Assembly: GCA_035968315.1 (NCBI GenBank)
Contig: JAVYIN010000003.1
Span: 124,001-188,000 of the forward strand
Reading direction: 5' to 3'
Source: Nitrospira sp.
Lineage (GTDB): Bacteria; Nitrospirota; Nitrospiria; Nitrospirales; Nitrospiraceae
Length of the DNA: 64,000 nucleotides
A model generated the notes under the pieces. The model ran no database searches and had not been told where the DNA came from. It saw nothing but the letters and a program-made list of their open reading frames with translations. The first letter of the stretch is position 1. Each line of letters begins with the position of its first letter. Below are positions 1-64,000 of this stretch, in pieces. A program made the translations under genes and the position numbers.

Positions 1-202
1 CCTGGGGCGTGAGCAAGTAGCGAATACGGTGAGAAGGAATGGTCGTGGCCTTGACGTACCCTTTTCGCGCCAGCCGTTTCAGATACAAATTGGTCAGGCC
101 AAGCGCGACGCCCAATTTATTCGCAAGGGTACGCTGCGTGACCGCGCCGTCCCGTTCTAACTCCGTCAGAAGGATCAGATCCCGCTGCCCTTGAACATTC
201 AT
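1..202 (-). CDS. Winged-helix (MarR/Lrp-like) transcriptional regulator, 3' part beyond the window
   Basis: Reading the minus strand from an ATG at 200-202 gives an open frame to the window edge (about 67 residues). It contains a helix-turn-helix pattern: RDLILLTELERDG, then TQRTLANKLGVALGLTN as the recognition region, then a wing ending in RIRYLLTP. This looks like the small winged-helix regulators found beside exopolysaccharide and LPS glycosyltransferase genes. It lies downstream of three GT9 genes in the same orientation, so a role in envelope polysaccharide expression is an inference from context. The C-terminus is missing because the window starts here. Confidence 0.7.
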   Translation of the reverse strand, partial: MNVQGQRDLILLTELERDGAVTQRTLANKLGVALGLTNLYLKRLARKGYVKATTIPSHRIRYLLTPQ

Positions 203-212
203 TCGTTAGAAA

Positions 213-246
213 TGAACACTAATGGACAATGTTCAGCATATGAACA
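213..246 (-). promoter_or_regulatory. Palindrome upstream of the winged-helix regulator (possible operator)
   Basis: A perfect dyad TGTTCA-N5-TGAACA lies at 230-246, and a further half site TGAACA at 213-218, just upstream of the regulator start at 202. The position suits an autoregulatory site. No convincing -35/-10 pair was identified, so this rests on symmetry and position only. Confidence 0.35.
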
Positions 247-380
247 CAATTAGCAGAATGAGTCAAGGCGCAAATCTACAAGGGGTGGTACGCGGCGAGG
301 CGGGCGTGACTGGCGAGAAATGCGGGACTGGCTGAACTGGCGAGCAATGCACGTCTCGCTCATCGCGCCTGCCTCGCACC

Positions 381-1400
381 CTATATATGGTGAATGGCAA
401 GAGGGGTCCTGGATTGGATCACCTGCTCCACATGCGTCGACAAGCCAGAGACAGTTAGACGATCCATGCAATCCCAATAGGAACAGGCTTCACCGATGCA
501 TTTTTCACAGGTCGGCACATCCGGACGAAGCAGCACGCCAAGACCCAAGGGCTTCCACCTGGTCGGCAAATTGTTCCGTCGCGGGTCGAATAAGCTCACA
601 TTCGGCACATTGAGAGCCGCCGCCAGATGCGCCGGCCCGGTTGCGCCTGACACCACTGCTTGCGAGACCGCAATCAATCCCATGAGGTCGCGCACCGACA
701 ACTGCCCCATAAGATTTCTGATTCTCCCATCGAGCGGCACCGCTTGTAAGGCTTCTTCCTGAAATTGCGCTCGTTCCGTCTCGCTGCCGGTCAGAATCAC
801 CGAACACCCTTGCTCCACAAGCAGATTGGCCAGGTCGCGATAGTGCTGCGGCCGCCAGCGGCGAGCCGACACCCCGCCGGGATGAATGATCACCCGCCTT
901 CTTGCGTCACCACCCCATCGCTGCTCCCCCGCTGCGCGCTCGCGCTCGGTCACAACCAGCTGAGGACGGCGAACCTCTCCCGGAGTGAGTCCCAGCCCCT
1001 TCAACATCCCGACATTGTATTCGGACTCGTGTTTGGCAAATGTACTCCGGTGTTCATGGGTCCAACGATTCGCCAGCACACTCTGCCAGCGAAAGCCGAT
1101 GGCGACTCGAATGGGAACCCGAGCCAGCCACGCCGCCCACATCAGCCGGCGAAATGGTTTAAGGAAAATGGCCGCATCGATCCCTCCCGCAAACGCTTCT
1201 CGCATCGTCTGCGTCGGCGCATGCACCGTACAGGTCCGCACATAGTCGATGTCGGGATGATGCTCCAAGATGGGGGCGGCAACCGGATTCGCGAGCATCC
1301 CGATACGGACGCCGGGAATCAGTTGGCGCAGCTGCGTGGCGACAGGAAGCGCCAGCACCAGATCGCCCATCCCATCCGGCCGCACAATCAGCACATTCAT
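381..1400 (-). CDS. Glycosyltransferase family 9 (ADP-heptose:LPS heptosyltransferase type)
   Basis: About 339 residues. The start chosen is the ATG at 1398-1400, which gives MNVLIVRPDGMGDLVLALPV, the usual N-terminal beta strand and Gly-rich loop of GT9 enzymes. A longer frame upstream lacks family character. The C-terminal half carries IIHPGGVSARRWRP and the SGATGPAHLAAAL nucleotide-sugar-binding motif, close to the family's NDSGPMH. The four-Cys tail (CEKCIGEACSYWDC) is common in GT9. It overlaps the preceding heptosyltransferase stop by an ATGA junction, so the two are translationally coupled. Family membership is clear. The exact acceptor (inner-core heptose or other sugar) is not. Confidence 0.85.
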   Translation of the reverse strand: MNVLIVRPDGMGDLVLALPVATQLRQLIPGVRIGMLANPVAAPILEHHPDIDYVRTCTVHAPTQTMREAFAGGIDAAIFLKPFRRLMWAAWLARVPIRVAIGFRWQSVLANRWTHEHRSTFAKHESEYNVGMLKGLGLTPGEVRRPQLVVTERERAAGEQRWGGDARRRVIIHPGGVSARRWRPQHYRDLANLLVEQGCSVILTGSETERAQFQEEALQAVPLDGRIRNLMGQLSVRDLMGLIAVSQAVVSGATGPAHLAAALNVPNVSLFDPRRNNLPTRWKPLGLGVLLRPDVPTCEKCIGEACSYWDCMDRLTVSGLSTHVEQVIQSRTPLAIHHI

Positions 1401-2440
1401 CGCGGCACCATGCGAAGGGCCCAGCGATCCCGCACCGCCGCAACCACTTGAGCAGGAATAATGCGCTGAAGACATTCCATCTGGACCGCATTCCGGCACA
1501 CCCGGCTGAAGCAAGGGCGGCAAGGGATCTCGTGGGTCAAGACGGCATGTCCTTCTCCATAAGGGCCGGTGCGCACAGCGCTGGTCGGACCAAACACCGA
1601 GACAACGGGAGTCCCTACCGCGGCCGCCACATGCATGGGACCGGAATCGTTCGTGATCAACAACGAAGCCTTGGACAACAAGGCCGGCAAAATTCCGAGC
1701 GTCGTCTCACCGATGAGGTCGATCACGGGACAATCCGCCAGCCGCTTCATTTGCTCGCCTTCCCGGCGCTCATCCGGCCCCCCGATTACGACAATCGGCC
1801 CCACCCCTTCGCGCGACAATTGTGCCGCCACTGCGGCAAACGATTCGACCGGCCAGCGCTTCGTCGGCCAGCGGGCGGAGATATTCATCGCTACCCACGG
1901 CGCATCGACATTCACGCCCTTTCTTCGCAACACCTCCCCGACAGCCGAATAATCCTGACTCGGCAATCGGAATCGAAACTGCGGCCGGCCCTGCACCGCT
2001 GCGCCAAGGGCGGCAACCATAAGCAGATACCGGTCCACCGCATGCATCTCGGGCATGGGCACGGCAACGCGGCGGGAATAGAACCACGGACTGCCCTCGC
2101 GCCCATTGGCAAATCCCACCCGCGTTGGGCACCCGGTCAGCCACGCCAGCGCCGCGCTCCGCAAAAGGCCCTGAAGATCGAGCACCAGATCGAACCGCTG
2201 ACGCCGCAGCGCCGGGACAGAACCGGTCCACCCGCGTACCGTGAAATCGATCGGCCACACACGATCGACGCCCTCAACACGCTCGACCACCTCAGCCCAT
2301 TGCCGTTTGACACACCAGGTCAGATGGGCCTCCGGCCAGTGCTGTTTGAGCGCCGCCACGACAGGAAGCGTGTGAACAATATCTCCGAGCGAGCTGGGTT
2401 TGATGAGCAGGATGCGTTGGAAATCAGACATTGGCTCCAT
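1397..2440 (-). CDS. waaC: LPS heptosyltransferase I-like protein (GT9)
   Basis: 347 residues. The N-terminus reads ILLIKPSSLGDIVHTLPVV, a hallmark of WaaC/RfaF-type GT9 proteins, and the C-terminal domain has LLITNDSGPMHVAAAVGTP and VSVFGPTSAVRTGPYG, the ADP-heptose-binding signature. A Cys-rich segment (CRPCFSRVCR) follows. It would add heptose to Kdo in the inner core at the cytoplasmic face of the inner membrane. A second Met at residue 4 is an equally possible start. Its stop overlaps the start of the next GT9 gene (ATGA). The gene lies downstream of the WaaF-GmhB fusion across a 9-bp-unit repeat hairpin. Assignment as WaaC rather than another heptosyltransferase is by resemblance. Confidence 0.8.
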   Translation of the reverse strand: MEPMSDFQRILLIKPSSLGDIVHTLPVVAALKQHWPEAHLTWCVKRQWAEVVERVEGVDRVWPIDFTVRGWTGSVPALRRQRFDLVLDLQGLLRSAALAWLTGCPTRVGFANGREGSPWFYSRRVAVPMPEMHAVDRYLLMVAALGAAVQGRPQFRFRLPSQDYSAVGEVLRRKGVNVDAPWVAMNISARWPTKRWPVESFAAVAAQLSREGVGPIVVIGGPDERREGEQMKRLADCPVIDLIGETTLGILPALLSKASLLITNDSGPMHVAAAVGTPVVSVFGPTSAVRTGPYGEGHAVLTHEIPCRPCFSRVCRNAVQMECLQRIIPAQVVAAVRDRWALRMVPR

Positions 2441-2441
2441 A

Positions 2442-2545
2442 GGTCTATCTGGTCTGTTCAGTCTATTTGGTCGTCTGGCCTATTTGGTCCTACTCGCGCC
2501 ATCGACTCGACAAACGAGATAGACCAGATAGACAAGACAGATCAC
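2442..2545. repeat. Inverted array of 9-bp GGTCTGTCT-type units
   Basis: Fills the space between the WaaF-GmhB gene (stop at 2548) and the heptosyltransferase I-like gene (start at 2440). The left arm at 2442-2490 repeats variants of GGTCTATCT, GGTCTGTTC and GTCTATTTG. The right arm at 2509-2544 carries the complement (GATAGACCAGATAGACAAG). Transcripts would fold into a long imperfect hairpin. Related arrays lie at 3102-3219, 6553-6631, 7511-7558 and 11589-11618. Confidence 0.85.
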
Positions 2546-2547
2546 TT

Positions 2548-4263
2548 TTACCGCTGATTCGCATCCGCCAGAATCCACTCGGCCGCATCGGAGAGCGAGG
2601 AAACGACGGCATCGGCCTCCCTGCACTCCCCGTCCTCTTCAGGAGATCCATGGACTTTCGTCTTGACCAGCACCCGCTTGGCCCCAATCCGTCTCGCCAG
2701 CTCCATATCCTTGGCATGATCGCCAACAAGATAGGATCGCGAGAGATCGATGGCTAACTCGTTCACCGCCTGTTCGACCATCCCGGTCTCCGGTTTTCGG
2801 CAATGACAGGTCTCGTCCGGATGATGGGGACAGAAATACATCCCCGCGAACGAAGCACCAGCCTCACCGGCCAGCCGCCGCAGCTTGGCGTGGATCTGCT
2901 CCAGATCGGCCGTTGAAAAGAAGCCTCTCCCGATCCCCGACTGATTCGTCACCAGCACCAGCCGCGCCCCGGCCCCTGTCAGTCTGGCCAGCGCCTCCGG
3001 CACACCGGGAAACAGTTCGAACTGCTCCGGGGAACGAATATAGCCGGGATCGGGATTCAAGGTCCCATCACGATCTAAAAAGACGGTGACTCCGTGAAGA
3101 AGGTCTGTTCGGTCTGTCTGGTCTGTTCGGTCTATCTGGTCAGTCTGGTCCGTCGAAGAACTTCCTCCTCGACCAGATAGACTAGACAGACTTCTTTGAC
3201 CAGATAGACAAGAGAGACCGGCCTCATACACCTGATCGACCGTGACTCCCGTCATGCAGCGATGATCGATGGGACACTCCCGCAACAGACAGGGCGCGCA
3301 CTCGACCGGGTGCCGAACCATGCCCTGCTCCTGGCCGTAGGGCGCCGTCGTGCGCCAATCGGTCGGGCCGAACACGGCCACCACTGGCACACCGAACGCC
3401 GCCGCAATGTGCATCGGCCCCGTATCATTCGTCACCAACAGGGCGCAACGCTTGGTCGCCGCCATCAATTCACGAATCGTCGTCTTGCCGGACAACACCA
3501 CCGAACGAATTCCAAGCCGCGCCGCGATGGCCTGCCCCAGCTCCTCTTCACCCTTCGCTCCCAGGATGATCACCGACAGGGTCCGCCCCTGCTGCCGGCC
3601 GATCTCCAGACTCAGTCGTGCTACGGTCTCAGCAAACCGCTCAGGCAACCAGCGCTTGGCCCCGCCATAGGTCGATCCGGGGTTGATCCCCAAAACGAGA
3701 TCCGTCTCGGCAATGCCGGCTTCCACCAAACGGCGATCCATCGCCCGTTCTTCGTCTTGATGCAGCGTCAACATCGGAGAGGCCGGCGTGCCGGCGAGCC
3801 CCAACGGTCTGAGCATATCCCAATAGTAGTGCACTTGATGTCGTAAGGCCTGCCGGTCGGGAACCGCCACAGGATCGGTCAGAAAAAAGACCCGCCCATC
3901 GGTGGCATACCCGTAGCGGCGGGGCATACCGGCCAGCCACGTGAGCAGCGCCGCCTCAAACGCATTTTGAAACAGCACCGCGAGATCGAACCGCTGCCGC
4001 CGCAACGTCCCAGCCAGCGTCCACTTTCCCGAAAGCCCCGCGTGGATCCCCTTGTCCTCATACCGCACGACATGATTCAGGCCAGGATAGGCAACGAAGA
4101 GCTCCGCGATCGCCGGTTTCGCCAGCAAGGTGAGCTCCGCCTGCGGAAAGAGCGACCGAAGACCTCGAAGCGCCGGTTCGCACATCACAGCATCGCCGAT
4201 CCAATTCGGCGCCCGTACCACGATGCGACGAAACGCCGCGCTTTTCCCGCTCATCCTGCTCAT
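2548..4263 (-). CDS. waaF-gmhB: Fusion protein: LPS heptosyltransferase II (GT9) + D,D-heptose 1,7-bisphosphate 7-phosphatase (HAD)
   Basis: About 571 residues from the ATG at 4261-4263, which overlaps the lpxK stop (ATGA). A longer upstream frame only mirrors lpxK. Residues about 10-345 are a GT9 domain (VVRAPNWIGDAVMCEPAL; INPGSTYGGAKRW; LLVTNDTGPMHIAAAFG; a CAPCLLRECP tail). Residues about 388-571 are a GmhB-type HAD phosphatase: FLDRDGTLN with the nucleophile, VTNQSGIGRG, the zinc loop CPHHPDETCHC, and VGDHAKDM. The two would act in one pathway: GmhB makes D-glycero-D-manno-heptose 1-phosphate on the way to ADP-heptose, and WaaF transfers heptose. Residues about 348-387 between them are encoded by a 9-bp-unit inverted repeat (Ser/Gly/Leu-rich, then Asp-Gln-Thr repeats). 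No stop separates the domains, so the fusion is predicted directly from sequence. Whether it stays uncleaved is unknown. Confidence 0.85.
   Translation of the reverse strand: MSRMSGKSAAFRRIVVRAPNWIGDAVMCEPALRGLRSLFPQAELTLLAKPAIAELFVAYPGLNHVVRYEDKGIHAGLSGKWTLAGTLRRQRFDLAVLFQNAFEAALLTWLAGMPRRYGYATDGRVFFLTDPVAVPDRQALRHQVHYYWDMLRPLGLAGTPASPMLTLHQDEERAMDRRLVEAGIAETDLVLGINPGSTYGGAKRWLPERFAETVARLSLEIGRQQGRTLSVIILGAKGEEELGQAIAARLGIRSVVLSGKTTIRELMAATKRCALLVTNDTGPMHIAAAFGVPVVAVFGPTDWRTTAPYGQEQGMVRHPVECAPCLLRECPIDHRCMTGVTVDQVYEAGLSCLSGQRSLSSLSGRGGSSSTDQTDQIDRTDQTDRTDLLHGVTVFLDRDGTLNPDPGYIRSPEQFELFPGVPEALARLTGAGARLVLVTNQSGIGRGFFSTADLEQIHAKLRRLAGEAGASFAGMYFCPHHPDETCHCRKPETGMVEQAVNELAIDLSRSYLVGDHAKDMELARRIGAKRVLVKTKVHGSPEEDGECREADAVVSSLSDAAEWILADANQR
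3102..3219. repeat. Inverted array of 9-bp units lying inside the WaaF-GmhB reading frame
   Basis: The left arm (3102-3151) is made of GGTCTGTTC, GGTCTGTCT and GGTCTATCT units. The right arm (about 3170-3218) carries the complement (GACCAGATAG, TAGACAGACT, GACCAGATAGACAAG), with a short loop between. On the coding strand it reads as a Leu-Ser-Gly segment followed by Asp-Gln-Thr/Asp-Arg-Thr repeats. It is the same family as 2442-2545, but here it is translated. Confidence 0.85.
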
Positions 4264-5363
4264 CGCGCTGTCCCTTCCGCCTCCTCCCCCTCGCCCCTTG
4301 CCTCGTGCCCCGTGCCCACTATAAGCCCGCGCAACCGCGCTTCCCCGCGCACCACATCCGCGCGCAGCCGCAAGGCCCACCACTGGTCATCAGCCGCCAG
4401 CAGCGGCGCGAGCTTCCCGGCATCTTTTTCCGTCGTCAATACGATCTCCGCCCCCACGCGAGCAGCCTGTCCGCGAATGCGAACTACATCCTCCAACCCA
4501 TAGCCATGATGATCGATATACGCCGTTTCGCCCAACACCTGTATTCCAAGATCCATGGCCAATCGCCGGAACGCCTCGCTGTTACCGATCCCGCTCACCA
4601 GCCAGGCCTTCTTCCCGACAACCCAATCGACAGGGTGACGGTCGCCGGTCATCACGGATACGAGCTCATCTGACTTGAACCGCACTTCCACGGCGAGCGA
4701 CTCAGAAGGCAGCATCCTCTGCAAGCGGCTGCGAACCGCCGACACGTCCCGCTCCGAGTCAGCGCGCGTGATCACCACGGCCGTCGCGCGCCGCACGCCG
4801 TCCAACGGCTCGCGGAGCCGCCCGGCCGGCAGGAGCGCATCCAATCCTGTGGCATCCATCGCATCCACGAGCACCACATCGCAATCTCGCGAGAGCGCCC
4901 GATGCTGAAACCCGTCATCCAGGATGATGCAATCCACCGGTTCTTGCGCCAATACCCAACGGCCCAAGGAGGCACGATCCGCCCCGACCGCCACGATGGC
5001 CTTCGGACAACGGCGCGCGATCAGATAGGGTTCGTCTCCCGCTTCGCCTGGTCCGGCCAGCAGACTCCGGCCATCCGACACCAACAGGCGAGACGCCGTC
5101 GATGCACGTTTGTATCCCCGGCTGAGGATCGCCACCCGCTGGCCCTGCGCCAGCAGCCATTCCGTCAAGAGAATCACCAGCGGGGTCTTGCCGGTGCCTC
5201 CGACGGTCAGGTTCCCCACACTGATCACGCGGCAAGGCAGCCGTGCCTGCGCACACCACCCGCGATCATACGCCCGCATCCGGAGCCGGACCACGAGGCC
5301 ATATAGAACGGCCGCCCATCCCAACCAGGATCGAACCGGATCCCCCGGTCGCAACCACGCCAC
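4260..5363 (-). CDS. lpxK: Tetraacyldisaccharide 4'-kinase
   Basis: 367 residues. Phosphorylates the 4' position of the lipid A disaccharide precursor at the inner membrane. The N-terminus has a membrane-anchoring stretch (about residues 12-30), then the P-loop SVGNLTVGGTGKTPLV at about 48-63, LSRGYKR, and ILDDGFQHR, the family's DDGFQH motif. The start at 5363 lies 2 bp after the waaA stop. The stop overlaps the waaF-gmhB start. The last 18 or so residues (Gly/Glu/Arg-rich) come from a C-rich repeat at 4281-4318 and look like an acquired tail. Confidence 0.93.
   Translation of the reverse strand: MAWLRPGDPVRSWLGWAAVLYGLVVRLRMRAYDRGWCAQARLPCRVISVGNLTVGGTGKTPLVILLTEWLLAQGQRVAILSRGYKRASTASRLLVSDGRSLLAGPGEAGDEPYLIARRCPKAIVAVGADRASLGRWVLAQEPVDCIILDDGFQHRALSRDCDVVLVDAMDATGLDALLPAGRLREPLDGVRRATAVVITRADSERDVSAVRSRLQRMLPSESLAVEVRFKSDELVSVMTGDRHPVDWVVGKKAWLVSGIGNSEAFRRLAMDLGIQVLGETAYIDHHGYGLEDVVRIRGQAARVGAEIVLTTEKDAGKLAPLLAADDQWWALRLRADVVRGEARLRGLIVGTGHEARGEGEEAEGTAR
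4281..4318. repeat. C/G-rich short repeat at the lpxK 3' end
   Basis: The plus strand reads CTCCTCCCCCTCGCCCCTTG followed by CCTCGTGCCCCGTGCCC. Similar CTCGCCCCTCGCC wording occurs at 52642-52672 inside a membrane-protein gene and around 61180-61265 next to smbP. Here it encodes the low-complexity C-terminus of LpxK. Confidence 0.5.
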
Positions 5364-5365
5364 GC

Positions 5366-6751
5366 TTACGACCCCACCATCGCAGCCTGCGAGGCACGAT
5401 CAGCAGACCGGGACGCAGAATGACGAGCGGTTCGGAAGCACGCTTCAATGAGATCGAGGCTCCGCTTCAATGCGCCTTGATTATCACGCACCATCTGGCG
5501 CGCCGCCTCACCCGTGCGACGGCACGCCTCCTCATCCGTGAGCCACTGGCTCATCTGGCGTGCAAGCTCATCGGCATTCGCAACCCGCACGCCTCCGCCT
5601 GCCTCCAGCAACATCGCGGCAATCTCCGCGCAATGATCCGTATAGGGGCCGAACAGCACCGGCTTGCCCCACACGGCCGGCTCCAATAAATTATGCCCCC
5701 CCACAGGCACCAGCGTCCCGCCGACAAAGGCGACCGCCGCTTCGCCATAGGCCTGAGCCAATTCCCCCCGCGTATCGAGAATGATCACCCGCGGCCCGGT
5801 GACTCTCCGATCGAGCTGGCTCTTGCGTTGCACCGCCAATCCGGTTGACGCGACCATCGCGATCACCGCCGGCACGCGTTCGATATGACGCGGAGCCAGC
5901 ATAAGAGCGGCATGAGGATGCCTGCCGATAACTTGTTGATAGGCCGCGACCAGCGCCTCTTCCTCACCCGCATGCGTACTGCCGGCGAGCAGAAGCGACT
6001 CGCCCTCATGCACCCCCAACCTGGAGCGAAACGAGGGCTCGGCCACCGTCGCCGGCATGGGCTGATCGAACTTGATGTTGCCGGTCCTATGCACCCGATC
6101 GGCATCGGCCCCCAAGGCCACGATGCGCTGCACATCGCGCTCCGATTGCATAAGACAGAGCGTGAGCGACCGCAGCACGGAACGATAGAACGACGTGAGA
6201 CCGGCGACATGCTGCCGTGAAAATGATCGTGACGACAACCGGCCATTGACCAAAACGGCCGGCACCTGCCGGTCCCGCAGAGCCCACAAGAGATTCGGCC
6301 AGAGTTCGGTCTCGACGAACACATAAAGCACAGGCTGCCACTGCGCGATCGCGTGTGACACGGCCCAGGGAACGTCGAGCGGAGCATACCGGTGTTCCGC
6401 CACCCCAGCCAATCGCTGCTCGACCGCCTCCCGGCCTGTTTCCGTGACCGTCGACACGATGAACCGGTGATCGGGATGGCTGCGGTGCAGATCTTTCACC
6501 AGCGGCGTCACCGCCACCACTTCGCCGAGAGACACGGCATGAATCCAGATAGTCGGTCTATTCGGTCTGTCTGGTTCGTTTGGTCTGTCTGGTCGACCCG
6601 ATGGACGAGACAGACTAAATAGACCAAACAGGCGATCCCCGCCGAACAACCGTTGGCGCAGTCCCCGACGGCATCGTTTCTTGGCGAGCAGAATGCAGAG
6701 AATGATCGGAGTAGCCAGAATGAGCAGCGTATTGTAGAGCAGTCGCCACAT
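5366..6751 (-). CDS. waaA: 3-deoxy-D-manno-octulosonic acid (Kdo) transferase
   Basis: About 461 residues from the ATG at 6749-6751 (MWRLLYNTLLIL). A frame extending 15 codons upstream has no support. It transfers Kdo from CMP-Kdo to lipid IVA at the cytoplasmic side of the inner membrane. Features: an N-terminal transmembrane anchor, then WIHAVSLGEVVAVTPL, VFVETELWPNLLW, LLLAGSTHAGEEE, and the C-terminal AFVGGTLVPVGGHNLLEPA motif of GT30. Residues about 40-66, between the anchor and the first GT-B domain, are encoded by a 9-bp-unit inverted repeat and read as an Arg/Pro/Asn-rich insert. lpxK follows 2 bp downstream. Confidence 0.93.
   Translation of the reverse strand: MWRLLYNTLLILATPIILCILLAKKRCRRGLRQRLFGGDRLFGLFSLSRPSGRPDRPNEPDRPNRPTIWIHAVSLGEVVAVTPLVKDLHRSHPDHRFIVSTVTETGREAVEQRLAGVAEHRYAPLDVPWAVSHAIAQWQPVLYVFVETELWPNLLWALRDRQVPAVLVNGRLSSRSFSRQHVAGLTSFYRSVLRSLTLCLMQSERDVQRIVALGADADRVHRTGNIKFDQPMPATVAEPSFRSRLGVHEGESLLLAGSTHAGEEEALVAAYQQVIGRHPHAALMLAPRHIERVPAVIAMVASTGLAVQRKSQLDRRVTGPRVIILDTRGELAQAYGEAAVAFVGGTLVPVGGHNLLEPAVWGKPVLFGPYTDHCAEIAAMLLEAGGGVRVANADELARQMSQWLTDEEACRRTGEAARQMVRDNQGALKRSLDLIEACFRTARHSASRSADRASQAAMVGS
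6553..6631. repeat. Inverted array of 9-bp units inside waaA
   Basis: The left arm at 6553-6594 consists of GGTCTATTC, GGTCTGTCT, GGTTCGTTT and GGTCTGTCT. The right arm at 6604-6631 carries the complement (GACGAGACAGACTAAATAG). It encodes a low-complexity Ser/Arg/Pro/Asn segment in WaaA. It belongs to the family at 2442, 3102, 7511 and 11589. Confidence 0.85.
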
Positions 6752-6789
6752 GAGATTGCTACAGCGCGAGAGAGGCGCGACAGGCGAGA

Positions 6790-7508
6790 CTAGCACGCCC
6801 CACCTTTCACGCCAGTCTTGCTTTTCCCGCTCATCGCGACAACGTCCGCTTCCGCCTCAGCTGTCAGCCGATTCAGCGCTGATTCCAGTTCGACGCGAGC
6901 GGCTTCAAGGGCAGCCTCATCCGCCTCGCGCGAGACCCAGATCGGTGCGCCCCAGAGGAACAGTCCCCGCGAGAAGGGATACGGCACCATGAAGCGATCC
7001 CAGCTCGAGAAGAGTTTTTTTTTGAGCAGCCAAACCCCAAGGGAACAATCGGCAACCCGGTGGCCTTCGCCAGCTGAATCACGCCCAGCTTGGCCACCTG
7101 CCGAGGCCCTTTGGGGCCGTCCGGCGTCACCACCACATCTTTCCCCGACCGTCCAAGCTTGATCAACGCACGCAACGCTCCGGCTCCGCCTCTCGTACTC
7201 GACCCGCGCACCGCCTCGTGGCCGAATCGGGCAATAATTCTGGCAATGATCTCTCCGTCTCCGTGCTGGCTGATCAAGACATGCGAGCCGGCGCCGCGAT
7301 AGCCAAAGGGGATCATCAACTGCTGCGCATGCCAGAACGCGAGAATGATCGACCGCCCCTCGCGATACAACGCATCCACCGGTTCATGGCCCCGCTGCTC
7401 CAGCCGCATCGTCCCCTTAATTCCGCGGATCACCAGCGCCCCGAGCGGCGGCAGCACCGTAAACTTGAGCCAATTCTCGATGCGCTTCTTTATGCTCATG
7501 TGGTTCAT
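6790..7508 (-). CDS. DUF374 lysophospholipid acyltransferase-family protein, split by a frame change at an A9 run
   Basis: The zero frame from 7508 codes for about 164 good residues: IILAFWHAQQLMIP, SQHGDGEIIARI and VTPDGPKGPR, all typical of DUF374. It then runs into a coding-strand run of nine A (plus strand T9 at 7015-7023) and continues as unrelated sequence to a stop at 6873. The -1 frame after the run continues the family exactly, LFSSWDRFMVPYPFSRG, to a stop at 6790, giving about 239 residues in all. The codons at the run are TCA AAA AAA AAC, an A-AAA-AAA slippery heptamer. The protein may be made by -1 frameshifting or transcriptional slippage, or the gene may be mutated or misread. 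Between msbA and waaA it may add a late acyl chain to lipid A, by context only. A second ATG at 7499 is an alternative start. Confidence 0.8.
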
Positions 7509-7510
7509 CT

Positions 7511-7558
7511 CGTCTGTCTGGTCTATCTAGTCTGTTTGGTCTATTCGGTCTATCTGGC
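7511..7558. repeat. 9-bp-unit array upstream of the DUF374 gene
   Basis: Units GTCTGTCTG, GTCTATCTA, GTCTGTTTG, GTCTATTCG and GTCTATCTG run in tandem between the msbA stop (7589) and the acyltransferase start (7508). Only one arm is present here, with no matching complement nearby. Confidence 0.8.
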
Positions 7559-7588
7559 CACTTGGTACTTGTCACCTGTCACTTGGCT

Positions 7589-9334
7589 TCATCCATTCGC
7601 GACATCCTGAAACTGCATCGCATGCAAGCGCCGATACAATCCGTTCTTCCGCAGCAACTCCTCGTGCGACCCGATCTCGGCAATCCTGCCCCGGTCCAAG
7701 ACCACAATCCGATCCGCATTCTGCACTGTCGAGAGACGATGAGCAATCACCACCGTCGTCCGGTTCCGCATTAAATTGCTTAACGCCAACTGCACAATGC
7801 GCTCGGATTCCGTGTCGAGCGCGGAGGTCGCTTCGTCGAGAATCAGCAACGGCGGGTCCCGCAAAATCGCCCGCGCAATCGCCAGCCGCTGGCGCTGGCC
7901 GCCAGACAGTTTCACACCCCGCTCACCGATCACCGTGGCATACCCGTCCGGCAATTGCATGATAAAGTCATGGGCATAGGCCTGCACGGCCGCTCGTTCC
8001 ACATCTTGCGGGCTCGCACCGGGACGGCCAAAGGCAATGTTATTCGCCACCGTATCGTCGAACAACACAATGTCTTGCGAGACAATTCCGATCTGGGCGC
8101 GCAACGACGGCAAGGAATAGGATTCCAGCGGCGTGCCATCGAGCAGAATCCGTCCGCTCGTCGGCTGATAAAATCTGGGCAAGAGGCTCACCAGCGTGCT
8201 CTTTCCACTCCCGCTGCTGCCCACGAGCGCCACGACCTCGCCGGTACGAATCGCCAGGTCGATCCCCGACAGCGCCGCCGCCGTCTGCCCGTTATAGCTG
8301 AGCGCCACGCCTTGGAACTCGATGCCCTGGCGGATGCCCTGACACTCCACCGTCCCTCGATCCTGGTCCTGCTCCGTTCTCAGATCGAGCACTTCATACA
8401 CCCGTTCAGCCGCCGCCAAGGCCTGCTGAATCAAATTATTCGAGCCCGCCAGTTTTCTGATCGGCGTAAACGCCATAAACATGGCCGTGAGAAAGGAGAA
8501 GAACGCCCCCGGCGTCATCTCATCGTGAATGACGAGGTAGCCGCCATACCAGATAATCACCGCCACGCCGATGACGCCGATCACTTCCATGTGGGACGAC
8601 CCGATCGACCACACTTGATTCGCCTTGAGCGTCGTCGCGAGAAACGCCTGGTTGCTGACGGCAAAGCGCTGAGCTTCCGCCTCTTCCCGTTTGAACGCCT
8701 TCACCATCCGGATGCCGCTCAAGGTCTCCTGAATGGTGTTCGACATGTCGCCCATCCGCTCCTGCCCCTTGGTGGCCAGCGTCCGCAGGCGCCGGCCCAT
8801 CCGCGACATCGTGACGACCGACAGCGGAATGACCACGATCGACAGGCCGGCCAATTTCCAATTTTGATAGAAAATCACCCCCAGCATCACGAGAAACGTG
8901 AGGCTGTGCTGGAAAATATCTTTCAAGACGTTGGACACCGCGTTGGCCATCAAGCTGACATCGTTGACGACGCGCGAGACCAGCCGACCTGAGGTATTCT
9001 CGTCGTGATACCCCACCGGCAAGCGCATGAGATGCTGGAACAGCGCCTGACGGATATCCGCAATCACCCGGTTGCCGACATAACTCGTCAAATAGGTCTG
9101 CCCATAGCTAAAAAAAGCCTTCACAATCGATACGCCTAACAGGGCCAGCGGCAAGGCCAGCAACAGGCTCTCGTTTTTTTCGATGAAGATGCCGTCAAGC
9201 ACCGGTTTGACCAACCAGGCATAGAGGCCGGACAAGGCGGCCACCGCCCCTGAACAGGCGATGGCCACGATGAACCGCGCCCGATACGGGCGGACATACC
9301 GAACGAGACGTCGAAATCGCTCTAGGCTCGACAT
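7589..9334 (-). CDS. msbA: Lipid A / phospholipid flippase, ABC exporter
   Basis: 581 residues with the fused half-transporter layout. Residues about 1-310 form six membrane helices (FIVAIACSGAVAALSGLYA, ALLGVSIVKAFF and others). Residues about 340-575 form the nucleotide-binding domain: Walker A GSSGSGKSTLVSLL, Q-loop IGIVSQDIVLFD, signature LSGGQRQRLAIARAI, Walker B LLILDEATSALD and switch IAHRLST. The protein flips lipid A-core across the inner membrane. It overlaps the end of lpxB by 13 bp, in keeping with its lipid A role. MsbA is favoured over a generic ABC exporter because of the surrounding lpx/waa genes. Confidence 0.93.
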   Translation of the reverse strand: MSSLERFRRLVRYVRPYRARFIVAIACSGAVAALSGLYAWLVKPVLDGIFIEKNESLLLALPLALLGVSIVKAFFSYGQTYLTSYVGNRVIADIRQALFQHLMRLPVGYHDENTSGRLVSRVVNDVSLMANAVSNVLKDIFQHSLTFLVMLGVIFYQNWKLAGLSIVVIPLSVVTMSRMGRRLRTLATKGQERMGDMSNTIQETLSGIRMVKAFKREEAEAQRFAVSNQAFLATTLKANQVWSIGSSHMEVIGVIGVAVIIWYGGYLVIHDEMTPGAFFSFLTAMFMAFTPIRKLAGSNNLIQQALAAAERVYEVLDLRTEQDQDRGTVECQGIRQGIEFQGVALSYNGQTAAALSGIDLAIRTGEVVALVGSSGSGKSTLVSLLPRFYQPTSGRILLDGTPLESYSLPSLRAQIGIVSQDIVLFDDTVANNIAFGRPGASPQDVERAAVQAYAHDFIMQLPDGYATVIGERGVKLSGGQRQRLAIARAILRDPPLLILDEATSALDTESERIVQLALSNLMRNRTTVVIAHRLSTVQNADRIVVLDRGRIAEIGSHEELLRKNGLYRRLHAMQFQDVANG

Positions 9335-10452
9335 GTGTCCAACACCACCTGGGCCGCCCGATACGACGCGCCCGGCTCTCCGAGGCTGGCCTTCACCGCC
9401 GCCAACGCCCGTTTCATTTCATCATACGCCGCCGCATCTTCCAAGAGCCGGCGAGCCTCTTCATACAATCGCTCACCCGTCGCCTCATCCTGAATCAGTT
9501 CGGGCACAACCGACCGGCCGGCGACCAGATTGACCAGCCCGATCCATGGTACGCGAATCAACCAGCGCGCCAGCCGATAGGTCACCCGATCGGTTCGATA
9601 GAGCAGCACCATCGGAGTACCCACGACGGCGGCCTGCAGCGTGGCGGTCCCCGACGCCACCAAGACGAGATCCGACACAGCCATCACTTCGCTGGCCTGC
9701 TCCTTCACCACCGTGACCGGCACGGCGCTCTGCCGCAGAATCGGCTGAATGAGATGATCGGAGATTGTGGAAGCCTGCGCCAAAATAAATTGCATGTCAG
9801 GGCGGGCGCGCGCCAGCCGTTCCGCAGCCTCCAGCAAGGTCGGAAGCAGGGACTGGACTTCGCGGGACCGGCTTCCCGGCAACAAGGCCACCACAGGCCC
9901 GCCCGTCTTGACTTGAAATCGCTCCCGCAAACTCGTCCGGTCGTAGTGCGGGGCCACCGCATCGAGCAAGGGATGGCCGACAAACGTGCACGGCAGCCCA
10001 ACTTTCTGATACAGCTCGGCCTCGAATGGAAGAATGACGATCACCCGATCCACCCGCTGCTGGATATATTTCATCCGGCCCGGATTCCACGCCCAGATCT
10101 GCGGTGCAATATAGTAGATCACCCGCAGGCCCGCCGCCTTGGCAAACCAGGCATAGCGGAGGTTCAATCCCGGGTTGTCGATAAACACCACGGCATCCCA
10201 CGGTTCCGATCTGAGCAGCCGGCGCATGGCCACAAACCGCTTGATGACCGCGCGGATGGCCGACAGGCCGATCAGCCCCATGATATCGAGATGGCCGAAG
10301 CCCTCCACGAGCCGTACGCCCGCCGCCTTCATCGCCGCCCCTCCGACGCCCACCAGCGTCACGTCCGGATCGAGCGCCTTCAGCGCCCGCGCCAGATTCG
10401 CTCCGTGCAGATCGCCTGAGGCCTCACCGCTGATGATCAGAACCTTGGGCAT
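9322..10452 (-). CDS. lpxB: Lipid-A-disaccharide synthase
   Basis: 376 residues from the ATG at 10450-10452 (MPKVLIISGEASGDLHGANL, the family's invariant N-terminus). The longer upstream frame is not conserved. It is a GT19 enzyme that joins UDP-2,3-diacylglucosamine and lipid X. Other hallmarks are DNPGLNLRYAWFAK, YYIAPQIWAWNPGR, LLPGSRSREVQSLLP and LVASGTATLQAAVVGTPMV. The upstream side carries a palindromic repeat (10508-10632) before the oxidoreductase gene. Confidence 0.95.
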   Translation of the reverse strand: MPKVLIISGEASGDLHGANLARALKALDPDVTLVGVGGAAMKAAGVRLVEGFGHLDIMGLIGLSAIRAVIKRFVAMRRLLRSEPWDAVVFIDNPGLNLRYAWFAKAAGLRVIYYIAPQIWAWNPGRMKYIQQRVDRVIVILPFEAELYQKVGLPCTFVGHPLLDAVAPHYDRTSLRERFQVKTGGPVVALLPGSRSREVQSLLPTLLEAAERLARARPDMQFILAQASTISDHLIQPILRQSAVPVTVVKEQASEVMAVSDLVLVASGTATLQAAVVGTPMVLLYRTDRVTYRLARWLIRVPWIGLVNLVAGRSVVPELIQDEATGERLYEEARRLLEDAAAYDEMKRALAAVKASLGEPGASYRAAQVVLDTCRA

Positions 10453-10507
10453 ACTGAGGGGACTCCACTCCAGACATTTGTTCAACACACCAAAGATTTG
10501 TAAAACC

Positions 10508-10632
10508 GCAGGCTGCTCAAAAAGGCCGTCCAGCAAGGCCGCAGCGAGAGAAGAGGCGAGGCGTACAGCTTCAGTACGTTGAGCCTCTGAGCGATGCGAG
10601 AACGCCGCTGGCGGACTTTTTCAGCAGCCTGC
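10508..10632. repeat. 125-bp imperfect palindromic element between the oxidoreductase gene and lpxB
   Basis: It begins GCAGGCTGCTCAAAAAGGCC at 10508 and ends with the near-complement (reverse complement GCAGGCTGCTGAAAAAGTCC) at 10632, where it abuts the TAG stop of the upstream gene. Internal segments pair too (GCCGCAGCGAG against CTCTGAGCGATGC only loosely). The terminal inverted repeats of about 21 bp with two mismatches look like a MITE/REP-type non-coding element. No coding capacity was seen. Confidence 0.7.
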
Positions 10633-11579
10633 TACGACTGGCGCGCGGCGAACTCCTGAATCGCTTTGAGCACAAGATGGGCGGCATCCAGCGCTGCCGC
10701 GCCGTCATCGCCGGACACCTCGGGACGGGACTCAGTCCGAATGGCCTGCACGAACGATTCGAGCTGCAGCTTCAGCGGCTCGTCGGCATTTCCCTGGAAC
10801 TGCTCGGTATCGAGCGTCGGCCGTTCACCGGGTGGCGACACGCGACGGGAGATGATGCCCTGCCGGGTCTGGAAATCGATGGACACATAGCCATCGCGCT
10901 GAAACAGACGCAGGCGGCGCATCTTATTGGTCGAAATACGGCTGGCGGTCAGATTGGCCACACACCCGCTGCTGAATTGGATGCGCGCGTTCGCGATATC
11001 GATGGTCGGGGAGAGCACGGCCACACCGGAGGCCCGCACCTCTTCGACTGAACCGGGGTTGAACGAAAGGACCAGATCCAGATCGTGAATCATTAGATCG
11101 AGTACCACATCGACATCCGTACCCCGTTCGTTATACGACGCCAACCGATGGGCTTCGATGAAGACCGGCCGCTGAATGTGGGGCCGCATGACCCGCATGA
11201 TCGGATTGAATCGCTCGCTATGCCCGACTTGCAGACGGCGCCCCTTGGCCTTCGCCAACGCCACCAGCTCATGCGCCTCGGCCGGCTGCACGGCGATCGG
11301 CTTTTCGACCAGCACATGCTTGCCCGCTTCGAGACACACCTTGGCGACGGCATAATGCGACGAGGTCGGAACGGCCACGCTCACCAGATCGACATGCGGC
11401 AACAGCTCGGCCGGGCTGCCGTACACCTGCGCGCCATGGCGGCCGGCAATCTCCTGTGCCCGCTCGAGACTTTGATCCGTCACTCCGGCGAGCGTGACAC
11501 CGGGAATCGACGCATAAAGCCTCGCATGGTGCTGTCCCAGATGCCCGACCCCAATGACTCCCGCGCGCAAAGCCGTCAT
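10632..11579 (-). CDS. Gfo/Idh/MocA-family NAD(P)-dependent oxidoreductase in the lipid A operon
   Basis: 315 residues from the ATG at 11577-11579. An in-frame upstream Met would add 15 residues (MNDQTDQTDQTDEEG) encoded by the 9-bp repeat. The N-terminal Rossmann fold is LRAGVIGVGHLGQHHARLYA. HVLVEKPIAV holds the conserved EKP lysine, and VGHSERFNP and DLMIHDLDLVLSF the catalytic-domain motifs. It lies between lpxI and lpxB. GnnA, which oxidises UDP-GlcNAc at C3 for amide-linked lipid A, belongs to this family and sits near lpxA in some bacteria, so a GnnA-like role is possible. No GnnB-type aminotransferase is in the window. Substrate not determined. Confidence 0.85.
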   Translation of the reverse strand: MTALRAGVIGVGHLGQHHARLYASIPGVTLAGVTDQSLERAQEIAGRHGAQVYGSPAELLPHVDLVSVAVPTSSHYAVAKVCLEAGKHVLVEKPIAVQPAEAHELVALAKAKGRRLQVGHSERFNPIMRVMRPHIQRPVFIEAHRLASYNERGTDVDVVLDLMIHDLDLVLSFNPGSVEEVRASGVAVLSPTIDIANARIQFSSGCVANLTASRISTNKMRRLRLFQRDGYVSIDFQTRQGIISRRVSPPGERPTLDTEQFQGNADEPLKLQLESFVQAIRTESRPEVSGDDGAAALDAAHLVLKAIQEFAARQS

Positions 11580-11588
11580 GCCTTCCTC

Positions 11589-11618
11589 GTCTGTCTGGTC
11601 TGTCTGGTCTGTCTGGTC
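11589..11618. repeat. Three perfect 9-bp GTCTGTCTG units
   Basis: GTCTGTCTG occurs three times head to tail with no mismatch, followed by GTC. It lies at the 5' edge of the Gfo/Idh gene. If the earlier start is used it is translated as Asp-Gln-Thr repeats. It is the cleanest copy of the family and defines the unit. Confidence 0.9.
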
Positions 11619-11648
11619 ATTCACGCCTCACGGCTCACCGATCCCCCA

Positions 11649-12497
11649 TCACCTCTCCATCGGCTCGACCTGCTTGAGCCCGACAATGGCAATTCCAAAC
11701 CCTTGGGCCTTTTCCAGCACCGCCTCGCGATCGAGGATCACCGTCCGGCCGGCTTCGACCGCCAAGACGCTGGCCTTCACCGAGGCCATCACGTCGATCG
11801 TGCGCGGCCCGATGGCCGGCAGATCGAACCGCAAGTCTTGCTGCGGCTTGCACCGTTTCACGACCACCGCGCCGTCTTTGGCCAATTCACCGCCCCGCTT
11901 GATGGCGCCGTCAGTCCCTTCCACCGCTTCGACTGCGACGACGACCTTGTCCTTGATCACCACACATTGGCCGATATCGAGACGGCCGATGGCTTCAGCC
12001 ACCTGCCATCCATATCGAATATCGTCCCACTCTTTCTTGGTCGGCGTACGGGACGTCAGCGGGCCTTCTTCAACCAGAATCCCCTCAAGCCCGAAGGTCG
12101 ATTCGCAAATGACGATCCCTTCCCGCTCCAACTCAGCCGCAAATTCCCGCAGGATATCGTCATCCTTCCACAGAGCCACCCGCGCGGCCAGGGCCAGCGT
12201 GCGAAAATCCGGACGGACGGTGGTGAAGACGTGCGTTTTCTTGATGCCCCCCAGCATCACGGCCTGCCGGATTTCATCCTCTTTGAACGCCTGAATCAGC
12301 TTATTGAGCTGGCCGATCTTGATCCACTGAATACGATCGACGTGGCGCGCCAATTCGGGATCCGTCTCCCCCTCGTGAGCAACCGCCGAGACGTGATAGC
12401 CCAGCTTGCGGGCATTGTCCGCAAAGATGATGGGGAAACGACCGTTCCCGGCAATCAACCCGATTCGGCCGCCAGTGGTAGGAGATGACGTGACCAC
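11649..12497 (-). CDS. lpxI: UDP-2,3-diacylglucosamine diphosphatase, LpxI type
   Basis: 282 residues with a GTG start at 12497. It hydrolyses UDP-2,3-diacylglucosamine to lipid X, the step done by LpxH in E. coli. Hallmarks: RIGLIAGNGRFPIIFADNAR at the N-terminus, VMLGGIKKTHVF, GWQVAEAIGRLDIGQ, VVEAVEGTDGAIKRGGEL, and DLPAIGPRTIDVM near the end. LpxI is unrelated to LpxH and is usual in alpha-proteobacteria and many deep-branching phyla. It lies 6 bp after lpxA. Confidence 0.93.
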   Translation of the reverse strand: MVTSSPTTGGRIGLIAGNGRFPIIFADNARKLGYHVSAVAHEGETDPELARHVDRIQWIKIGQLNKLIQAFKEDEIRQAVMLGGIKKTHVFTTVRPDFRTLALAARVALWKDDDILREFAAELEREGIVICESTFGLEGILVEEGPLTSRTPTKKEWDDIRYGWQVAEAIGRLDIGQCVVIKDKVVVAVEAVEGTDGAIKRGGELAKDGAVVVKRCKPQQDLRFDLPAIGPRTIDVMASVKASVLAVEAGRTVILDREAVLEKAQGFGIAIVGLKQVEPMER

Positions 12498-12502
12498 CCC
12501 GG

Positions 12503-13309
12503 TTAGTCCTCACCCTCCTGGTCTTTCACCACCGAACGGGACACACCGCGCTTGGTCCCCTCGATAAACGCCAGCATCTGTGCCACATCGGCCTGGTCCT
12601 TGAACTCGGCCTTGGCCAGCTTGACCGCTTCGGCAATCTTATGGCCCGAACGGAACAACAGATCGTAGGCCTTCTTGATCGCCGCAATCCGGTCCGAGGA
12701 AAACCCGTGCCGGCGGAGCCCGACGGAATTCAAGCCATAGAGATGGGCACGATACCCGCCGGCCGCGCGCGTAAACGGCGGCACATCCTGCCCGATCGCG
12801 CAGCACCCGCCCACCATGGCATAGGCGCCCACACGGACGAATTGATGGATGCCGGTCAAGCCGCCGATGATCGCATGGTCGCCGACGGTAATGTGCCCGG
12901 CTAGGCTGGCGGCGTTCGCCATGATCAGATGGCTCCCCAAGCGGCAATCGTGCGCCACATGCACATAGGCCATGAGAAAGTTCTTATTGCCGACGGAGGT
13001 GATCCCGCCGCCCTGCACCGTCGCGCGGTTAACCGTGACATATTCGCGGAAAATATTATCATCGCCAATGACGACTTTGGTCGGCTCCCCCTTATACCCC
13101 AAATGCTGCGGAGGGCCGCCGATCGATGAAAAGGGATGGAATTCGTTGCGCTCGCCGATGTCGGTCCATCCCTCCACCGTGACATGGGAGAGGAGGCGGG
13201 TGCCTTTGCCGATCGTCACATGCTCGCCGACCAGGCAAAACGGCCCCACCGCCACGTCATCGGCCAGCTTTGCCTTGGGATGCACTATCGCTGTCGCATG
13301 AATCTGCAC
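12503..13309 (-). CDS. lpxA: Acyl-ACP:UDP-N-acetylglucosamine O-acyltransferase
   Basis: 268 residues. The GTG start at 13309 is preceded by GGAGG at 7 bp. It performs the first step of lipid A synthesis. The N-terminal two thirds is a left-handed beta helix of hexapeptide repeats. MAYVHVAHDCRLG holds the catalytic His, followed by NAASLAGHITVGDHAIIGGLTGIHQ (shown here in part), GGCCAIGQDVPPF and a helical C-terminus. lpxI follows by 6 bp. fabZ lies upstream, an arrangement common in Gram-negatives. Confidence 0.96.
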   Translation of the reverse strand: MQIHATAIVHPKAKLADDVAVGPFCLVGEHVTIGKGTRLLSHVTVEGWTDIGERNEFHPFSSIGGPPQHLGYKGEPTKVVIGDDNIFREYVTVNRATVQGGGITSVGNKNFLMAYVHVAHDCRLGSHLIMANAASLAGHITVGDHAIIGGLTGIHQFVRVGAYAMVGGCCAIGQDVPPFTRAAGGYRAHLYGLNSVGLRRHGFSSDRIAAIKKAYDLLFRSGHKIAEAVKLAKAEFKDQADVAQMLAFIEGTKRGVSRSVVKDQEGED

Positions 13310-13321
13310 GCTAAACCTCCA

Positions 13322-13449
13322 GTGATCCGTGATCGGTGATGGGTGATAAGACGGAACGGCGGGACGCGCGAGAAACGCGCGACTCGGTCATGCCTCGCAT
13401 CCCGCATGGCTCGCCCGCCGTGCGGCAGATCACGCATCACCCTTCACAG
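13322..13449. repeat. GTGATCGGTGATGGGTGAT-type inverted repeat between fabZ and lpxA
   Basis: The left arm 13322-13348 reads GTGATCCGTGATCGGTGATG then GGTGATAA. The right arm 13428-13449 (GATCACGCATCACCCTTCAC) is its approximate complement and contains the fabZ stop codon and last codons. A matching pair occurs at 33597-33667 between thiE and thiG. The middle (about 80 bp) has no gene. Confidence 0.6.
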
Positions 13450-13888
13450 CTTTTTCTTCCGTCACCATCGCCGTCACTTCGGCTTCACACACCAACTCGT
13501 CGTCCACAAACGCTTTCGCTTGCATCTTCCAGAACGGAGCCCGTTTTTTCACCACCTCGATCTCGAACCGCAGTTGGTCTCCGGGCACCACAGGCTTCCG
13601 GAACTTCGCATGATCGATCCCGGTAAGATAGACCACCGGCTGCCCGGTCGTGATGACCGACTTGAACGCCAGCACCCCGCCGACCTGCGCCATCGCTTCG
13701 ATGATCAACACACCCGGCATGACCGGCCGGCCCGGGAAATGGCCTTGAAAAAACGGTTCATTGACCGTGACATTCTTGATCCCGACAATGCGGCGATCGG
13801 GCTCCAGTTCCTTGATCCGATCGACCAGTAAAAACGGATACCGGTGCGGGAGTAATGCCTGAATCTCTGCTTGTTCCATACCTGCCAT
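13430..13888 (-). CDS. fabZ: 3-hydroxyacyl-ACP dehydratase
   Basis: 152 residues. A GAGGAGG Shine-Dalgarno lies 8 bp before the ATG at 13888. Hot-dog fold dehydratase of fatty acid synthesis. [14 protein letters not shown], then [23 protein letters not shown], contains the catalytic His and Glu; [17 protein letters not shown] is also typical. It competes with LpxA for 3-hydroxyacyl-ACP, which explains its usual place beside lpxA. The last six residues lie in the palindromic repeat 13322-13449. Confidence 0.95.
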
Positions 13889-13925
13889 TGCCGCTGCCTC
13901 CTCTCCCCGTTGCGCCTGCCTGCGA

Positions 13926-14471
13926 TTATTTGTTCTGGCGGTCGAACTCTTTCACCACCTGATCGGTCACATCCAGCGCCGGCTGATGATAGAGCACGAT
14001 CCGGACCGAGGTAATGCTCCCCTTGTCGAGAATGGCCAGGTACCCCTCTTTTTGCGCCACCGCCTGAGCCGCCTCGGCAATTTTCTTCGAATACTCCATC
14101 ACCATCTCCCGCTGCTTCTGCTGCACCTCGCGGTTAAAGTCCGCCAGGCGCCGCTGATAGGCTTCGAGCTTCGCCCGGAACTGCTCTTGTTTCTCCTGCT
14201 TGGCCTGCTCGCTCAGCTTGCTATTGGGGTCCTGAATGGACTGCTCGAAGTCTTTCAATTCCTGGTCGTCCGCGCTGATGATTTTCTGGCGCGTCAGCGA
14301 GTAGCTCTTCATCTCCTCCAAGGCCCGCTTCCCCGCCGCCGATCGCTCCATCACCGCCTGCTGGTCCATCACACCGACTTTGGCCGGTTCCGCCGCCAGC
14401 GCGGATTGCACCAGCCCCACACACCCCAGCACCAATCCAAGCCCCCATGCGATTCCCTGATGTCGTTTCAT
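13926..14471 (-). CDS. OmpH/Skp-like periplasmic chaperone
   Basis: 181 residues with a cleavable signal peptide (GLGLVLGCVGLVQSALA, cut before AEPA). The mature part is KVGVMDQQAVMERSAAGKRA followed by a long charged coiled coil (about residues 60-140) rich in Lys, Glu and Gln. A C-terminal AILDKGSITS strand then returns to the beta domain, the Skp layout. Skp trimers shield outer-membrane proteins on their way to BamA. It lies 18 bp after a paralogue and near bamA, in the same operon. Confidence 0.85.
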   Translation of the reverse strand: MKRHQGIAWGLGLVLGCVGLVQSALAAEPAKVGVMDQQAVMERSAAGKRALEEMKSYSLTRQKIISADDQELKDFEQSIQDPNSKLSEQAKQEKQEQFRAKLEAYQRRLADFNREVQQKQREMVMEYSKKIAEAAQAVAQKEGYLAILDKGSITSVRIVLYHQPALDVTDQVVKEFDRQNK

Positions 14472-14489
14472 CGCGCGCCTTCCCTCCTG

Positions 14490-15059
14490 TTAGGGATATT
14501 CTCGGTTGAATTCCTCGATCACCTGCCCGGAAATATCGAGCGTGTCGTCATGATAGAACGTGGGTCCGCCCTTGCCCTTGTCGAAGACCACCTGAAGCCC
14601 CAACCGCTTGGCCACCTTGCCGGCGACCAGCTCGACCTTCTCACGGAAACCATCCATCACGTCCTTCTGCTTTTCCTGCACTTCCCGATTGAGGTCCGTC
14701 ACCTTCTGCTGATACTCCTGCATCCGGCGGCGAAACACTTCTTCGCGCTCCCGTTTCGCCGCAGGGCTGAGGACGCTGGCCTGCTTCACAAAGTCCTCCT
14801 CCATCCGGCGCAGCTCTTTTTCATCCAACTCGATCAGGATCTGGCGGTTTTTCGCAAACGCCGCGAGGCTGTCCTTGGTTTTTTTTCCGGCCGCCGTATC
14901 GGACAGAATGCGCGCGGGATCCAGCACCCCGACCTTTCCCTCCACCTTGCCGCCGGCTCCGGCGCAGCCGGTTGCAGACGCCACCAGAACAACCAGGAGG
15001 GCCACCTGCGTCCAGCCTGCCATTGACCATGCAAATCTATTCACAGCGTCCCTTCTCAC
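14490..15059 (-). CDS. OmpH/Skp-like chaperone, probable lipoprotein
   Basis: About 189 residues. Possible starts are GTG at 15059 (AAGGAG 4 bp upstream), an in-frame GTG at 15044, and ATG at 15023. All keep the hydrophobic segment LLVVLVASATGC, whose end resembles a lipobox (S-A-T-G-C). The rest follows the Skp pattern: GVLDPARILSDTAAGKK, a coiled coil (about residues 65-140), and VVFDKGKGGPTFY near the end. It is a tandem paralogue of the next gene and follows bamA by about 20 bp. Membrane tethering would be unusual for Skp. The lipobox reading is by eye. Confidence 0.8.
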   Translation of the reverse strand: MRRDAVNRFAWSMAGWTQVALLVVLVASATGCAGAGGKVEGKVGVLDPARILSDTAAGKKTKDSLAAFAKNRQILIELDEKELRRMEEDFVKQASVLSPAAKREREEVFRRRMQEYQQKVTDLNREVQEKQKDVMDGFREKVELVAGKVAKRLGLQVVFDKGKGGPTFYHDDTLDISGQVIEEFNREYP

Positions 15060-15079
15060 CAGACTCCTTCACTTTCCGC

Positions 15080-17392
15080 TTAGAAAATAGACCCGATCGT
15101 GAACTCAAACACACCCGTCCGCTCGCCAACCTTCGGATCCAAATTCAGCCCGTAGGCCACCCGCAGAGGACCGAAGGGAGAAATCCACCGGCCTTCGATA
15201 CCCGCCGCTTTCCGCAAATTCAGCGAGAGCTTCTCATTATCGTCGAAGCCCTTTCCATAATCGAAGAAGATCACGCCATTGAGCTTCGCTTCGGATGAAA
15301 TCGTAAAGACATAGTCGAAGTTGAAGATCAATTGTTTCGAGGCGCCGACGATGGTGTAGAAATTCGGGACCACAGGACCAGCCTTACCAAACGCAAAGCC
15401 GCGCATCGTATTGATGCCGCCGACAAAGAACCGCTCGGTCAGCGGGACCTGCCGTTCCCCCAACGCCTCTACCGCGGCATAGCGGGCGCGCACCGCGAAC
15501 CGGGTATCGAACGGCAACGGCGTATACTTCATGATGTCGAGATTATATTTGTAAAAATTATTGCTTCCTCCGAGCATCGGAGTGCCAAGGTCAAAGCCAC
15601 CTCCGATCCGCCAGCCCGTCCGGGGATCCAAGTAATAATCCCTGGTATCCCGGAACAGCGCGGTCCGAAATCCTGTGGTTGTCTGGCTGCCGAGCTGCCG
15701 GCAGATCAACGGCAGGAGATCCGGACAGAGGCCTGCTTGCGGATCCTTAAACCGAAGCTGTTCGGCAAAAAGACTGACGCTCCCCGAGACATACTCCGAG
15801 AGCCATCGTCCAAACATGACACTCGCGCCGGTTTTCTCCTCAAAATACGACAGGTAATTCGTCATGCTGCGGTAGATATCCAATTGCAGCGAGGTCAATG
15901 AGTCGTTGAGATAGGGGTTGCGAAAGGTGATCAAGCCCAGGGACCGCCGCTGGCCGAGCTGCCCGCGAATACGTCCCATATACCCCTCGCCGAAAAGATT
16001 GCCTTCCGTAATGTCCGCCATCGCGACCAGCTGGTCGAGCGTGCTGAATCCGCCGCCGATGCTGAACTGCCCCGTCGGCTTCTCTTTCACGCGCACATTG
16101 AGATCGACCTTGTCCGGAGCCACCTGCCCGGGAAGAATTTCCACCGTTTCAAAGAAGTTCAAATTGTTCAGCCGCTGGAAACTCCGTTTCAATGCCGCCG
16201 TATCGATCACATCCTGCTCGTCGACACGGATCTCCCGGCGGATGACGTTGTCGCGGGTCTTGTCGTTGCCGACGATATTGATCTGGCGAATCCGCATCAT
16301 CTCACCCTCCTTAATGCTGAGGATGATGCTCGCCGTGCGCTCGTCATTGTTCGGGTTGACGTTCGGCACGACATCGGCGAACGCATAGCCCTTGCTGCCG
16401 TATAAGTCGGTCAACCGCGTGACTTCGTCGCGGAGCTTGGCCCGCTGAAAGATCTCCCCGTCCTTGATCTTCAGTTTTTCCCGGAGCTCCGCATCCTCGA
16501 ACACGGTGTAGCCGCGGAATCCCACTTCGGACACGGTGAACGGCTCTCCCTCGGCAACATTGTAAGTCACCGTAAACCACTGCTTGTCCTCGCTCAATTC
16601 CACCGTGGGCAGGCTGACTTGTGCGTTGAGATAGCCTTTGTTCAGCAGGACCTCCTTGATCCGCTCAACATCGTTGGGCAGTTCTTCCTGCTTCAAGATC
16701 CCGGCATCCGACACGAACGACGGCAACTTCAATTGCGTGATGAGCCCATACCAAGGAATCCACTCCCGCACCGCCACAAGCTTGAAAATTTCTTCCTTGG
16801 TCGCAGCCCGCATCCCATCGAACACCACCGTCTTCACCCGCGCCTTCTCACCTTCCTTGACGAAGAACGTGAGCCGCTTCTGCTCCTCGTCCAGCGTTTG
16901 CACAACCGGGGTGACTTGGGCGTTGTAATAGCCCTCTTCCTGGTAGGCCACGCGAATTTTCTCCGCGCTTTCCTTGGCCTGCTGCTGGTCCAAGAACGAC
17001 TGGCCCTTGATCGTGGTTTTTTCCTTGAGCTTATCGTCGCTCAAATTCACATTGCCGTCATACACGATCTCGGTAATGAACGGCTTTTCCCGCACGACGA
17101 ATACCACCGCCATCCCGCCCGCGACCGATTCCGTTTCGACCTGCACATCCTCAAAATATCCCGTGTCATACAGAATCTTGACCTGGCCGCGCACCGTTTC
17201 GGGCGTGTAGGGATCATCCACTTTGAGCGTCAGCCGCCCGGTAATCGCGGGCACCTCGATCCGTTTATTGCCGCGGATATCGACCGCTTTGACCTTGGGA
17301 GTGACCGCCTGCGCCCAGACGTCCCCGAGGGTCATCAGAACGGAGAACAGCGCCAAGGCCAACACCACCCATTGGGATTTTCGACACCACAT
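15080..17392 (-). CDS. bamA: Outer-membrane protein assembly factor BamA
   Basis: About 770 residues from the ATG at 17390-17392. The frame extends further upstream but the signal peptide (WVVLALALFSVLMTLGDVWA) fits this start. Residues about 25-410 hold five POTRA repeats (VKAVDIRGNKRIEVPAITG opens the first). Residues about 430-770 are the Omp85 beta barrel with FSIGGGFSTLDQLVAMADI, the RGFAFGKAGP loop of the VRGF/Y type, and a C-terminal strand ending in Phe (FEFTIGSIF). It is the core of the BAM complex. It is the first gene of the minus-strand block, behind the promoter at 17605-17633. Confidence 0.95.
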   Translation of the reverse strand: MWCRKSQWVVLALALFSVLMTLGDVWAQAVTPKVKAVDIRGNKRIEVPAITGRLTLKVDDPYTPETVRGQVKILYDTGYFEDVQVETESVAGGMAVVFVVREKPFITEIVYDGNVNLSDDKLKEKTTIKGQSFLDQQQAKESAEKIRVAYQEEGYYNAQVTPVVQTLDEEQKRLTFFVKEGEKARVKTVVFDGMRAATKEEIFKLVAVREWIPWYGLITQLKLPSFVSDAGILKQEELPNDVERIKEVLLNKGYLNAQVSLPTVELSEDKQWFTVTYNVAEGEPFTVSEVGFRGYTVFEDAELREKLKIKDGEIFQRAKLRDEVTRLTDLYGSKGYAFADVVPNVNPNNDERTASIILSIKEGEMMRIRQINIVGNDKTRDNVIRREIRVDEQDVIDTAALKRSFQRLNNLNFFETVEILPGQVAPDKVDLNVRVKEKPTGQFSIGGGFSTLDQLVAMADITEGNLFGEGYMGRIRGQLGQRRSLGLITFRNPYLNDSLTSLQLDIYRSMTNYLSYFEEKTGASVMFGRWLSEYVSGSVSLFAEQLRFKDPQAGLCPDLLPLICRQLGSQTTTGFRTALFRDTRDYYLDPRTGWRIGGGFDLGTPMLGGSNNFYKYNLDIMKYTPLPFDTRFAVRARYAAVEALGERQVPLTERFFVGGINTMRGFAFGKAGPVVPNFYTIVGASKQLIFNFDYVFTISSEAKLNGVIFFDYGKGFDDNEKLSLNLRKAAGIEGRWISPFGPLRVAYGLNLDPKVGERTGVFEFTIGSIF

Positions 17393-17604
17393 TACAGCCA
17401 CAAACGAAGATGCCCCCACCCCAATCGGGATAATCGTGATACCGGGAAGTGATCGCCCGTAGCACCTGTATAGACACAGCCGAAGGCTTAATCCCTCAGC
17501 CCCCAAACCGCTCTCTGAGACAGCTCATAGGTGTGCCTCCCCGGGCTGTGTGGACATCGCCAGACACCGCCCCACGGCAGACAACGCGAGCGCGAAACTT
17601 CCGG

Positions 17605-17633
17605 ATTATATTGATGCCTTGAGTTGATGTAAA
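17605..17633 (-). promoter_or_regulatory. Sigma-70-type promoter for the bamA-lpx block
   Basis: The minus strand reads TTTACA (17633-17628), a 17-bp spacer, then TATAAT (17610-17605). Transcription would start near 17598, leaving a leader of about 205 nt before bamA. The 336-bp gap between bamA and galU (17393-17728) holds this promoter and the divergent galU promoter. No gene was seen in it. Confidence 0.65.
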
Positions 17634-17692
17634 GGATTATGGGGCCGAGGAAATTTGCCCGCGCGCCACGACGTTTCAACTGCGCCCATTTC

Positions 17693-17721
17693 TTGACTTC
17701 ACTTGACCCATCACATACTAT
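17693..17721 (+). promoter_or_regulatory. Sigma-70-type promoter for galU, apparently leaderless
   Basis: TTGACT (17693-17698), a 17-bp spacer, then TACTAT (17716-17721). A start 6-8 bp downstream falls at or next to the galU ATG (17729), and there is no Shine-Dalgarno before that ATG. The transcript may therefore be leaderless. Confidence 0.6.
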
Positions 17722-17728
17722 CGCACAG

Positions 17729-18637
17729 ATGCCATCCTATACTGTTCGAAAAGCTGTCATCCCCGCGGCAGGCCTCGGGACGCGCTTCCTTCCCGCCACC
17801 AAAGCATCGCCTAAAGAGATGCTCCCCTTGGTCGATAAACCGTTGATTCAATACACGGTCGAAGAAGCCGTCGCCTCGGGCATCGAGGACATCATCGTCA
17901 TCACCGGCCGAGGCAAGCGCGCCATCGAAGACCACTTCGACCGCTCAGTCGAGCTCGAGGAAAACCTTAAAGGCACCGGTAAATCCCAACTGCTCAACCA
18001 GATGCGCCAGATTTCGACCCTGGCCAACTTTTGCTATGTCCGCCAGCCGGAAGCACTCGGATTGGGCCATGCCGTGCTCTGCGCGCAGCGCCTGATCGGC
18101 GACGAACCCTTTGCGGTCATTCTCGGCGATGAAATCATCGATGCGCCGGTTCCCGCGCTCGCGCAACTCATCCACGTCTATAACAAGCGCCATGGGGCCG
18201 TGCTGGGCGTACAAGATGTTCCCAAACAGGACGTCGGCCGCTACGGCATCGTCACGCCCAAGCGACTCGGCAAAGGCCTGCACCGCGTCATGGACCTCGT
18301 CGAAAAGCCGTCACCGGCTGAAGCGCCGTCCACGCTCGCCGTGATCGGGCGCTATATCCTTCCGCCGGAGATCTTCCCGATTCTGCGCAAGACGAAGCCC
18401 GGGAAAAACGGTGAAATCCAATTGACCGATGCGTTGAAAACTTTGGCGAAGCAATCACCCATGTACGCCCACGAAGTGGTGGGACTCCGCCACGATGCCG
18501 GAGACAAATTAGGGTTTTTGATTGCCACCGTCGAGTTCGCACTGAAAAATCCGTCTCTGGGCCCTGAGTTTCACGAATACCTCTCAACGAAAATGCGGGC
18601 AAACGCCGCCAGACACACCACTCGCCGATCACGCTAG
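17729..18637 (+). CDS. galU: UTP-glucose-1-phosphate uridylyltransferase
   Basis: 302 residues from the ATG at 17729. It makes UDP-glucose for LPS core, capsule and glycogen-type sugars. The nucleotidyltransferase signature is [20 protein letters not shown] with [14 protein letters not shown]. Further motifs are [49 protein letters not shown] and GEIQLTDAL. An upstream in-frame Met at 17639 has no support because the promoter lies between. lon follows after 29 bp. Confidence 0.95.
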
Positions 18638-18666
18638 ATACGACGATAGAGAAGGATCGATCGCCC

Positions 18667-21081
18667 ATGACTGACTCCATCGAACAAGACCTCCAACCGC
18701 CGCAAAACGTGGAGGTACCCGACCAGCTGCCGCTCTTGCCCGTCCGCGATATCGTAGTCTTCCCCTATATGGTGCTGCCCCTGTTTGTCGGCCGCGAGAT
18801 GTCTATCCGCGCAATCGAAGCCGCGCTGGCAGGCAACCGCATGATCTTCCTCGCCACGCAAAAAGCGCTCGACCTGGAAAACCCGAAACCCGAGGACATT
18901 CACAACGTGGGGACCGTCGGCATCATCATGCGCATGCTGAAGCTGCCCGACGAGCGGATCAAAATCCTCGTCCAAGGCATCGCCAAAGCGAACATCACCA
19001 ACTACATCCAGACCGATCCCTATTACTCCGTGCGCATCACCAAGCTGCCAGACACGAAAATCACCGCCACGACGCTGGAATCCGAGGCGGTCATGCGCAC
19101 CGTCAAGGAGCAGATCGAGCGCATCGTGAGCCTGGGGAAAATTCTGATTCCCGACGTCATGGTGGTGATCGAAAATCTGGAAGAGCCGGGCCGGCTGGCC
19201 GACATGGTCGCCTCGAATCTCGGGCTCAAGGTGGAGGTCACCCAAAGCGTGCTGGAAATTGCCGATCCGATCCAGCGCCTCCGGCAAGTCAGCGACATCC
19301 TCGGCAAAGAAATCGAAGTGCTCTCGATGCAGCAAAAAATCCAGGCCCAAGCCAAGGGCGAGATGGACAAGACGCAGCGCGAGTATTTCCTGCGCGAGCA
19401 GCTCAAAGCCATCCAGAAAGAACTGGGCGAGCTCGACGAACGCACCGAAGAGGTCGCCGAATTCCGTACGCGCATCAAAGACGCCAAGATGCCGGAGAAA
19501 GTCCTCAAGGAAGCGGAAAAACAGCTCAAGCGCCTGGAGAAGATGCATCCCGACACGGCGGAGTCGGCGACAGTGCGCACCTACCTCGAATGGCTGGTGG
19601 AGCTGCCCTGGTCCAAAAAGTCGAAAGACAATCTCGACCTGAAAGCCGCCGCCCGGGTGCTCAACGAGGATCATTACGATCTGGAAAAGGTGAAAGAGCG
19701 GATCCTGGAATATCTGGCTGTCCGGAAGCTGAAAGAAAAGATGAAGGGGCCGATTCTCTGTTTTGTCGGCCCTCCGGGCGTGGGAAAAACATCGCTGGGC
19801 AAATCGATTGCCAAGGCGCTGGGACGCGAGTTCGTCCGCATCAGCCTCGGCGGTGTCCGAGACGAAGCCGAAATCCGTGGCCATCGCCGCACCTACGTCG
19901 GCGCCCTGCCGGGCCGTCTCATCCAGGGCATGAAGCAAGCCGGGACCAATAATCCCGTCTTCATGCTGGACGAAATCGACAAGGTGGGCATGGATTTCCG
20001 GGGAGATCCCTCCGCGGCACTGCTCGAAGTGCTCGACCCGGAACAGAATAGCACCTTCACCGACCATTACCTCGGGGTGCCCTTCGACTTGACGGAGGTC
20101 ATGTTCATCACGACCGCGAACTTGATCGATCCGATCCTGCCAGCCCTCCGCGACCGGATGGAAATCATCGAAATCCCGGGCTATACGGAGGAAGAAAAAC
20201 TCGGCATCGCCCAGACCTATTTGATCCCCCGCCAGCTCACCGAGCATGGGATCACCGGCAAGCACGTCACGATCACGGACCAGGCGTTGCGCATGATCAT
20301 CGCCAACTACACGCGCGAGGCCGGCGTCCGCAATCTCGAACGCGAAATCGCCAACGTCATGCGGAAAGTGGCCAAGAAAGTCGCTGAAGGGAAAGGCCAG
20401 GGCTTCCCCGTCACACCGGCCAATCTCAACAAGTACCTCGGGGTCACGAAATACGTGCCGGAAGCGGAACTGGAAAAAGACGAAATCGGCGTCGCCACGG
20501 GGCTTGCCTGGACCGAATCCGGCGGCGATGTCCTCTACATCGAAGCCACGGTCATGAAAGGCAAGGGCCACCTCACCCTCACCGGCCATCTCGGCGACGT
20601 CATGAAAGAGTCCGCGCAGGCGGCGCTCAGCTATGTGCGGTCGCGGGAGAAGACCCTCAACATCAATCCCGACATGTTCAGCAAGCAGGACCTCCATATC
20701 CATGTTCCCGCCGGCGCCATTCCCAAAGACGGCCCATCGGCCGGCATTACCATGGCGACGGCGATCGCCTCAGCCCTCTCCGGCATTCCCGTGCGACGGG
20801 ACCTGGCGATGACCGGAGAAATCACCCTGCGCGGCCGGGTGCTGCCGATCGGCGGACTCAAAGAAAAGATTCTGGCGGCCAAGCGGGCCAAACTGGCCAT
20901 GGTGCTCCTCCCCAAGCGCAATAAGAAAGACCTGGAGGAAATCCCGAAACATCTCCTGAAAGGCATTCAATTGGCGTTCGCCGATACCGTGGACGACGTC
21001 ATGAAAATCGCGCTCCAGCACAAGCCAGCCGCCAAGCCGGCAGCCAAGAAACCATCTACGCGGCCCAAACGACGCTCATGA
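18667..21081 (+). CDS. lon: ATP-dependent protease Lon
   Basis: 804 residues. The N-terminal substrate domain opens with [21 protein letters not shown] coiled coil (residues about 200-280) precedes the AAA+ module with [15 protein letters not shown] and [11 protein letters not shown]. The C-terminal Ser-Lys protease domain has [13 protein letters not shown] with the catalytic Ser and [13 protein letters not shown] with the Lys. It degrades misfolded and regulatory proteins in the cytoplasm. The Ala/Lys/Pro-rich tail is not conserved. The start is preceded by GAGAAGG. Lon coexists here with a 20S proteasome. Confidence 0.97.
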
Positions 21082-21117
21082 CATCGCCGCCCAACCCCTT
21101 GCCCTAACGTGTCACCT

Positions 21118-22152
21118 ATGGCCCGTCGAAAGGCCGCTACACCCATCCAGGAATTTCCGCTCATCCGGCAGTTGCAGCGCCGGTTTGAGCGGAAAAGCCC
21201 GTCGGTTCTCCAAGGCATCGGCGACGACGCCGCGGTCGTTTCGATTCCGTCCGGCGACTGGACCGTCCTCACCACCGATCTCCTCGCCGAGGACGTCCAT
21301 TTCGACTTGCGCACCGCCGCGCTGGCATCGGTCGGTTACCGGGCCGCCATGGCCAACTTGAGCGATGTGGCCGCCATGGGCGCGACGCCTCGATTCCTTC
21401 TGGTCTCCATCGCCATTCCGCCATCTCTGCGAACCGCCGACATCACGCAACTCTACCGGGGGCTCATGCAGGCCTGTGACGGATATGATGTGCAGTTGAT
21501 CGGCGGAGACACCTCCGCCTCCCGTCAAGGGCTCTTTCTCAGCATCACCCTGCTCGGCACCGCGAAACACGGCCGGGCGCTGTTCCGCCATGGCGCGAAA
21601 ATCGGCGACAGTCTCTACGTGACCGGCACCATCGGCGATTCACTGGCCGGCCTGCAGCTGTTGACGAACGCACGGCGCACCGTACGAAGCCCGCGCCTTC
21701 GCCCTGCTGACCGGCGCTTTCTCATCAACCGGCATCTGCATCCGACCGCTCGCGTGCAGGAAGGGCTCTGGCTCAATCAGGCCCGTTTCGCCACCTCGGC
21801 CATCGACCTCTCCGACGGGCTCTCCGGCGACCTTCGCCATATCTGCGAACAGAGCCGTGTGGGCGCCACGGTCGATGTCGCGCAACTCCCGCTCTCGCCG
21901 GCCTGCCGGGCCTATGCCGAGACGCAAGGAATCGACCCGGCCACGCTCGCGCTGGCCGGCGGAGAAGACTATGAGCTTCTCTTTACCGTGGCCCCGCGCC
22001 ACGAACGATCCCTCGAACGCCAGGCGCGCGCGCGAGGATTTCAAATCACGAAGGTGGGCGTCATACGCCCACGTACATTCGGCATACAGGCGGTCTCGAT
22101 CGACGGAACGGCCAGGCCGCTCCCGGTCACGAGCTATCAACATTTCCAGTAA
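21118..22152 (+). CDS. thiL: Thiamine-monophosphate kinase
   Basis: About 344 residues. The ATG at 21118 is chosen, but a GTG three codons upstream (21109) is equally possible. It phosphorylates thiamine phosphate to thiamine pyrophosphate. The PurM/ThiL ATP-binding fold shows GIGDDAAVV, VLTTDLLAEDVHF, ANLSDVAAMGATP and QLIGGDTSAS, then DLSDGLSGDLRHIC and LAGGEDYELLFTV in the C-terminal half. It lies 36 bp after lon. The rest of the visible thiamine genes (thiE, thiG, thiS) are about 12 kb away. Confidence 0.93.
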   Translation: MARRKAATPIQEFPLIRQLQRRFERKSPSVLQGIGDDAAVVSIPSGDWTVLTTDLLAEDVHFDLRTAALASVGYRAAMANLSDVAAMGATPRFLLVSIAIPPSLRTADITQLYRGLMQACDGYDVQLIGGDTSASRQGLFLSITLLGTAKHGRALFRHGAKIGDSLYVTGTIGDSLAGLQLLTNARRTVRSPRLRPADRRFLINRHLHPTARVQEGLWLNQARFATSAIDLSDGLSGDLRHICEQSRVGATVDVAQLPLSPACRAYAETQGIDPATLALAGGEDYELLFTVAPRHERSLERQARARGFQITKVGVIRPRTFGIQAVSIDGTARPLPVTSYQHFQ

Positions 22153-22169
22153 CGAAACGAACGCACCCC

Positions 22170-22658
22170 GTGGCATTCTCCCCATCTTTTCGATCGCTGC
22201 TTCGCCAGGTCCTGCATCTCCAGGAACCGCCCAGGCGGACCGCCTTCGCGTTTGCACTCGGCGTCTTCATTGCCTTTTCGCCCGCCTACGGATTGCACAT
22301 CATCCTGGTGGGGTTATGCACCTGGCTCTTCGGCCTCAACTTTGTTGCCCTGCTGGCAGGCTCGCTCATCAACAATCCCTGGACCGTCGTCCCGATTCTC
22401 GGCGCCACCTACTGGAGCGGCGCGCTCTTGCTGGGCCGGGCCGATAGTCCCGCGTTCGACTGGCACGACCTCACTTTCGCCGGCCTGTACCAACAGATTC
22501 TGCCTTACGCCATCCCCTTTACCCTGGGCGCGGTTGTCCTGAGCCTGCTCGGAGCAGCCCTGGCCTATCCGACCGCCTATTTCCTCATTACCAAGTATCG
22601 CCGCCCCGCACAGGCTTCGGCTCAAGCGCCATTGCCGCCCCATGATCAGGTGGGCTAA
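22170..22658 (+). CDS. DUF2062 membrane protein
   Basis: 162 residues with a GTG start 17 bp after thiL. Three hydrophobic segments are visible: FAFALGVFIAFSPAYGLHI, LVGLCTWLFGLNFVALLAG and a long one near residues 110-145. The motif LINNPWTVVPI is typical of DUF2062. The biochemical role of the family is not established. It is probably cotranscribed with thiL and the following HD-domain gene. Confidence 0.8.
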   Translation: MAFSPSFRSLLRQVLHLQEPPRRTAFAFALGVFIAFSPAYGLHIILVGLCTWLFGLNFVALLAGSLINNPWTVVPILGATYWSGALLLGRADSPAFDWHDLTFAGLYQQILPYAIPFTLGAVVLSLLGAALAYPTAYFLITKYRRPAQASAQAPLPPHDQVG

Positions 22659-22672
22659 GATGCAGAGCTGCC

Positions 22673-24094
22673 ATGCAAGAAGCCGACGAATCCATCAATG
22701 CGCCCTATGACGGCTCCGCCCTCATCGCCGATCCGATCCATAAATACGTCTCCTTCACCGTGCCGTTCGCGAACCCCGATCCCCATGAACGCACCGAAAA
22801 AGACCTGATCGATTCCCCCTGGGTCCAGCGGCTCCGCTACATCTACCAGCTCCAAAGCGCGCGCTGGGTCTACCCCTCGGCCGAACATACCCGCTTCGTC
22901 CACTCGCTCGGCACCATGCACGTCGCCGGACGCTTCGCCCGGCACCTCTATCCGTTTCTGAAAAAGATCGTGAAAGACGTGCCCTCGGCAAACTACGTCG
23001 AAGAGCTGCTGCGCATCACCGCACTCGTTCACGACATCGGCCACGGCCCCTTTTGCCATTTCTTCGACGACAACTACCTCCATGGCTTTCACCTCACGCA
23101 TGAAAAGCTGGGCCAGATCATCATCCGTGAACATCTCGGCTCGATCATCCGAAAAATCCGCCGGAGCCCCACCGGGCCCTTTGCCAAAGGCGAAGAGCTG
23201 AACCCGGATCAGATCGCCCACCTGATCTTGAAGGAAAAAGGGAAGGACAATTCCCGCCTCCCGCGCTGGCTCAACATGCTCCAGCCCGTGATCTCCGGCA
23301 GCTATACCGGCGATAATCTCGACTATGTGCTGCGCGATTCCTACATGTGCGGCGTAGCCGTCGGCCCCGTGGATCTCACCCGGCTCATCCATTACACCAT
23401 CGTCACTGACAAGGGCTTTACGATCCATAAGACCGGCCTCCCGGCACTGCAGATGTTCCTCAACACCCGCATGTACCTCTACTCCAACGTCTATTTTCAC
23501 CGGACGACCAGAGCCATCGACATCCACCTGCGCGACATCTTCGGCGAAACGATGCAGCTGCTCTTTCCCCGCGACCCCCGCAAGCATATGGAGGACTACC
23601 TCACCCTCACCGATTGGTCGCTGCTGGAAGAAGTCCGCGGCTGGAAGAAGTCACGGCAGAAAGCCCGCCGCCAATTAGGCCATGAATGGGGACGGATTCT
23701 GGACCGCGACGTGAAGTGGAAAATGGCCTACAGCACGGCCCTGAAGGAAAAGGGGCAGGAGCGCGGCATGGCCATTCCCAGCCACACCCTCTTTGAAGAA
23801 CAAATCGCGAAAGAGCTGCCGAAAGACTTAAGAGGCCTGGAGTTCCGCGTGGACATGGCCCCGCTCGATCCCCGGCCGGACCCCAAGGATCGTCGGGGCA
23901 ATCCGCTCTATGTCTATGACCCAGGCACCAAACAGGTGTCGTCCGAACCGCTTGAAGAATTTCTGGACCTCCTGCCGACCCGTCTCGTGCAATTCCGCAT
24001 CTATAGCCTCGACCACCGCCACGACGCGGCCCTCTCCCGAGCCGCCGCCACCATCCTAAATAAGACGCCTTCCAGCCTCGAATCCAACTACTGA
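22673..24094 (+). CDS. HD-domain phosphohydrolase (dNTPase/SAMHD1-like)
   Basis: 473 residues. Metal-binding HD motifs are seen: RFVHSLGTMHVAGRFARHL (first His) and ITALVHDIGHGPFCH (the His-Asp pair). A later NLDYVLRDSYMCGV supplies the downstream Asp, as in YpgQ/SAMHD1-type and dGTPase-like proteins. IHDPI-like SLADPIHKYV at the N-terminus resembles the family's opening strand. It probably hydrolyses nucleotides or nucleotide-like phosphates. The substrate cannot be read from sequence. The C-terminal about 150 residues are charged and less conserved. Confidence 0.82.
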   Translation: MQEADESINAPYDGSALIADPIHKYVSFTVPFANPDPHERTEKDLIDSPWVQRLRYIYQLQSARWVYPSAEHTRFVHSLGTMHVAGRFARHLYPFLKKIVKDVPSANYVEELLRITALVHDIGHGPFCHFFDDNYLHGFHLTHEKLGQIIIREHLGSIIRKIRRSPTGPFAKGEELNPDQIAHLILKEKGKDNSRLPRWLNMLQPVISGSYTGDNLDYVLRDSYMCGVAVGPVDLTRLIHYTIVTDKGFTIHKTGLPALQMFLNTRMYLYSNVYFHRTTRAIDIHLRDIFGETMQLLFPRDPRKHMEDYLTLTDWSLLEEVRGWKKSRQKARRQLGHEWGRILDRDVKWKMAYSTALKEKGQERGMAIPSHTLFEEQIAKELPKDLRGLEFRVDMAPLDPRPDPKDRRGNPLYVYDPGTKQVSSEPLEEFLDLLPTRLVQFRIYSLDHRHDAALSRAAATILNKTPSSLESNY

Positions 24095-24199
24095 CGCAAT
24101 TCCCGTTTTTCCTGTCTCGAACGGCTCTCACTGCCGATAATAGAATCGACTCCGTGCGGGAATGACCTATCCGCAGTGAACCAGGATGAGGAGGCACCG

Positions 24200-24565
24200 A
24201 TGAAAAGAGTGTGCATGAGCGTCGTTCTCATGGTCGGATTCATAGGCTTGTTGGCCTTTCCATCCGCAGCACAGATGGGAACCGGAGAAGCGGCCAACAT
24301 TCTGCGCACCATGCCACCCGATCTCTTCGCCAAGGTGCAAACCCTGGCCAACCTTCTGCAGCAGGGAATGAAGGAAGGAAAACTGACCGAGGCGGAAGTT
24401 CAGCAAGGCATGCTATCCGGACACCTGAGCGAGAAGATCAAGTCCTACAACCCGCAAGCCGGACAACTTTTGGATGAAATCAGCGACGCGATGAAGAACG
24501 GCCAAGGCCCAGGAGCCGAAAACCTGATGCCCCTGATGGATGGACTGGGAATGGCGGGGAACTAA
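24200..24565 (+). CDS. Small secreted protein of unknown function
   Basis: 121 residues. The ATG at 24200 has GAGGAGG 6 bp upstream, which decides it over a GTG at 24176. A signal peptide is clear (SVVLMVGFIGLLAFPSAA, cut before QMGTG). The mature protein is about 95 residues, helical, Met/Gln/Leu-rich, with repeated helices (LFAKVQTLANLLQQGMKEGK, then AEVQQGMLSGHLSEKI). No family was recognised. It is likely periplasmic. Confidence 0.75.
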   Translation: MKRVCMSVVLMVGFIGLLAFPSAAQMGTGEAANILRTMPPDLFAKVQTLANLLQQGMKEGKLTEAEVQQGMLSGHLSEKIKSYNPQAGQLLDEISDAMKNGQGPGAENLMPLMDGLGMAGN

Positions 24566-24609
24566 CGCATCAATGTCGACAACACACGGGCTTGCCTCAG
24601 ACTCGTGGA

Positions 24610-24783
24610 TTACTGCGCCGGTGAACCCACCCCGAATGTCGGCTCGGCTACCGGCGATGGAGCGGCCTGCTGCACGGCGCCTTTGAAGGGCAGATCGAGG
24701 AGCGCGTAGGGATTCACGCGGGCGCCGTTGAGCTTCACGCCCCAATGGAGATGCGGACCGGTGGCTCGTCCAGTCGCGCCGAC
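24610..24783 (-). pseudogene. Detached copy of the 3' end of the M23 peptidase gene
   Basis: These 174 bp match 25542-25715 with eight mismatches counted by eye, both beginning exactly at the TAA stop. They encode GATGRATGPHLHWG and the Ala/Pro-rich tail of the peptidase. Upstream of 24783 the similarity stops and the frame has no peptidase sequence, so it is a fragment with no start of its own. With the intact copy it brackets the toxin-antitoxin module. Nothing else is recognised from 24784 to the promoter at 24881 apart from a small dyad (TCTTCC...GGAAGA). Confidence 0.85.
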
Positions 24784-24880
24784 AACAAAGCCAACAGCGT
24801 CAGGCTTTTCGAGCCAACCTCTTCCGCCACGTGGAAGACCGAGTCTTCCGTCCTGCCCCCATCTCCATCCCCATCCGTCC

Positions 24881-24934
24881 TTGACTCCCCCTATCCACAA
24901 TTGTACAATTTGTACAATTCATGATTGTTGTACT
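24881..24934 (+). promoter_or_regulatory. Promoter and TGTACA operator of the toxin-antitoxin operon
   Basis: TTGACT (24881-24886), a 17-bp spacer and TACAAT (24904-24909) form a strong sigma-70 promoter. A perfect palindrome AATTGTACAATT (24899-24910) overlaps the -10. A second TTGTACAA lies at 24910-24917, and a degenerate TGTACT at 24929-24934. YefM-YoeB operators are known to be built on TGTACA cores, so this arrangement predicts autorepression by the antitoxin complex. Confidence 0.75.
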
Positions 24935-24960
24935 ATTTCATATCTACATGAGGTGCGCCC

Positions 24961-25215
24961 ATGGCTCATTTACCAACTAGTAAAGCGAGAGAAGGGTTCT
25001 CAGATACGCTGAACCGCGTGGCGTTCGGAAAAGAGCGTGTCGTATTGAAACGGCGCGGGAAAGAGATCGCTGCCGTGGTGCCGATGGACGACTTGCGCTT
25101 GCTGGAAGAGCTCGAAGACCGCATCGACTTGGTGGATGCCCGCGCGGCCCTCGCCGAAACCAAGAAGAAGGGTGCGAAACCACTCGATGTCATCTTAAAA
25201 GACCTTGGGCTATAG
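24961..25215 (+). CDS. Phd/YefM-family antitoxin
   Basis: 84 residues. The N-terminal half has the YefM fold: TSKAREGFSDTLNRV, then KERVVLKRRGKEIAAVVPMD, a DNA-binding beta/helix unit. The C-terminal helix (LEELEDRIDLVDARAALAE) would wrap and inhibit the toxin. The toxin gene follows after 9 bp. Palindromic TGTACA sites lie over its promoter. Antitoxins of this type are unstable and degraded by Lon or similar proteases, which is general family knowledge. Confidence 0.9.
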   Translation: MAHLPTSKAREGFSDTLNRVAFGKERVVLKRRGKEIAAVVPMDDLRLLEELEDRIDLVDARAALAETKKKGAKPLDVILKDLGL

Positions 25216-25224
25216 CCTCTCCCC

Positions 25225-25485
25225 ATGGCCTATTCGATCCTCCTCTCCCCACCGGCCGAACGCCAACTCAAAGCCTTTGCCCCGGCCATTCAGAAGCGGC
25301 TCGTCAAACGCCTCACCTCACTGCGAGACAACCCACGCCCGCAAGGCGTCAAGAAGCTCGCCGGAGAGGACGATCTGTATCGCATTCGAGAAGGCGACTA
25401 CCGTATCATCTACACGATCCGCGACAAGGAATTGATTATCCTCGTCGTCAAAATCGGCAATCGCAAAGACGTGTATCGCTCCTGA
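25225..25485 (+). CDS. RelE/ParE-family toxin
   Basis: 86 residues. The compact RelE fold is visible: YSILLSPPAERQLKAFAPAI, then KKLAGEDDLYRIREGDYRIIYTI, then ELIILVVKIGNRKDVYR. The pattern LxGxxxxYRIRxGxYRIIY and the C-terminal basic/Tyr residues are typical of ribosome-dependent mRNA interferases. ParE-type gyrase poisons share the fold, so the target is not settled. There is no separate ribosome-binding site, so translation is probably coupled to the antitoxin. Confidence 0.9.
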   Translation: MAYSILLSPPAERQLKAFAPAIQKRLVKRLTSLRDNPRPQGVKKLAGEDDLYRIREGDYRIIYTIRDKELIILVVKIGNRKDVYRS

Positions 25486-25541
25486 ACATGGATAACGAGG
25501 ATTCGACAACGAACATGACAGTCCCTGTATAGGGCTGAGGG

Positions 25542-25715
25542 TTACTGCGCCGGTGAACCTACTCCGGATGTCGGCTCGACTACCGGCGATGGAGCGGCCT
25601 GCTGCACGGCGCCTTTGAATGGCAGATCGAGAAGCGCGTAGGGATTCACGCGGGCGCCGTTGAGCTTCACGCCCCAATGGAGATGCGGACCGGTGGCTCT
25701 TCCGGTCGCGCCGAC
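25542..25715. repeat. 174-bp direct repeat, intact copy within the M23 peptidase gene
   Basis: Partner of 24610-24783, same orientation and same length, about 95% identical by eye. It forms the 3' end of the functional peptidase gene. The 758 bp between the two copies contain only the toxin-antitoxin operon and its promoter. Similarity ends sharply at the stop codon on one side and within the GATG codons on the other. Confidence 0.85.
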
Positions 25716-26543
25716 TTTGCCGACCACCTGCCCCGCCTTCACCAGATCCCCATCTTTCACCGCTATCTCAGACAAGTGAAAGTACATGGAGTAGAACCCG
25801 AGGCCGTGGTCCACAAACACGCCTTTGCCGGAGAAGATATGATCGACGGTCAGCCGCACGACGCCGTCATTGGTCGCCAGCACGTCCGTCCCGAGCGGCG
25901 CGCCGATGTCTTCGCCGTTGTGGGGATTTCTCGCCTGGCCATTCATGATCCGCACGCTGCCGAAAATGCCGGTTCGCTTGCCGCCGACCGGTTCGATAAA
26001 GGTGCCCTGCCAGAGCTTCATCCGTGAATCAGTCGCCAGCGCGGTCTTCACCTGCTCCTGCTCCGCTTTCCAGCGCGCCAGGGCTTTTTCGTCCAGATCG
26101 ACCTTGTCCTTGGGCAGCTTCAAATGCTCGACATGAAACTTTTCTTTCACCACCAGGACGTTCAGACTGGCGTGCTTGGTCTGTTCACCGGATTTGATCT
26201 CAACCGCCAATTCATGATTCCCCGGCTCATCCTGCAGATCGAGCCCGAGCAGGCCAACATAGCCCGGGGCCTCTCCTGGACGAGGATCGGGAAAGAATGG
26301 CACGGTACGGCCCAAGAAGGTTCCTTGCACGTCAGCCAGCGCGTCCCCGCCCGGCACCTTCACCACGATGATCTGCCCTTGCTTGCCGCTGTATTGCCCG
26401 TCCACCCCTTTGGGGGCCGGCAGCGAACCGGGAAACAGCTCGACCGGAAAGATGCTGGTTAGCAGGACGATGAGCGCGAGGATCATCCGCTCAACATTGA
26501 AATAGGCTGTTCGCTCTTGCACCGGCAGCATCATCCCCCTCAT
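25542..26543 (-). CDS. M23-family metallopeptidase (periplasmic peptidoglycan hydrolase)
   Basis: 333 residues with an N-terminal membrane/signal segment (MILALIVLLTSIFPVEL). Residues about 45-135 are beta-rich. The LytM domain at about 185-305 keeps all zinc ligands: NPHNGEDIGAP (HxxxD) and GPHLHWG (HxH). It should cut peptidoglycan cross-links. The start overlaps the pafA stop (ATGA), so it is coupled to the proteasome operon. Its 3' end (174 bp) is duplicated at 24610-24783 beyond the toxin-antitoxin module. Confidence 0.9.
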   Translation of the reverse strand: MRGMMLPVQERTAYFNVERMILALIVLLTSIFPVELFPGSLPAPKGVDGQYSGKQGQIIVVKVPGGDALADVQGTFLGRTVPFFPDPRPGEAPGYVGLLGLDLQDEPGNHELAVEIKSGEQTKHASLNVLVVKEKFHVEHLKLPKDKVDLDEKALARWKAEQEQVKTALATDSRMKLWQGTFIEPVGGKRTGIFGSVRIMNGQARNPHNGEDIGAPLGTDVLATNDGVVRLTVDHIFSGKGVFVDHGLGFYSMYFHLSEIAVKDGDLVKAGQVVGKVGATGRATGPHLHWGVKLNGARVNPYALLDLPFKGAVQQAAPSPVVEPTSGVGSPAQ

Positions 26544-27916
26544 CGGCCGAACCTCAATCCCGACATTTGCGATAATAACTCATCCACCCGGCGATTGGTC
26601 GAGCTGAACGGATCCATGCAGAGAATCGTTTCCTCCCAGTAGCCGTTCAACTTGAGATAGGTCCAATCGACGGTGTAGGACCGGTTCTTCGCCCTGGCGA
26701 ACCGGATAAAGTCCCCCCGCACTTTTGCTCTGGTCGTCTGCGGCGGATTCGACATGGCCCGCTGCACCGCGTCTTCTTCCACCATCCGGTCGATCAGCCC
26801 CTTGGACTCCATCAGATAATACAATCCGCGCGTCCGCTTCACATCATGGAATTGCAAATCGAGCAGGTACACGCGGGGATCGTCCCAGCCGCAGCCCTTC
26901 TTATCGACATAGGATTGAATCAGATGCTTCTTGGCGACCCAGTCCACCTGATGCACCAGCTGCATGGGGTCGTCTTCCAGCTTATCGAGCAGCGTGGCCC
27001 ACTTGTGGAACACATCGTCATGGACCGGATCGTGCTCCTGCTGCGCCAGATATTGCTGCGCCCGGTCGAGATACACGCGCTGGATTTCGATGGCCGTCAA
27101 CTGGCGGCCGTCGTCCAGCTTCACTTTCTTTTTCAGCGTGGGATCGCGGGAGATCTCGCGGATCGCCTTGACCGGATCTTCGAGTTCCATCCCATGGACG
27201 ACATAGCCCTCTTCGATCATGGAGAGCATCAGCGCCGCCGTGCCGACTTTCACATAGGTGACGAACTCCGACATGTTGGAGTCGCCGACGATGATGTGCA
27301 GCCGGCGATAGCGCTCGGCATCGGCATGCGGCTCGTCCCGCGTGTTGATGATGCTGCGCGAGGAGGTGGTCGAAGACGAGGTCTTTTCATGAATGTGCTG
27401 CGCGCGCTGCGAGATGAAGTACTGCGGCCTGCCGGAGACCTTCAACACCTTGCCTGCGCCAGAATAGACCTGCCGGCTCACGAAAAACGGGATCAGCTGC
27501 TCCGTCACTTTCCAAAAATCCACATCCCGCCGCATCAGAAAGTTTTCATGGCACCCGTAGGTATTCCCCAGTGAATCGGTGTTGTTCTTGAAGATATAGA
27601 TTTCGCCGGACAGGCCTTCTTCGCGGAGGCGTTCTTCCGCCGCCGGCAAACAGGCTTCCAGCAAGCGCTCCCCGGCCTTGTCATGGGTCACGAGGTCAAG
27701 AACGTTGTCGCATTCGGGAGTCGAATACTCGGGATGGCAGCCGGTGTCCTGGTAAAAGCGCGCCCCGTTCACCAGAAACGCGTTGGACGGCCAGCTATTG
27801 GGGATGAGTCCTTCGAAGATGTAGCCGAGGACTTTCTCCATCGGCAGGTAGATGCGCCCGTTCGGCGAAAAGATCAGGCCGTACTCATTTTCGAGGCCGA
27901 AGATCCTGTGCTTCAT
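26540..27916 (-). CDS. pafA: Pup--protein ligase PafA
   Basis: About 458 residues from the ATG at 27914-27916 (MKHRIFGLENEYGLIF). A frame beginning 20 codons earlier is possible. It is a carboxylate-amine ligase of the glutamine-synthetase fold that attaches the C-terminal Glu of Pup to substrate lysines. Motifs: GLENEYG (Mg/ATP site), FYQDTGCHPEYSTPEC with the catalytic Asp, NNTDSLGNTYGCHEN, and INTRDEPHAD followed by LHIIVGDSNMSE. The Dop paralogue lies upstream in the same operon. Distinguished from Dop by lacking the Dop loop and by GLENEYG. Confidence 0.93.
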   Translation of the reverse strand: MKHRIFGLENEYGLIFSPNGRIYLPMEKVLGYIFEGLIPNSWPSNAFLVNGARFYQDTGCHPEYSTPECDNVLDLVTHDKAGERLLEACLPAAEERLREEGLSGEIYIFKNNTDSLGNTYGCHENFLMRRDVDFWKVTEQLIPFFVSRQVYSGAGKVLKVSGRPQYFISQRAQHIHEKTSSSTTSSRSIINTRDEPHADAERYRRLHIIVGDSNMSEFVTYVKVGTAALMLSMIEEGYVVHGMELEDPVKAIREISRDPTLKKKVKLDDGRQLTAIEIQRVYLDRAQQYLAQQEHDPVHDDVFHKWATLLDKLEDDPMQLVHQVDWVAKKHLIQSYVDKKGCGWDDPRVYLLDLQFHDVKRTRGLYYLMESKGLIDRMVEEDAVQRAMSNPPQTTRAKVRGDFIRFARAKNRSYTVDWTYLKLNGYWEETILCMDPFSSTNRRVDELLSQMSGLRFGR

Positions 27917-28003
27917 GGGGCCTGGAGATAGCATGTGGCGTAAAGACAGAATACACGCCCATTGAAGGATGTTCAACTTGCCTGAGGAATACCGCGCGCC
28001 TGG

Positions 28004-28690
28004 CTATGCAGAGAGGAGCTGCCGCACTTCGACGGGAGTGAGGCGCCTGAACTTGCGGCCGGGCCGGGACCGTTCGAGCACAGCCACTTCCAGGCCTTCG
28101 GGGGTCAGTTTCTGATTGGGGGTCTGATCCAGAGCTGAGACACAAAAGCCCAATGCGGCCTTGAGCGACGGCAGCTGGCCGGTGGCCTTCTCTTTGAGGG
28201 CGGCGAGGACCGTCTCAGACTTGCCGCCGATGACCGCAACCGATTTCTCGTCGATGATGCTGCCGTCGAATGAAATCCGGTAGATTTCGTTCGGCTGGCC
28301 GTTCGTCCCGACCTGCACCACGAGAATCTCCACTTCCAGCGGCTTCATCTCCTGGCTGAAGATCGTGCCCAGGCTTTGGGAGTAGCCGTTGGCCAGCGAG
28401 CGGGCAGTGACATCCTCCCGGCTGTACATGAAGCCCTTGAGATCCGCATGGCGAATGCCGGCTTTGCGGAGATTTTCAAACTCGCTGTACTTCCCGGCCC
28501 CGGCAAAAGCGATGTTGTCGTAGACTTCGGAAATCTTGTGCAGCGAGGCGCTCGGATTGTCCGCCGTAAACAGCACCCCATCGGCATATTCCATGGCGAT
28601 GCTGGAGCGGCCCTTGGCGATGCCCTTCTTGGCATACTCCGCCTTGTCCTGCATCATCTGCTCGGGAGACACGTAATAGGGCATCGGCAT
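28004..28690 (-). CDS. prcA: 20S proteasome alpha subunit
   Basis: 228 residues, 2 bp after prcB. Alpha-type hallmarks: YVSPEQMMQDKAEYAKKGIAKGR near the N-terminus (shown by its first part, the gate helix H0), then SIAMEYADGVLFTADN and KISEVYDNIAFAGAGKYSEF. It lacks the catalytic Thr. Seven copies form each outer ring and dock the ATPase. The C-terminal about 30 residues are basic (RSRPGRKFRRL). Confidence 0.93.
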   Translation of the reverse strand: MPMPYYVSPEQMMQDKAEYAKKGIAKGRSSIAMEYADGVLFTADNPSASLHKISEVYDNIAFAGAGKYSEFENLRKAGIRHADLKGFMYSREDVTARSLANGYSQSLGTIFSQEMKPLEVEILVVQVGTNGQPNEIYRISFDGSIIDEKSVAVIGGKSETVLAALKEKATGQLPSLKAALGFCVSALDQTPNQKLTPEGLEVAVLERSRPGRKFRRLTPVEVRQLLSA

Positions 28691-28692
28691 GG

Positions 28693-29517
28693 CTAGCTCT
28701 CCTTCGAGCGGCGCGTGGCAATCAATCCGTCGAACACGGAACGGATCCGGTCGTCCGGCACATCGGCGATGCCCTTGGCGGTGACGTACTTCGCGGTGGG
28801 ATAGATGCCGCGCACCAAATCAGGTCCGCCTGTCCCGACGTCGTCATCGGCGGCGTTGTAGAGCGACATCAGAGCCAGCTTGAGGGCCTCGGCCTCCGGG
28901 AGCTGCCGCTGGAAATGCTCGCGCATCGTATTGCGCGCATCCTTCCCCCCTGACCCAATCGCATGGTAGTCGGACTCTTCGTACCGCCCTCCCGTGATGT
29001 CGTATTTGAAAATGCGCCCCTCGCCGCGCTTGAGATCGTATCCCACATACAAGGGCATGACGACCAACCCCTGAAACACCATCGGCAGATTGGCCTTCAC
29101 CATTTGACCGAGCTTATTGGCCTTGCCTTCGCAGGAGAGCGGCATCCCTTCCAGTTTTTCGTAATGTTCCAGTTCTGTCTGAAACAGCTTGGCCATCTCG
29201 ATGCAGGGGCCGGCCGCGCCGGCGATGGCCATGGCGGAATAGTCGTCGATCTTGAACACTTTCTCGATCCGGCGGTCGGCGATTTGAAACCCTTCGGTCG
29301 CCCGCCGGTCGCCCGCAATCACCACGCCCTGCTGATACTTAATCGCCAGCACGGTCGTCGCATGCGGCACCGACAGCGGCCCCCCGGCGCGCGAGGGATC
29401 CTGCAGGTTCCCCAGCGGCCCCGCCCCCGTCCGCCCCAGTGTCAGCCCCGGATAGTGCTGTGAGAGAAAGTCGAAGAAACTCGGCTCGTCGTGATTCGGC
29501 AGATAGGGAAGTTTCAT
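28693..29517 (-). CDS. prcB: 20S proteasome beta subunit (catalytic)
   Basis: 274 residues including a propeptide of about 53. Cleavage after PLSVPHA would expose Thr54 (TTVLAIKY) as the N-terminal nucleophile. GVVIAGDRRATEG carries the conserved catalytic-site residues, and AIGSGGKDARNTM and YNAADDDVGTGGPD the later strand and Asp/Ser region. It sits 25 bp after dop, the place where many actinobacteria have pup, but no gene fits in that gap. Confidence 0.94.
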   Translation of the reverse strand: MKLPYLPNHDEPSFFDFLSQHYPGLTLGRTGAGPLGNLQDPSRAGGPLSVPHATTVLAIKYQQGVVIAGDRRATEGFQIADRRIEKVFKIDDYSAMAIAGAAGPCIEMAKLFQTELEHYEKLEGMPLSCEGKANKLGQMVKANLPMVFQGLVVMPLYVGYDLKRGEGRIFKYDITGGRYEESDYHAIGSGGKDARNTMREHFQRQLPEAEALKLALMSLYNAADDDVGTGGPDLVRGIYPTAKYVTAKGIADVPDDRIRSVFDGLIATRRSKES

Positions 29518-29542
29518 AGTCTGTGTGGACGCTCCCGATACA

Positions 29543-31042
29543 TTAAGATTTCAACTTCGCGAGCAACGCCGCGGCGCTGTCCGCGCTCTCCAGCAACGGC
29601 CCCGTCAGCGCGGCGGTTCCCCGGTTGGGATCCATGAGCGGAATGCGCGTGATCGTCGCATTCCCGAAATCGAAGAGGACCGATGTCCAGCTCACGCCAT
29701 ACAGCGACGTGGCGAACTTGCTCACACACCGGCCACGGAAATACGCCCTGGTGCCGGGAGGCGGCAGGTGCTCGGCCCGAACGATCTCGTCCTCGCTCAC
29801 GATCCGCTCGATCAGATTGCCCCGCTCCAGCGTATAGAACAGCCCCTTCTCCTGACGGATGTCATGATATTGCAAATCCATGAGCTTGGCCCGCGGATCC
29901 GTCCAGCCACAGCCCTTCCGCTCCATATAGGATTCGATCATGTGGCGCTTGGCGACCCAGTCCAGCTCCCGCACGAGCAGCCGCGGATCCTTTTCCAGAC
30001 GATCCAGCACCGACTCCCACCGGCGCAAGACATCCTGCTGCACCTCATCGCGCCGGTGCGTGGCGTAAAATGTCTTCGCCGCATTAAGATAGGCGCGCTG
30101 AACCGCCACCGCCGTCGTCGGACGCCCTCCGGCCAGCTTGATCGTCTGCTTCATGTCCAGATCGCGGGAGACCTGTTTGATCGCCCGAACCGGCTCGTCC
30201 AACTCGATCTGCGGCAGCTCGGCCCCGGCCTCCAGCATCTCCAGCACCATGCTCAAGGTCCCGACCTTCAGATAGGTCGAAATCTCCGCCATGTTGGCAT
30301 CGCCCACGATGACATGCAGGCGCCGATACTTGCTGTATTCCGCATGCGGCTCATCCCTGGTGTTAATGATGGGCCGCTTGACCATCGTGTTGAGATCAAG
30401 AAGACATTCGAAAAAATCGGCCCGTTGTGAAATCTGGTACTCGGCGGGGCTTGTCTGGTTTTCCGCTCCGACCTTCCCCGCGCCCGCGATAATGGGCCTG
30501 GTCACAAAGAAGGGCGCGAGGGCGCGCGCGATCTGATCGAACGACACCGAGCGCGCCACCAGATAATTCTCGTGATAGCCGTAACTGTTGCCCTTGCCGT
30601 CGGAATTGTTCTTGTAGAGGACGTATTGCTCGCGCCCGCGCACCCGCGTCAATTCCTGGAGGCTCTGGGCCAGGATGCGCTCTCCGACGCGCTCGAACGC
30701 GACGACTTCTCTGGCATTGGAACATTCCGGAATGGAATACTCGGGATGCGCGCCATCCACATACAGCCGGCCGCCGTTCGCCAAGACCTTGTTCAGCTGG
30801 CGATTGTAGTCCGGATTCGGCCGCTCCCGTTCGCCCTCCACCTCGAACCCGCGGGCATCCAGCAACGGGTTTTCATTTTCATAGTCCCAAATGGCGTCGG
30901 GCGCCGGCAGCCCCTTGTAATGGCCGATCGCCGCGATCGATCCCGACACAGGATCGGCCGCGGCCGCTTCCTTGGCGGCGATTCCGAACTCCGTTTCTGT
31001 GCCGATGACGCGGGGGAGGCTGGTCGATGGCTGGTCTTGCAT
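29543..31042 (-). CDS. dop: Pup deamidase/depupylase Dop
   Basis: 499 residues. Same fold as PafA: VIGTETEFGIAAKEA at the N-terminus, LYVDGAHPEYSIPEC with the catalytic Asp, YKNNSDGKGNSYGYHENYL and NTRDEPHAEYSKYRRLHVI. The longer segment between the first motif and GHYKGLPAPDA matches the extended Dop region absent from PafA. It deamidates Pup-Gln and removes Pup from substrates. It lies 15 bp after the ATPase gene. Confidence 0.92.
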   Translation of the reverse strand: MQDQPSTSLPRVIGTETEFGIAAKEAAAADPVSGSIAAIGHYKGLPAPDAIWDYENENPLLDARGFEVEGERERPNPDYNRQLNKVLANGGRLYVDGAHPEYSIPECSNAREVVAFERVGERILAQSLQELTRVRGREQYVLYKNNSDGKGNSYGYHENYLVARSVSFDQIARALAPFFVTRPIIAGAGKVGAENQTSPAEYQISQRADFFECLLDLNTMVKRPIINTRDEPHAEYSKYRRLHVIVGDANMAEISTYLKVGTLSMVLEMLEAGAELPQIELDEPVRAIKQVSRDLDMKQTIKLAGGRPTTAVAVQRAYLNAAKTFYATHRRDEVQQDVLRRWESVLDRLEKDPRLLVRELDWVAKRHMIESYMERKGCGWTDPRAKLMDLQYHDIRQEKGLFYTLERGNLIERIVSEDEIVRAEHLPPPGTRAYFRGRCVSKFATSLYGVSWTSVLFDFGNATITRIPLMDPNRGTAALTGPLLESADSAAALLAKLKS

Positions 31043-31057
31043 AAATTGGTGAAGCGT

Positions 31058-32827
31058 CTACAAGTAGTGGCCTGTGGTCACGGTTTCAATCTGCCGCGAT
31101 TCGGCCGGGCCGCCGCTAATCGTCCGGATATGCACGATCTTCTCGCCCTTCTTGCCGGCCACCTTTGCCCAGTCGTCGGGATTCGTCGTGTTCGGAAGAT
31201 CTTCGTGCTCCTTGAACTCTTCACGGATGGCGCGGACGAGATCCTCAGACCGCAGCCCAACCCCTTCCTGCGCGATCGCCCGCTTCACCGCGTATTTCTT
31301 CGCGCGGGACACGATGCCTTCGATCAAGGCGCCGCTGGCAAAATCCTTGAAGTACAGCACTTCCTTTTCGCCGTTGGCATAGGTGACTTCTATGAACTTG
31401 TTCTCTTCCGTCGAGGCATACATGGTCTCGACGGTCAGCGTCGTAAACTTCTCCACGAGGGCGTTCCGGTCTCCGCCATGCTGCGCCAGCTCTTCCGGCG
31501 CAAAGGGCAGCTCGACGGAAAGATACTTCGAGAAAATATCCCGGGCCGCCGCCGCATCCGGACGCCCGACTTTGACTTTGACGTCGAGACGGCCCGCCCG
31601 CAGCACGGCGGGGTCGATCAGATCCTGCCGATTGCTCGCGCCAATCACGATGACGTTCCGCAGCCGCTCGACGCCGTCGATCTCGGACAGGAACTGCGGC
31701 ACGATCGTGGATTCGATGTCGGAGGAAATCCCGGTGCCGCGCGTCCTGAAGAGCGCGTCCATCTCGTCGAAGAACACGATGACGGGATTACCATCGGCCG
31801 CCCGCTCTTTGGCCTTCTTAAAAACTTCACGCACCTGCCGTTCCGATTCGCCGACATATTTATTGAGCAGCTCCGGCCCCTTCACATGCAGAAAGTAGCT
31901 CCGAATCTGCTTGCCGGTGAGATGGCCCAGCTTCTTGGCGATGGAATTGGCCACAGCCTTGGCGATCAACGTTTTCCCGCAACCGGGAGGACCATAGAGC
32001 AACACGCCTTTGGGAGCGCTCAGCTTGAATTCCGCAAACAGCTCCGCATGGAGAAAGGGCAGCTCCACGGCATCGCGCACATGCTCAAGCTCCTTTTGCA
32101 GCCCGCCGATGTGCTCGTAGTCCACATCCGGCACTTCTTCGAGGACCAGCTCTTCGGCCTCCGACTTGGGCAGCTTTTCGACCACATAGCCGGAGCGCGG
32201 ATCATAGAGCAGATGGTCGCCCACGCTGAGCCGCTCGACCAGGAGCGGATCGGCCAGTTCCGCGACCTTCTCTTCATCGAAATGCAGCGTGACCAGCGCG
32301 CGGTTGCCCTCCAGCATATCCTTGAGCCGGACCACTTCGCCCTGCACCTCGAAACCTTTGGTCTCGATGACATTGAGCGCTTCGTTGAGGACGACTTCCT
32401 GCCCACGGCGCAAGGCCTGGCTCTTGATGGCTGGGTGCAGGCTCACCTTCATCTTGCGGCCGGAGATAAACACATTCCCCGTTCCATCCTCGTTCATCGA
32501 AGAGAAGATGGCGTAGGTCGAGGGCGGGGCCGTGAGCTTTTCGACTTCGGCGCGCAGCGCTTCGATGTGCGCCTTCGCTTCCTGCAAGGTCGCCACGAGC
32601 TTGTCGTTCTGTTTGGTGGCTTGATCGAGTTGGTAGCGGGATTGATACAGCCGACGGATTTCTTCTTCCATCGACTGAATTTGAACGCGAAGTTTTTCGA
32701 CTTCGCGGGCATGGTCTTCGTGTTTGTGAATCACGTCCGCATTCCCCTCTGACAGCCGATTCGTGATCTTCTTCACGGAATCTCGGAGGGACCGGAGCCG
32801 GCTCGAATCGCTCTTTTTATCCGCCAT
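31058..32827 (-). CDS. mpa: Proteasome-activating AAA+ ATPase (ARC/Mpa)
   Basis: About 589 residues from the ATG at 32825-32827. An N-terminal coiled coil (residues about 30-95) that would bind Pup-like tags is followed by an OB region (about 100-230) with SMNEDGTGNVFISGRK. The AAA+ domain has GPPGCGKTLIAKAVA (Walker A) and VIVFFDEMDALFRTRG (Walker B). The C-terminus ends in GHYL, close to the GQYL tail by which Mpa opens the 20S gate. It is the first gene of the proteasome operon. The symbol arc is also in use. Confidence 0.94.
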   Translation of the reverse strand: MADKKSDSSRLRSLRDSVKKITNRLSEGNADVIHKHEDHAREVEKLRVQIQSMEEEIRRLYQSRYQLDQATKQNDKLVATLQEAKAHIEALRAEVEKLTAPPSTYAIFSSMNEDGTGNVFISGRKMKVSLHPAIKSQALRRGQEVVLNEALNVIETKGFEVQGEVVRLKDMLEGNRALVTLHFDEEKVAELADPLLVERLSVGDHLLYDPRSGYVVEKLPKSEAEELVLEEVPDVDYEHIGGLQKELEHVRDAVELPFLHAELFAEFKLSAPKGVLLYGPPGCGKTLIAKAVANSIAKKLGHLTGKQIRSYFLHVKGPELLNKYVGESERQVREVFKKAKERAADGNPVIVFFDEMDALFRTRGTGISSDIESTIVPQFLSEIDGVERLRNVIVIGASNRQDLIDPAVLRAGRLDVKVKVGRPDAAAARDIFSKYLSVELPFAPEELAQHGGDRNALVEKFTTLTVETMYASTEENKFIEVTYANGEKEVLYFKDFASGALIEGIVSRAKKYAVKRAIAQEGVGLRSEDLVRAIREEFKEHEDLPNTTNPDDWAKVAGKKGEKIVHIRTISGGPAESRQIETVTTGHYL

Positions 32828-32888
32828 AGGTCGACTCGCTGCAACGCTGAACATCCGCGAGCAATCGCACCTTCAAGCCAGTGATCGG

Positions 32889-32917
32889 ATTCTAACACCC
32901 GACCTAGGGGTGGTCAA
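32889..32917 (-). promoter_or_regulatory. Promoter of the proteasome operon
   Basis: The minus strand reads TTGACC (32917-32912), a 17-bp spacer ending in TGT (extended -10), then TAGAAT (32894-32889). The start would be near 32882, about 55 nt before the mpa ATG. The rest of the 133-bp gap to thiE holds no gene. Confidence 0.65.
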
Positions 32918-32960
32918 CTGGACGACTCGAAGCTGCGCGCACCACATCTTCCCGACGCGG

Positions 32961-33590
32961 TCATGATGCTCGTAACGCCGCGCACATCTCTGCGGTCGCC
33001 GTGCCGACATCCCGGCGGCCGAGAATCCCGCCGATCATGGCCACCCCATACGCACCCGCACGCCGCACGTCAGCGATCCGTTCACGCGTGATGCCTCCGA
33101 TCGCGAACACCGGAATCGAAGAACCGCCGCAGGCTTCCGCCAGCCGCTCTAATCCCAACGGCATGCCGAACGCCCGCTTCGACGGCGTATCGAAGACTGG
33201 CCCGACAATCACATAGTCGGCGCCGTCATCATTCGCCCGCCGCACTTCATCAATGGAATGGGTTGAGACACCCAGAAGACGATGACCGCCCAGGAGACGT
33301 CGCGCCACCGACACCGGCAGACTGTTGGCCCGCAAATGGACCCCGTCGAGATCCAAGGCCAGCGCGAGATCGACCCGGTCATTGATCAGGAGCGGCACGC
33401 CCCGTGGTTTCGTGATGTCGTGGATCGTTCGGGCTAACGCCAGCAGATCGCCGGTCGGCAGATCACGCTCGCGTAATTGCACAGCCGGCAACCCGGCCTC
33501 GACGGCCAGCCGCACAGCCCCGGAAAGCGATTCGTCACACACCTGGCCCCGGTCGGTCACCAGGAGAAGACGGAAATCAACGGAAGGCAT
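32961..33590 (-). CDS. thiE: Thiamine phosphate synthase (ThiE/TenI family)
   Basis: 209 residues. TIM-barrel enzyme joining HMP-PP and thiazole phosphate. Motifs: FRLLLVTDRGQVC, VQLRERDLPTGDLL, LLINDRVDLALALDLDGVHL, LLGVSTHSIDEV, VIVGPVFDTPSK and FAIGGITRERI. It lacks a fused ThiD. TenI-like aminase proteins are close relatives, but residues for phosphate binding (GGI near the end) are kept. It sits after thiG across a palindromic repeat. Confidence 0.88.
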   Translation of the reverse strand: MPSVDFRLLLVTDRGQVCDESLSGAVRLAVEAGLPAVQLRERDLPTGDLLALARTIHDITKPRGVPLLINDRVDLALALDLDGVHLRANSLPVSVARRLLGGHRLLGVSTHSIDEVRRANDDGADYVIVGPVFDTPSKRAFGMPLGLERLAEACGGSSIPVFAIGGITRERIADVRRAGAYGVAMIGGILGRRDVGTATAEMCAALRAS

Positions 33591-33596
33591 AAAATT

Positions 33597-33667
33597 GTGA
33601 TCGGTGACGGGTGATCAGTGATGAGACTCCTTCCACTCTCGGCCCGCTTCACACATCACCAATCACA
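33597..33667. repeat. GTGATCGGTGACGGGTGAT-type inverted repeat between thiG and thiE
   Basis: The left arm 33597-33622 (GTGATCGGTGACGGGTGATC) and right arm 33650-33667 (CACACATCACCAATCACA) are complementary. A close relative lies at 13322-13449. It would form a hairpin in the thiG-thiE transcript. It is not a classical terminator because no T run follows. Confidence 0.6.
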
Positions 33668-33672
33668 GTTTC

Positions 33673-34449
33673 TTAGAGCATCCCTTCGATCGGGCTGCTG
33701 GCCGTTGCATAGAGCTTGCGCGGGATGCGGCCCGCCTTGTAGGCCAACCGTCCGGCATCCACCGCATACTTCATGGCCTCGGCCATCATAATCGGATCCT
33801 GCGCGCCGGCAATCGCCGTGTTCATCAAGACAGCATCAGCCCCATATTCCATCGCCAGCGCGGCATCCGACGCCGTCCCGACTCCGGCATCGACGATGAT
33901 CGGCACCTTCACCGTTTCCATGATGATCTTGAGATTGTACGGATTGCGGATCCCCAAACCGGACCCGATGGGGGCTGCCAGAGGCATGACGGCCGGGCAA
34001 CCGATATCGACCAGCTTCTTGGCGACAATCGGATCGTCGTTCGTGTAGGGCAACACGATGAACCCTTCCTTGATCAGGATCTTGGCCGCTTCGATCAACC
34101 CGGCCGTATCCGGGAACAGAGTCCGTTCGTCGCCCAGGACTTCCAGCTTGACCAGGTCCGACACCCCGGCGGCCCTGGCCAGTCGCGCGTAGCGCACGGC
34201 GTCTTCCACCGTATAGCAGCCGGCCGTGTTCGGCAGAATCGTGTACTTCTTGGGATCGATGTAGTCGAGGAGATTCTCTTTGGACCGGTCCGTGATGTTC
34301 ACCCGCCGCACCGCGACGGTGACCACATCCGCTCCGGAGGCCTCGATGGCCTTCTTGGTCTCCTCAAAATCTTTGTATTTGCCCGTCCCGACCCAGAGAC
34401 GCGAGCGAAACTCGTGGCCGGCAATCGTCAATCTATCGTTCGTCGCCAT
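33673..34449 (-). CDS. thiG: Thiazole synthase
   Basis: 258 residues from the ATG at 34447-34449, with GAGGAG 8 bp upstream. A TTG 18 bp earlier is less likely. It forms the thiazole phosphate ring with ThiS thiocarboxylate. Motifs: [37 protein letters not shown] with the Schiff-base Lys, [17 protein letters not shown] and [21 protein letters not shown] (given in part). It follows thiS by 18 bp. Confidence 0.95.
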
Positions 34450-34467
34450 TGATGCACTCCTCTTCAA

Positions 34468-34683
34468 TCAGCAGCCGCCGCCGATGAAACTCAGAATCTC
34501 CACCCGGTCGCCATCCTTCAAGCTGCGATGGCCGAAGTCCTTCCGGTCGAGAATTTCGAGATTCAATTCCACCGCAACGCGCTCATTCTTGATGGCGAGT
34601 TCCTGCAGCAGATCCGCGATCGTGCCGCCGGCCCGCCACCCGCGCGCTTCGCCATTCACGTGAATCTGTATTCCGTTCGACAT
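34468..34683 (-). CDS. thiS: Sulfur carrier protein ThiS
   Basis: 71 residues with the ubiquitin-like beta-grasp pattern (IQIHVNGEARG, ADLLQELAIKNERVAVELN, DRVEILSFIGGG). ThiS is adenylated and thiocarboxylated at a C-terminal Gly-Gly. Here the protein ends Gly-Gly-Gly-Cys, so one residue follows the glycines. Either the Cys is removed or this lineage uses a variant end. thiG is next in the operon. Confidence 0.88.
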   Translation of the reverse strand: MSNGIQIHVNGEARGWRAGGTIADLLQELAIKNERVAVELNLEILDRKDFGHRSLKDGDRVEILSFIGGGC

Positions 34684-34792
34684 CGTCCGTCATCCTATGA
34701 AACCGGAATTCGCCTTGTCAACAAAGCCCCCTTGTCTCCGGAGGGCCCGGCGTCGCACAATATCACGCAACCCAGAACCGGAGTCATGACTC

Positions 34793-35263
34793 TTGCACAC
34801 GCGGAACCAACAATTGGCGCAACTCTTCCAAGCGATGGCCACGCGCTTAGCGGCGCAACGGGCCAACCCCTATCGCGTACGGGCCTATCGCCAGGCGGCG
34901 GAATCCATTCTGGCCCTCGAAGAAGAGATCGGCGCGGTGGCCCAGCGCAACGCGCTGGAAGACATCGAAGGGATCGGCAAAGATCTGGCTGGGAAAATCA
35001 GGGAATTTCTGGAGACGGGAAAAATCCGCGCCTACGAAGAACTGATCACGCCGCTCCCGCCTGACGTGAAAAGCTGGGCGCAGCTGCCGGGATTATCCGA
35101 CCCGCTGGTGAGCTATCTCTACCTCCGGCTGGGAATCCGGACCCTCACGGACCTGGAGCAGCTCGTCCAATCCCATCTCCTGCGAACCATCCCGGGCTTC
35201 ACAGGATCGGAAGAGGTGCTGCTCCAGGCCATTCGGCAACAGCGCAAGCCCCTTCCGGGCTAG
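34793..35263 (+). CDS. Helix-hairpin-helix protein resembling the N-terminus of PolX
   Basis: 156 residues. The chosen start is a TTG at 34793 with GGAG 9 bp upstream; the first ATG is at 34835. LAQLFQAMATRLAAQRANPYRVRAYRQAA (quoted in part: ANPYRVRAYRQAAESI) and LEDIEGIGKDLAGKIREFL match the 8-kDa/HhH region of DNA polymerase beta-like PolX. No polymerase palm or PHP domain follows. It is a stand-alone DNA-binding module with unknown partner. The end overlaps the ctpA stop on the other strand by 4 bp. Confidence 0.7.
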   Translation: MHTRNQQLAQLFQAMATRLAAQRANPYRVRAYRQAAESILALEEEIGAVAQRNALEDIEGIGKDLAGKIREFLETGKIRAYEELITPLPPDVKSWAQLPGLSDPLVSYLYLRLGIRTLTDLEQLVQSHLLRTIPGFTGSEEVLLQAIRQQRKPLPG

Positions 35264-36621
35264 GACACTTTCATCTCTTTAAAGATCTTCCAGCTCTTGA
35301 GCAATTCCACGGCTTTTTGGAGCTGCACATCCTGCTCAAGCGAGGGATCGCCCGCGCTATCGAGCGGCGGCGCTTGCGGTGCCGGTCCACCCTTGCCCCC
35401 TGCCTCCTCCGGGGTCTTGCCATTGGAATGAGGCAGCGCCTCTTTCTCTTTTCCGACCAGCGGCTTCACCGCCTTGGTATCCGGCTCTTTCTCGGCCGGC
35501 TTCCCGTCTTTCGCAGTGGACGGCGCAGGCAGCTTCACCACGATATCCGGCGTGATGCCGGTAGACTGAATCGACCGGCCCTTTGGCGTGTAATACTTCG
35601 CCGTCGTCAATCGGAGGCCTGACCCATCGCCCAAGGGCAGAATGGTCTGCACAGAGCCCTTTCCAAAGGACGTCGTCCCGACAATCACGGCTCGGCCATA
35701 GTCTTGCAGCGCACCGGCCACGATTTCAGACGCGCTGGCCGACCCTTCATTTACCATCACGATGACCGGCAACTCTTCCAGCTGATCCTTGGATTTCGCG
35801 AACCATTCGTCCTTCTTCCCTTCCCGGCTCTTGGTAAACACCACGAGCTTGCCGTTCGGGAGAAATTGCTCCGACACATCGACCGCCGCCGTCAGCAAAC
35901 CGCCGGGGTTGTTGCGCAAATCCAAAATCGCCCCCTGCACTTTCTGCTCGCGGAATTGCTTGATCGCTTTGGCCAAGTCCCGGCCCGTCGCTTCCTGGAA
36001 TTGCGTGAGGCGCACGTAGCCAAGATTGTCGATGACTTTCGACTTCACGCTCTCGATCTTGATGGTATCGCGCACCAGCGTAAACACGAGCGGATCGGGA
36101 GTCCCCTCGCGTTGAATCGTGAGATTCACCTTCGTCCCTTTGGGACCCCGCATCTTCGCCACGGCATCCATCAGCGTGAGGTCCTTGGTCGTGTCGTCAT
36201 TCACTTTCACGATGAAGTCGCCGGCCTTGATGCCTGCGCGCTGCGCCGGCGTGCCTTCGATCGGCGCAATGACCGCCAGCCGGCTGTCCTTCACGCCGAT
36301 CTGGATCCCCACGCCGCCGAACTCCCCCTTCGTCTCCACCTGCATTTCCTTATACATCTCGGGGGTCATGTAGGCGGAATGCGGATCGAGCGTAGCCAGC
36401 ATGCCCCGGATCGCGCCCTGCACGAGTTCCTTGGTTTTCGTCTCATCGACATAATGCCGTTGCACCTGATTCAGCACTTCCGAAAAGGTCTTGAGCTCCT
36501 CATAGGTCTCGCTCGCGTGGCCGGTCCGCTCCCAGCCCTTGCCGATGAGCACCCCGCACAGGAGGGCCAGCACGATCATCGGCCCGATCACCCAAGACTT
36601 TCGCCGCGGCTGCTGTTCCAT
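35260..36621 (-). CDS. ctpA: C-terminal processing peptidase, S41 family
   Basis: 453 residues. An N-terminal anchor (VIGPMIVLALLCGVLIG) is followed by the DPHSAYMTPEMYKEM motif and a PDZ domain (about residues 95-180, GVGIQIGVKD to FIVKVNDD). The protease core has LDLRNNPGGLL, NEGSASASEIVAGAL with the catalytic Ser, and SFGKGSVQ with the Lys. The tail (about 380-450) is Pro/Lys/Gly-rich. It is periplasmic and often controls peptidoglycan hydrolases. It lies 76 bp after the envC-like gene, in the ftsEX cluster. Confidence 0.93.
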   Translation of the reverse strand: MEQQPRRKSWVIGPMIVLALLCGVLIGKGWERTGHASETYEELKTFSEVLNQVQRHYVDETKTKELVQGAIRGMLATLDPHSAYMTPEMYKEMQVETKGEFGGVGIQIGVKDSRLAVIAPIEGTPAQRAGIKAGDFIVKVNDDTTKDLTLMDAVAKMRGPKGTKVNLTIQREGTPDPLVFTLVRDTIKIESVKSKVIDNLGYVRLTQFQEATGRDLAKAIKQFREQKVQGAILDLRNNPGGLLTAAVDVSEQFLPNGKLVVFTKSREGKKDEWFAKSKDQLEELPVIVMVNEGSASASEIVAGALQDYGRAVIVGTTSFGKGSVQTILPLGDGSGLRLTTAKYYTPKGRSIQSTGITPDIVVKLPAPSTAKDGKPAEKEPDTKAVKPLVGKEKEALPHSNGKTPEEAGGKGGPAPQAPPLDSAGDPSLEQDVQLQKAVELLKSWKIFKEMKVS

Positions 36622-36697
36622 AGTACGTCTATCCTTTCCTTCCGAATTCCGAACCGTCTTCCCTCAGATGCGCACGAATCAATACTCCGGCCTATCG

Positions 36698-37885
36698 TTA
36701 TCGCCGGGCCAGCCACTGGAGCGGATCGACCGCTTCCGTCCCTTCTCGCAACTCAAAGTATAGAGTATTTTCGCCGATCATGCCCGTATCTCCGGTTTCT
36801 CCGATCGGATGCCCTTGGGCCACCTGCTCCCCGACTTTGGCCAAAATCTTCGCCGCGTGGGCATAGAGCGAGAACAACCCATTCGTATGATCTACGATTA
36901 TAACCAGTCCATAGCCTTTCAACCAGTCCGCATAGACCACGGTGCCCGGCATCACCGAATGGATGAAACTGCCCTCGGTGGTCCGGATTTCAATCCCTTT
37001 CCGCTGCACATAGGTATTAAAGGTCGGATGCTTCTGCCGGCCGAAAAACGACACCACCTGCCCATCGGCCGGCCAAGGCAAGGCCCCTTTCGTTCCGCGC
37101 GGGACCATCGGCGCCGTCGGCGGACGCATCGCGAGCGCCCGGCGCCTGGTCTCCAACTCGTGCAACAGGCTGTCCACCCTGGCCGCAGACCGTTCCAATT
37201 CTTCCGCGGCACGGCTGAAGGATTCCTTTTCCTGGGTGATCTTCGTGAGATAAACCTTCTTTTCCTTCTGCAGCCCCCGGATATCGGCCAGCTTCTTCTC
37301 GGTGCTTTCCTTGTAGATCATCATGCCCGCTCTGGCCTCGGCCCGTTGCCGCTCGATCTGCTCCATGCTGGCCACATCGGCGCGAAAGCTTCCGAGCAGC
37401 TCAAAGTCTTTCTGCGAAACGGCCGAGAGATACTGCATCCGGCGCTGCACATCGCCGTAGGAGTCCGAAGCCAGCAGCGTTTTGAGATACCCCCCGCGGC
37501 CTTCCATATATTGCACCCGCAATCGTGCCAGGATGGCATCGCGGCGCTCCTGAATCCCGCCCCGCATGATCCTGAGCTGCTCGGTAATGGTCTCGATCTC
37601 GCGGTCTTTCTTCCGAAGCTTTTTATTGATCTCCTGATGCTCCTGCCGGGTGCGCACCAACCGTTCGTCGAGCGATTGGATCCCCTGGAGCACGGACTCG
37701 CGTTTTTTCTCGGCCTCTTCGGCTCGCTTCCGCTTTTCCTCGATCTTGTCCTTCAGCTGCTCCAGCGTCTTCCGTTCGCGCTCGATCTTTTCCGCAATGG
37801 GATCGCTTGCGGCCAACGCCGGAGAAATCACCGATCCCCAGAGAACGAACCCGCAAGCAATGATTGGAAGCAGCCGACGAATCAT
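36698..37885 (-). CDS. envC: EnvC-like murein hydrolase activator (degenerate M23 domain)
   Basis: 395 residues. Signal peptide (CGFVLWGSVISPALA), a long coiled coil (about residues 28-260), and a C-terminal LytM fold (about 275-393). The zinc ligands are lost: KGIEIR replaces the HxGxD type and LYFELREG the HxH. This is the EnvC state, which activates amidases rather than cutting. It overlaps ftsX by 4 bp, matching the known FtsEX-EnvC complex across the inner membrane. Confidence 0.9.
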   Translation of the reverse strand: MIRRLLPIIACGFVLWGSVISPALAASDPIAEKIERERKTLEQLKDKIEEKRKRAEEAEKKRESVLQGIQSLDERLVRTRQEHQEINKKLRKKDREIETITEQLRIMRGGIQERRDAILARLRVQYMEGRGGYLKTLLASDSYGDVQRRMQYLSAVSQKDFELLGSFRADVASMEQIERQRAEARAGMMIYKESTEKKLADIRGLQKEKKVYLTKITQEKESFSRAAEELERSAARVDSLLHELETRRRALAMRPPTAPMVPRGTKGALPWPADGQVVSFFGRQKHPTFNTYVQRKGIEIRTTEGSFIHSVMPGTVVYADWLKGYGLVIIVDHTNGLFSLYAHAAKILAKVGEQVAQGHPIGETGDTGMIGENTLYFELREGTEAVDPLQWLARR

Positions 37886-38781
37886 GTCCGTCCATCTCCG
37901 AATCGTCGAAGCGACACAAAACTCCCCGCGATCCCCAGCACGATTCCCACCAGGATGAGCGCCAGGCAGACCGACGCCGGGAAGAACGCAATCAGGGTTT
38001 CGATCCCACGCAATGGCCCGGTGGTCGAGATCTGTTGGCGAAACAGCTCGAACCCGCCCTTGAGAATGGCCAGGGACAACGCGCTGCCGCAGGCCCCCAA
38101 GACCGCGCCCTCCAACAGGTAGGGAATCCGGATGAACGACCGGGTCGCCCCGATTAAGCGCAAGATTTCAATCTCCTCCCGGCGGGAAACCAACGTGAGC
38201 CGGATGGTATTGCCGATGATCGTCACCGCCGCCGCGGAAAGAATCACGCCCACGCCGATCGCGATCAGTTCGATATAGTGGATCAATCCGGCCAAGGCAT
38301 CGATCCATTCTTGATTATAGTCGACCTTCGCCACCCCCGGCATGGTCCGGACTCGTTCTGTCCAGCGCTTGACCGCATCGGGAGCGCGATACTGCGCGGC
38401 CAGCGTCACGACAAACGACGCCGGAAGCGGATTTTCGCCCAGTCCTTCGAGCAAGTGGGAGTCGGCGGGAAACTGGGCTCGAAACTCGCTCAGCGCCTGC
38501 TCCTTTGAAATAAACAGAGTCCCCGCCACCATCCGGTCGGCCTTGAGCCGGCCTTCCAGCTCGCTCGCCCCCTCGCGCGTCAGCCGTTCGTCCAGATACA
38601 CCATGATCTTGATATCGTCTTGCAGCCAGCCGGCGGCGCTCCGAAGATTGACGTACAGAAGAAGGAAAATTCCGACGCAGGCCAGCGTAAAGGCGGTGGT
38701 CAGGATCGCCACCACCGTCGTGGTCCGATTGATCCGCATATTCGCCCAGGCTTCACGGAACAGGTACGACAAGGACCTCAT
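37882..38781 (-). CDS. ftsX: Cell-division ABC transporter-like permease FtsX
   Basis: 299 residues. The N-terminal cytoplasmic segment, a first membrane helix (VVAILTTAFTLACVGIFLLL), a periplasmic domain (about residues 50-170, IKIMVYLDERLT), then three more helices near 175-290 with the conserved SRREEIEILRLIGATRSFI. It transmits FtsE ATPase cycles to the periplasmic activator. It overlaps ftsE and envC by 4 bp each. Confidence 0.94.
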   Translation of the reverse strand: MRSLSYLFREAWANMRINRTTTVVAILTTAFTLACVGIFLLLYVNLRSAAGWLQDDIKIMVYLDERLTREGASELEGRLKADRMVAGTLFISKEQALSEFRAQFPADSHLLEGLGENPLPASFVVTLAAQYRAPDAVKRWTERVRTMPGVAKVDYNQEWIDALAGLIHYIELIAIGVGVILSAAAVTIIGNTIRLTLVSRREEIEILRLIGATRSFIRIPYLLEGAVLGACGSALSLAILKGGFELFRQQISTTGPLRGIETLIAFFPASVCLALILVGIVLGIAGSFVSLRRFGDGRT

Positions 38782-39452
38782 ACACCCACCCGCTGCTCGG
38801 ATGCCGGGACCATCACCCCCTGCTGAAGCGTAATCACCCGCCGATTGACCAGCGCCATGACGTGCGGATCGTGGGTTGAGACAATGACCGTCGTCCCCCG
38901 CGCATTAATCAGCTTGAACAGTTCGACGATTTCCCCGGTCAATTGCGGATCGAGATTCCCGGTCGGCTCGTCCGCCAACAACACGATGGGGCCATTGACA
39001 ATCGCCCTGGCAATGCACACCCGCTGCTGTTCACCGGCCGACAGACTGGTCGGCCATTGGTCCTTTTTATGCTCCACACCGACGGCCCGCAACGCCTCCG
39101 CGACTTTTCGTCGAATATCGACGGACGGCACACCCTGGACGATCAGCGGCAACGCGACATTGTCAAAGACAGATTTCTTCGGCAGCAGACGGAAGTCTTG
39201 AAACACCGATCCGACTTTTCTCCGCAGGTAGGGCACTTCGGACCGTGTGAGCTTGGTGACGTTTTTCCCTTGAACAAAAATCTGGCCGTCATCCGGCTGC
39301 TCGGCCCCGATCAGCATCCGCAGCAGCGTGGATTTCCCCGCGCCGCTCGGCCCCATCAAGAGCACGAATTCGCCTTTCTCGACTTCGAAGGTCACATCCG
39401 AAAGCGCCGGCCGGCGCTCGTAGGACTTCGACACATGGATGAGCTGAATCAT
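38778..39452 (-). CDS. ftsE: Cell-division ATP-binding protein FtsE
   Basis: About 224 residues from the ATG at 39450-39452 (MIQLIHVSKSY). A Met three codons upstream is possible. ABC ATPase: GPSGAGKSTLLRML, VFQDFRLLPKKSVFDNV, LSAGEQQRVCIARAI and VLLADEPTGNLDPQ. The signature LSAGEQ rather than LSGGQ is usual for FtsE. It is first gene of ftsE-ftsX-envC-ctpA. Confidence 0.94.
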   Translation of the reverse strand: MIQLIHVSKSYERRPALSDVTFEVEKGEFVLLMGPSGAGKSTLLRMLIGAEQPDDGQIFVQGKNVTKLTRSEVPYLRRKVGSVFQDFRLLPKKSVFDNVALPLIVQGVPSVDIRRKVAEALRAVGVEHKKDQWPTSLSAGEQQRVCIARAIVNGPIVLLADEPTGNLDPQLTGEIVELFKLINARGTTVIVSTHDPHVMALVNRRVITLQQGVMVPASEQRVGV

Positions 39453-39483
39453 GGCGTCCATATAATTGCTCTACCGGCGCCCC

Positions 39484-39885
39484 CTACCGCGATGCCTGAT
39501 CGGACGCATCGAACGCATTCTCAATGTGTTCGACCTGAAACGGCGCATCCGCCTCCCCTTGGACCAACACCACGTCAAATCGGCACGCTCGATCCATCAG
39601 ATGACGCTGGGCAAGATACTGCGAAGCCAGGCGAATCAGTTTCGCTTGCTTGCGGCGATCCACGGCCAGCAAGGCCCCGCCGAATGCACCCATCGTCCGC
39701 GCCTTTACTTCGACAAAAACCAGCACCCCCGCCTCCTCCGCCACCAAATCCAGCTCCCCCAACGACGTCCGCAGATTCCGTTCGAGAATTCGGTACCCTT
39801 TTTGGCGCAAAAACGCCTCCGCGCGGGCTTCGCTGGCCTGGCCGAATTGATGGCGCGGATCGCCGGTCGTCATTGCTGTTCCCAT
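39484..39885 (-). CDS. yraN: YraN/UPF0102 endonuclease-like protein
   Basis: 133 residues, directly abutting the rnhB stop. HQFGQASEARAEAFLRQKGYRIL is abbreviated here to its core AEAFLRQKGYRILERN, followed by GELDLVAEEAGVLVFVEVKAR, a Holliday-junction-resolvase/PD-(D/E)XK-like pattern (E, D, ExK). The function of the family is not settled. It is the last gene of the ffh-rpsP-rplS operon, its usual location. Confidence 0.88.
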   Translation of the reverse strand: MGTAMTTGDPRHQFGQASEARAEAFLRQKGYRILERNLRTSLGELDLVAEEAGVLVFVEVKARTMGAFGGALLAVDRRKQAKLIRLASQYLAQRHLMDRACRFDVVLVQGEADAPFQVEHIENAFDASDQASR

Positions 39886-40545
39886 TTATTGAAACACCTC
39901 CATGGCAGGCTCATGGGACCCAACCCCTATCCGCTGTCTCGCATCAACCACCGGCGCAAAGGTCTGCCGGTGGATAGGACAGGGGCCATACCGGGCCAGA
40001 CACGCCAGATGCTCCTCTGTCCCATATCCTTTATGGGACAGAAAATTGTAGTGCGGATAGGTTTGGTGATACTCCGCCATCAGGCGGTCCCGCGTCACTT
40101 TCGCCACGATGGACGCTGCCGCAATCGACAGAGACAGGGCATCGCCTTTGATAATGGGCCGAACAGGCAGAGGCAGGTGCGGCAGCGACACCGCGTCGAT
40201 CAAGACGAAGTCAGGAGCAGGATGGAGCGCCGCAACGGCGCGGCCCATGGCCAGCCTGGTCGCTTCGAGAATATTCATCTGATCGATTTCTTGGGGTGAG
40301 GCAGCCCCCACACCCACGCCCACGGCCCGCTCAAGGATGGCGGTATAGAGACGCTCCCGCTCGCCGGCGGAGAGCTGTTTGGAATCATCGATGCCGGCAA
40401 GGCGGCAACGAACGGGCAGGATTACAGCGGCGGCAACGACCGGCCCGGCCAATGGGCCCCGTCCGGCCTCATCCACGCCGGCGATGCGACGATAGCCGCA
40501 TCGCCGGGCTTCTTGCTCAAACTCCTCGGTGGGTCCCACCGGCAT
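39886..40545 (-). CDS. rnhB: Ribonuclease HII
   Basis: 219 residues. Removes ribonucleotides and RNA primers from DNA. Catalytic motifs: RIAGVDEAGRGPLAGPVVAAA with the Asp-Glu pair, DSKQLSAGERERLY, VLIDAVSLP and IVAKVTRDRLMAEYH. The C-terminal HKGYGTEEH and HRQTFAPV are typical. It lies 67 bp after rplS and abuts yraN. Confidence 0.95.
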   Translation of the reverse strand: MPVGPTEEFEQEARRCGYRRIAGVDEAGRGPLAGPVVAAAVILPVRCRLAGIDDSKQLSAGERERLYTAILERAVGVGVGAASPQEIDQMNILEATRLAMGRAVAALHPAPDFVLIDAVSLPHLPLPVRPIIKGDALSLSIAAASIVAKVTRDRLMAEYHQTYPHYNFLSHKGYGTEEHLACLARYGPCPIHRQTFAPVVDARQRIGVGSHEPAMEVFQ

Positions 40546-40612
40546 GCCCTCCGATTAGTGCGACCGGCTCAGAGGTCTTGCATATGCGCGCGCCGTCAGA
40601 CCGCAGAGAAAC

Positions 40613-41002
40613 CTAGGCCTCGACCGCTTCCGTCTTTGCCGCCGCCTTCCCCGCGCCGACAAATTCACGCTCTTCGAGCTTGGCGAACTTGCCCTTCTTG
40701 GCACGAAGATAATAGAGCTTGGCACGGCGGACACGCCCTTGCCGAACCACATCAACCTTCGTCACGATCGGTGAGTGCACCGGGAACATACGCTCGACGC
40801 CGACACCATACGACACCTTGCGCACCGTGAACATTTCCGTATTCAAGGCCCCTTTGCGGGCGATGACCGCCCCTTCGTAGACCTGGATGCGCTCTTTTTC
40901 GCCTTCCACGACTTTTACGTGGACACGAACGGTATCCCCGATTTCAAACTTGGGCATCACCTTCTTCGTCAATGACTGCTGAATGCGCTCTAACCGATTC
41001 AT
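40613..41002 (-). CDS. rplS: 50S ribosomal protein L19
   Basis: 129 residues from the ATG at 41000-41002, 4 bp after trm[22 protein letters not shown], then [11 protein letters not shown] and [15 protein letters not shown] and YYLRAKKGK, all standard L19. The last about 15 residues are Ala/Lys/Glu-rich. It is part of the rpsP-rimM-trmD-rplS order conserved in most bacteria. Confidence 0.96.
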
Positions 41003-41006
41003 GCTT

Positions 41007-41792
41007 CTACCCCTCCTCCCCACATCGAACGGGCGTCGTCGAAACACCCTCGCTAATAATCTCGTTCAATAACCGTTGATCCTCACTGCTCAGGCTTCGA
41101 TCCCGAATGAGATCCGGACGCCAGACAGAAGTCCGGCGCAACGCCTGTTTCCGCCGCCAAAGGCGAATAGCTTCATGGTGGCCGGAGAGCAGCACCTCGG
41201 GGACACGCAGGCCCCGCACCTCCGCCGGTCTGGTGTAATGCGGATACTCCAGCAGCGCATCGGAGAAGGATTCCTCCACCGCCGATTCGGGATCCCCCAG
41301 CACACCGGGCACCAATCGTGTTGCGGCATCGATCAACACCAATGCCGGCAACTCACCGCCTGTCAAGACATAATCGCCGACCGACACTTCTTCCGGCTGC
41401 AGCGCTTCGCGCACGCGCTCATCCACCCCTTCATAATGCCCGCAGAGAATGACGATCCGGCGCTGCTCGGCCGCCAGCCCGCGCGCCTGATCCTGCGTGA
41501 AGGGCCGGCCTTGCGGCGACGGAAACACGAGCCGGATCTCCTCGCCGTCCGCCCGGGCCTGCTCACGCAGCGCATCGACGGCCCGCAGAATCGGCTCCGC
41601 TTTCATGACCATGCCGGCGCCACCGCCATAGGGCACATCGTCGGCCACTTTGTGCCGGTCCAGCGTATAGTCGCGAAGGTTGTGCACCTGGACGGTCAGC
41701 AGCCCCTTCTCCTGCGCCCGCTTGAGCATGCTGTGCCCCACCGCTTGCACGATCATCTCGGGGAACAGCGTGAGCACATCGACCCGCAACAT
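41007..41792 (-). CDS. trmD: tRNA (guanine-N1)-methyltransferase
   Basis: 261 residues. SPOUT-fold enzyme methylating G37. Motifs: [34 protein letters not shown] (quoted in part: [13 protein letters not shown]), [27 protein letters not shown] with the trefoil knot, and [10 protein letters not shown]. It follows rimM by 1 bp. Confidence 0.96.
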
Positions 41793-41793
41793 G

Positions 41794-42312
41794 TCAGGCT
41801 CCCAATCCTTCGACCATCCGCACCGTCATCACACCCTGCTCGAGATCGACCCCTACGATCAAATCCTTGGCCGCAGGAATCAACGTCTCCCTCGTCCCAT
41901 CATGCACAACAAAGACATGATTGCCCGGCAATTCCCAGATATCGTCGAGCCGTCCGAGTCCGTGCCCCTGCTCGTCCTGCACGTGAAGGCCGATCAGATC
42001 GCACTCATAATATTGCCCATCGGGCAACGCCGGCGCCGTACCGCGCGGGATCTGAATCAACCCTCCGCGCCACATCGCGGCATCTTCAGGAGTCGTCAGT
42101 CCGTCCAGTCCGACGATGAACCCCGTTCCCGTGCGACGCACATGGGTCACGCGGGTGTCCCAGATCTTTCCGCTGGTGGCGAGCACGCTCACCTGGCCCA
42201 GCGTCTCAATGCGACGGGGAACATCACTGAGCGAACGAACCTTCACCTCACCCTTCACTCCAAAAGGCCGCTCAATCCGCCCGACTGTCACCGTCTCGGC
42301 CTGTCCGACCAT
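41794..42312 (-). CDS. rimM: Ribosome maturation factor RimM
   Basis: 172 residues. The N-terminal barrel opens VTVGRIERPFGVKGEVKV. The C-terminal PRC-barrel has YYECDLIGLHVQD, GRLDDIWELPGNHVFVV and ETLIPAAKDLIVGVDLE. It helps 16S rRNA 3'-domain maturation through S19. It lies 8 bp after rpsP. Confidence 0.94.
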   Translation of the reverse strand: MVGQAETVTVGRIERPFGVKGEVKVRSLSDVPRRIETLGQVSVLATSGKIWDTRVTHVRRTGTGFIVGLDGLTTPEDAAMWRGGLIQIPRGTAPALPDGQYYECDLIGLHVQDEQGHGLGRLDDIWELPGNHVFVVHDGTRETLIPAAKDLIVGVDLEQGVMTVRMVEGLGA

Positions 42313-42320
42313 GGGACGTC

Positions 42321-42602
42321 CTAGACCTTCTTCTTGGCGGCCTTCTCGGCTTCAAACTGCTTCCACACACCGGCACGCCGCAACAACGTGCGCACCGTGA
42401 CGGAAGGCTGGGCGCCCTGATGCAACCAGGTAAGCACGCGCTCCTGCTTCAACTCAGGAAGCCCTTGTTCCTTGAGCGGATCGAAGATCCCCAGAATTTC
42501 CAAAAACCGTCCATCACGGGCTTTGCGGGAATCCGCCGCCACCAGCCGATACATCGGCCGCTTATGTCTGCCTGTCCGAGCGAGTCTGAGATGAACTGCC
42601 AC
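42321..42602 (-). CDS. rpsP: 30S ribosomal protein S16
   Basis: 93 residues. The GTG start has AAGGAGG at 6 bp. VHLRLARTGRHKRPMYRLV and FLEILGIFDPLK are hallmarks. A Lys-rich tail (EAEKAAKKKV) is ordinary. It follows ffh by about 60 bp. Confidence 0.96.
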   Translation of the reverse strand: MAVHLRLARTGRHKRPMYRLVAADSRKARDGRFLEILGIFDPLKEQGLPELKQERVLTWLHQGAQPSVTVRTLLRRAGVWKQFEAEKAAKKKV

Positions 42603-42663
42603 AGCTACCCTCCTTTAAGAAAACCCGTTAACTGCCTTGACACTCTTCGATCGCCGCCGATGC

Positions 42664-44010
42664 CTACATCGACCGCATCAGCTGGGCCAACTGCCGCCGC
42701 CCGCCTGCGCCGGTCATGGCTTTCGCCAGCTTCTTGGCTGACAAGAACTGCTTGATCAACCGGTTCACATCCTGCACGCTGGCCCCGCTGCCGCGCGCAA
42801 TCCGCTTCTTCCGGCTGCCGTTGATGATCGTATGATCACGCCGCTCGCGCGCCGTCATCGAATCGATCATGGCCGACACCCGCTTCATTTCGCGTTCGGG
42901 CTTTTCGTTCTCGAGCGCGCTCACCAGCTTTTGTCCGCCCGGCAGCATGCCGAGAATCTGCTCCAGCGACCCCAGCTTGTTCATCTGGTTCAGCTGCTTG
43001 CGAAAATCTTCCAGCGTAAAGGTGTTGCTGGTCAGCCGCTGCTGTGCCTCTTCGGCCTGCTCCTGCGTAAAAGTCGCTTGCGCCTTCTCGATCAACGAGA
43101 GGACATCGCCCATCCCGAGAATGCGAGATGCCATCCGGTCCGGATGGAACACCTCCAACGCATCGAGCTTTTCGCCCACTCCCAGAAACTTGATCGGCTT
43201 GCCCGTCACCGCGCGGATGGACAGGACCGCGCCGCCGCGCGCATCACCTTCCACCTTCGTCAGAATGACCCCGGTCAGACCCACCTTCTGATCGAATTGG
43301 CTGGCCATGGTGACCGCATCTTGGCCCGTCATGGCATCGGCAACGAGCAGCACTTCCTGAGGCAGCACCGCCGTCTTGACGGCGACAAGCTCCCCCATCA
43401 GTTCATCGTCGATGTGGAGCCGCCCACCGGTATCGAGCACGACCAGATCAAAACCCTGTTCCCGCCCTCGCTCCACGCCCGCCTGGCAGATTCGCACCAC
43501 ATCCGCCTGCGTGGCCTGCGCATGATCGATCCGGTGAACGTCGATTCCGAGATCCCGGCCGAGACTGCTCAGCTGATCGCCGGCTGCCGGCCGACGAGGA
43601 TCGGCGGCGACCAACAAGACCCGCTTCCCCTGCCCCTTGAAGAGCCGCGCCAGCTTTCCACACGTCGTCGTCTTCCCGGCACCCTGCAGCCCGACCATCA
43701 TCACCACGGTCGGCGGCGTGGAGTGGAGGGCAAGGCCGGCCCGCTCGCGGCCCATCATCTCGCACAGTTCGTCCCAGACAACCTTGACGACCTGATGTCC
43801 AGGCGTCAGGCTCTGGAGCACTTCCTGCCCGACGGCTTTTTGCCGGACGCGTTCAATAAAGTCTTTGACGATCTTGAAGTTCACGTCCGCCTCGAGCAGA
43901 GCCAGGCGGACCTCCTTCAAGGCCTCGGTAATATTTTGCTCCGTGAGCACACCCTGCCCGCGAAGCTTCTTCAGAATCTTCTCAAACTTATCGCTCAGCG
44001 CATCCAGCAT
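42664..44010 (-). CDS. ffh: Signal recognition particle protein Ffh
   Basis: 448 residues from the ATG at 44008-44010 (a GTG lies just before). N domain about 1-85. G domain about 90-295: GLQGAGKTTTCGKLARL, AADPRRPAAGDQL, VVLDTGGRLHIDDEL, TKVEGDARGG. The Met-rich M domain ends the protein (GSLEQILGMLPGG, GSRKKRIARGSG). It targets inner-membrane proteins. The G3 motif reads DTGGR where most Ffh have DTAGR, and TKVEGDARGG where TKLDGDARGG is usual. Both are conservative changes. Confidence 0.95.
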   Translation of the reverse strand: MLDALSDKFEKILKKLRGQGVLTEQNITEALKEVRLALLEADVNFKIVKDFIERVRQKAVGQEVLQSLTPGHQVVKVVWDELCEMMGRERAGLALHSTPPTVVMMVGLQGAGKTTTCGKLARLFKGQGKRVLLVAADPRRPAAGDQLSSLGRDLGIDVHRIDHAQATQADVVRICQAGVERGREQGFDLVVLDTGGRLHIDDELMGELVAVKTAVLPQEVLLVADAMTGQDAVTMASQFDQKVGLTGVILTKVEGDARGGAVLSIRAVTGKPIKFLGVGEKLDALEVFHPDRMASRILGMGDVLSLIEKAQATFTQEQAEEAQQRLTSNTFTLEDFRKQLNQMNKLGSLEQILGMLPGGQKLVSALENEKPEREMKRVSAMIDSMTARERRDHTIINGSRKKRIARGSGASVQDVNRLIKQFLSAKKLAKAMTGAGGRRQLAQLMRSM

Positions 44011-44094
44011 CACGTCACAAAGAAAAAGGCCACCGAAGTCCTACGCCCAGATCTCCGATCGCCTCGAAAAATCTAGCAAAAGAGCATCGGGCAG

Positions 44095-44122
44095 TGTATA
44101 GAAATGGGCAAGGGACTGTCAA
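44095..44122 (-). promoter_or_regulatory. Promoter of the ffh-rpsP-rimM-trmD-rplS operon
   Basis: The minus strand reads TTGACA (44122-44117), a 16-bp spacer and TATACA (44100-44095). The start would be near 44088, leaving about 78 nt before ffh. It is divergent from the promoter at 44145-44173. Confidence 0.65.
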
Positions 44123-44144
44123 GGGACGCAAGCAATCGGATTTA

Positions 44145-44173
44145 TTGACAGACTCGGCCCCTTTCGATATGGT
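44145..44173 (+). promoter_or_regulatory. Promoter of the DUF4321 gene
   Basis: TTGACA (44145-44150), 17-bp spacer, TATGGT (44168-44173). The start would be near 44180, about 44 nt before the GTG at 44224. Confidence 0.6.
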
Positions 44174-44223
44174 GGCCGCAACAGCAGTATGACACAATCC
44201 CCCTCTGGAGTGGTGACTCGCGC

Positions 44224-44484
44224 GTGAGAAAATCCCCTTGGGTCCTTCTAATCTTCGTGCTCATTGGCGGGCTCATGGGCGGAATTCTTGGAGAAATTCT
44301 CCATGTAATGGCCCCGCAAGGGAATATTCAGAGCATTTTCTCCACTCATTTCTCTCCTGGGATTGACCCTCCCCTAACCATCGATCTCGTGCTCCTCAAA
44401 CTCACACTTGGGTTTAATATCAAGGTCAATTTACTGAGCATTCTCGGCATGTTCATCGGCGTCTACCTCTACAAGCACGTGTAG
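44224..44484 (+). CDS. DUF4321 small membrane protein
   Basis: 86 residues with a GTG start. Two membrane helices are clear (WVLLIFVLIGGLMGGILGEI and ILGMFIGVYLY). The middle has LTIDLVLLKLTLGFNIKVNL, the family's conserved amphipathic strand region. The function of DUF4321 is unknown. It is monocistronic behind its own promoter and convergent with uvrB. Confidence 0.8.
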   Translation: MRKSPWVLLIFVLIGGLMGGILGEILHVMAPQGNIQSIFSTHFSPGIDPPLTIDLVLLKLTLGFNIKVNLLSILGMFIGVYLYKHV

Positions 44485-44505
44485 CCGAGCGCTGGCGGAG
44501 AGAGG

Positions 44506-46512
44506 TCACAGCGGCGCGCGCGGCACCTCCAAGTCTTTCAACCGCAATGCCCTGATTCGATTCCGTAGATCCGCCGCACGCTCGAACGCCAGCTCTTTGG
44601 CCGCAGCCTTCATCTCCTTCTCCAACCGCTGAATCATCTGATCGGAGGACTCGTCCTTGCCATAGGGCTCCGTTGAGTCCGCGGCCAGATCCAGCTGAAC
44701 GTAATCCAGCTCCGCCACGGCATATTCCAAGGCAGGAATCTCTTTCTTGATGCTTTCCGGCGTAATGCCATGAGCCTGATTGTAGTCGGCCTGAATGCGA
44801 CGCCGCCGAACGGTCTCCTCCATGGCAACTTTCATGGATTGCGTCACGGTATCGCCGTAAAAAATCACCCGCCCTTCGACATGGCGGGCCGCGCGGCCGG
44901 CTGTCTGGATCAACGAGCGGTAGGATCTCAAATAGCCTTCCTTATCGGCATCCAGAATGGCCACCAGGCTCACTTCCGGCAAATCCAAGCCTTCGCGCAA
45001 GAGATTGATCCCCACCAGCACATCGAACACCCCTCGGCGCAGATCGCGGATGATCTCCGCCCGTTCCAGCGTCTTGATGTCGGAATGGAGATACCGCACC
45101 CTCACGCCTAAATCGTGATAATACTCCGTGAGATCCTCGGCCATCCGCTTGGTCAGCGTCGTCGCCAGCACCCGGCCCCCCTTGGCCGTCTCCTTGCGCA
45201 CCTCACCCAATAAATGATCGACCTGCCCCTTTGCAGGCTGCACCTCGATCGAGGGATCCATCAAGCCGGTCGGACGAATGATCTGCTCAACCACCTCGCC
45301 CCCCGCATGCTCAAGTTCGTACTTGCCGGGGGTGGCCGACACATACACCACCTGATTCAGAATCCGTTCAAACTCCTGAAACTTGAGCGGACGATTGTCC
45401 ACCGCCGACGGCAATCGAAACCCATAGTCCACTAACGTGCGCTTCCGGGAGTAGTCGCCTTCGTACATCCCGCCGACTTGCGAGACCGTCGCGTGCGACT
45501 CGTCGATGATCATTAAAAATTCTTTGGGGAAATAGTCCAGCAGCGTCGGCGGCGCCTCGCCGAGAGCGCGCCCGCTGAGATGGCGGGAGTAATTTTCAAT
45601 CCCGTGGCAATACCCCATCGCCCGAATCATTTCGAGGTCGAACTTCGTGCGCTGCGCAATCCGCTGGGCTTCAACCAACTGATTGTGTTTCTTGAAATAG
45701 AGGATGCGCTCCTCCAGCTCTTCCTCGATCCCCGTGATGGCTCGCTCATACCGGTCTGGCGCGATCAGGTAGTGCGTGTTCGGATAGATCGGCACTTTGG
45801 GCAACTTGCCCAGTGACTTCCCGGTTAAGGGATCGATTTCATGAATGGCGTCGATCACGTCGCCGAACAATTCGACCCTGACCGAAACCGCTTCATTGGA
45901 GGCCGGAAAAATCTCGATCACATCGCCGCGCGCACGGAAAGTTCCCCTGTGAAAATCCACGTCGTTCCTGGCATATTGAATCTCGACCAGCTTGGCCAGC
46001 ATCTTCTCGCGGCGAATCTCCATCCCTTCTTCCAGATAGAGCAGCATCCCGTGATAAATCTCCGGCGACCCCAGGCCGTAGATGCAGGACACCGACGACA
46101 CAATCACCACGTCGTTGCGCTCAAGCAGCGACCGGGTCGCCGAGTGGCGCATCTGATCGATCGCGTCGTTGATCGACGCATCCTTGGCAATATAGGTATC
46201 GCTCTGAGGAATGTAGGCTTCGGGCTGGTAATAGTCGTAATAGCTGATGAAGTATTCGACGGCATTGTGGGGAAAAAACTGCTTGAACTCCTGATAGAGC
46301 TGCCCGGCCAGCGTCTTATTATGGACAAGGACCAGCGTGGGCTTTTGCACCCGTTCGATCAGGTTGGCCATCGTAAAGGTCTTGCCGGACCCCGTGACGC
46401 CCAAGAGGACTTGATGTTTTGTTCCCGCCTGAATACCGGCGGTCAGCTTGGCAATGGCCTCGGGCTGATGGCCACAGGGTTTAAAGGGGGCTTCAAGCGT
46501 AAAGCGCGGCAC
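44506..46512 (-). CDS. uvrB: UvrABC excision repair helicase UvrB
   Basis: 668 residues. GGAGG lies 5 bp before the GTG at 46512, while a GTG two codons upstream overlaps the Shine-Dalgarno, so 46512 is preferred. Motifs: [34 protein letters not shown] (beta-hairpin region), [33 protein letters not shown] and [11 protein letters not shown]-terminal UVR coiled coil ([20 protein letters not shown], last part) contacts UvrC. It loads onto damage with UvrA. uvrA is about 8 kb away. Confidence 0.96.
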
Positions 46513-46584
46513 TGGCACCTCCGACCGTCATCTTATCAAAAGCGCCGCGCCGGCACAGGCTCAGCCGCCGTGAGAGCAGCCGAT

Positions 46585-46623
46585 AAAAACAAAGAGGGCT
46601 GCCGGATGGTTCCGGCAGCCCTC
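46585..46623 (-). terminator. Rho-independent terminator of the RRM-protein gene
   Basis: A perfect 13-bp stem (46594-46606 with 46611-46623, arm GAGGGCTGCCGGA) around a 4-nt loop is followed on the minus strand by TTTGTTTTT. It lies 25 bp after the RNA-binding protein stop. Confidence 0.9.
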
Positions 46624-46648
46624 CGATAACATCTCTGGAGCGAGCGGC

Positions 46649-46954
46649 TTAGCGCCGGCCGCCGCCAAATCCACCGCGTCCACCGCCGCCGCCACCGGTG
46701 CGGGGCTCCTGAGGACGGGCTTCATTCACAGTCAATGTCCGGCCGCCCAGCTGGGTGCCGTTCAACGCGGTAATCGCCGCCTGAGCTTCGGAATCGGACG
46801 ACATTTCGACGAAACCAAATCCACGGGACTGCCCCGTGAACTTGTCCGTGATAATGCGCGCCGACGTCACGGCTCCATGCGCAGCGAACAGATCGCTCAG
46901 TTGCTGCTCGGTTGTCGAATAAGGCAATCCACCAACGTAGATCTTCGAACCCAT
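46649..46954 (-). CDS. Glycine-rich RNA-recognition-motif protein
   Basis: 101 residues, AAGGAGG 6 bp before the ATG. A single RRM covers about residues 3-80: RNP2 KIYVGGLPY and RNP1 RGFGFVEM. A Gly/Arg-rich tail follows (GGGGGRGGFGGG). Such cold-shock-type RRM proteins bind single-stranded RNA and are common in cyanobacteria and Nitrospirota. The 260-bp upstream region (46955-47214) holds a weak TTGCCT/TAGCAT pair and no gene, so a long leader is possible. Confidence 0.92.
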   Translation of the reverse strand: MGSKIYVGGLPYSTTEQQLSDLFAAHGAVTSARIITDKFTGQSRGFGFVEMSSDSEAQAAITALNGTQLGGRTLTVNEARPQEPRTGGGGGGRGGFGGGRR

Positions 46955-47214
46955 TGGGTTCCTCCTTTGAGAAAATGGTGTTGTCTTGGACTCGAGAACG
47001 AAGTGAGGAAGGAATGGGGCGAAGACGTCAACACAGCGGCGCTTAGCTCTGGCTTCCGATCAGTTTCCCGGGCAGGACCAAAACAACATCGGTTCAGGCC
47101 TTGTCACTCTCAGTGCTTCATCACCAGGCCTCTCGCGATCAAGCAAGGCGATGCTACTCCAGCCTTACAGGAAAAGGCAAGCGCAGAATCATTCTTTTCG
47201 CCATCCTCCCCATT

Positions 47215-48003
47215 TCAATAGGCTGCCGGGGCAGACAAGGGACGATGGGAAAATAGGGGGACTGCGTGGAACGTATCGAAATATAAAGATGTTTTCCCCT
47301 GTGTTACGAAGCCAACCTGCCCAGCTCCAAGATCCTGATCTTCCACCGACAGCACCAAAACCCCATCGACAAAGGCCTCGATAAAGTCTTTACTGATGAT
47401 CGTATTCCGTTGCACACGCAGGCTGTGCCATTCAATCGCCTTCAGCGTCACCGCTGTTTTTCCCAATACCGTAGCCACACCGTCAACCATTTTGATCACC
47501 TGCGCAGAGCGGGCCTCCGCATCAACCAACGCCGCATAGAAATTCTTGGCATCCTTCACTCCGAACGCCATGCCCCCCACCCCGGCCAATCCCGCCGCAG
47601 ACCGAAACCGCACCGACAGATCCGGATACTCGTACGCCAGCCCGTCGGCGACCAACAATCGAAAACAGGCCTCACCCTCACAACTCGACGTCACCGCCAC
47701 CACCTGAGGCGCCGACGGAGCGGTCGCATCAGGTATGACCGTCCAGACCGGCGGCGATGTGATAGCGTCTCCCGACAAGGGCGAGAACCCTCCAGGCAAG
47801 GCATTCACCGCATCCGCATCGAAGGTCCACTTGTGAAAGAGACCGCCCTTCGCCTGTTGCCGTAAATTCGCTTCCTTCTCCTCATGGCTTTCGCGGGGCA
47901 CCGCCGCAGCCGGCCACGCGGCCAGTACGACCATCGCCGCACACATGCCGCTCACCAGGATTGATGTATGGATGACAGGCTTCCGAATTCCCGTACGCAC
48001 CAT
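47215..48003 (-). CDS. Secreted LamG/concanavalin-like protein
   Basis: 262 residues with a signal peptide (GMCAAMVVLAAWPAAA). The mature part is beta-rich: FHKWTFDADAVNALPGGFSP, DLSVRFRSAAGLAGVGGMAFG, NFYAALVDAEARSAQVIKMV, VDGVLVLSVEDQDLGAGQVG and TSLYFDTFHAVPL. This strand order recalls the 3-keto-disaccharide hydrolase/DUF1080 and LamG jelly-roll folds. No catalytic residues could be named. Periplasmic or surface location is inferred. Confidence 0.72.
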   Translation of the reverse strand: MVRTGIRKPVIHTSILVSGMCAAMVVLAAWPAAAVPRESHEEKEANLRQQAKGGLFHKWTFDADAVNALPGGFSPLSGDAITSPPVWTVIPDATAPSAPQVVAVTSSCEGEACFRLLVADGLAYEYPDLSVRFRSAAGLAGVGGMAFGVKDAKNFYAALVDAEARSAQVIKMVDGVATVLGKTAVTLKAIEWHSLRVQRNTIISKDFIEAFVDGVLVLSVEDQDLGAGQVGFVTQGKTSLYFDTFHAVPLFSHRPLSAPAAY

Positions 48004-48032
48004 ATCCCACTCCCTCTCTTCGTTCGACTCTG

Positions 48033-48296
48033 TTATGTCCGGGCGCCCGGCTTGGGGGCTTTCCGGATATTGATGATGTCCTGCTGCAACCGATCACGTT
48101 CGGCCATAATTCGCTTCCGCCGCTGCCAGCGATCCCACGTCCACCATCGGAGCTTCTGCGCAAACGTCACCGGCTGAGGCGCCGCACTCCCGCCCGGCGC
48201 ATGCTGAAAATCATAGCCCTGATGGCGCTCGCGATTGGCGAAGAACCGCGCATAGAGATGATCGTATAATCCGTTGCCCGATCCACCAGCAGCCAC
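48033..48296 (-). CDS. Small protein of unknown function
   Basis: 87 residues. The GTG start has AAGGAG 7 bp upstream. The sequence is aromatic and basic (LYDHLYARFFANRERHQGYD; FAQKLRWWTWDRWQRRKRI) with a charged helical end. No signal peptide or membrane helix is present. No family was recognised. It lies 29 bp upstream of the LamG-like gene in the same direction, so the two may be cotranscribed. Confidence 0.6.
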   Translation of the reverse strand: MAAGGSGNGLYDHLYARFFANRERHQGYDFQHAPGGSAAPQPVTFAQKLRWWTWDRWQRRKRIMAERDRLQQDIINIRKAPKPGART

Positions 48297-48521
48297 AGGA
48301 ACTCCTTTCTAAGCCAACGCCGGCCGGCAATACCGACCAGGCCATGCGCGTTGACGAAACACCTCAGCGACTCTGCCCCTCATCATACAATCGCTCACCC
48401 GTCAAAGAGAAGAGCCTCCTCCAGACAGGTTCAACTCCGCCCTCCCTGCGCTGCCCCGCAGGGGCTCACCTATGCTATGCTGTCCATCAGACGCTCCACC
48501 GTCCACCTCCTGCTCATCCAG

Positions 48522-50057
48522 ATGGCCCAGATTCTGACAATCCTCCGCTCCAAAATCCTTCACGCGCTGTTCTGTGCCGCCGTTGCCCTCCTCACGGCAC
48601 CCGCTCACGCACAATCGCCCGACACCGTTCTTCAGACAGCCCTGGAATCTCTGTCTACGGAATGGATGCTCGCGGATATTCGCACGCTCAGTGCGCCGGC
48701 ATTCAACGGACGGCAAGCCGGCACAGACGACGACCTGCGCTCAGGACAGTGGGTTGCACAAGCATTCAATGCGGCGGGACTTCAGCTCCCCCTGATCAAC
48801 AACGGCTCCCTCATGTTTCCCTTTGCCAGCGGGAAACGGGGCTCTCCCCTCGGCACGATGGCTTCCCTTATTACAACCGCAGCCATCCAGCCAGCCCCAA
48901 CGCTTCGACTCGGCACGGCAAACCAGCTGACAACGTCCACCCTCGGCTCCGATTACATGCCCATCTTCGATTCGCCCAGCGCCGATATCCAAGGCCCCAT
49001 CGTCTTTGTCGGCTACGGGATCGTGGATCCAGCCCAGGGAATCGACGACTACGCCGGCCTCGATGTGACCAACCGCATCGTGCTCTTCCTGCGAGGCAAA
49101 CCGGCTTATGCCCAGCATCCTGTCAGCCATGCCAACAAAGTCCGCTTCGCGCGAGACCATGGCGCCTTAGGCTATCTGACCGCAACCGGTCCGATACTCC
49201 ATCCCTACGAAGCCAAACGCGGCGTCACCGGACGGCCGAGCGCATTGTATGGACAGCTCCCCCCTGATCAAGCAATCCCCGGCGCCTGGATTAGCACCGC
49301 CCTCGCGGAGCACATCCTGGCTGGGTCAAATGGAACAGCTCCTGAACGGCTTCGCGCGCTCCAGGAACAACTCAACACAACATCAGCCACGCGGTCGAGC
49401 CGCACCGATCACTACGCCACGCTCCACTGGAAGACCACGACACAAGAAGGCCTGCTGACAAACGTCATCGGGCTCATCCCCGGCAAGGGACCTGACACCA
49501 TCATCATCGGCGCCCACCGCGATCACTTCGGCCGGCCGGCGGGCTTGTTCTTCCCCGGCGCAGACGACAATGCCTCCGGCACCGCGGTCATGCTGGAAGT
49601 CGCTCGCTCCCTGGCACAATCAGGCCTCCGCCCCCAGCGCACGATTCTCTTTCTGTCGTTTAGCGGCGAAGAAGAAGATTTGCGGGGCTCACGCCTGTAC
49701 ACGTCCCGCCCCATCGTCCCGCTCAGCTCAACCAAGGCCATGATCAACATCGACCATGCGGGCATCGGCAACGGACGGTTGACCGTCGGGGTGACAGGAC
49801 TGGACAAGAGCGTGGCCCAACAGGCGGGAGTGGCCGCAGGCCTCGCATCCATACTTGATGTCTTTGGATTCTTTCCCGGCGGCGATCACGTACCGTTCAC
49901 AGAGGCGGGGATTCCAACCGTCACCGTCGTCAGCGGCGGAATCCATCCTCACTATCACCAGCCCACCGACAGTGCCGAGACGATCAGTCCGGAGATTCTT
50001 CGAACCGTCGCTCAGTATGTGCTCGCCATGGCCTGGCAACTGGCCACCAATCCCTAG
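48522..50057 (+). CDS. M28-family zinc aminopeptidase with PA domain, secreted
   Basis: About 511 residues from the ATG at 48522, which gives a normal signal peptide (ALFCAAVALLTAPAHA). An ATG at 48477 is an alternative. A PA insert (about residues 110-260) includes VFVGYGIVDPAQGIDDYAGL (in part) and VLFLRGKP. All M28 metal ligands are visible: GAHRDHFG, PGADDNASGTAV, FSGEEEDLRGS, INIDHAG and HPHYHQPTDS. It probably trims peptides in the periplasm or outside. The 225 bp upstream hold no other gene. Confidence 0.88.
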   Translation: MAQILTILRSKILHALFCAAVALLTAPAHAQSPDTVLQTALESLSTEWMLADIRTLSAPAFNGRQAGTDDDLRSGQWVAQAFNAAGLQLPLINNGSLMFPFASGKRGSPLGTMASLITTAAIQPAPTLRLGTANQLTTSTLGSDYMPIFDSPSADIQGPIVFVGYGIVDPAQGIDDYAGLDVTNRIVLFLRGKPAYAQHPVSHANKVRFARDHGALGYLTATGPILHPYEAKRGVTGRPSALYGQLPPDQAIPGAWISTALAEHILAGSNGTAPERLRALQEQLNTTSATRSSRTDHYATLHWKTTTQEGLLTNVIGLIPGKGPDTIIIGAHRDHFGRPAGLFFPGADDNASGTAVMLEVARSLAQSGLRPQRTILFLSFSGEEEDLRGSRLYTSRPIVPLSSTKAMINIDHAGIGNGRLTVGVTGLDKSVAQQAGVAAGLASILDVFGFFPGGDHVPFTEAGIPTVTVVSGGIHPHYHQPTDSAETISPEILRTVAQYVLAMAWQLATNP

Positions 50058-50098
50058 CCACAAATCGTGGCGGACTGGCGCGGCCTGAGCCTCTCACC

Positions 50099-50530
50099 TC
50101 AATACGGGATATCTTCCGAGATCGTGGATTGAACCGCCGGCAGAGGCGCCGTCTGGCGCGGCGGGCCAGGCAACACTAATGGCGACCCGCCCTGGTTTGC
50201 CCCTTGGATCAGACCGATGGAGAGCTGCGGTCCAAAGGTCATGACAGCGCCGCTCCAGGCTTGGCCGGTGGTGGGATTCCGAAAATTATACGTTTCGAGA
50301 TTGCCGCCGGGCGTGTAGAGATACCCCTGCGTCCCTTGTCCATCGAGATACAGATTCCCAGGACCGGTCAGGTTGAAGAGCGGGCCCACGCCTCCGTCGA
50401 ACGAGCGTACGCCGGAGACGCTTTGAGCCCAGACGGCAGACGTAACACCGCAACACAACAGTCCGCTGACCATCAGGATCGCGCCGATCTGCCGGCATCT
50501 GCGTCCGAACTGCACGACGAGTTGCTTCAT
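50099..50530 (-). CDS. Secreted protein of unknown function
   Basis: 143 residues. Signal peptide (GAILMVSGLLCCGVTSAVWA, cut before QSVSG). The mature part is Gly/Pro/Asn-rich with tandem beta-like stretches (GPLFNLTGPGNLYLDGQGT, GYLYTPGGNLETYNF). No family was recognised. It is divergent from the TolC-like gene across 61 bp that contain a TATAAT (50551-50556) but no clear -35. Confidence 0.6.
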   Translation of the reverse strand: MKQLVVQFGRRCRQIGAILMVSGLLCCGVTSAVWAQSVSGVRSFDGGVGPLFNLTGPGNLYLDGQGTQGYLYTPGGNLETYNFRNPTTGQAWSGAVMTFGPQLSIGLIQGANQGGSPLVLPGPPRQTAPLPAVQSTISEDIPY

Positions 50531-50591
50531 GACAAGCTCCCTGGAACCAGTATAATATGAGCCGTTCCACGCCGTCGATCAAGGAGGATCT

Positions 50592-52151
50592 ATGCGCATC
50601 CACCAGTTCCTCCCCTCCTGGGGAAGCCATCTCACTATAGCCGTTGTCCTGCTGACCTCCAGCCCCTGCTGGAGCCAGGGGCCATCGACCACGGCCCCAT
50701 CAGGAGAACGCCGCCAGGCCATCTCCCTGGCTGAGGCCGCCGTCCGCGCCCTGCAAAGCAACCTCGACATTTCCATCAGCCGCCAGACAAAAGAAAGCCG
50801 CATCGCCGACATCGTCATCGAACAAGCCAAGTTCGATCCGACGTTGAGCATCAACGGGCAATACAACCGCCAGGTCTCGCCGCTTAACCGGCCGGTCTTC
50901 GGCGGCACCGGCGGATCACTGACGGACATCCAGACCTTCGACCAACGCAACCACTCCATCACCATGGATGCGACGCAAAATCTGATCACCGGCGGCAACG
51001 TGGATCTCAACTACAGTCCGGCCCGCTCCAATGTGAACCAGAATGTGGCCACAGGCTTTCTGTTCAATCCGGCCTATACCGGCGGGCTGGCGCTCACCCT
51101 CACGCAGCCCCTGCTCCGGAACGCCGGCATCGATGTGACCAAGACCTTCATCAAGGTGGCTCAGAATAACGCGGATGTCGAGCAGCACGTCTTCCGCGAT
51201 CGGGTGCTCACCGTGCTGGCGACCGTCGAGCAGACCTACTGGGAGGTCGTGTTTGCGAACGAAAATTTGAAAGTCGCGCAAGCCGCGCTGAAAGCCGCCG
51301 AAGAATTGCTGGCGACCAACCGGGCCAAGGCCAAAGCCGGCGTCATGTCCATTGTCGATGTGCTGCAAGCCGAAGCCGCCGTTGCCTCGCGTGTCGAACA
51401 GGTGCTGGTGGCGGAGAAATCCATTCGCGACCAGGAAGATCAGCTGCGCCGCCTCCTGAACCCGGGAGAGGAGGACCTGCGGCAAGATCTGCGGCTGACC
51501 CCCACCGATGCCCCCGTCACCGTCCTGGAACCCCTGAGCCTGCAGGAGGCCATCGACATCGCCATTGAGCAGCGCCCGGAAATCGTCCAAGCGAAGAAGA
51601 ACGTGGAGTCAGGCGAACTCAACAAGCAGTTTGCCCGCAACCAGCTGCTCCCTACCCTTTCGTTTCAAGGCACCATGGGCATGGCCGGATTAGGCAAAGA
51701 CTACGGCGATTCTGCCAGCAAGAACTTCAGCGGCGACTTTTACAACTATGGAGCGGGCCTGGTCTTGAGCTATCCGCTGGGCAACCGCTCGGCGATCAGC
51801 ACCTACAATAAACGCCAGCTCGAATCCCGCAATGCCGAAGCCACGCTCACCAGCGTCCGCCAGCAAATTATCGTCGGGGTGCGCGAAGCCGTCCGGCGTG
51901 TGCAAACCGATTTCAAGCGCATCGAGACCACCCGCTCCGCACGGATCATGGCCGAGAAACAGCTGCAAGCCGAGCAGGAACGGTTGAAAGTGGGCTTGAG
52001 CACCACCCGATTCGTGCTGGACTTCCAGCGCGATCTCGCCACCGCGCAAGGCAACGAACTGCGTGCCACCGTCGATTACAACAAGTCGCTGTCGAACCTC
52101 GCGCGCCACAAAGCCACCACGTTGGACCGCTACCATCTCGAATTGCAGTAG
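50592..52151 (+). CDS. TolC-family outer-membrane efflux channel
   Basis: 519 residues. AAGGAGGA lies 4 bp before the ATG. Signal peptide (IAVVLLTSSPCWS). Two OEP repeats are seen: the first with SNLDISISRQTKESRIADIV and NLITGGNVDLNYSP, the second with AIDIAIEQRPEIVQAKKNV and LVLSYPLGNRSA. Long helical segments lie between. No inner-membrane pump or adaptor is adjacent, so its partner is elsewhere. Confidence 0.9.
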   Translation: MRIHQFLPSWGSHLTIAVVLLTSSPCWSQGPSTTAPSGERRQAISLAEAAVRALQSNLDISISRQTKESRIADIVIEQAKFDPTLSINGQYNRQVSPLNRPVFGGTGGSLTDIQTFDQRNHSITMDATQNLITGGNVDLNYSPARSNVNQNVATGFLFNPAYTGGLALTLTQPLLRNAGIDVTKTFIKVAQNNADVEQHVFRDRVLTVLATVEQTYWEVVFANENLKVAQAALKAAEELLATNRAKAKAGVMSIVDVLQAEAAVASRVEQVLVAEKSIRDQEDQLRRLLNPGEEDLRQDLRLTPTDAPVTVLEPLSLQEAIDIAIEQRPEIVQAKKNVESGELNKQFARNQLLPTLSFQGTMGMAGLGKDYGDSASKNFSGDFYNYGAGLVLSYPLGNRSAISTYNKRQLESRNAEATLTSVRQQIIVGVREAVRRVQTDFKRIETTRSARIMAEKQLQAEQERLKVGLSTTRFVLDFQRDLATAQGNELRATVDYNKSLSNLARHKATTLDRYHLELQ

Positions 52152-52159
52152 CCGCCACC

Positions 52160-52867
52160 ATGGCGCCGGGACCAGCTCAGGTCGGTCCACCTCACGCCAT
52201 AGAACGGGGGGCAGCCCTGGCGCTGCTCCCCATTGCCGCTACCCTCAGCTACTACCTCCTCCCCGCGTCACTCCAAGCACACACGATCGTCCAATTCACG
52301 CCGCAGCTCGTCGCCTATCTTGCCTTAATCCTATGGGGCCTGCAGAATCCTCCGGCCGTTCCGCGGCTAGGACTCGACAGGGCCGGACTCCGCAAAGGCC
52401 TGCGGTGGGGGAGCCTCGTCGGAATCGTCCTCGGAGCAATCAATACCTTCGTTATGCTGCACCTCATTCCCACGCTGGGGTACGACATCGCCTTCCTGAA
52501 AGACACCCCCCACGCACACATCCCGTTTGTGGTTATGGTGCCCTGGTTCATCTGCGGGATCGCCCTCTTCGTTGAAGTCAACTTCCGGGGATTTCTCCTC
52601 GGGCGTCTCACCGCATTGGAATCTGGGCTCTGGAGATCGGACCTCGCCTCTGGCCTCTCGCCCCTCGCCCTTATCGCCAGCGCCCTGGTATTTGCATTCG
52701 ACCCCTTCATGGTGAATACTTTCCGGCATCTCCACTGGATTGCCGTCTGGGACGGCTTGATCTGGGGCATGATCTGGTTGCGCACACGCAATCTGTACAG
52801 CACCATCGTAGCGCATGCCGTCGAAGTGATCGTGATGTACCTGGCAGTCCGAACCGCCCTTGAGTAA
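52160..52867 (+). CDS. CPBP-like membrane protein
   Basis: 235 residues, about seven hydrophobic segments. FVEVNFRGFLLGRL resembles motif 1 of CPBP intramembrane proteases (EExxxR) but with Val in place of the first Glu, and VAHAVEVIVMY resembles the His motif. WDGLIWGMIWLRTRNLY is typical of the family. Loss of the first Glu makes activity uncertain. Residues about 162-171 are encoded by a C-rich repeat. It lies 8 bp after the TolC-like gene. Confidence 0.65.
   Translation: MAPGPAQVGPPHAIERGAALALLPIAATLSYYLLPASLQAHTIVQFTPQLVAYLALILWGLQNPPAVPRLGLDRAGLRKGLRWGSLVGIVLGAINTFVMLHLIPTLGYDIAFLKDTPHAHIPFVVMVPWFICGIALFVEVNFRGFLLGRLTALESGLWRSDLASGLSPLALIASALVFAFDPFMVNTFRHLHWIAVWDGLIWGMIWLRTRNLYSTIVAHAVEVIVMYLAVRTALE
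52642..52672. repeat. CTCGCCTCTGGCCTCTCGCC-type repeat within a membrane-protein gene
   Basis: CCTCGCCTCTGGCCTCTCGC then CCCTCGCCCTT. Its wording matches 4281-4318 and 61180-61265. Here it is translated as Leu-Ala-Ser-Gly-Leu-Ser-Pro-Leu in a loop of the CPBP-like protein. Confidence 0.5.
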
Positions 52868-52923
52868 GATACGCGACGCATGATTCGGCAGCGGCACGGC
52901 AAGATAACGAAAGAGGAACAGCA

Positions 52924-53262
52924 GTGACCGACTGGGGTAAGTATGTGATCTATTTTCTGCTGGGTGGGACGATCGTGAGCGTCTCCACCTACCTCGGTGC
53001 GCAAGGGAAATCGTTTCTCGCGGCCTTTGCCAGCACCTTTCCCGCCATCACGGGCGCCACCTTTGTGCTGATCTATCTGAACGGCGGGAACGAGGCGATC
53101 GTCAGCTACGCGAAAAATCTGCTGTGGTTCGTGCCGCCCTGGATGGTCTACGTCGTCGCTATGATCGCCGGCGTTCCCCGCTTCGGATTCTGGCCGGCCA
53201 TGATCGGCTCCCTGACACTCTATATGGGCTGCGTGGGGGCCTTGAGATTGTGGCTGCGCTAA
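52924..53262 (+). CDS. DUF3147-like small membrane protein
   Basis: 112 residues with a GTG start; AGAGGA is 7 bp upstream. Four hydrophobic helices (YVIYFLLGGTIVSVSTYLGA, FASTFPAITGATFVLIYL, LLWFVPPWMVYVVAMIAG and a last one) resemble DUF3147. No function is known. The Tyr/Trp-rich PPWMVY turn is conserved in such proteins. Confidence 0.65.
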   Translation: MTDWGKYVIYFLLGGTIVSVSTYLGAQGKSFLAAFASTFPAITGATFVLIYLNGGNEAIVSYAKNLLWFVPPWMVYVVAMIAGVPRFGFWPAMIGSLTLYMGCVGALRLWLR

Positions 53263-53286
53263 AAGGGCCGCACCGAACTGCCGGCG

Positions 53287-53859
53287 TCAGACCGCCCCGC
53301 TGAAATGGAGTCGATTGATTTCCCCGAGCGCTAATACCATCTGATCAAGCGCAGCGGTGACGGAGCGGCTGGCTATTTGCGAAGGTCCATTTGATCCCAC
53401 CCAGATATTGGGCGGATTGGCGATCTCGCGGACGTTCTGGCAAAAGCGCGAAATCGTCTGTTTCCAATGATAGGCGCCAGGCGCCTCATCGAGAAAATGA
53501 GCCCGGTCGTTGGAGAAGGGCTCTTCGAATTGTCCTGCGCGCAGCTGCCACATCTGCTCGAGGGCCTGCTGCCGCTCGGGAGACAAGTCCAACCCTTTCG
53601 CCTGTTCATTGAGCGCGGCGAATAATCCCCCGACGACGTGATCGACCTGCGACTCAGGAAAGACGCCGACGCAGGCCTGCATCAGCAAAAACTTGTGGAA
53701 GAGAAAGACTTCGGCGCTGATGCGGGCTTCGTGTGCGGATGGGTCATAGGCGCGGGCGAGTTCACGGAGCGCCTCGGCTGACGCTCCTTCCAACGCGGTC
53801 CCCAAGAGACGCGCGATCTGACGGCCGAGGTTGAGATATTCAATATTCTTCAGCACCAT
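53287..53859 (-). CDS. Hypothetical cytoplasmic protein
   Basis: 190 residues with no signal peptide or membrane helix. Mostly helical: NLGRQIARLLGTALEGASAE, FHKFLLMQACVGVFPES, QVDHVVGGLFAALNEQAKGL. No motif was recognised. Codon use is like its neighbours. It follows the YbjQ-type gene by 54 bp in the same direction. Confidence 0.6.
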   Translation of the reverse strand: MVLKNIEYLNLGRQIARLLGTALEGASAEALRELARAYDPSAHEARISAEVFLFHKFLLMQACVGVFPESQVDHVVGGLFAALNEQAKGLDLSPERQQALEQMWQLRAGQFEEPFSNDRAHFLDEAPGAYHWKQTISRFCQNVREIANPPNIWVGSNGPSQIASRSVTAALDQMVLALGEINRLHFSGAV

Positions 53860-53913
53860 CAGCGCATCCTCTTCAGAACCCCCAGAATCCCCTTCTCCCG
53901 CAGACGGCTCCTG

Positions 53914-54234
53914 CTATTCAATGACGACCGCCGTGCCGCTCGCACTGACCATGAGCATGCTGCTGCTGGCGCCGATGGTTTCATAATCGATATCGATCCC
54001 GACGATCGCATTCGCACCAAGATGCCTGGCCTGCTCGCGCATTTCGCCAAGGGCAATGTCCTTGGCCTTGCGGAGTTCCGCTTCATAAGCCGCCGAGCGA
54101 CCACCGACGATGTCCCTGATCGATGCAAAAAAGTCGCGAAAGATGTTGGCCCCGAGAATGGCATCCCCGCTGACGAGCCCCAGGTACTTGACCGCCTTCT
54201 TGCCTTCGATCGTTGGTGTCGTGGAGAGAATCAT
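53914..54234 (-). CDS. YbjQ/UPF0145 family protein
   Basis: 106 residues from the ATG at 54232-54234, which has GGAGGCG 3 bp upstream. [40 protein letters not shown], then [15 protein letters not shown] and VSASGTAVV are the family pattern. YbjQ proteins form pentameric rings and have been called heavy-metal-binding. A role is not proven. Codons upstream of the chosen Met (to 54267) are not conserved. Confidence 0.88.
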
Positions 54235-54304
54235 ACCGCCTCCTTCGTGAATGTCCCATCCTCTCACCTCCGGAATTATTCGCCAAGTATTTCCCTAATC
54301 CCCG

Positions 54305-54333
54305 TTGAAGCCCGCGGTATCGCCTGATAGGAT
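54305..54333 (+). promoter_or_regulatory. Promoter of uvrA
   Basis: TTGAAG (54305-54310), a 17-bp spacer ending in TGA (extended -10), TAGGAT (54328-54333). The start would be near 54340, about 22 nt before the GTG at 54363. No LexA-type box was seen. Confidence 0.55.
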
Positions 54334-54362
54334 CGCGCCGTTGCATTCCCGGAGCGCGCATC

Positions 54363-57152
54363 GTGGACTCCACCCCTCTGCCCCCTGCTCGTATCACCGA
54401 CCTCGTCGTCGAGGGGGCACGCCAAAACAATCTCAAGAACATCTCGCTCCGCATTCCGCATAACAAAGTGACGGCAATTACCGGCCTGTCCGGCTCGGGC
54501 AAATCCTCGCTCGCCTTCGACACCCTCTTTGCGGAAGGCCAGTGGCGCTATGTCGAGTCCCTCTCCACCTATGCCCGGATGTTTCTGGAGAAGGTTGCGC
54601 GGCCGGATGTGGATCGCATTCTCAATGTGCGCCCGGCGATTGCCATCGAGCAGAAGAACCAGGTCCGCACTGCCCGCTCAACGGTCGGCACCACGACGGA
54701 AATCGCCGATCTCCTGCGTCTGCTCTTCGCGAAAATCGGCCGGCCGGTCTGCCCGGACTGTCACATTGAGGCTCGCAGCTTTCAGCCGCAGAGCGTCGCG
54801 CAGGATCTCATGGAACGCTATCCCGACGCCCGCGCCATGGTCCTCTTTCCCATCGCCTCCCCTGCGGCCAAACAGGAACAGCCGTTCCTGCACGCACTGC
54901 TCACCAGAGGCTTCTCACGCATCAAGGCCGGCGACGACATCCTGGATCTGCATGAACTCATCAAGCCTGCCGCCCTCAAAGACCGGCCGCTTCACGTGGT
55001 GCTCGACCGCCTGGTGATCCGCGAGGACAATCGCACCAGACTCGTCGAAGCCGTAGAGACGGCCTTTCGCGAAGGCGACGGCCGCTGCAGCCTCGACATC
55101 ATCGGCCAGGGCACCAGGCCCTACAGCACCCACTTTCTCTGCCAGAGTTGCGGGCGCACGTTCGAGCCCCTGCGGCCCATTCTCTTTTCCTTCAATCACC
55201 CCCTCGGCGCGTGCCCTGAATGCAAAGGCTTCGGCAACGTGTTGCGCTACGACCCCGAGCTGGTGATTCCTGACCAAGCCAAGTCGCTCGCCGACGGCGC
55301 CATCGAGCCCTGGAGCAAGCCCAGCGCCGAGTGGTGGCAGGAACACATGCTGCTCGCCGTCAAACGGCAGGGTGTCGACATCACCGCTCCGTTCAGAAGC
55401 CTGCCGAAAAAAACACAGCAGCTCCTCTGGACGGGGGACCAATCGTTCGAGGGCATCCATGACTTCTTCACACACCTGGAAGGTCAACGGTATAAGCTCC
55501 ACGTCCGCGTGCTGTTGAGCCGCTACCGCACGCCTGTCGCCTGCCCCACCTGCCACGGCAGCCGCCTGACGCCGGAGGCTCGGCATGTGAAGATCGCCGA
55601 CGTGGACATCCATGCAGTCTCGGACATGACGATCGAAACAGCCGCCCACTGGATCGACAGCCTGGCACTTCGTCCGTTCGAACGGGAGGTCGCCGCCGAT
55701 ATTCTGCGCATGTTGACCGCGAAGCTGGGATTTCTGCTCCGTGTCGGGCTTGGCTACCTCACGCTGTCCCGCCAAACCAAAACCCTCTCCGGCGGGGAAG
55801 CCCAGCGCGCGGCTCTCGCCAACCAACTTGGCGCCCGCCTGGTCGGCACCCTCTACGTCCTCGACGAGCCGACGATCGGCTTGCATGCGCGGGACACCGA
55901 TCTGCTGGCTGGCATCCTCAACGATCTCGCCGCTGTGGGCAACACCGTGATCGTCGTCGAACACGATCGCCAAATGATCGAGTCAGCCGACCACATCGTC
56001 GAACTGGGCCCCGGCTCAGGCGAGAAGGGCGGCGCGATCGTCTGCGCCGCACCGCGTGAGGCATTCCTCCAAGACCGCCGCTCCCTCACCGCCCGCTATC
56101 TGCGCGGCGACGAATCCATCCCGCTGCCGGCATCCCGCCGTTCCGGAACCGGCAAGGTGCTCGTGGTGGCCGGAGCCACCGAACACAACCTGAAAGACCT
56201 GGTCGTGCGCCTGCCGCTCGGGATGTTCATCTGCGTGACCGGCGTGTCGGGATCCGGCAAGAGCACGCTGGTGGAAGACACGCTCTATCGGGCCCTCGCA
56301 CGAGCCTTTCACGTCGAGGCCTTCCCGACAGGCCACTTCACCACTATCAAGGGATTGGAGCACCTCAAGGGCGTCCGGATGATCGATCAGCAGCCGATCG
56401 GGCGCACCCCCAGATCGAATCCCATCACCTACCTGAAGGCCTTCGACGAGATCCGGCAGCTCTTTGCATCCGAACGCGATGCGCTCCGGCAGGGTCTGAC
56501 CGCCAGCCATTTTTCCTTCAATGCCACCGGCGGACGTTGCGAGCGGTGCGAGGGCGCCGGCGTCGAAAAGCTGGAAATGTACTTCTTCGAAGACATGTAT
56601 GTCCCCTGCGAAACCTGCGAGGGCAAGCGCTTCAAGCCTGAGGTGCTCGCCATTCACTACCAGGGCAAGACAATTGCCGAGGTGCTGGCGATGACAGTCG
56701 ATGAAGCCTTCGCCTTCTTCTCCGGCACACCCAAACTCTCCGAGAAGCTGCACCTGCTGTCGTCGATTGGATTGGGCTATCTGCGTCTCGGCCAATCGGC
56801 CACGACCCTGTCTGGCGGCGAAGCCCAGCGGCTGAAAGTTGCGGCGGAACTGAAAGACGGGACGGCGAAAGACCTGCTCTACATCATGGACGAGCCGACC
56901 ACCGGCCTGCACTTCGACGACATCAAAAAACTCCTGGCCGTGCTGCACAAGCTGGTGAACGCGGGGAACACCCTCATCGTCGTCGAACACAACCTCGATG
57001 TGATCAAAACTGCAGACTGGGTGATCGACTTAGGCCCGGAAGGGGGAGACGCAGGCGGACGAATCGTGGCCGAAGGCAGGCCGGAACAGGTGGCAAAGGT
57101 GGCGGGGTCTCACACAGGGAGATTCTTGGCAAAGGCGCTAGCGAATTGTTAG
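54363..57152 (+). CDS. uvrA: Excinuclease ABC subunit A
   Basis: 929 residues, GTG start. Two ABC modules: GLSGSGKSSLAFDTL with LSGGEAQRAALANQLG and LYVLDEPTIGLHARD, then GVSGSGKSTLVEDTL with LSGGEAQRLKVAAEL and IMDEPTTGLHFDD. Zinc sites: CPDCH, CQSCGRTFEP with CPECKGFG, CPTCHGS, and CERCEGAGVEKL with CETCEGKRF. The LSGGEAQRAALA core in module 1 differs from the common LSGGEAQRIRLA. It recognises DNA damage and loads UvrB. Confidence 0.95.
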   Translation: MDSTPLPPARITDLVVEGARQNNLKNISLRIPHNKVTAITGLSGSGKSSLAFDTLFAEGQWRYVESLSTYARMFLEKVARPDVDRILNVRPAIAIEQKNQVRTARSTVGTTTEIADLLRLLFAKIGRPVCPDCHIEARSFQPQSVAQDLMERYPDARAMVLFPIASPAAKQEQPFLHALLTRGFSRIKAGDDILDLHELIKPAALKDRPLHVVLDRLVIREDNRTRLVEAVETAFREGDGRCSLDIIGQGTRPYSTHFLCQSCGRTFEPLRPILFSFNHPLGACPECKGFGNVLRYDPELVIPDQAKSLADGAIEPWSKPSAEWWQEHMLLAVKRQGVDITAPFRSLPKKTQQLLWTGDQSFEGIHDFFTHLEGQRYKLHVRVLLSRYRTPVACPTCHGSRLTPEARHVKIADVDIHAVSDMTIETAAHWIDSLALRPFEREVAADILRMLTAKLGFLLRVGLGYLTLSRQTKTLSGGEAQRAALANQLGARLVGTLYVLDEPTIGLHARDTDLLAGILNDLAAVGNTVIVVEHDRQMIESADHIVELGPGSGEKGGAIVCAAPREAFLQDRRSLTARYLRGDESIPLPASRRSGTGKVLVVAGATEHNLKDLVVRLPLGMFICVTGVSGSGKSTLVEDTLYRALARAFHVEAFPTGHFTTIKGLEHLKGVRMIDQQPIGRTPRSNPITYLKAFDEIRQLFASERDALRQGLTASHFSFNATGGRCERCEGAGVEKLEMYFFEDMYVPCETCEGKRFKPEVLAIHYQGKTIAEVLAMTVDEAFAFFSGTPKLSEKLHLLSSIGLGYLRLGQSATTLSGGEAQRLKVAAELKDGTAKDLLYIMDEPTTGLHFDDIKKLLAVLHKLVNAGNTLIVVEHNLDVIKTADWVIDLGPEGGDAGGRIVAEGRPEQVAKVAGSHTGRFLAKALANC

Positions 57153-57186
57153 GCATTTTGCTTGCCTCATAACCATAGGACATAGG

Positions 57187-58359
57187 ATGGATACAGATGC
57201 CGAATTTGATATTCGTACCCCGATAGGCCGCGACAGGCTGGCCCAGTACCACACCGCATCTTGCAGGCAAGACCAACTAGCGCTGGAAGAAATTGTTGAT
57301 GCACTAGAATCGTTAGTGCACCAACTCGGCACACGGAGCTGGATGATCTGGCGTTGCGGCGGTTTTAGCATTCCGACAGGTCATAAGAGTCACCGACAAC
57401 TTGATATTGCAGAAGCCGTAGATCTTGGCCACACACTCAGCATTCTCGCACGATGCGATGGATTCGATGAGTTTCTCAGAGGGTTTAACAACCCCACACA
57501 GTTCGCTGACTCGATCTTCGAAGCTCAGATGGCGCGGTGGTGTCTTAATCAACCCAATATAAAGGGACTCCGCTTTGCGCCGAAGCATACCGTGCTTGGC
57601 AGGTATAAACGCCCAGATTTCGAGTTAAAGACTCCAATAGGCCGTGTTGTCTGCGAATGCAAGCGTCTCCACCTTCGCACTCAAGACTGGGCCAAACGAC
57701 TGATCCGTGTTGCCGACACATTCGACACCGCAATTTACACGTCGAAGATTCCCGAAGATCTACGACTGGAGGTAAGTATCAACCGTGCAATTTATGGAGA
57801 TTTGCGAGCTGCTGCCGAACTTGCGTGCCGCCAGATCAAAAATGAGGCATTGGGAAAATCGATAGAACACGGCCCATTCTCTTTAAGGCTTTCTCAGATT
57901 GGGTCAAAGATTACCTCGAACAACTCCATCATCAGACACGGGAGGATTCGTGTCGGATCGACACCGATTGAAAGAAAACCAGAGAATTACTACCTCCTTC
58001 TCTCAAGCCCGTGGATGGAACGTGCCGTCTTTCGTACTATTGGAGCAGCGATCAATGATGCACATCGACAACTCCCGGAGGATCATGACTCTGTGATCTT
58101 CATTGACAGCCCTCGGATTGAAGGCCGCAAGGCGGCGGCAGATCGGCTTCTGAAACCGGAATACGCACACTGCCTTGCTGTCGCTATCGTTCGAGAAGGA
58201 AAGGTAGAGTTCTCGCGCCGTAGTACTGACGAAGAGGTAGTCGATTGGCTTTTCTTCGGTAAGGTACCTCCTCTGAGCCGCCGCCTACGATACATGGTCG
58301 CTTGGCGGTCGGGGTTACGACGTATGTTGCTACGAAAGCTAGCACGGCCTACTACCTAA
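57187..58359 (+). CDS. Unknown protein with a PD-(D/E)XK nuclease-like motif, probable horizontal acquisition
   Basis: 390 residues; AGGACATAGG lies just before the ATG. A motif set typical of PD-(D/E)XK folds is visible: Glu112 (FEAQMARW), Asp144 (KRPDFEL), Glu157-x-Lys159 (VVCECKR). Basic helices follow. No recognisable DNA-binding or NTPase domain was seen. The gene is visibly lower in GC (about 50% by eye) than its neighbours and has different codon use, suggesting transfer. It is 34 bp after uvrA. A restriction-like or repair nuclease role is only an inference. Confidence 0.7.
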   Translation: MDTDAEFDIRTPIGRDRLAQYHTASCRQDQLALEEIVDALESLVHQLGTRSWMIWRCGGFSIPTGHKSHRQLDIAEAVDLGHTLSILARCDGFDEFLRGFNNPTQFADSIFEAQMARWCLNQPNIKGLRFAPKHTVLGRYKRPDFELKTPIGRVVCECKRLHLRTQDWAKRLIRVADTFDTAIYTSKIPEDLRLEVSINRAIYGDLRAAAELACRQIKNEALGKSIEHGPFSLRLSQIGSKITSNNSIIRHGRIRVGSTPIERKPENYYLLLSSPWMERAVFRTIGAAINDAHRQLPEDHDSVIFIDSPRIEGRKAAADRLLKPEYAHCLAVAIVREGKVEFSRRSTDEEVVDWLFFGKVPPLSRRLRYMVAWRSGLRRMLLRKLARPTT

Positions 58360-58413
58360 TTACACAAACATCACCAGGTAAGGGTATAGACAAGCCGCAG
58401 GGGTTTGATACCA

Positions 58414-59667
58414 TCACAACCCCGGTCTCGGTTCCGCCACGATGCCGAGTTCCATCGGGGAGCCGCCGCGCCGGACATCGAGCTTTAAAGCCTGCCCCGC
58501 TTCGACCTGGCAGAGCCGTTTGGCTTCGCGTTCTGATTTCACTCCTGCCAGTGAAGATCCGTTGCAGCCGACGACTTGATCCCCGACGTGCAATCCGGCC
58601 TTCTCTGCGGGAAGGCCACTGCGCAATTCTCGCACCGCGTAGTAACGCGCGCCGGCTGACTCGAGCAATTCCCAATTCACCCCGATGCGCCCGGATCCAA
58701 GCAGACCAGTCTGTGAGCCAAACCTCGCCAGGATGCGATGGGCAATGATGCGAGCAGAGCTCTCCGGATCGTCGGTCGTCGGATCGGTCAGATGCCCCTC
58801 GCCGTTGAACAGAAGCTGGTCGGTTTCCACATCGATCATGCGCAAGGAAAGCGACACACTGTTTGTCCGCGCCTCGACATGCTGCTCCCATTGCTGCACC
58901 CCGCCCACAATGATGGCATGGGCGCCGACCAGCTTGCCGACTTTCAGCACATTGGCATCGTCGGCATGGGTCAGTTGAATCACCTGCTCCTTGAGCACTT
59001 CATCGAGCTTGGCGCGCTCGACCATGTTCATGTCGAGATCCAACAAGAGTGTCGTCACGATCCCTGCTACCCGCGAGCCGGAACCCGGTGCATTCGGTCC
59101 GTCTTCGAACAGCATGACCGCCATCGTGCGGTAGCGATCGATCGTTTCGCGGCCGATCGGACCCAACCCCGTCACAGTCGGCTCAGGCTTGCCCGGGAAA
59201 GCCCCTGCACGGCCGTGCGGCACACCGGCCACTTCACAGGATCGCCGCCGCTGCAAAATGGCCGCGGGCGGCCCCCAGGCGCAGAGTTCCTCGTTCACGA
59301 GCACGACATGCTGCGGATATTCGCGCTGCCGTTCCATAGCCACATTCGTGAACGGGTAGATAACGCAGCCGCCGATCCAGACGGAGATCGGACAGAGGCC
59401 GAGCTCATAGAGCCATTGCTTGCGCGCCGTCAGGGAATATTCCCACACGAGCATCCGCCCATCGTCGCGCAGCACACGGTCCGGACGGCCGATCTCTTCG
59501 AGAATCTGAGCCTTGGTCATGGGCACGGCGAGCCGGTCCAGCTTCGATTCGGATTTGTAGACGGTGTACGCCACTCCGCAATGGGAGGACAGCATTGAGG
59601 CGAGCAGGAGGCTGTTGAACGCCACCTTCCGGCAAACATTCAGGCGGCCCAGGAAGAGACGTCCCAT
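58414..59667 (-). CDS. Envelope protein with BamE-like, CsgG-like and PDZ segments
   Basis: About 417 residues from the ATG at 59665-59667; an earlier Met exists. N-terminal hydrophobic segment ends in SSHC (a poor lipobox). Residues about 48-80 recall the BamE/SmpA motif (MTKAQILEEIGRPDRVLRDD). Residues about 165-305 recall CsgG-type lipoproteins (LDLDMNMVERAKLDEVLKEQ, GKLVGAHAIIVGGV). Residues about 325-415 form a PDZ domain (LRSGLPAEKAGLHVGDQVVG). A combination of these on one protein was not recognised as a known family. It is probably in the periplasm. Confidence 0.72.
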   Translation of the reverse strand: MGRLFLGRLNVCRKVAFNSLLLASMLSSHCGVAYTVYKSESKLDRLAVPMTKAQILEEIGRPDRVLRDDGRMLVWEYSLTARKQWLYELGLCPISVWIGGCVIYPFTNVAMERQREYPQHVVLVNEELCAWGPPAAILQRRRSCEVAGVPHGRAGAFPGKPEPTVTGLGPIGRETIDRYRTMAVMLFEDGPNAPGSGSRVAGIVTTLLLDLDMNMVERAKLDEVLKEQVIQLTHADDANVLKVGKLVGAHAIIVGGVQQWEQHVEARTNSVSLSLRMIDVETDQLLFNGEGHLTDPTTDDPESSARIIAHRILARFGSQTGLLGSGRIGVNWELLESAGARYYAVRELRSGLPAEKAGLHVGDQVVGCNGSSLAGVKSEREAKRLCQVEAGQALKLDVRRGGSPMELGIVAEPRPGL

Positions 59668-59733
59668 GGGCAAGAGCCTAACACCGCCGGCCCAAGGCTT
59701 CAATGGAGTTATTGCGGGCGTAATGCGGGGGAA

Positions 59734-60294
59734 TCAATTATAGGAGGGATCGAACGGCATATCGGCATAATGCCGGTAAGATTCGCCCAGGGTCAGCACA
59801 ATCTCCTGCCAGACACTCGCCGGATCTTTCTCGAACACAATCGTGGAATCCGCCGGCAAGGTGATCCATGAGCCGGTTTTCATTTCGGACTCCAACTGGC
59901 CTGGCCCCCACCCCGAGTATCCAAGGTAGGCACGGAACGACTCTTTCGTCGGAGAGCCGGTCAGGATGCGCTCAACCACCCCGATATCCCCGCCGAGACA
60001 GACCCCATCAAAGACATGATGGGAATTCTCCGGCAGCTGATCCCCCCGATAGAGCAGCATGACCTGATTCGTCTGCACCGGCCCGCCGGCGTAGAGCACA
60101 TGGCCCGCCCCTTCAATGATCGGCACCTGCGGCAGGGCTTCGGAGATGGACATGGCGGTCGGGCGATTGACGACGACACCCAACGCTCCTTCCGCGCCGT
60201 GCTCGCAGAGCAAGACCACGGTCTGGCGAAAATTGGGATCGCGCAGGCTCGGTGCCGCGACGAGAAAAATGCCTTTCCCCAGTTCAACGTTCAT
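59734..60294 (-). CDS. YqgE/AlgH-family protein (UPF0301)
   Basis: 186 residues. GIFLVAAPSLRDPNFRQTVV, LLCEHGAEGALGVVVNRPT, LYAGGPVQTNQVMLLYRG, YSGWGPGQLESEM and GSWITLPAD are the family pattern. The function is not established. AlgH has been linked to alginate regulation in Pseudomonas. It is 66 bp after the preceding gene and in the same direction as the nitrilase-family gene. Confidence 0.92.
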   Translation of the reverse strand: MNVELGKGIFLVAAPSLRDPNFRQTVVLLCEHGAEGALGVVVNRPTAMSISEALPQVPIIEGAGHVLYAGGPVQTNQVMLLYRGDQLPENSHHVFDGVCLGGDIGVVERILTGSPTKESFRAYLGYSGWGPGQLESEMKTGSWITLPADSTIVFEKDPASVWQEIVLTLGESYRHYADMPFDPSYN

Positions 60295-60375
60295 ACGCAG
60301 ATCCTACCGTGCCCCCAGCTTAGGCGCAAGCCTGCGCCTGGAAGGAGACAGAGCCTCCGGTGGATTCCAGAACGA

Positions 60376-61167
60376 TTATTTCCGATAGAGATCCGGCCGC
60401 CGGTCACGCAGCAGATCGTTGTAGGGAGTGAGCGTCTTATTCCTGGCGTCGGCCGGATCGATGTCCACCATCGCCAGTTCTTCTCGGTCCCGCGGCGCGC
60501 GATGCAAAATGACGCCTCGCGGGCTGACCACTTCGCTATGGCCAATAAAGGTGAGCGGCTCCTTGCCGCCGCGGGCCTCCGTGCCGATACGATTACTCGT
60601 AATGGCAAACACACGATTTTCGAGGCACCGCACCGGCATCGAATCGGGACAGTTCGGCAAGACGAGATTTGACGGATGGCAGATGATCTCGGCCCCCATC
60701 AAGGCGAGCGTCCGCGCGGCTTCCGGATAGTACCAATCGAAACAGATCATCACGCCGATCGTGGCGGGGCCGATGTCCCACACCTGGAACCCGCTATCGC
60801 CCGGAGCGAACCACAGGGTCTCTTCAAAAAACAGATGGCTCTTGCGATAGCAGCCCAGAAACCCGGATGGCCCCACGACGACGGCCGAATTGTAGACCTT
60901 TGAACCAGCCCGCTCCGGCAATCCGGCGACAATGTGCATCCGGCGGCGGCGAGCCAGCTCCACTAACATCGTCGTCGTAGGCCCGTCCGGCACCGGCTCA
61001 GATAGGCGTTGCGCCTCTTCTGCTGAGACAAACTGATACCCGGACGCGAACAATTCCGGCAGCACGATCACATCGGCGTCGGCCTGCTCGAGCGTGGCAC
61101 GAACAGTTTCCACGTTCTTGGCCACTGCGCCAAACTCTGGCTCGTATTGATAGTATCCAACACGCAT
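60376..61167 (-). CDS. Carbon-nitrogen hydrolase (nitrilase superfamily)
   Basis: 263 residues. The catalytic triad is visible: Glu in VIVLPELFASGY, Lys in LGCYRKSHLF, and Cys in IGVMICFDWYYPEAAR. The overall length fits amidase/omega-amidase/N-carbamoylase branches. ARTLALMGAEIICHPSN is typical. Substrate not identified. It acts in the cytoplasm. It is followed on the minus strand by yqgE after 81 bp. Confidence 0.9.
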   Translation of the reverse strand: MRVGYYQYEPEFGAVAKNVETVRATLEQADADVIVLPELFASGYQFVSAEEAQRLSEPVPDGPTTTMLVELARRRRMHIVAGLPERAGSKVYNSAVVVGPSGFLGCYRKSHLFFEETLWFAPGDSGFQVWDIGPATIGVMICFDWYYPEAARTLALMGAEIICHPSNLVLPNCPDSMPVRCLENRVFAITSNRIGTEARGGKEPLTFIGHSEVVSPRGVILHRAPRDREELAMVDIDPADARNKTLTPYNDLLRDRRPDLYRK

Positions 61168-61179
61168 AGAGATTCAGGC

Positions 61180-61265
61180 GAGAGACACGAGGGGCGAGGC
61201 TAGAGGAAACAGGAGGGGCAAGAGAACAAGGGCTCAGCGTTCTCTCGCCCCATGCCTCTTGCCCC
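61180..61265. repeat. G/C-rich hairpin repeat between smbP and the nitrilase-family gene
   Basis: A 13-bp stem (61215-61227 GGGGCAAGAGAAC with 61239-61251 GTTCTCTCGCCCC, one G-T pair) sits within flanks of the same wording (GAGGGGCGAGG on the left, CCTCTTGCCCC on the right). No T run follows on either strand, so a standard terminator is unlikely. Related wording is at 4281-4318 and 52642-52672. Confidence 0.6.
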
Positions 61266-61277
61266 TGGCCTGTACGA

Positions 61278-61631
61278 CTACTTCACTTCAGACAGGTGCG
61301 TCACCGCGCCTTCAGCGTGCTGCGTGGCCACGTCCGCATGACCGGCCTTGCCGTGCTCCACCGCTTCCTTCAGATGCTTGACCCCTTCATCCAGATGCGG
61401 ATTTTTCACGTCTTTCTGGGCCGCTTCCGCATGATGGAGCGCCCCTTCCGCATGCTTCACCAGGGCATCAGCATGCCCCTGCTTGCCATGGGCGGCAGCT
61501 TCCTTGGCATGCTCGACCGCTTCGGCGACATGCTTATTGTCGGCCAGCGCCAGCCCAGTCATCAGAGGAGCAGCAACCAATGCGCTCACTGCCACAAAAA
61601 CCGCGACACTGTGACGAACCGTGATCTTCAT
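61278..61631 (-). CDS. smbP: SmbP-like His-rich periplasmic metal-binding protein
   Basis: 117 residues; GGGAGG lies 5 bp before the ATG. Signal peptide (VSALVAAPLMTGLALA, cut before DNKH). The mature protein has 13 His and is built of two similar halves (AAAHGKQGHADALVKHAEGA and AVEHGKAGHADVATQHAEGA). This matches the small metal-binding protein SmbP described in Nitrosomonas, which binds copper and other divalent metals. Its own promoter lies at 61696-61724. It may buffer metal in the periplasm. Confidence 0.88.
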   Translation of the reverse strand: MKITVRHSVAVFVAVSALVAAPLMTGLALADNKHVAEAVEHAKEAAAHGKQGHADALVKHAEGALHHAEAAQKDVKNPHLDEGVKHLKEAVEHGKAGHADVATQHAEGAVTHLSEVK

Positions 61632-61695
61632 GATGGCCTCCCTAAGGGTTGGATGTCGTTGCGCAACACGTGCGTATTACTGCTATGATTAGTTC

Positions 61696-61724
61696 ACCTT
61701 ACACAGCGTATTTTTGAGTGTCAA
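61696..61724 (-). promoter_or_regulatory. Promoter of smbP
   Basis: The minus strand reads TTGACA (61724-61719), a 17-bp spacer, TAAGGT (61701-61696). The -35 is a perfect match and overlaps the stop codon region of the rhodanese gene (61721). The start would be near 61689, leaving about 58 nt before the ATG. Confidence 0.7.
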
Positions 61725-62599
61725 GAAGGCCTGGCCGCCTCATTGAACCCCAGAATCTTCTGCAGCCCCTGAATGTCTTTTTCAACGGGACAGGCAAAGT
61801 CCCGGCTCCACTCCCACCAGGATCCAGGATAATTCCGGACCGTTTCATACCCCGCCAATTTCAAGATGAAGTAGAGCCAGGCCGACCGCACGCCGCCGGT
61901 GCAGTAGCACACGACCTCCTGCGACGGCTGCACGCCCTTGTCTTCCAGCGCCTCTCGAACCACCGCCAAATCTTTCACCGTGGCATCTTTATTGAGAAAC
62001 GTGTTCCACGGCACAAGAATCGCCGTAGGAATGTGTCCGGGCCTCGGAATGCCGGAGATTTCCTTCCCGAGATATTCCTCCAGACTGCGGGCATCGAGCA
62101 CGGCGGTCTGCGGATGCGGCTGCCGGACGATCAGCTTCAATTCGTCCTTGGTCATCATCACGCGCTTCACCGGCGCAGCCGTGAACGTGCCGGGCTTGGG
62201 CGTCTCAAGGCCGTGGCTGAACGGCCGCTTCTCCGCCGTCCACTTCACCCACCCGCCGTCGAGCACCTTGAGGTTCTGATGGCCGAGGTACTCCAGCATC
62301 CAAAACATCCGACCCTCATCGCCCCAGTTGTCGAACGGATTGGAGTAGATGATGACTTCGCTGTCGTTGCTGATGCCCAGCGCGCGCAGCCGCCGCTCGA
62401 TCTGCGCCACATCGGGATTGAGCAGCCCTTTGGGAATGGCGTTGGGATCGCTGTATTCATGCCAGGTGGAATGGACCGCGCCGGGAATATGGCCGCCGAA
62501 TTCGTAGGCCGACCGGCCGCGGACATCCAATATCACGAGGCCCGGTTCTTCCAGACGCTGCTGCAGGGTGTCGGTGTCGATGAGCAGTGGATGTGTCAT
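61721..62599 (-). CDS. Two-domain thiosulfate sulfurtransferase (rhodanese)
   Basis: About 292 residues from the ATG at 62597-62599, with AAGGA 6-7 bp upstream. An upstream TTG is less likely. The N-terminal rhodanese domain (VILDVRGRSAYEFGGHIPGA) is inactive-type. The C-terminal domain has VLDARSLEEYLGKEISG and the active loop VVCYCTGGVRSAW with the catalytic Cys. It moves sulfane sulfur from thiosulfate or 3-mercaptopyruvate. No signal peptide is seen. It follows the cytochrome gene by about 20 bp. Confidence 0.92.
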   Translation of the reverse strand: MTHPLLIDTDTLQQRLEEPGLVILDVRGRSAYEFGGHIPGAVHSTWHEYSDPNAIPKGLLNPDVAQIERRLRALGISNDSEVIIYSNPFDNWGDEGRMFWMLEYLGHQNLKVLDGGWVKWTAEKRPFSHGLETPKPGTFTAAPVKRVMMTKDELKLIVRQPHPQTAVLDARSLEEYLGKEISGIPRPGHIPTAILVPWNTFLNKDATVKDLAVVREALEDKGVQPSQEVVCYCTGGVRSAWLYFILKLAGYETVRNYPGSWWEWSRDFACPVEKDIQGLQKILGFNEAARPS

Positions 62600-62620
62600 G
62601 ATGTTCCTTCTCTTGAGCAA

Positions 62621-63907
62621 TCAGCCATCGGCTTTCAGTGGACAGCTTGTGGGTTCCGGCTGACGGCTGAGAGCGGACTGCTGATGGCTCTCACTGAGCG
62701 CTGCAGCCAGCGCGCCGGATAACGGAAAATCCCGTTCATAAATCACGAACCGATAGGGATCGGTCCCGGTCAGGCCATACTTGGTTTGCAGCATCTCGTG
62801 CTGCCCATCCGTTAGAATGTGGTACTGCACCCGCGCCTTGAGAATCAAGCCCTCTGATTGGGCCGGCACCTGATACGCAAACCGGTATTCCCGGCTGGCC
62901 AGGGGCAAGAGGCGGTTGTCATAGAGTTCGACAATGGCCGGCTGCCAGAGAATCCAGCGCCCCATCGTCGAATGCTGCTCCGCCAGCACCTTCTTCTGGG
63001 CATCTTCCACCAAGAACTCGACAGTGAAGTGCCGGTCGGGATCTCCCGTCGGGATCTTATGGCCAGCCCCGGCATTGATCAATGTCAGCGTAAACGCCAC
63101 CGACTGCCCCGGCTTCGGATCAGGCGGATCGGCCTTCACCTGCACGGCCACCGCCCGCTGGATCATATCCGGGTCATGCCCCCCGCGCCACAAATGCTGG
63201 CGGCCCCGGCGAATCGGGCTGTCCGTCGCCACCGGCCGGTCGATCTCCGGCATGTGGCAACTCTGGCAGATGAATCCACGCTCCTGCATAAAAAACTTGC
63301 CTTCGTACTCCGCATAGGTTCCGCAGGGGCCGACATTGTAGAACTGCGCCGGACCAGACACCACGTTGTGGCAACGCTGACAGACCTGCGTCGTACGGAA
63401 GTTGGGATCGAACTTCGTGGGATGCGGCGCGGCGGAATCTTCGAACGGGCCATAGATCACCCCGTCGCGCACATGGCACGCCGCGCACGTCACCGATTCC
63501 TTTTGATACGCGGGATCGTAGTGCGGATTGGGCTCCTGCACCGCCTTCTCGACGCGGCCGCGCGGGATCTCTTTGATCAAGGTGGGCTGCTGATTTTCCA
63601 GCGGCGTGTGGCAGTTCAGGCAGACCCAGATGTTCTTGTCCTTTTTCCAGTACGCCTGGAAAAAGGGATCTTCATAGGCTTTGGAATGGATGCTGGTCTT
63701 CCACTCATCATAGATCTCGCGATGGCACTGGCCGCAGGATTCCGCGCTGAGACTCGTCAGTCCGTCGGGCACTTTCTGTAACGGAATCGCGTGGGCATAC
63801 TCGTCGCGCAGCCCGAAAATCACGACCGGCTTGATTTCGGTGTAATACACATAGATCGCCACCGCCAGCACAACGACCCCGAGCCCAATCTTGAGTCCCC
63901 GGCTCAT
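62621..63907 (-). CDS. Membrane-anchored five-haem cytochrome c
   Basis: 428 residues. An uncleaved N-terminal helix (GLGVVVLAVAIYVYY) anchors it, with the rest in the periplasm. Five CxxCH motifs: CGQCH (about 58), CLNCH (96), CAACH (141), CQRCH (176) and CQSCH (214). A beta-sandwich-like region follows (about 250-380, GQSVAFTLTLINAGAGHKIP). It resembles cytochrome c-554-like and related multihaem proteins, and its electron partner is unknown. The last about 20 residues come from a palindromic repeat (62623-62689). The start overlaps the stop of the histone-deacetylase-like gene (ATGA). Confidence 0.88.
   Translation of the reverse strand: MSRGLKIGLGVVVLAVAIYVYYTEIKPVVIFGLRDEYAHAIPLQKVPDGLTSLSAESCGQCHREIYDEWKTSIHSKAYEDPFFQAYWKKDKNIWVCLNCHTPLENQQPTLIKEIPRGRVEKAVQEPNPHYDPAYQKESVTCAACHVRDGVIYGPFEDSAAPHPTKFDPNFRTTQVCQRCHNVVSGPAQFYNVGPCGTYAEYEGKFFMQERGFICQSCHMPEIDRPVATDSPIRRGRQHLWRGGHDPDMIQRAVAVQVKADPPDPKPGQSVAFTLTLINAGAGHKIPTGDPDRHFTVEFLVEDAQKKVLAEQHSTMGRWILWQPAIVELYDNRLLPLASREYRFAYQVPAQSEGLILKARVQYHILTDGQHEMLQTKYGLTGTDPYRFVIYERDFPLSGALAAALSESHQQSALSRQPEPTSCPLKADG
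62623..62689. repeat. AGCCATCGGC...GCTGATGGCT inverted repeat at the cytochrome 3' end
   Basis: Arms 62623-62632 and 62680-62689 are complementary apart from one position, with further GCTGACGGCTGAGAGC-type wording between. The stop codon of the cytochrome gene lies at its edge. It is translated as a low-complexity tail (ALSRQPEPTSCPLKADG). A fourth family of junction repeats. Confidence 0.6.
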
Positions 63908-64000
63908 GCGGCTAACAACGCTTGGATGTGAGCATCAACGGACGCCGCCAAAGCCGTGAGGTTATACCCGCCTTCGAGCGACGAGAGCACGCGCCCCTGC
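63904..64000 (-). CDS. Histone-deacetylase/acetoin-utilisation family protein, C-terminus only
   Basis: The 31 residues before a TGA at 63904-63906 read GRVLSSLEGGYNLTALAASV, matching the conserved LEGGYDL C-terminal motif of class I-type HDAC/AcuC enzymes. The N-terminal part is outside the window. It overlaps the start of the cytochrome gene (ATGA), so the two are coupled. Confidence 0.75.
   Translation of the reverse strand, partial: QGRVLSSLEGGYNLTALAASVDAHIQALLAA

Follow-up and report, generated by a model that had tools for sequence, protein, structure and literature searches.

A run of nine adenines (A9) interrupts an acyltransferase gene on the minus strand of a Nitrospira sp. contig, and the protein family is continued past the run only in the -1 frame. 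The gene is most likely a functional lpxJ, encoding a late lipid A acyltransferase of the DUF374 family, and comparative sequence data suggest that its full-length product is slippage-dependent. That it is a functional recoded gene, by whatever mechanism, we consider very probable. The features discussed below lie in a 64,000-nucleotide stretch of the contig (the window):

7024..7508, minus strand: N-terminal part of LpxJ/DUF374, zero frame, starting at ATG 7508 or ATG 7499
7015..7023, minus strand: A9 slippery run (T9 on the plus strand), zero-frame codons TCA AAA AAA AAC with A_AAA_AAA within
6790..7017, minus strand: C-terminal part of LpxJ in the -1 frame, 75 codons and a stop; includes W170-D171 of the fused protein, the last strands and the C-terminal helix
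6873..7014, minus strand: zero-frame tail past the run, translated in the absence of a slip; not under constraint, with a variable stop
6979..7029, minus strand: stretch with suppressed synonymous variation around the run, TGYTCA-A9-CTYTTYKCGAGCTGGGAY...
7589..9334, minus strand: msbA-like lipid A flippase, upstream neighbour (by reading of the ORF)
5366..6796, minus strand: waaA/kdtA-like Kdo transferase, downstream neighbour (by reading of the ORF), which with a GTG start would overlap the 3' end of lpxJ

The broken gene and its product

The zero-frame ORF (6873-7508, minus strand) encodes 211 amino acids and reads ...GCSKKN followed by SSRAGIASW... at the run, while past A9 the -1 frame continues as KLFSSWDRFMVPYPFSRG..., with 75 codons before the stop at 6790-6792. 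The first-pass annotation had described a DUF374 gene split at this run, in slippery phase and restored in the -1 frame, and all three points hold: the zero-frame ORF leaves the family at the run, A_AAA_AAA is in frame at all sites, and both the relatives and a tail of coding type choose the -1 frame. The Pfam DUF374 domain (PF04028) covers residues 71-136 in both versions (94-96 bits versus a cut-off of 26.8); since this match precedes the run in either form, the domain alone cannot choose the frame, which is decided by the relatives. Additional members of the lipid A cluster near lpxJ, named by reading their ORFs, are lpxK, lpxB, lpxI, lpxA and fabZ. A phage near-identity search gave no match.

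Among 70 members of the genus, codon-position entropies in the -1 tail are 0.37/0.27/1.01, compared with 0.39/0.24/1.29 in the part upstream of the run. Variation is greatest at third positions of the -1 frame, which coincide with zero-frame second positions; protein-level conservation of the zero-frame tail is therefore absent, and dual coding of this tail was rejected on the same grounds. Its stop lies 3 to 265 nt past the run, and the common zero-frame stop seems to arise where the -1 frame encodes a conserved Leu-Asn. A separate start inside the -1 frame was also rejected: the only candidate Met follows SWDRF/Y, its product would leave out Trp-Asp, and this Met is constant in the genus (70/70) but L or I in other groups. 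Third codon positions within 6979-7029 are unusually conserved for approximately 12 codons past A9, beyond apparent protein need, and this suppression of synonymous variation is explained by neither a slippage nor a frameshifting model.

Residues essential in LpxJ of R. typhi are W60, H61, D86, D132, W172 and D173, with H84 dispensable (PMC6148475). In the fused Nitrospira protein W59, H60, H82, D84, D130, W170 and D171 reproduce the spacing of W60/H61/H84/D86/D132/W172/D173; W170 and D171, 8 and 9 residues past the Ser that opens the SKKK stretch, are present only in the -1 frame. LpxJ of Rickettsia, Helicobacter and Campylobacter belongs to the same DUF374 family with the same essential-residue spacing, but the paper describing it (PMC6148475), from which, rather than from those genomes, the comparison is drawn, mentions no frameshift. 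While a PDB sequence search gave no useful match, the AlphaFold2 model of an in-frame homologue (L278; pLDDT 93.9) has a lysophospholipid-acyltransferase-like fold and matches 5kym PlsC, 5knk LpxM and 5f2z PatA with E of about 1e-7 to 1e-5. The post-run part of this model comprises three strands and a long C-terminal helix. Because the unshifted product would lack these elements as well as the Trp-Asp essential in R. typhi LpxJ, it is predicted to be inactive. The activity expected of a full-length LpxJ would be 3' secondary acylation of lipid A.

Of 20 genomes searched, 6 have an acyltransferase of the canonical LpxL/LpxM type (PF03279), and the genome of the window is one of the 6, so LpxJ is the only recognised late acyltransferase in most sampled genomes, though not in the one studied here. 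The PF03279 acyltransferase of the latter lies at G000:C8:139433-140245 (176 bits); most sampled relatives are without one.

Conservation of the break

Protein and family searches recovered 167 homologous loci. Run length in relatives, a comparison proposed in the first-pass annotation, proved nearly constant: a -1 step is needed in 162 of the 167, at A9 in 152 and at A10 in 10. These 162 broken loci span numerous Nitrospirota genera and classes, and no run of 7 or 8 A's or interrupted by G occurs among them. Within the genus the gene is present in 75 of 79 genomes, and 74 of the 75 have exactly A9 and the same break; the exception (L080) carries TCCCAAAAAACACTC and is in frame without a long run. 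Every further family-level locus read has the break too, and it extends to the sister families f2 and f3 and to other Nitrospirota classes. The other loci outside the 162 are L218, L222 and L223, which are in frame without the run, and L074 (G011), which was rejected as a compensated in-frame copy since undetermined bases just upstream spoil its frame.

The whole genome (3.11 Mb, pattern search of both strands) contains just two A9 runs, which, with the recurrence in 162 homologues, makes the A9 break more than chance. The second run (L286) appears intergenic by eye, with stops in most frames and an adjoining terminator-like GC-rich stretch.

To look beyond this set, 84,980 species were scanned with a pattern of A9, a spacer and codons for Trp-Asp-x-aromatic; as A9 was required, the scan is blind to shorter runs and to delta-type or acidobacterial genomes without the run. 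It returned 61 stretches, of which approximately 57 are DUF374 genes, with a -1 step needed in about 54 and a +1 step in none. The matches come from Nitrospirota, Acidobacteria/Acidobacteriota and delta-type records (Deltaproteobacteria, Syntrophorhabdus, Syntrophus etc.). Neighbours of the Syntrophorhabdus gene (L250) are, by reading, arranged as in the window (msbA, lpxJ, waaA), with lpxB. Among the pattern-found loci, L278 (A10) and L281 (A9) are in frame and L282 scores -1. L278:1296-1961 and L281:7028-7708 are thus natural in-frame lpxJ genes that keep their runs, close to out-of-frame relatives.

All -1 genes in the set used for tree construction carry A9 (96) or A10 (18), while the longest A run in the 26 in-frame genes is 2-6 in 24 cases and 9 and 10 in the other two. 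On the tree (139 rows) the frame state changes 5 times, versus 24 with shuffled labels. In-frame lineages are f24, f20 with f23, f34, and the single loci L080, L278 and L281. The tree has a midpoint root and some deep forks open, so that gain versus loss of the break at the base is not fixed by it. Normal-frame relatives lacking the run, which the first-pass annotation would have taken as refuting its proposal, do exist, but they are either scattered reversions or lineages of their own, placed next to or outside the clade that carries the run.

Homopolymers are error-prone, and assembly error was one of the explanations initially put forward for this locus, as was a plain one-base loss. Both are rejected: independent genomes from many genera, several classes and no fewer than three phyla share the break, and the tail that follows it is under coding constraint. 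This recurrence indicates that the conserved break is neither a sequencing error nor the mark of a decaying gene, and we assign a negligible probability to an assembly error or pseudogene. Phase variation, in which DNA-level slippage would toggle the gene between an A10 on state and an A9 off state, might be suggested by a homopolymer in a surface-related gene and by the in-frame A10 of L278 beside its A9 relative L283. Free switching should, however, leave many genomes in frame, whereas no protein-found locus with an intact run of at least 9 is in frame, and both A9 and A10 genes are out of frame in Nitrospirota; we therefore regard phase variation as highly improbable.

Candidate mechanisms of frame restoration

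We propose, as the most likely explanation, that RNA polymerase slips on the A9 or A10 run, adding one A to a fraction of transcripts. Transcripts with the extra A would give full-length LpxJ, and unslipped transcripts a protein ending about 50 residues past the run in a random tail, without Trp-Asp; the benefit would lie in keeping only part of the enzyme active, in a share that is constant or can be adjusted. Programmed transcriptional slippage as the main machine appears moderately probable from how the run is conserved. A run length that stays constant among homologues has been described as a mark of purposeful slippage (Baranov 2005, PMC1088944), and the features that make up this slippage criterion (about 9 A's, kept in homologues, with a conserved downstream frame) were all found at lpxJ.

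Codon usage and run length favour RNA polymerase as the agent. Lysine codons in 13 neighbouring genes are AAG 130 times and AAA 63 times, while all codons of the run are AAA. Residues at the run position are variable in aligned in-frame homologues, so the protein does not require the run lysines, and the run is pure A despite the AAG preference. Run length in the protein-found set is always 9-10 and never 7-8. Broken loci fall into two codon registers, in which the first A of the run occupies codon position 3 (148 A9, 15 A10) or 1 (52 A9, 3 A10), and all need a -1 step. Nine A's are retained in each register even though the two that the heptamer does not use fall on one side of it in one register and on the other side in the other, which again points to RNA polymerase, although this argument rests mostly on loci selected by the A9 pattern, with approximately 8 position-1 cases among protein-found loci.

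The main alternative agent is the ribosome: in programmed -1 frameshifting, tRNA-Lys pairs would slip on A_AAA_AAA(C) of an unedited mRNA, with a stimulator that is weak, unrecognised or absent. We treat this as possible but tentative. An X_XXY_YYZ heptamer, A_AAA_AAA, is in the zero frame at every site in both registers, and the synonymous suppression around the run would also suit a ribosomal signal; both observations count against transcriptional slippage. The same is true of a step that is always -1 and never +1, a single direction that was read as a sign of ribosomal frameshifting by Antonov 2013 (PMC3711429), though common descent also explains it. In E. coli, chelatase cassettes gave 40% frameshifting with A9 versus 10% with A7 (PMC3711429). 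Against the ribosomal reading, 9-10 A's are kept where 7 suffice, and no A_AAA_AAG site occurs. An SD-like motif is present within 22 nt upstream of the run in just 1 of 160 loci. No clear stem-loop stimulator was found downstream, and GCTC...GAGC pairing around the run occurs in only 89 of 160 loci. Mean z-scores for downstream folding are -0.74 (40 nt) and -0.25 (65 nt), with -0.13 for the control. The lack of an SD-like element and the scarcity of downstream structure favour RNA polymerase, but stimulators are common rather than obligatory in ribosomal frameshifting, and the value of -0.74 is not zero, which counts against transcriptional slippage.

Whether slippage is selected or tolerated is a separate question, compatible with either machine. 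An old neutral insertion or loss could have left a gene in which slippage is merely tolerated and the truncated product has no selected role. The unconstrained zero-frame tail is in line with this reading, as are the tolerated in-frame reversions in L080, L278 and L281, and slippage is reported to rescue an interrupted gene, tssM, in Citrobacter (PMC4256274). However, gaining one A is enough to bring the gene back in frame, and homopolymers are prone to mutation; still, among more than 200 loci the run-bearing clade shows only 3 sporadic reversions, and we consider tolerated slippage rather unlikely. Why a frame-restoring single A has been fixed so rarely is a puzzle.

Further, the slip fraction might be regulated or tuned so as to control lipid A acylation, which would make the run an ancient switch that acts by recoding in outer-membrane synthesis. 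Nucleotide pools, temperature or the state of RNA polymerase would then influence slippage and so set the amount of active LpxJ, and the truncated form, which would keep the His/Asp half of the active site without Trp-Asp, might inhibit or partner the full-length enzyme. This extension is speculative and, in our judgement, improbable.

Known poly-A systems and other features of the window

Conserved A9 slippage is known in IS elements and mapW (Baranov 2005, PMC1088944). The poly-A slippage genes (Thermus thermophilus dnaX, mxiE, IS elements and mapW; PMC1088944) resemble lpxJ in having about 9 A's of constant length in a coding sequence, with a change of frame there. They are, however, IS elements or confined to single lineages, or, in dnaX, slippage gives a shorter product, whereas lpxJ is a chromosomal metabolic gene of at least three phyla in which the slip is apparently needed for active enzyme. 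Magnesium chelatase chlD (Antonov 2013, PMC3711429; PMC9227772) is likewise a chromosomal biosynthetic gene with 7-11 A's, a -1 step and two products, but it is another gene, downstream structures have been described for it, and its two products are thought to be two subunits. Antonov 2013 (PMC3711429) lists dnaX, chlD and a GeneTack cluster named 'Tetraacyldisaccharide kinase / acyltransferase', a lipid A gene pair flagged for frameshifting or coupling. Compared by name only, it carries the names of two enzymes and so would seem to concern the boundary of two genes and not an interruption within LpxJ itself.

No report of frameshifting or slippage in DUF374, LpxJ or Nitrospira was found in the open-access literature, the scope of the search, which excluded subscription papers. 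The lpxJ case would thus be new, although of a known recoding type, and would be distinguished by unusually deep conservation and by a slip needed for active enzyme. If true, few instances of poly-A recoding in a chromosomal metabolic gene would be conserved as deeply, and gene callers will have annotated LpxJ in truncated or split form in genomes of these groups. Whether a core outer-membrane enzyme depends on slippage by RNA polymerase is a testable question.

The window also contains a 9-bp tandem unit, GTCTRTYYR, with 15 matches versus 0 expected (27 in the genome). Its clusters, some oppositely oriented, lie just upstream of lpxJ and within ORFs, where they encode DQTDQTD linkers:

2443-2533, 3103-3191, 6556-6624, 7512-7553 and 11589-11612: GTCTRTYYR repeat clusters (pattern matches)

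By reading, the product of the ORF at 2548-4383 is first heptosyltransferase-like and then HAD-phosphatase-like, with a repeat-encoded linker between the two parts.
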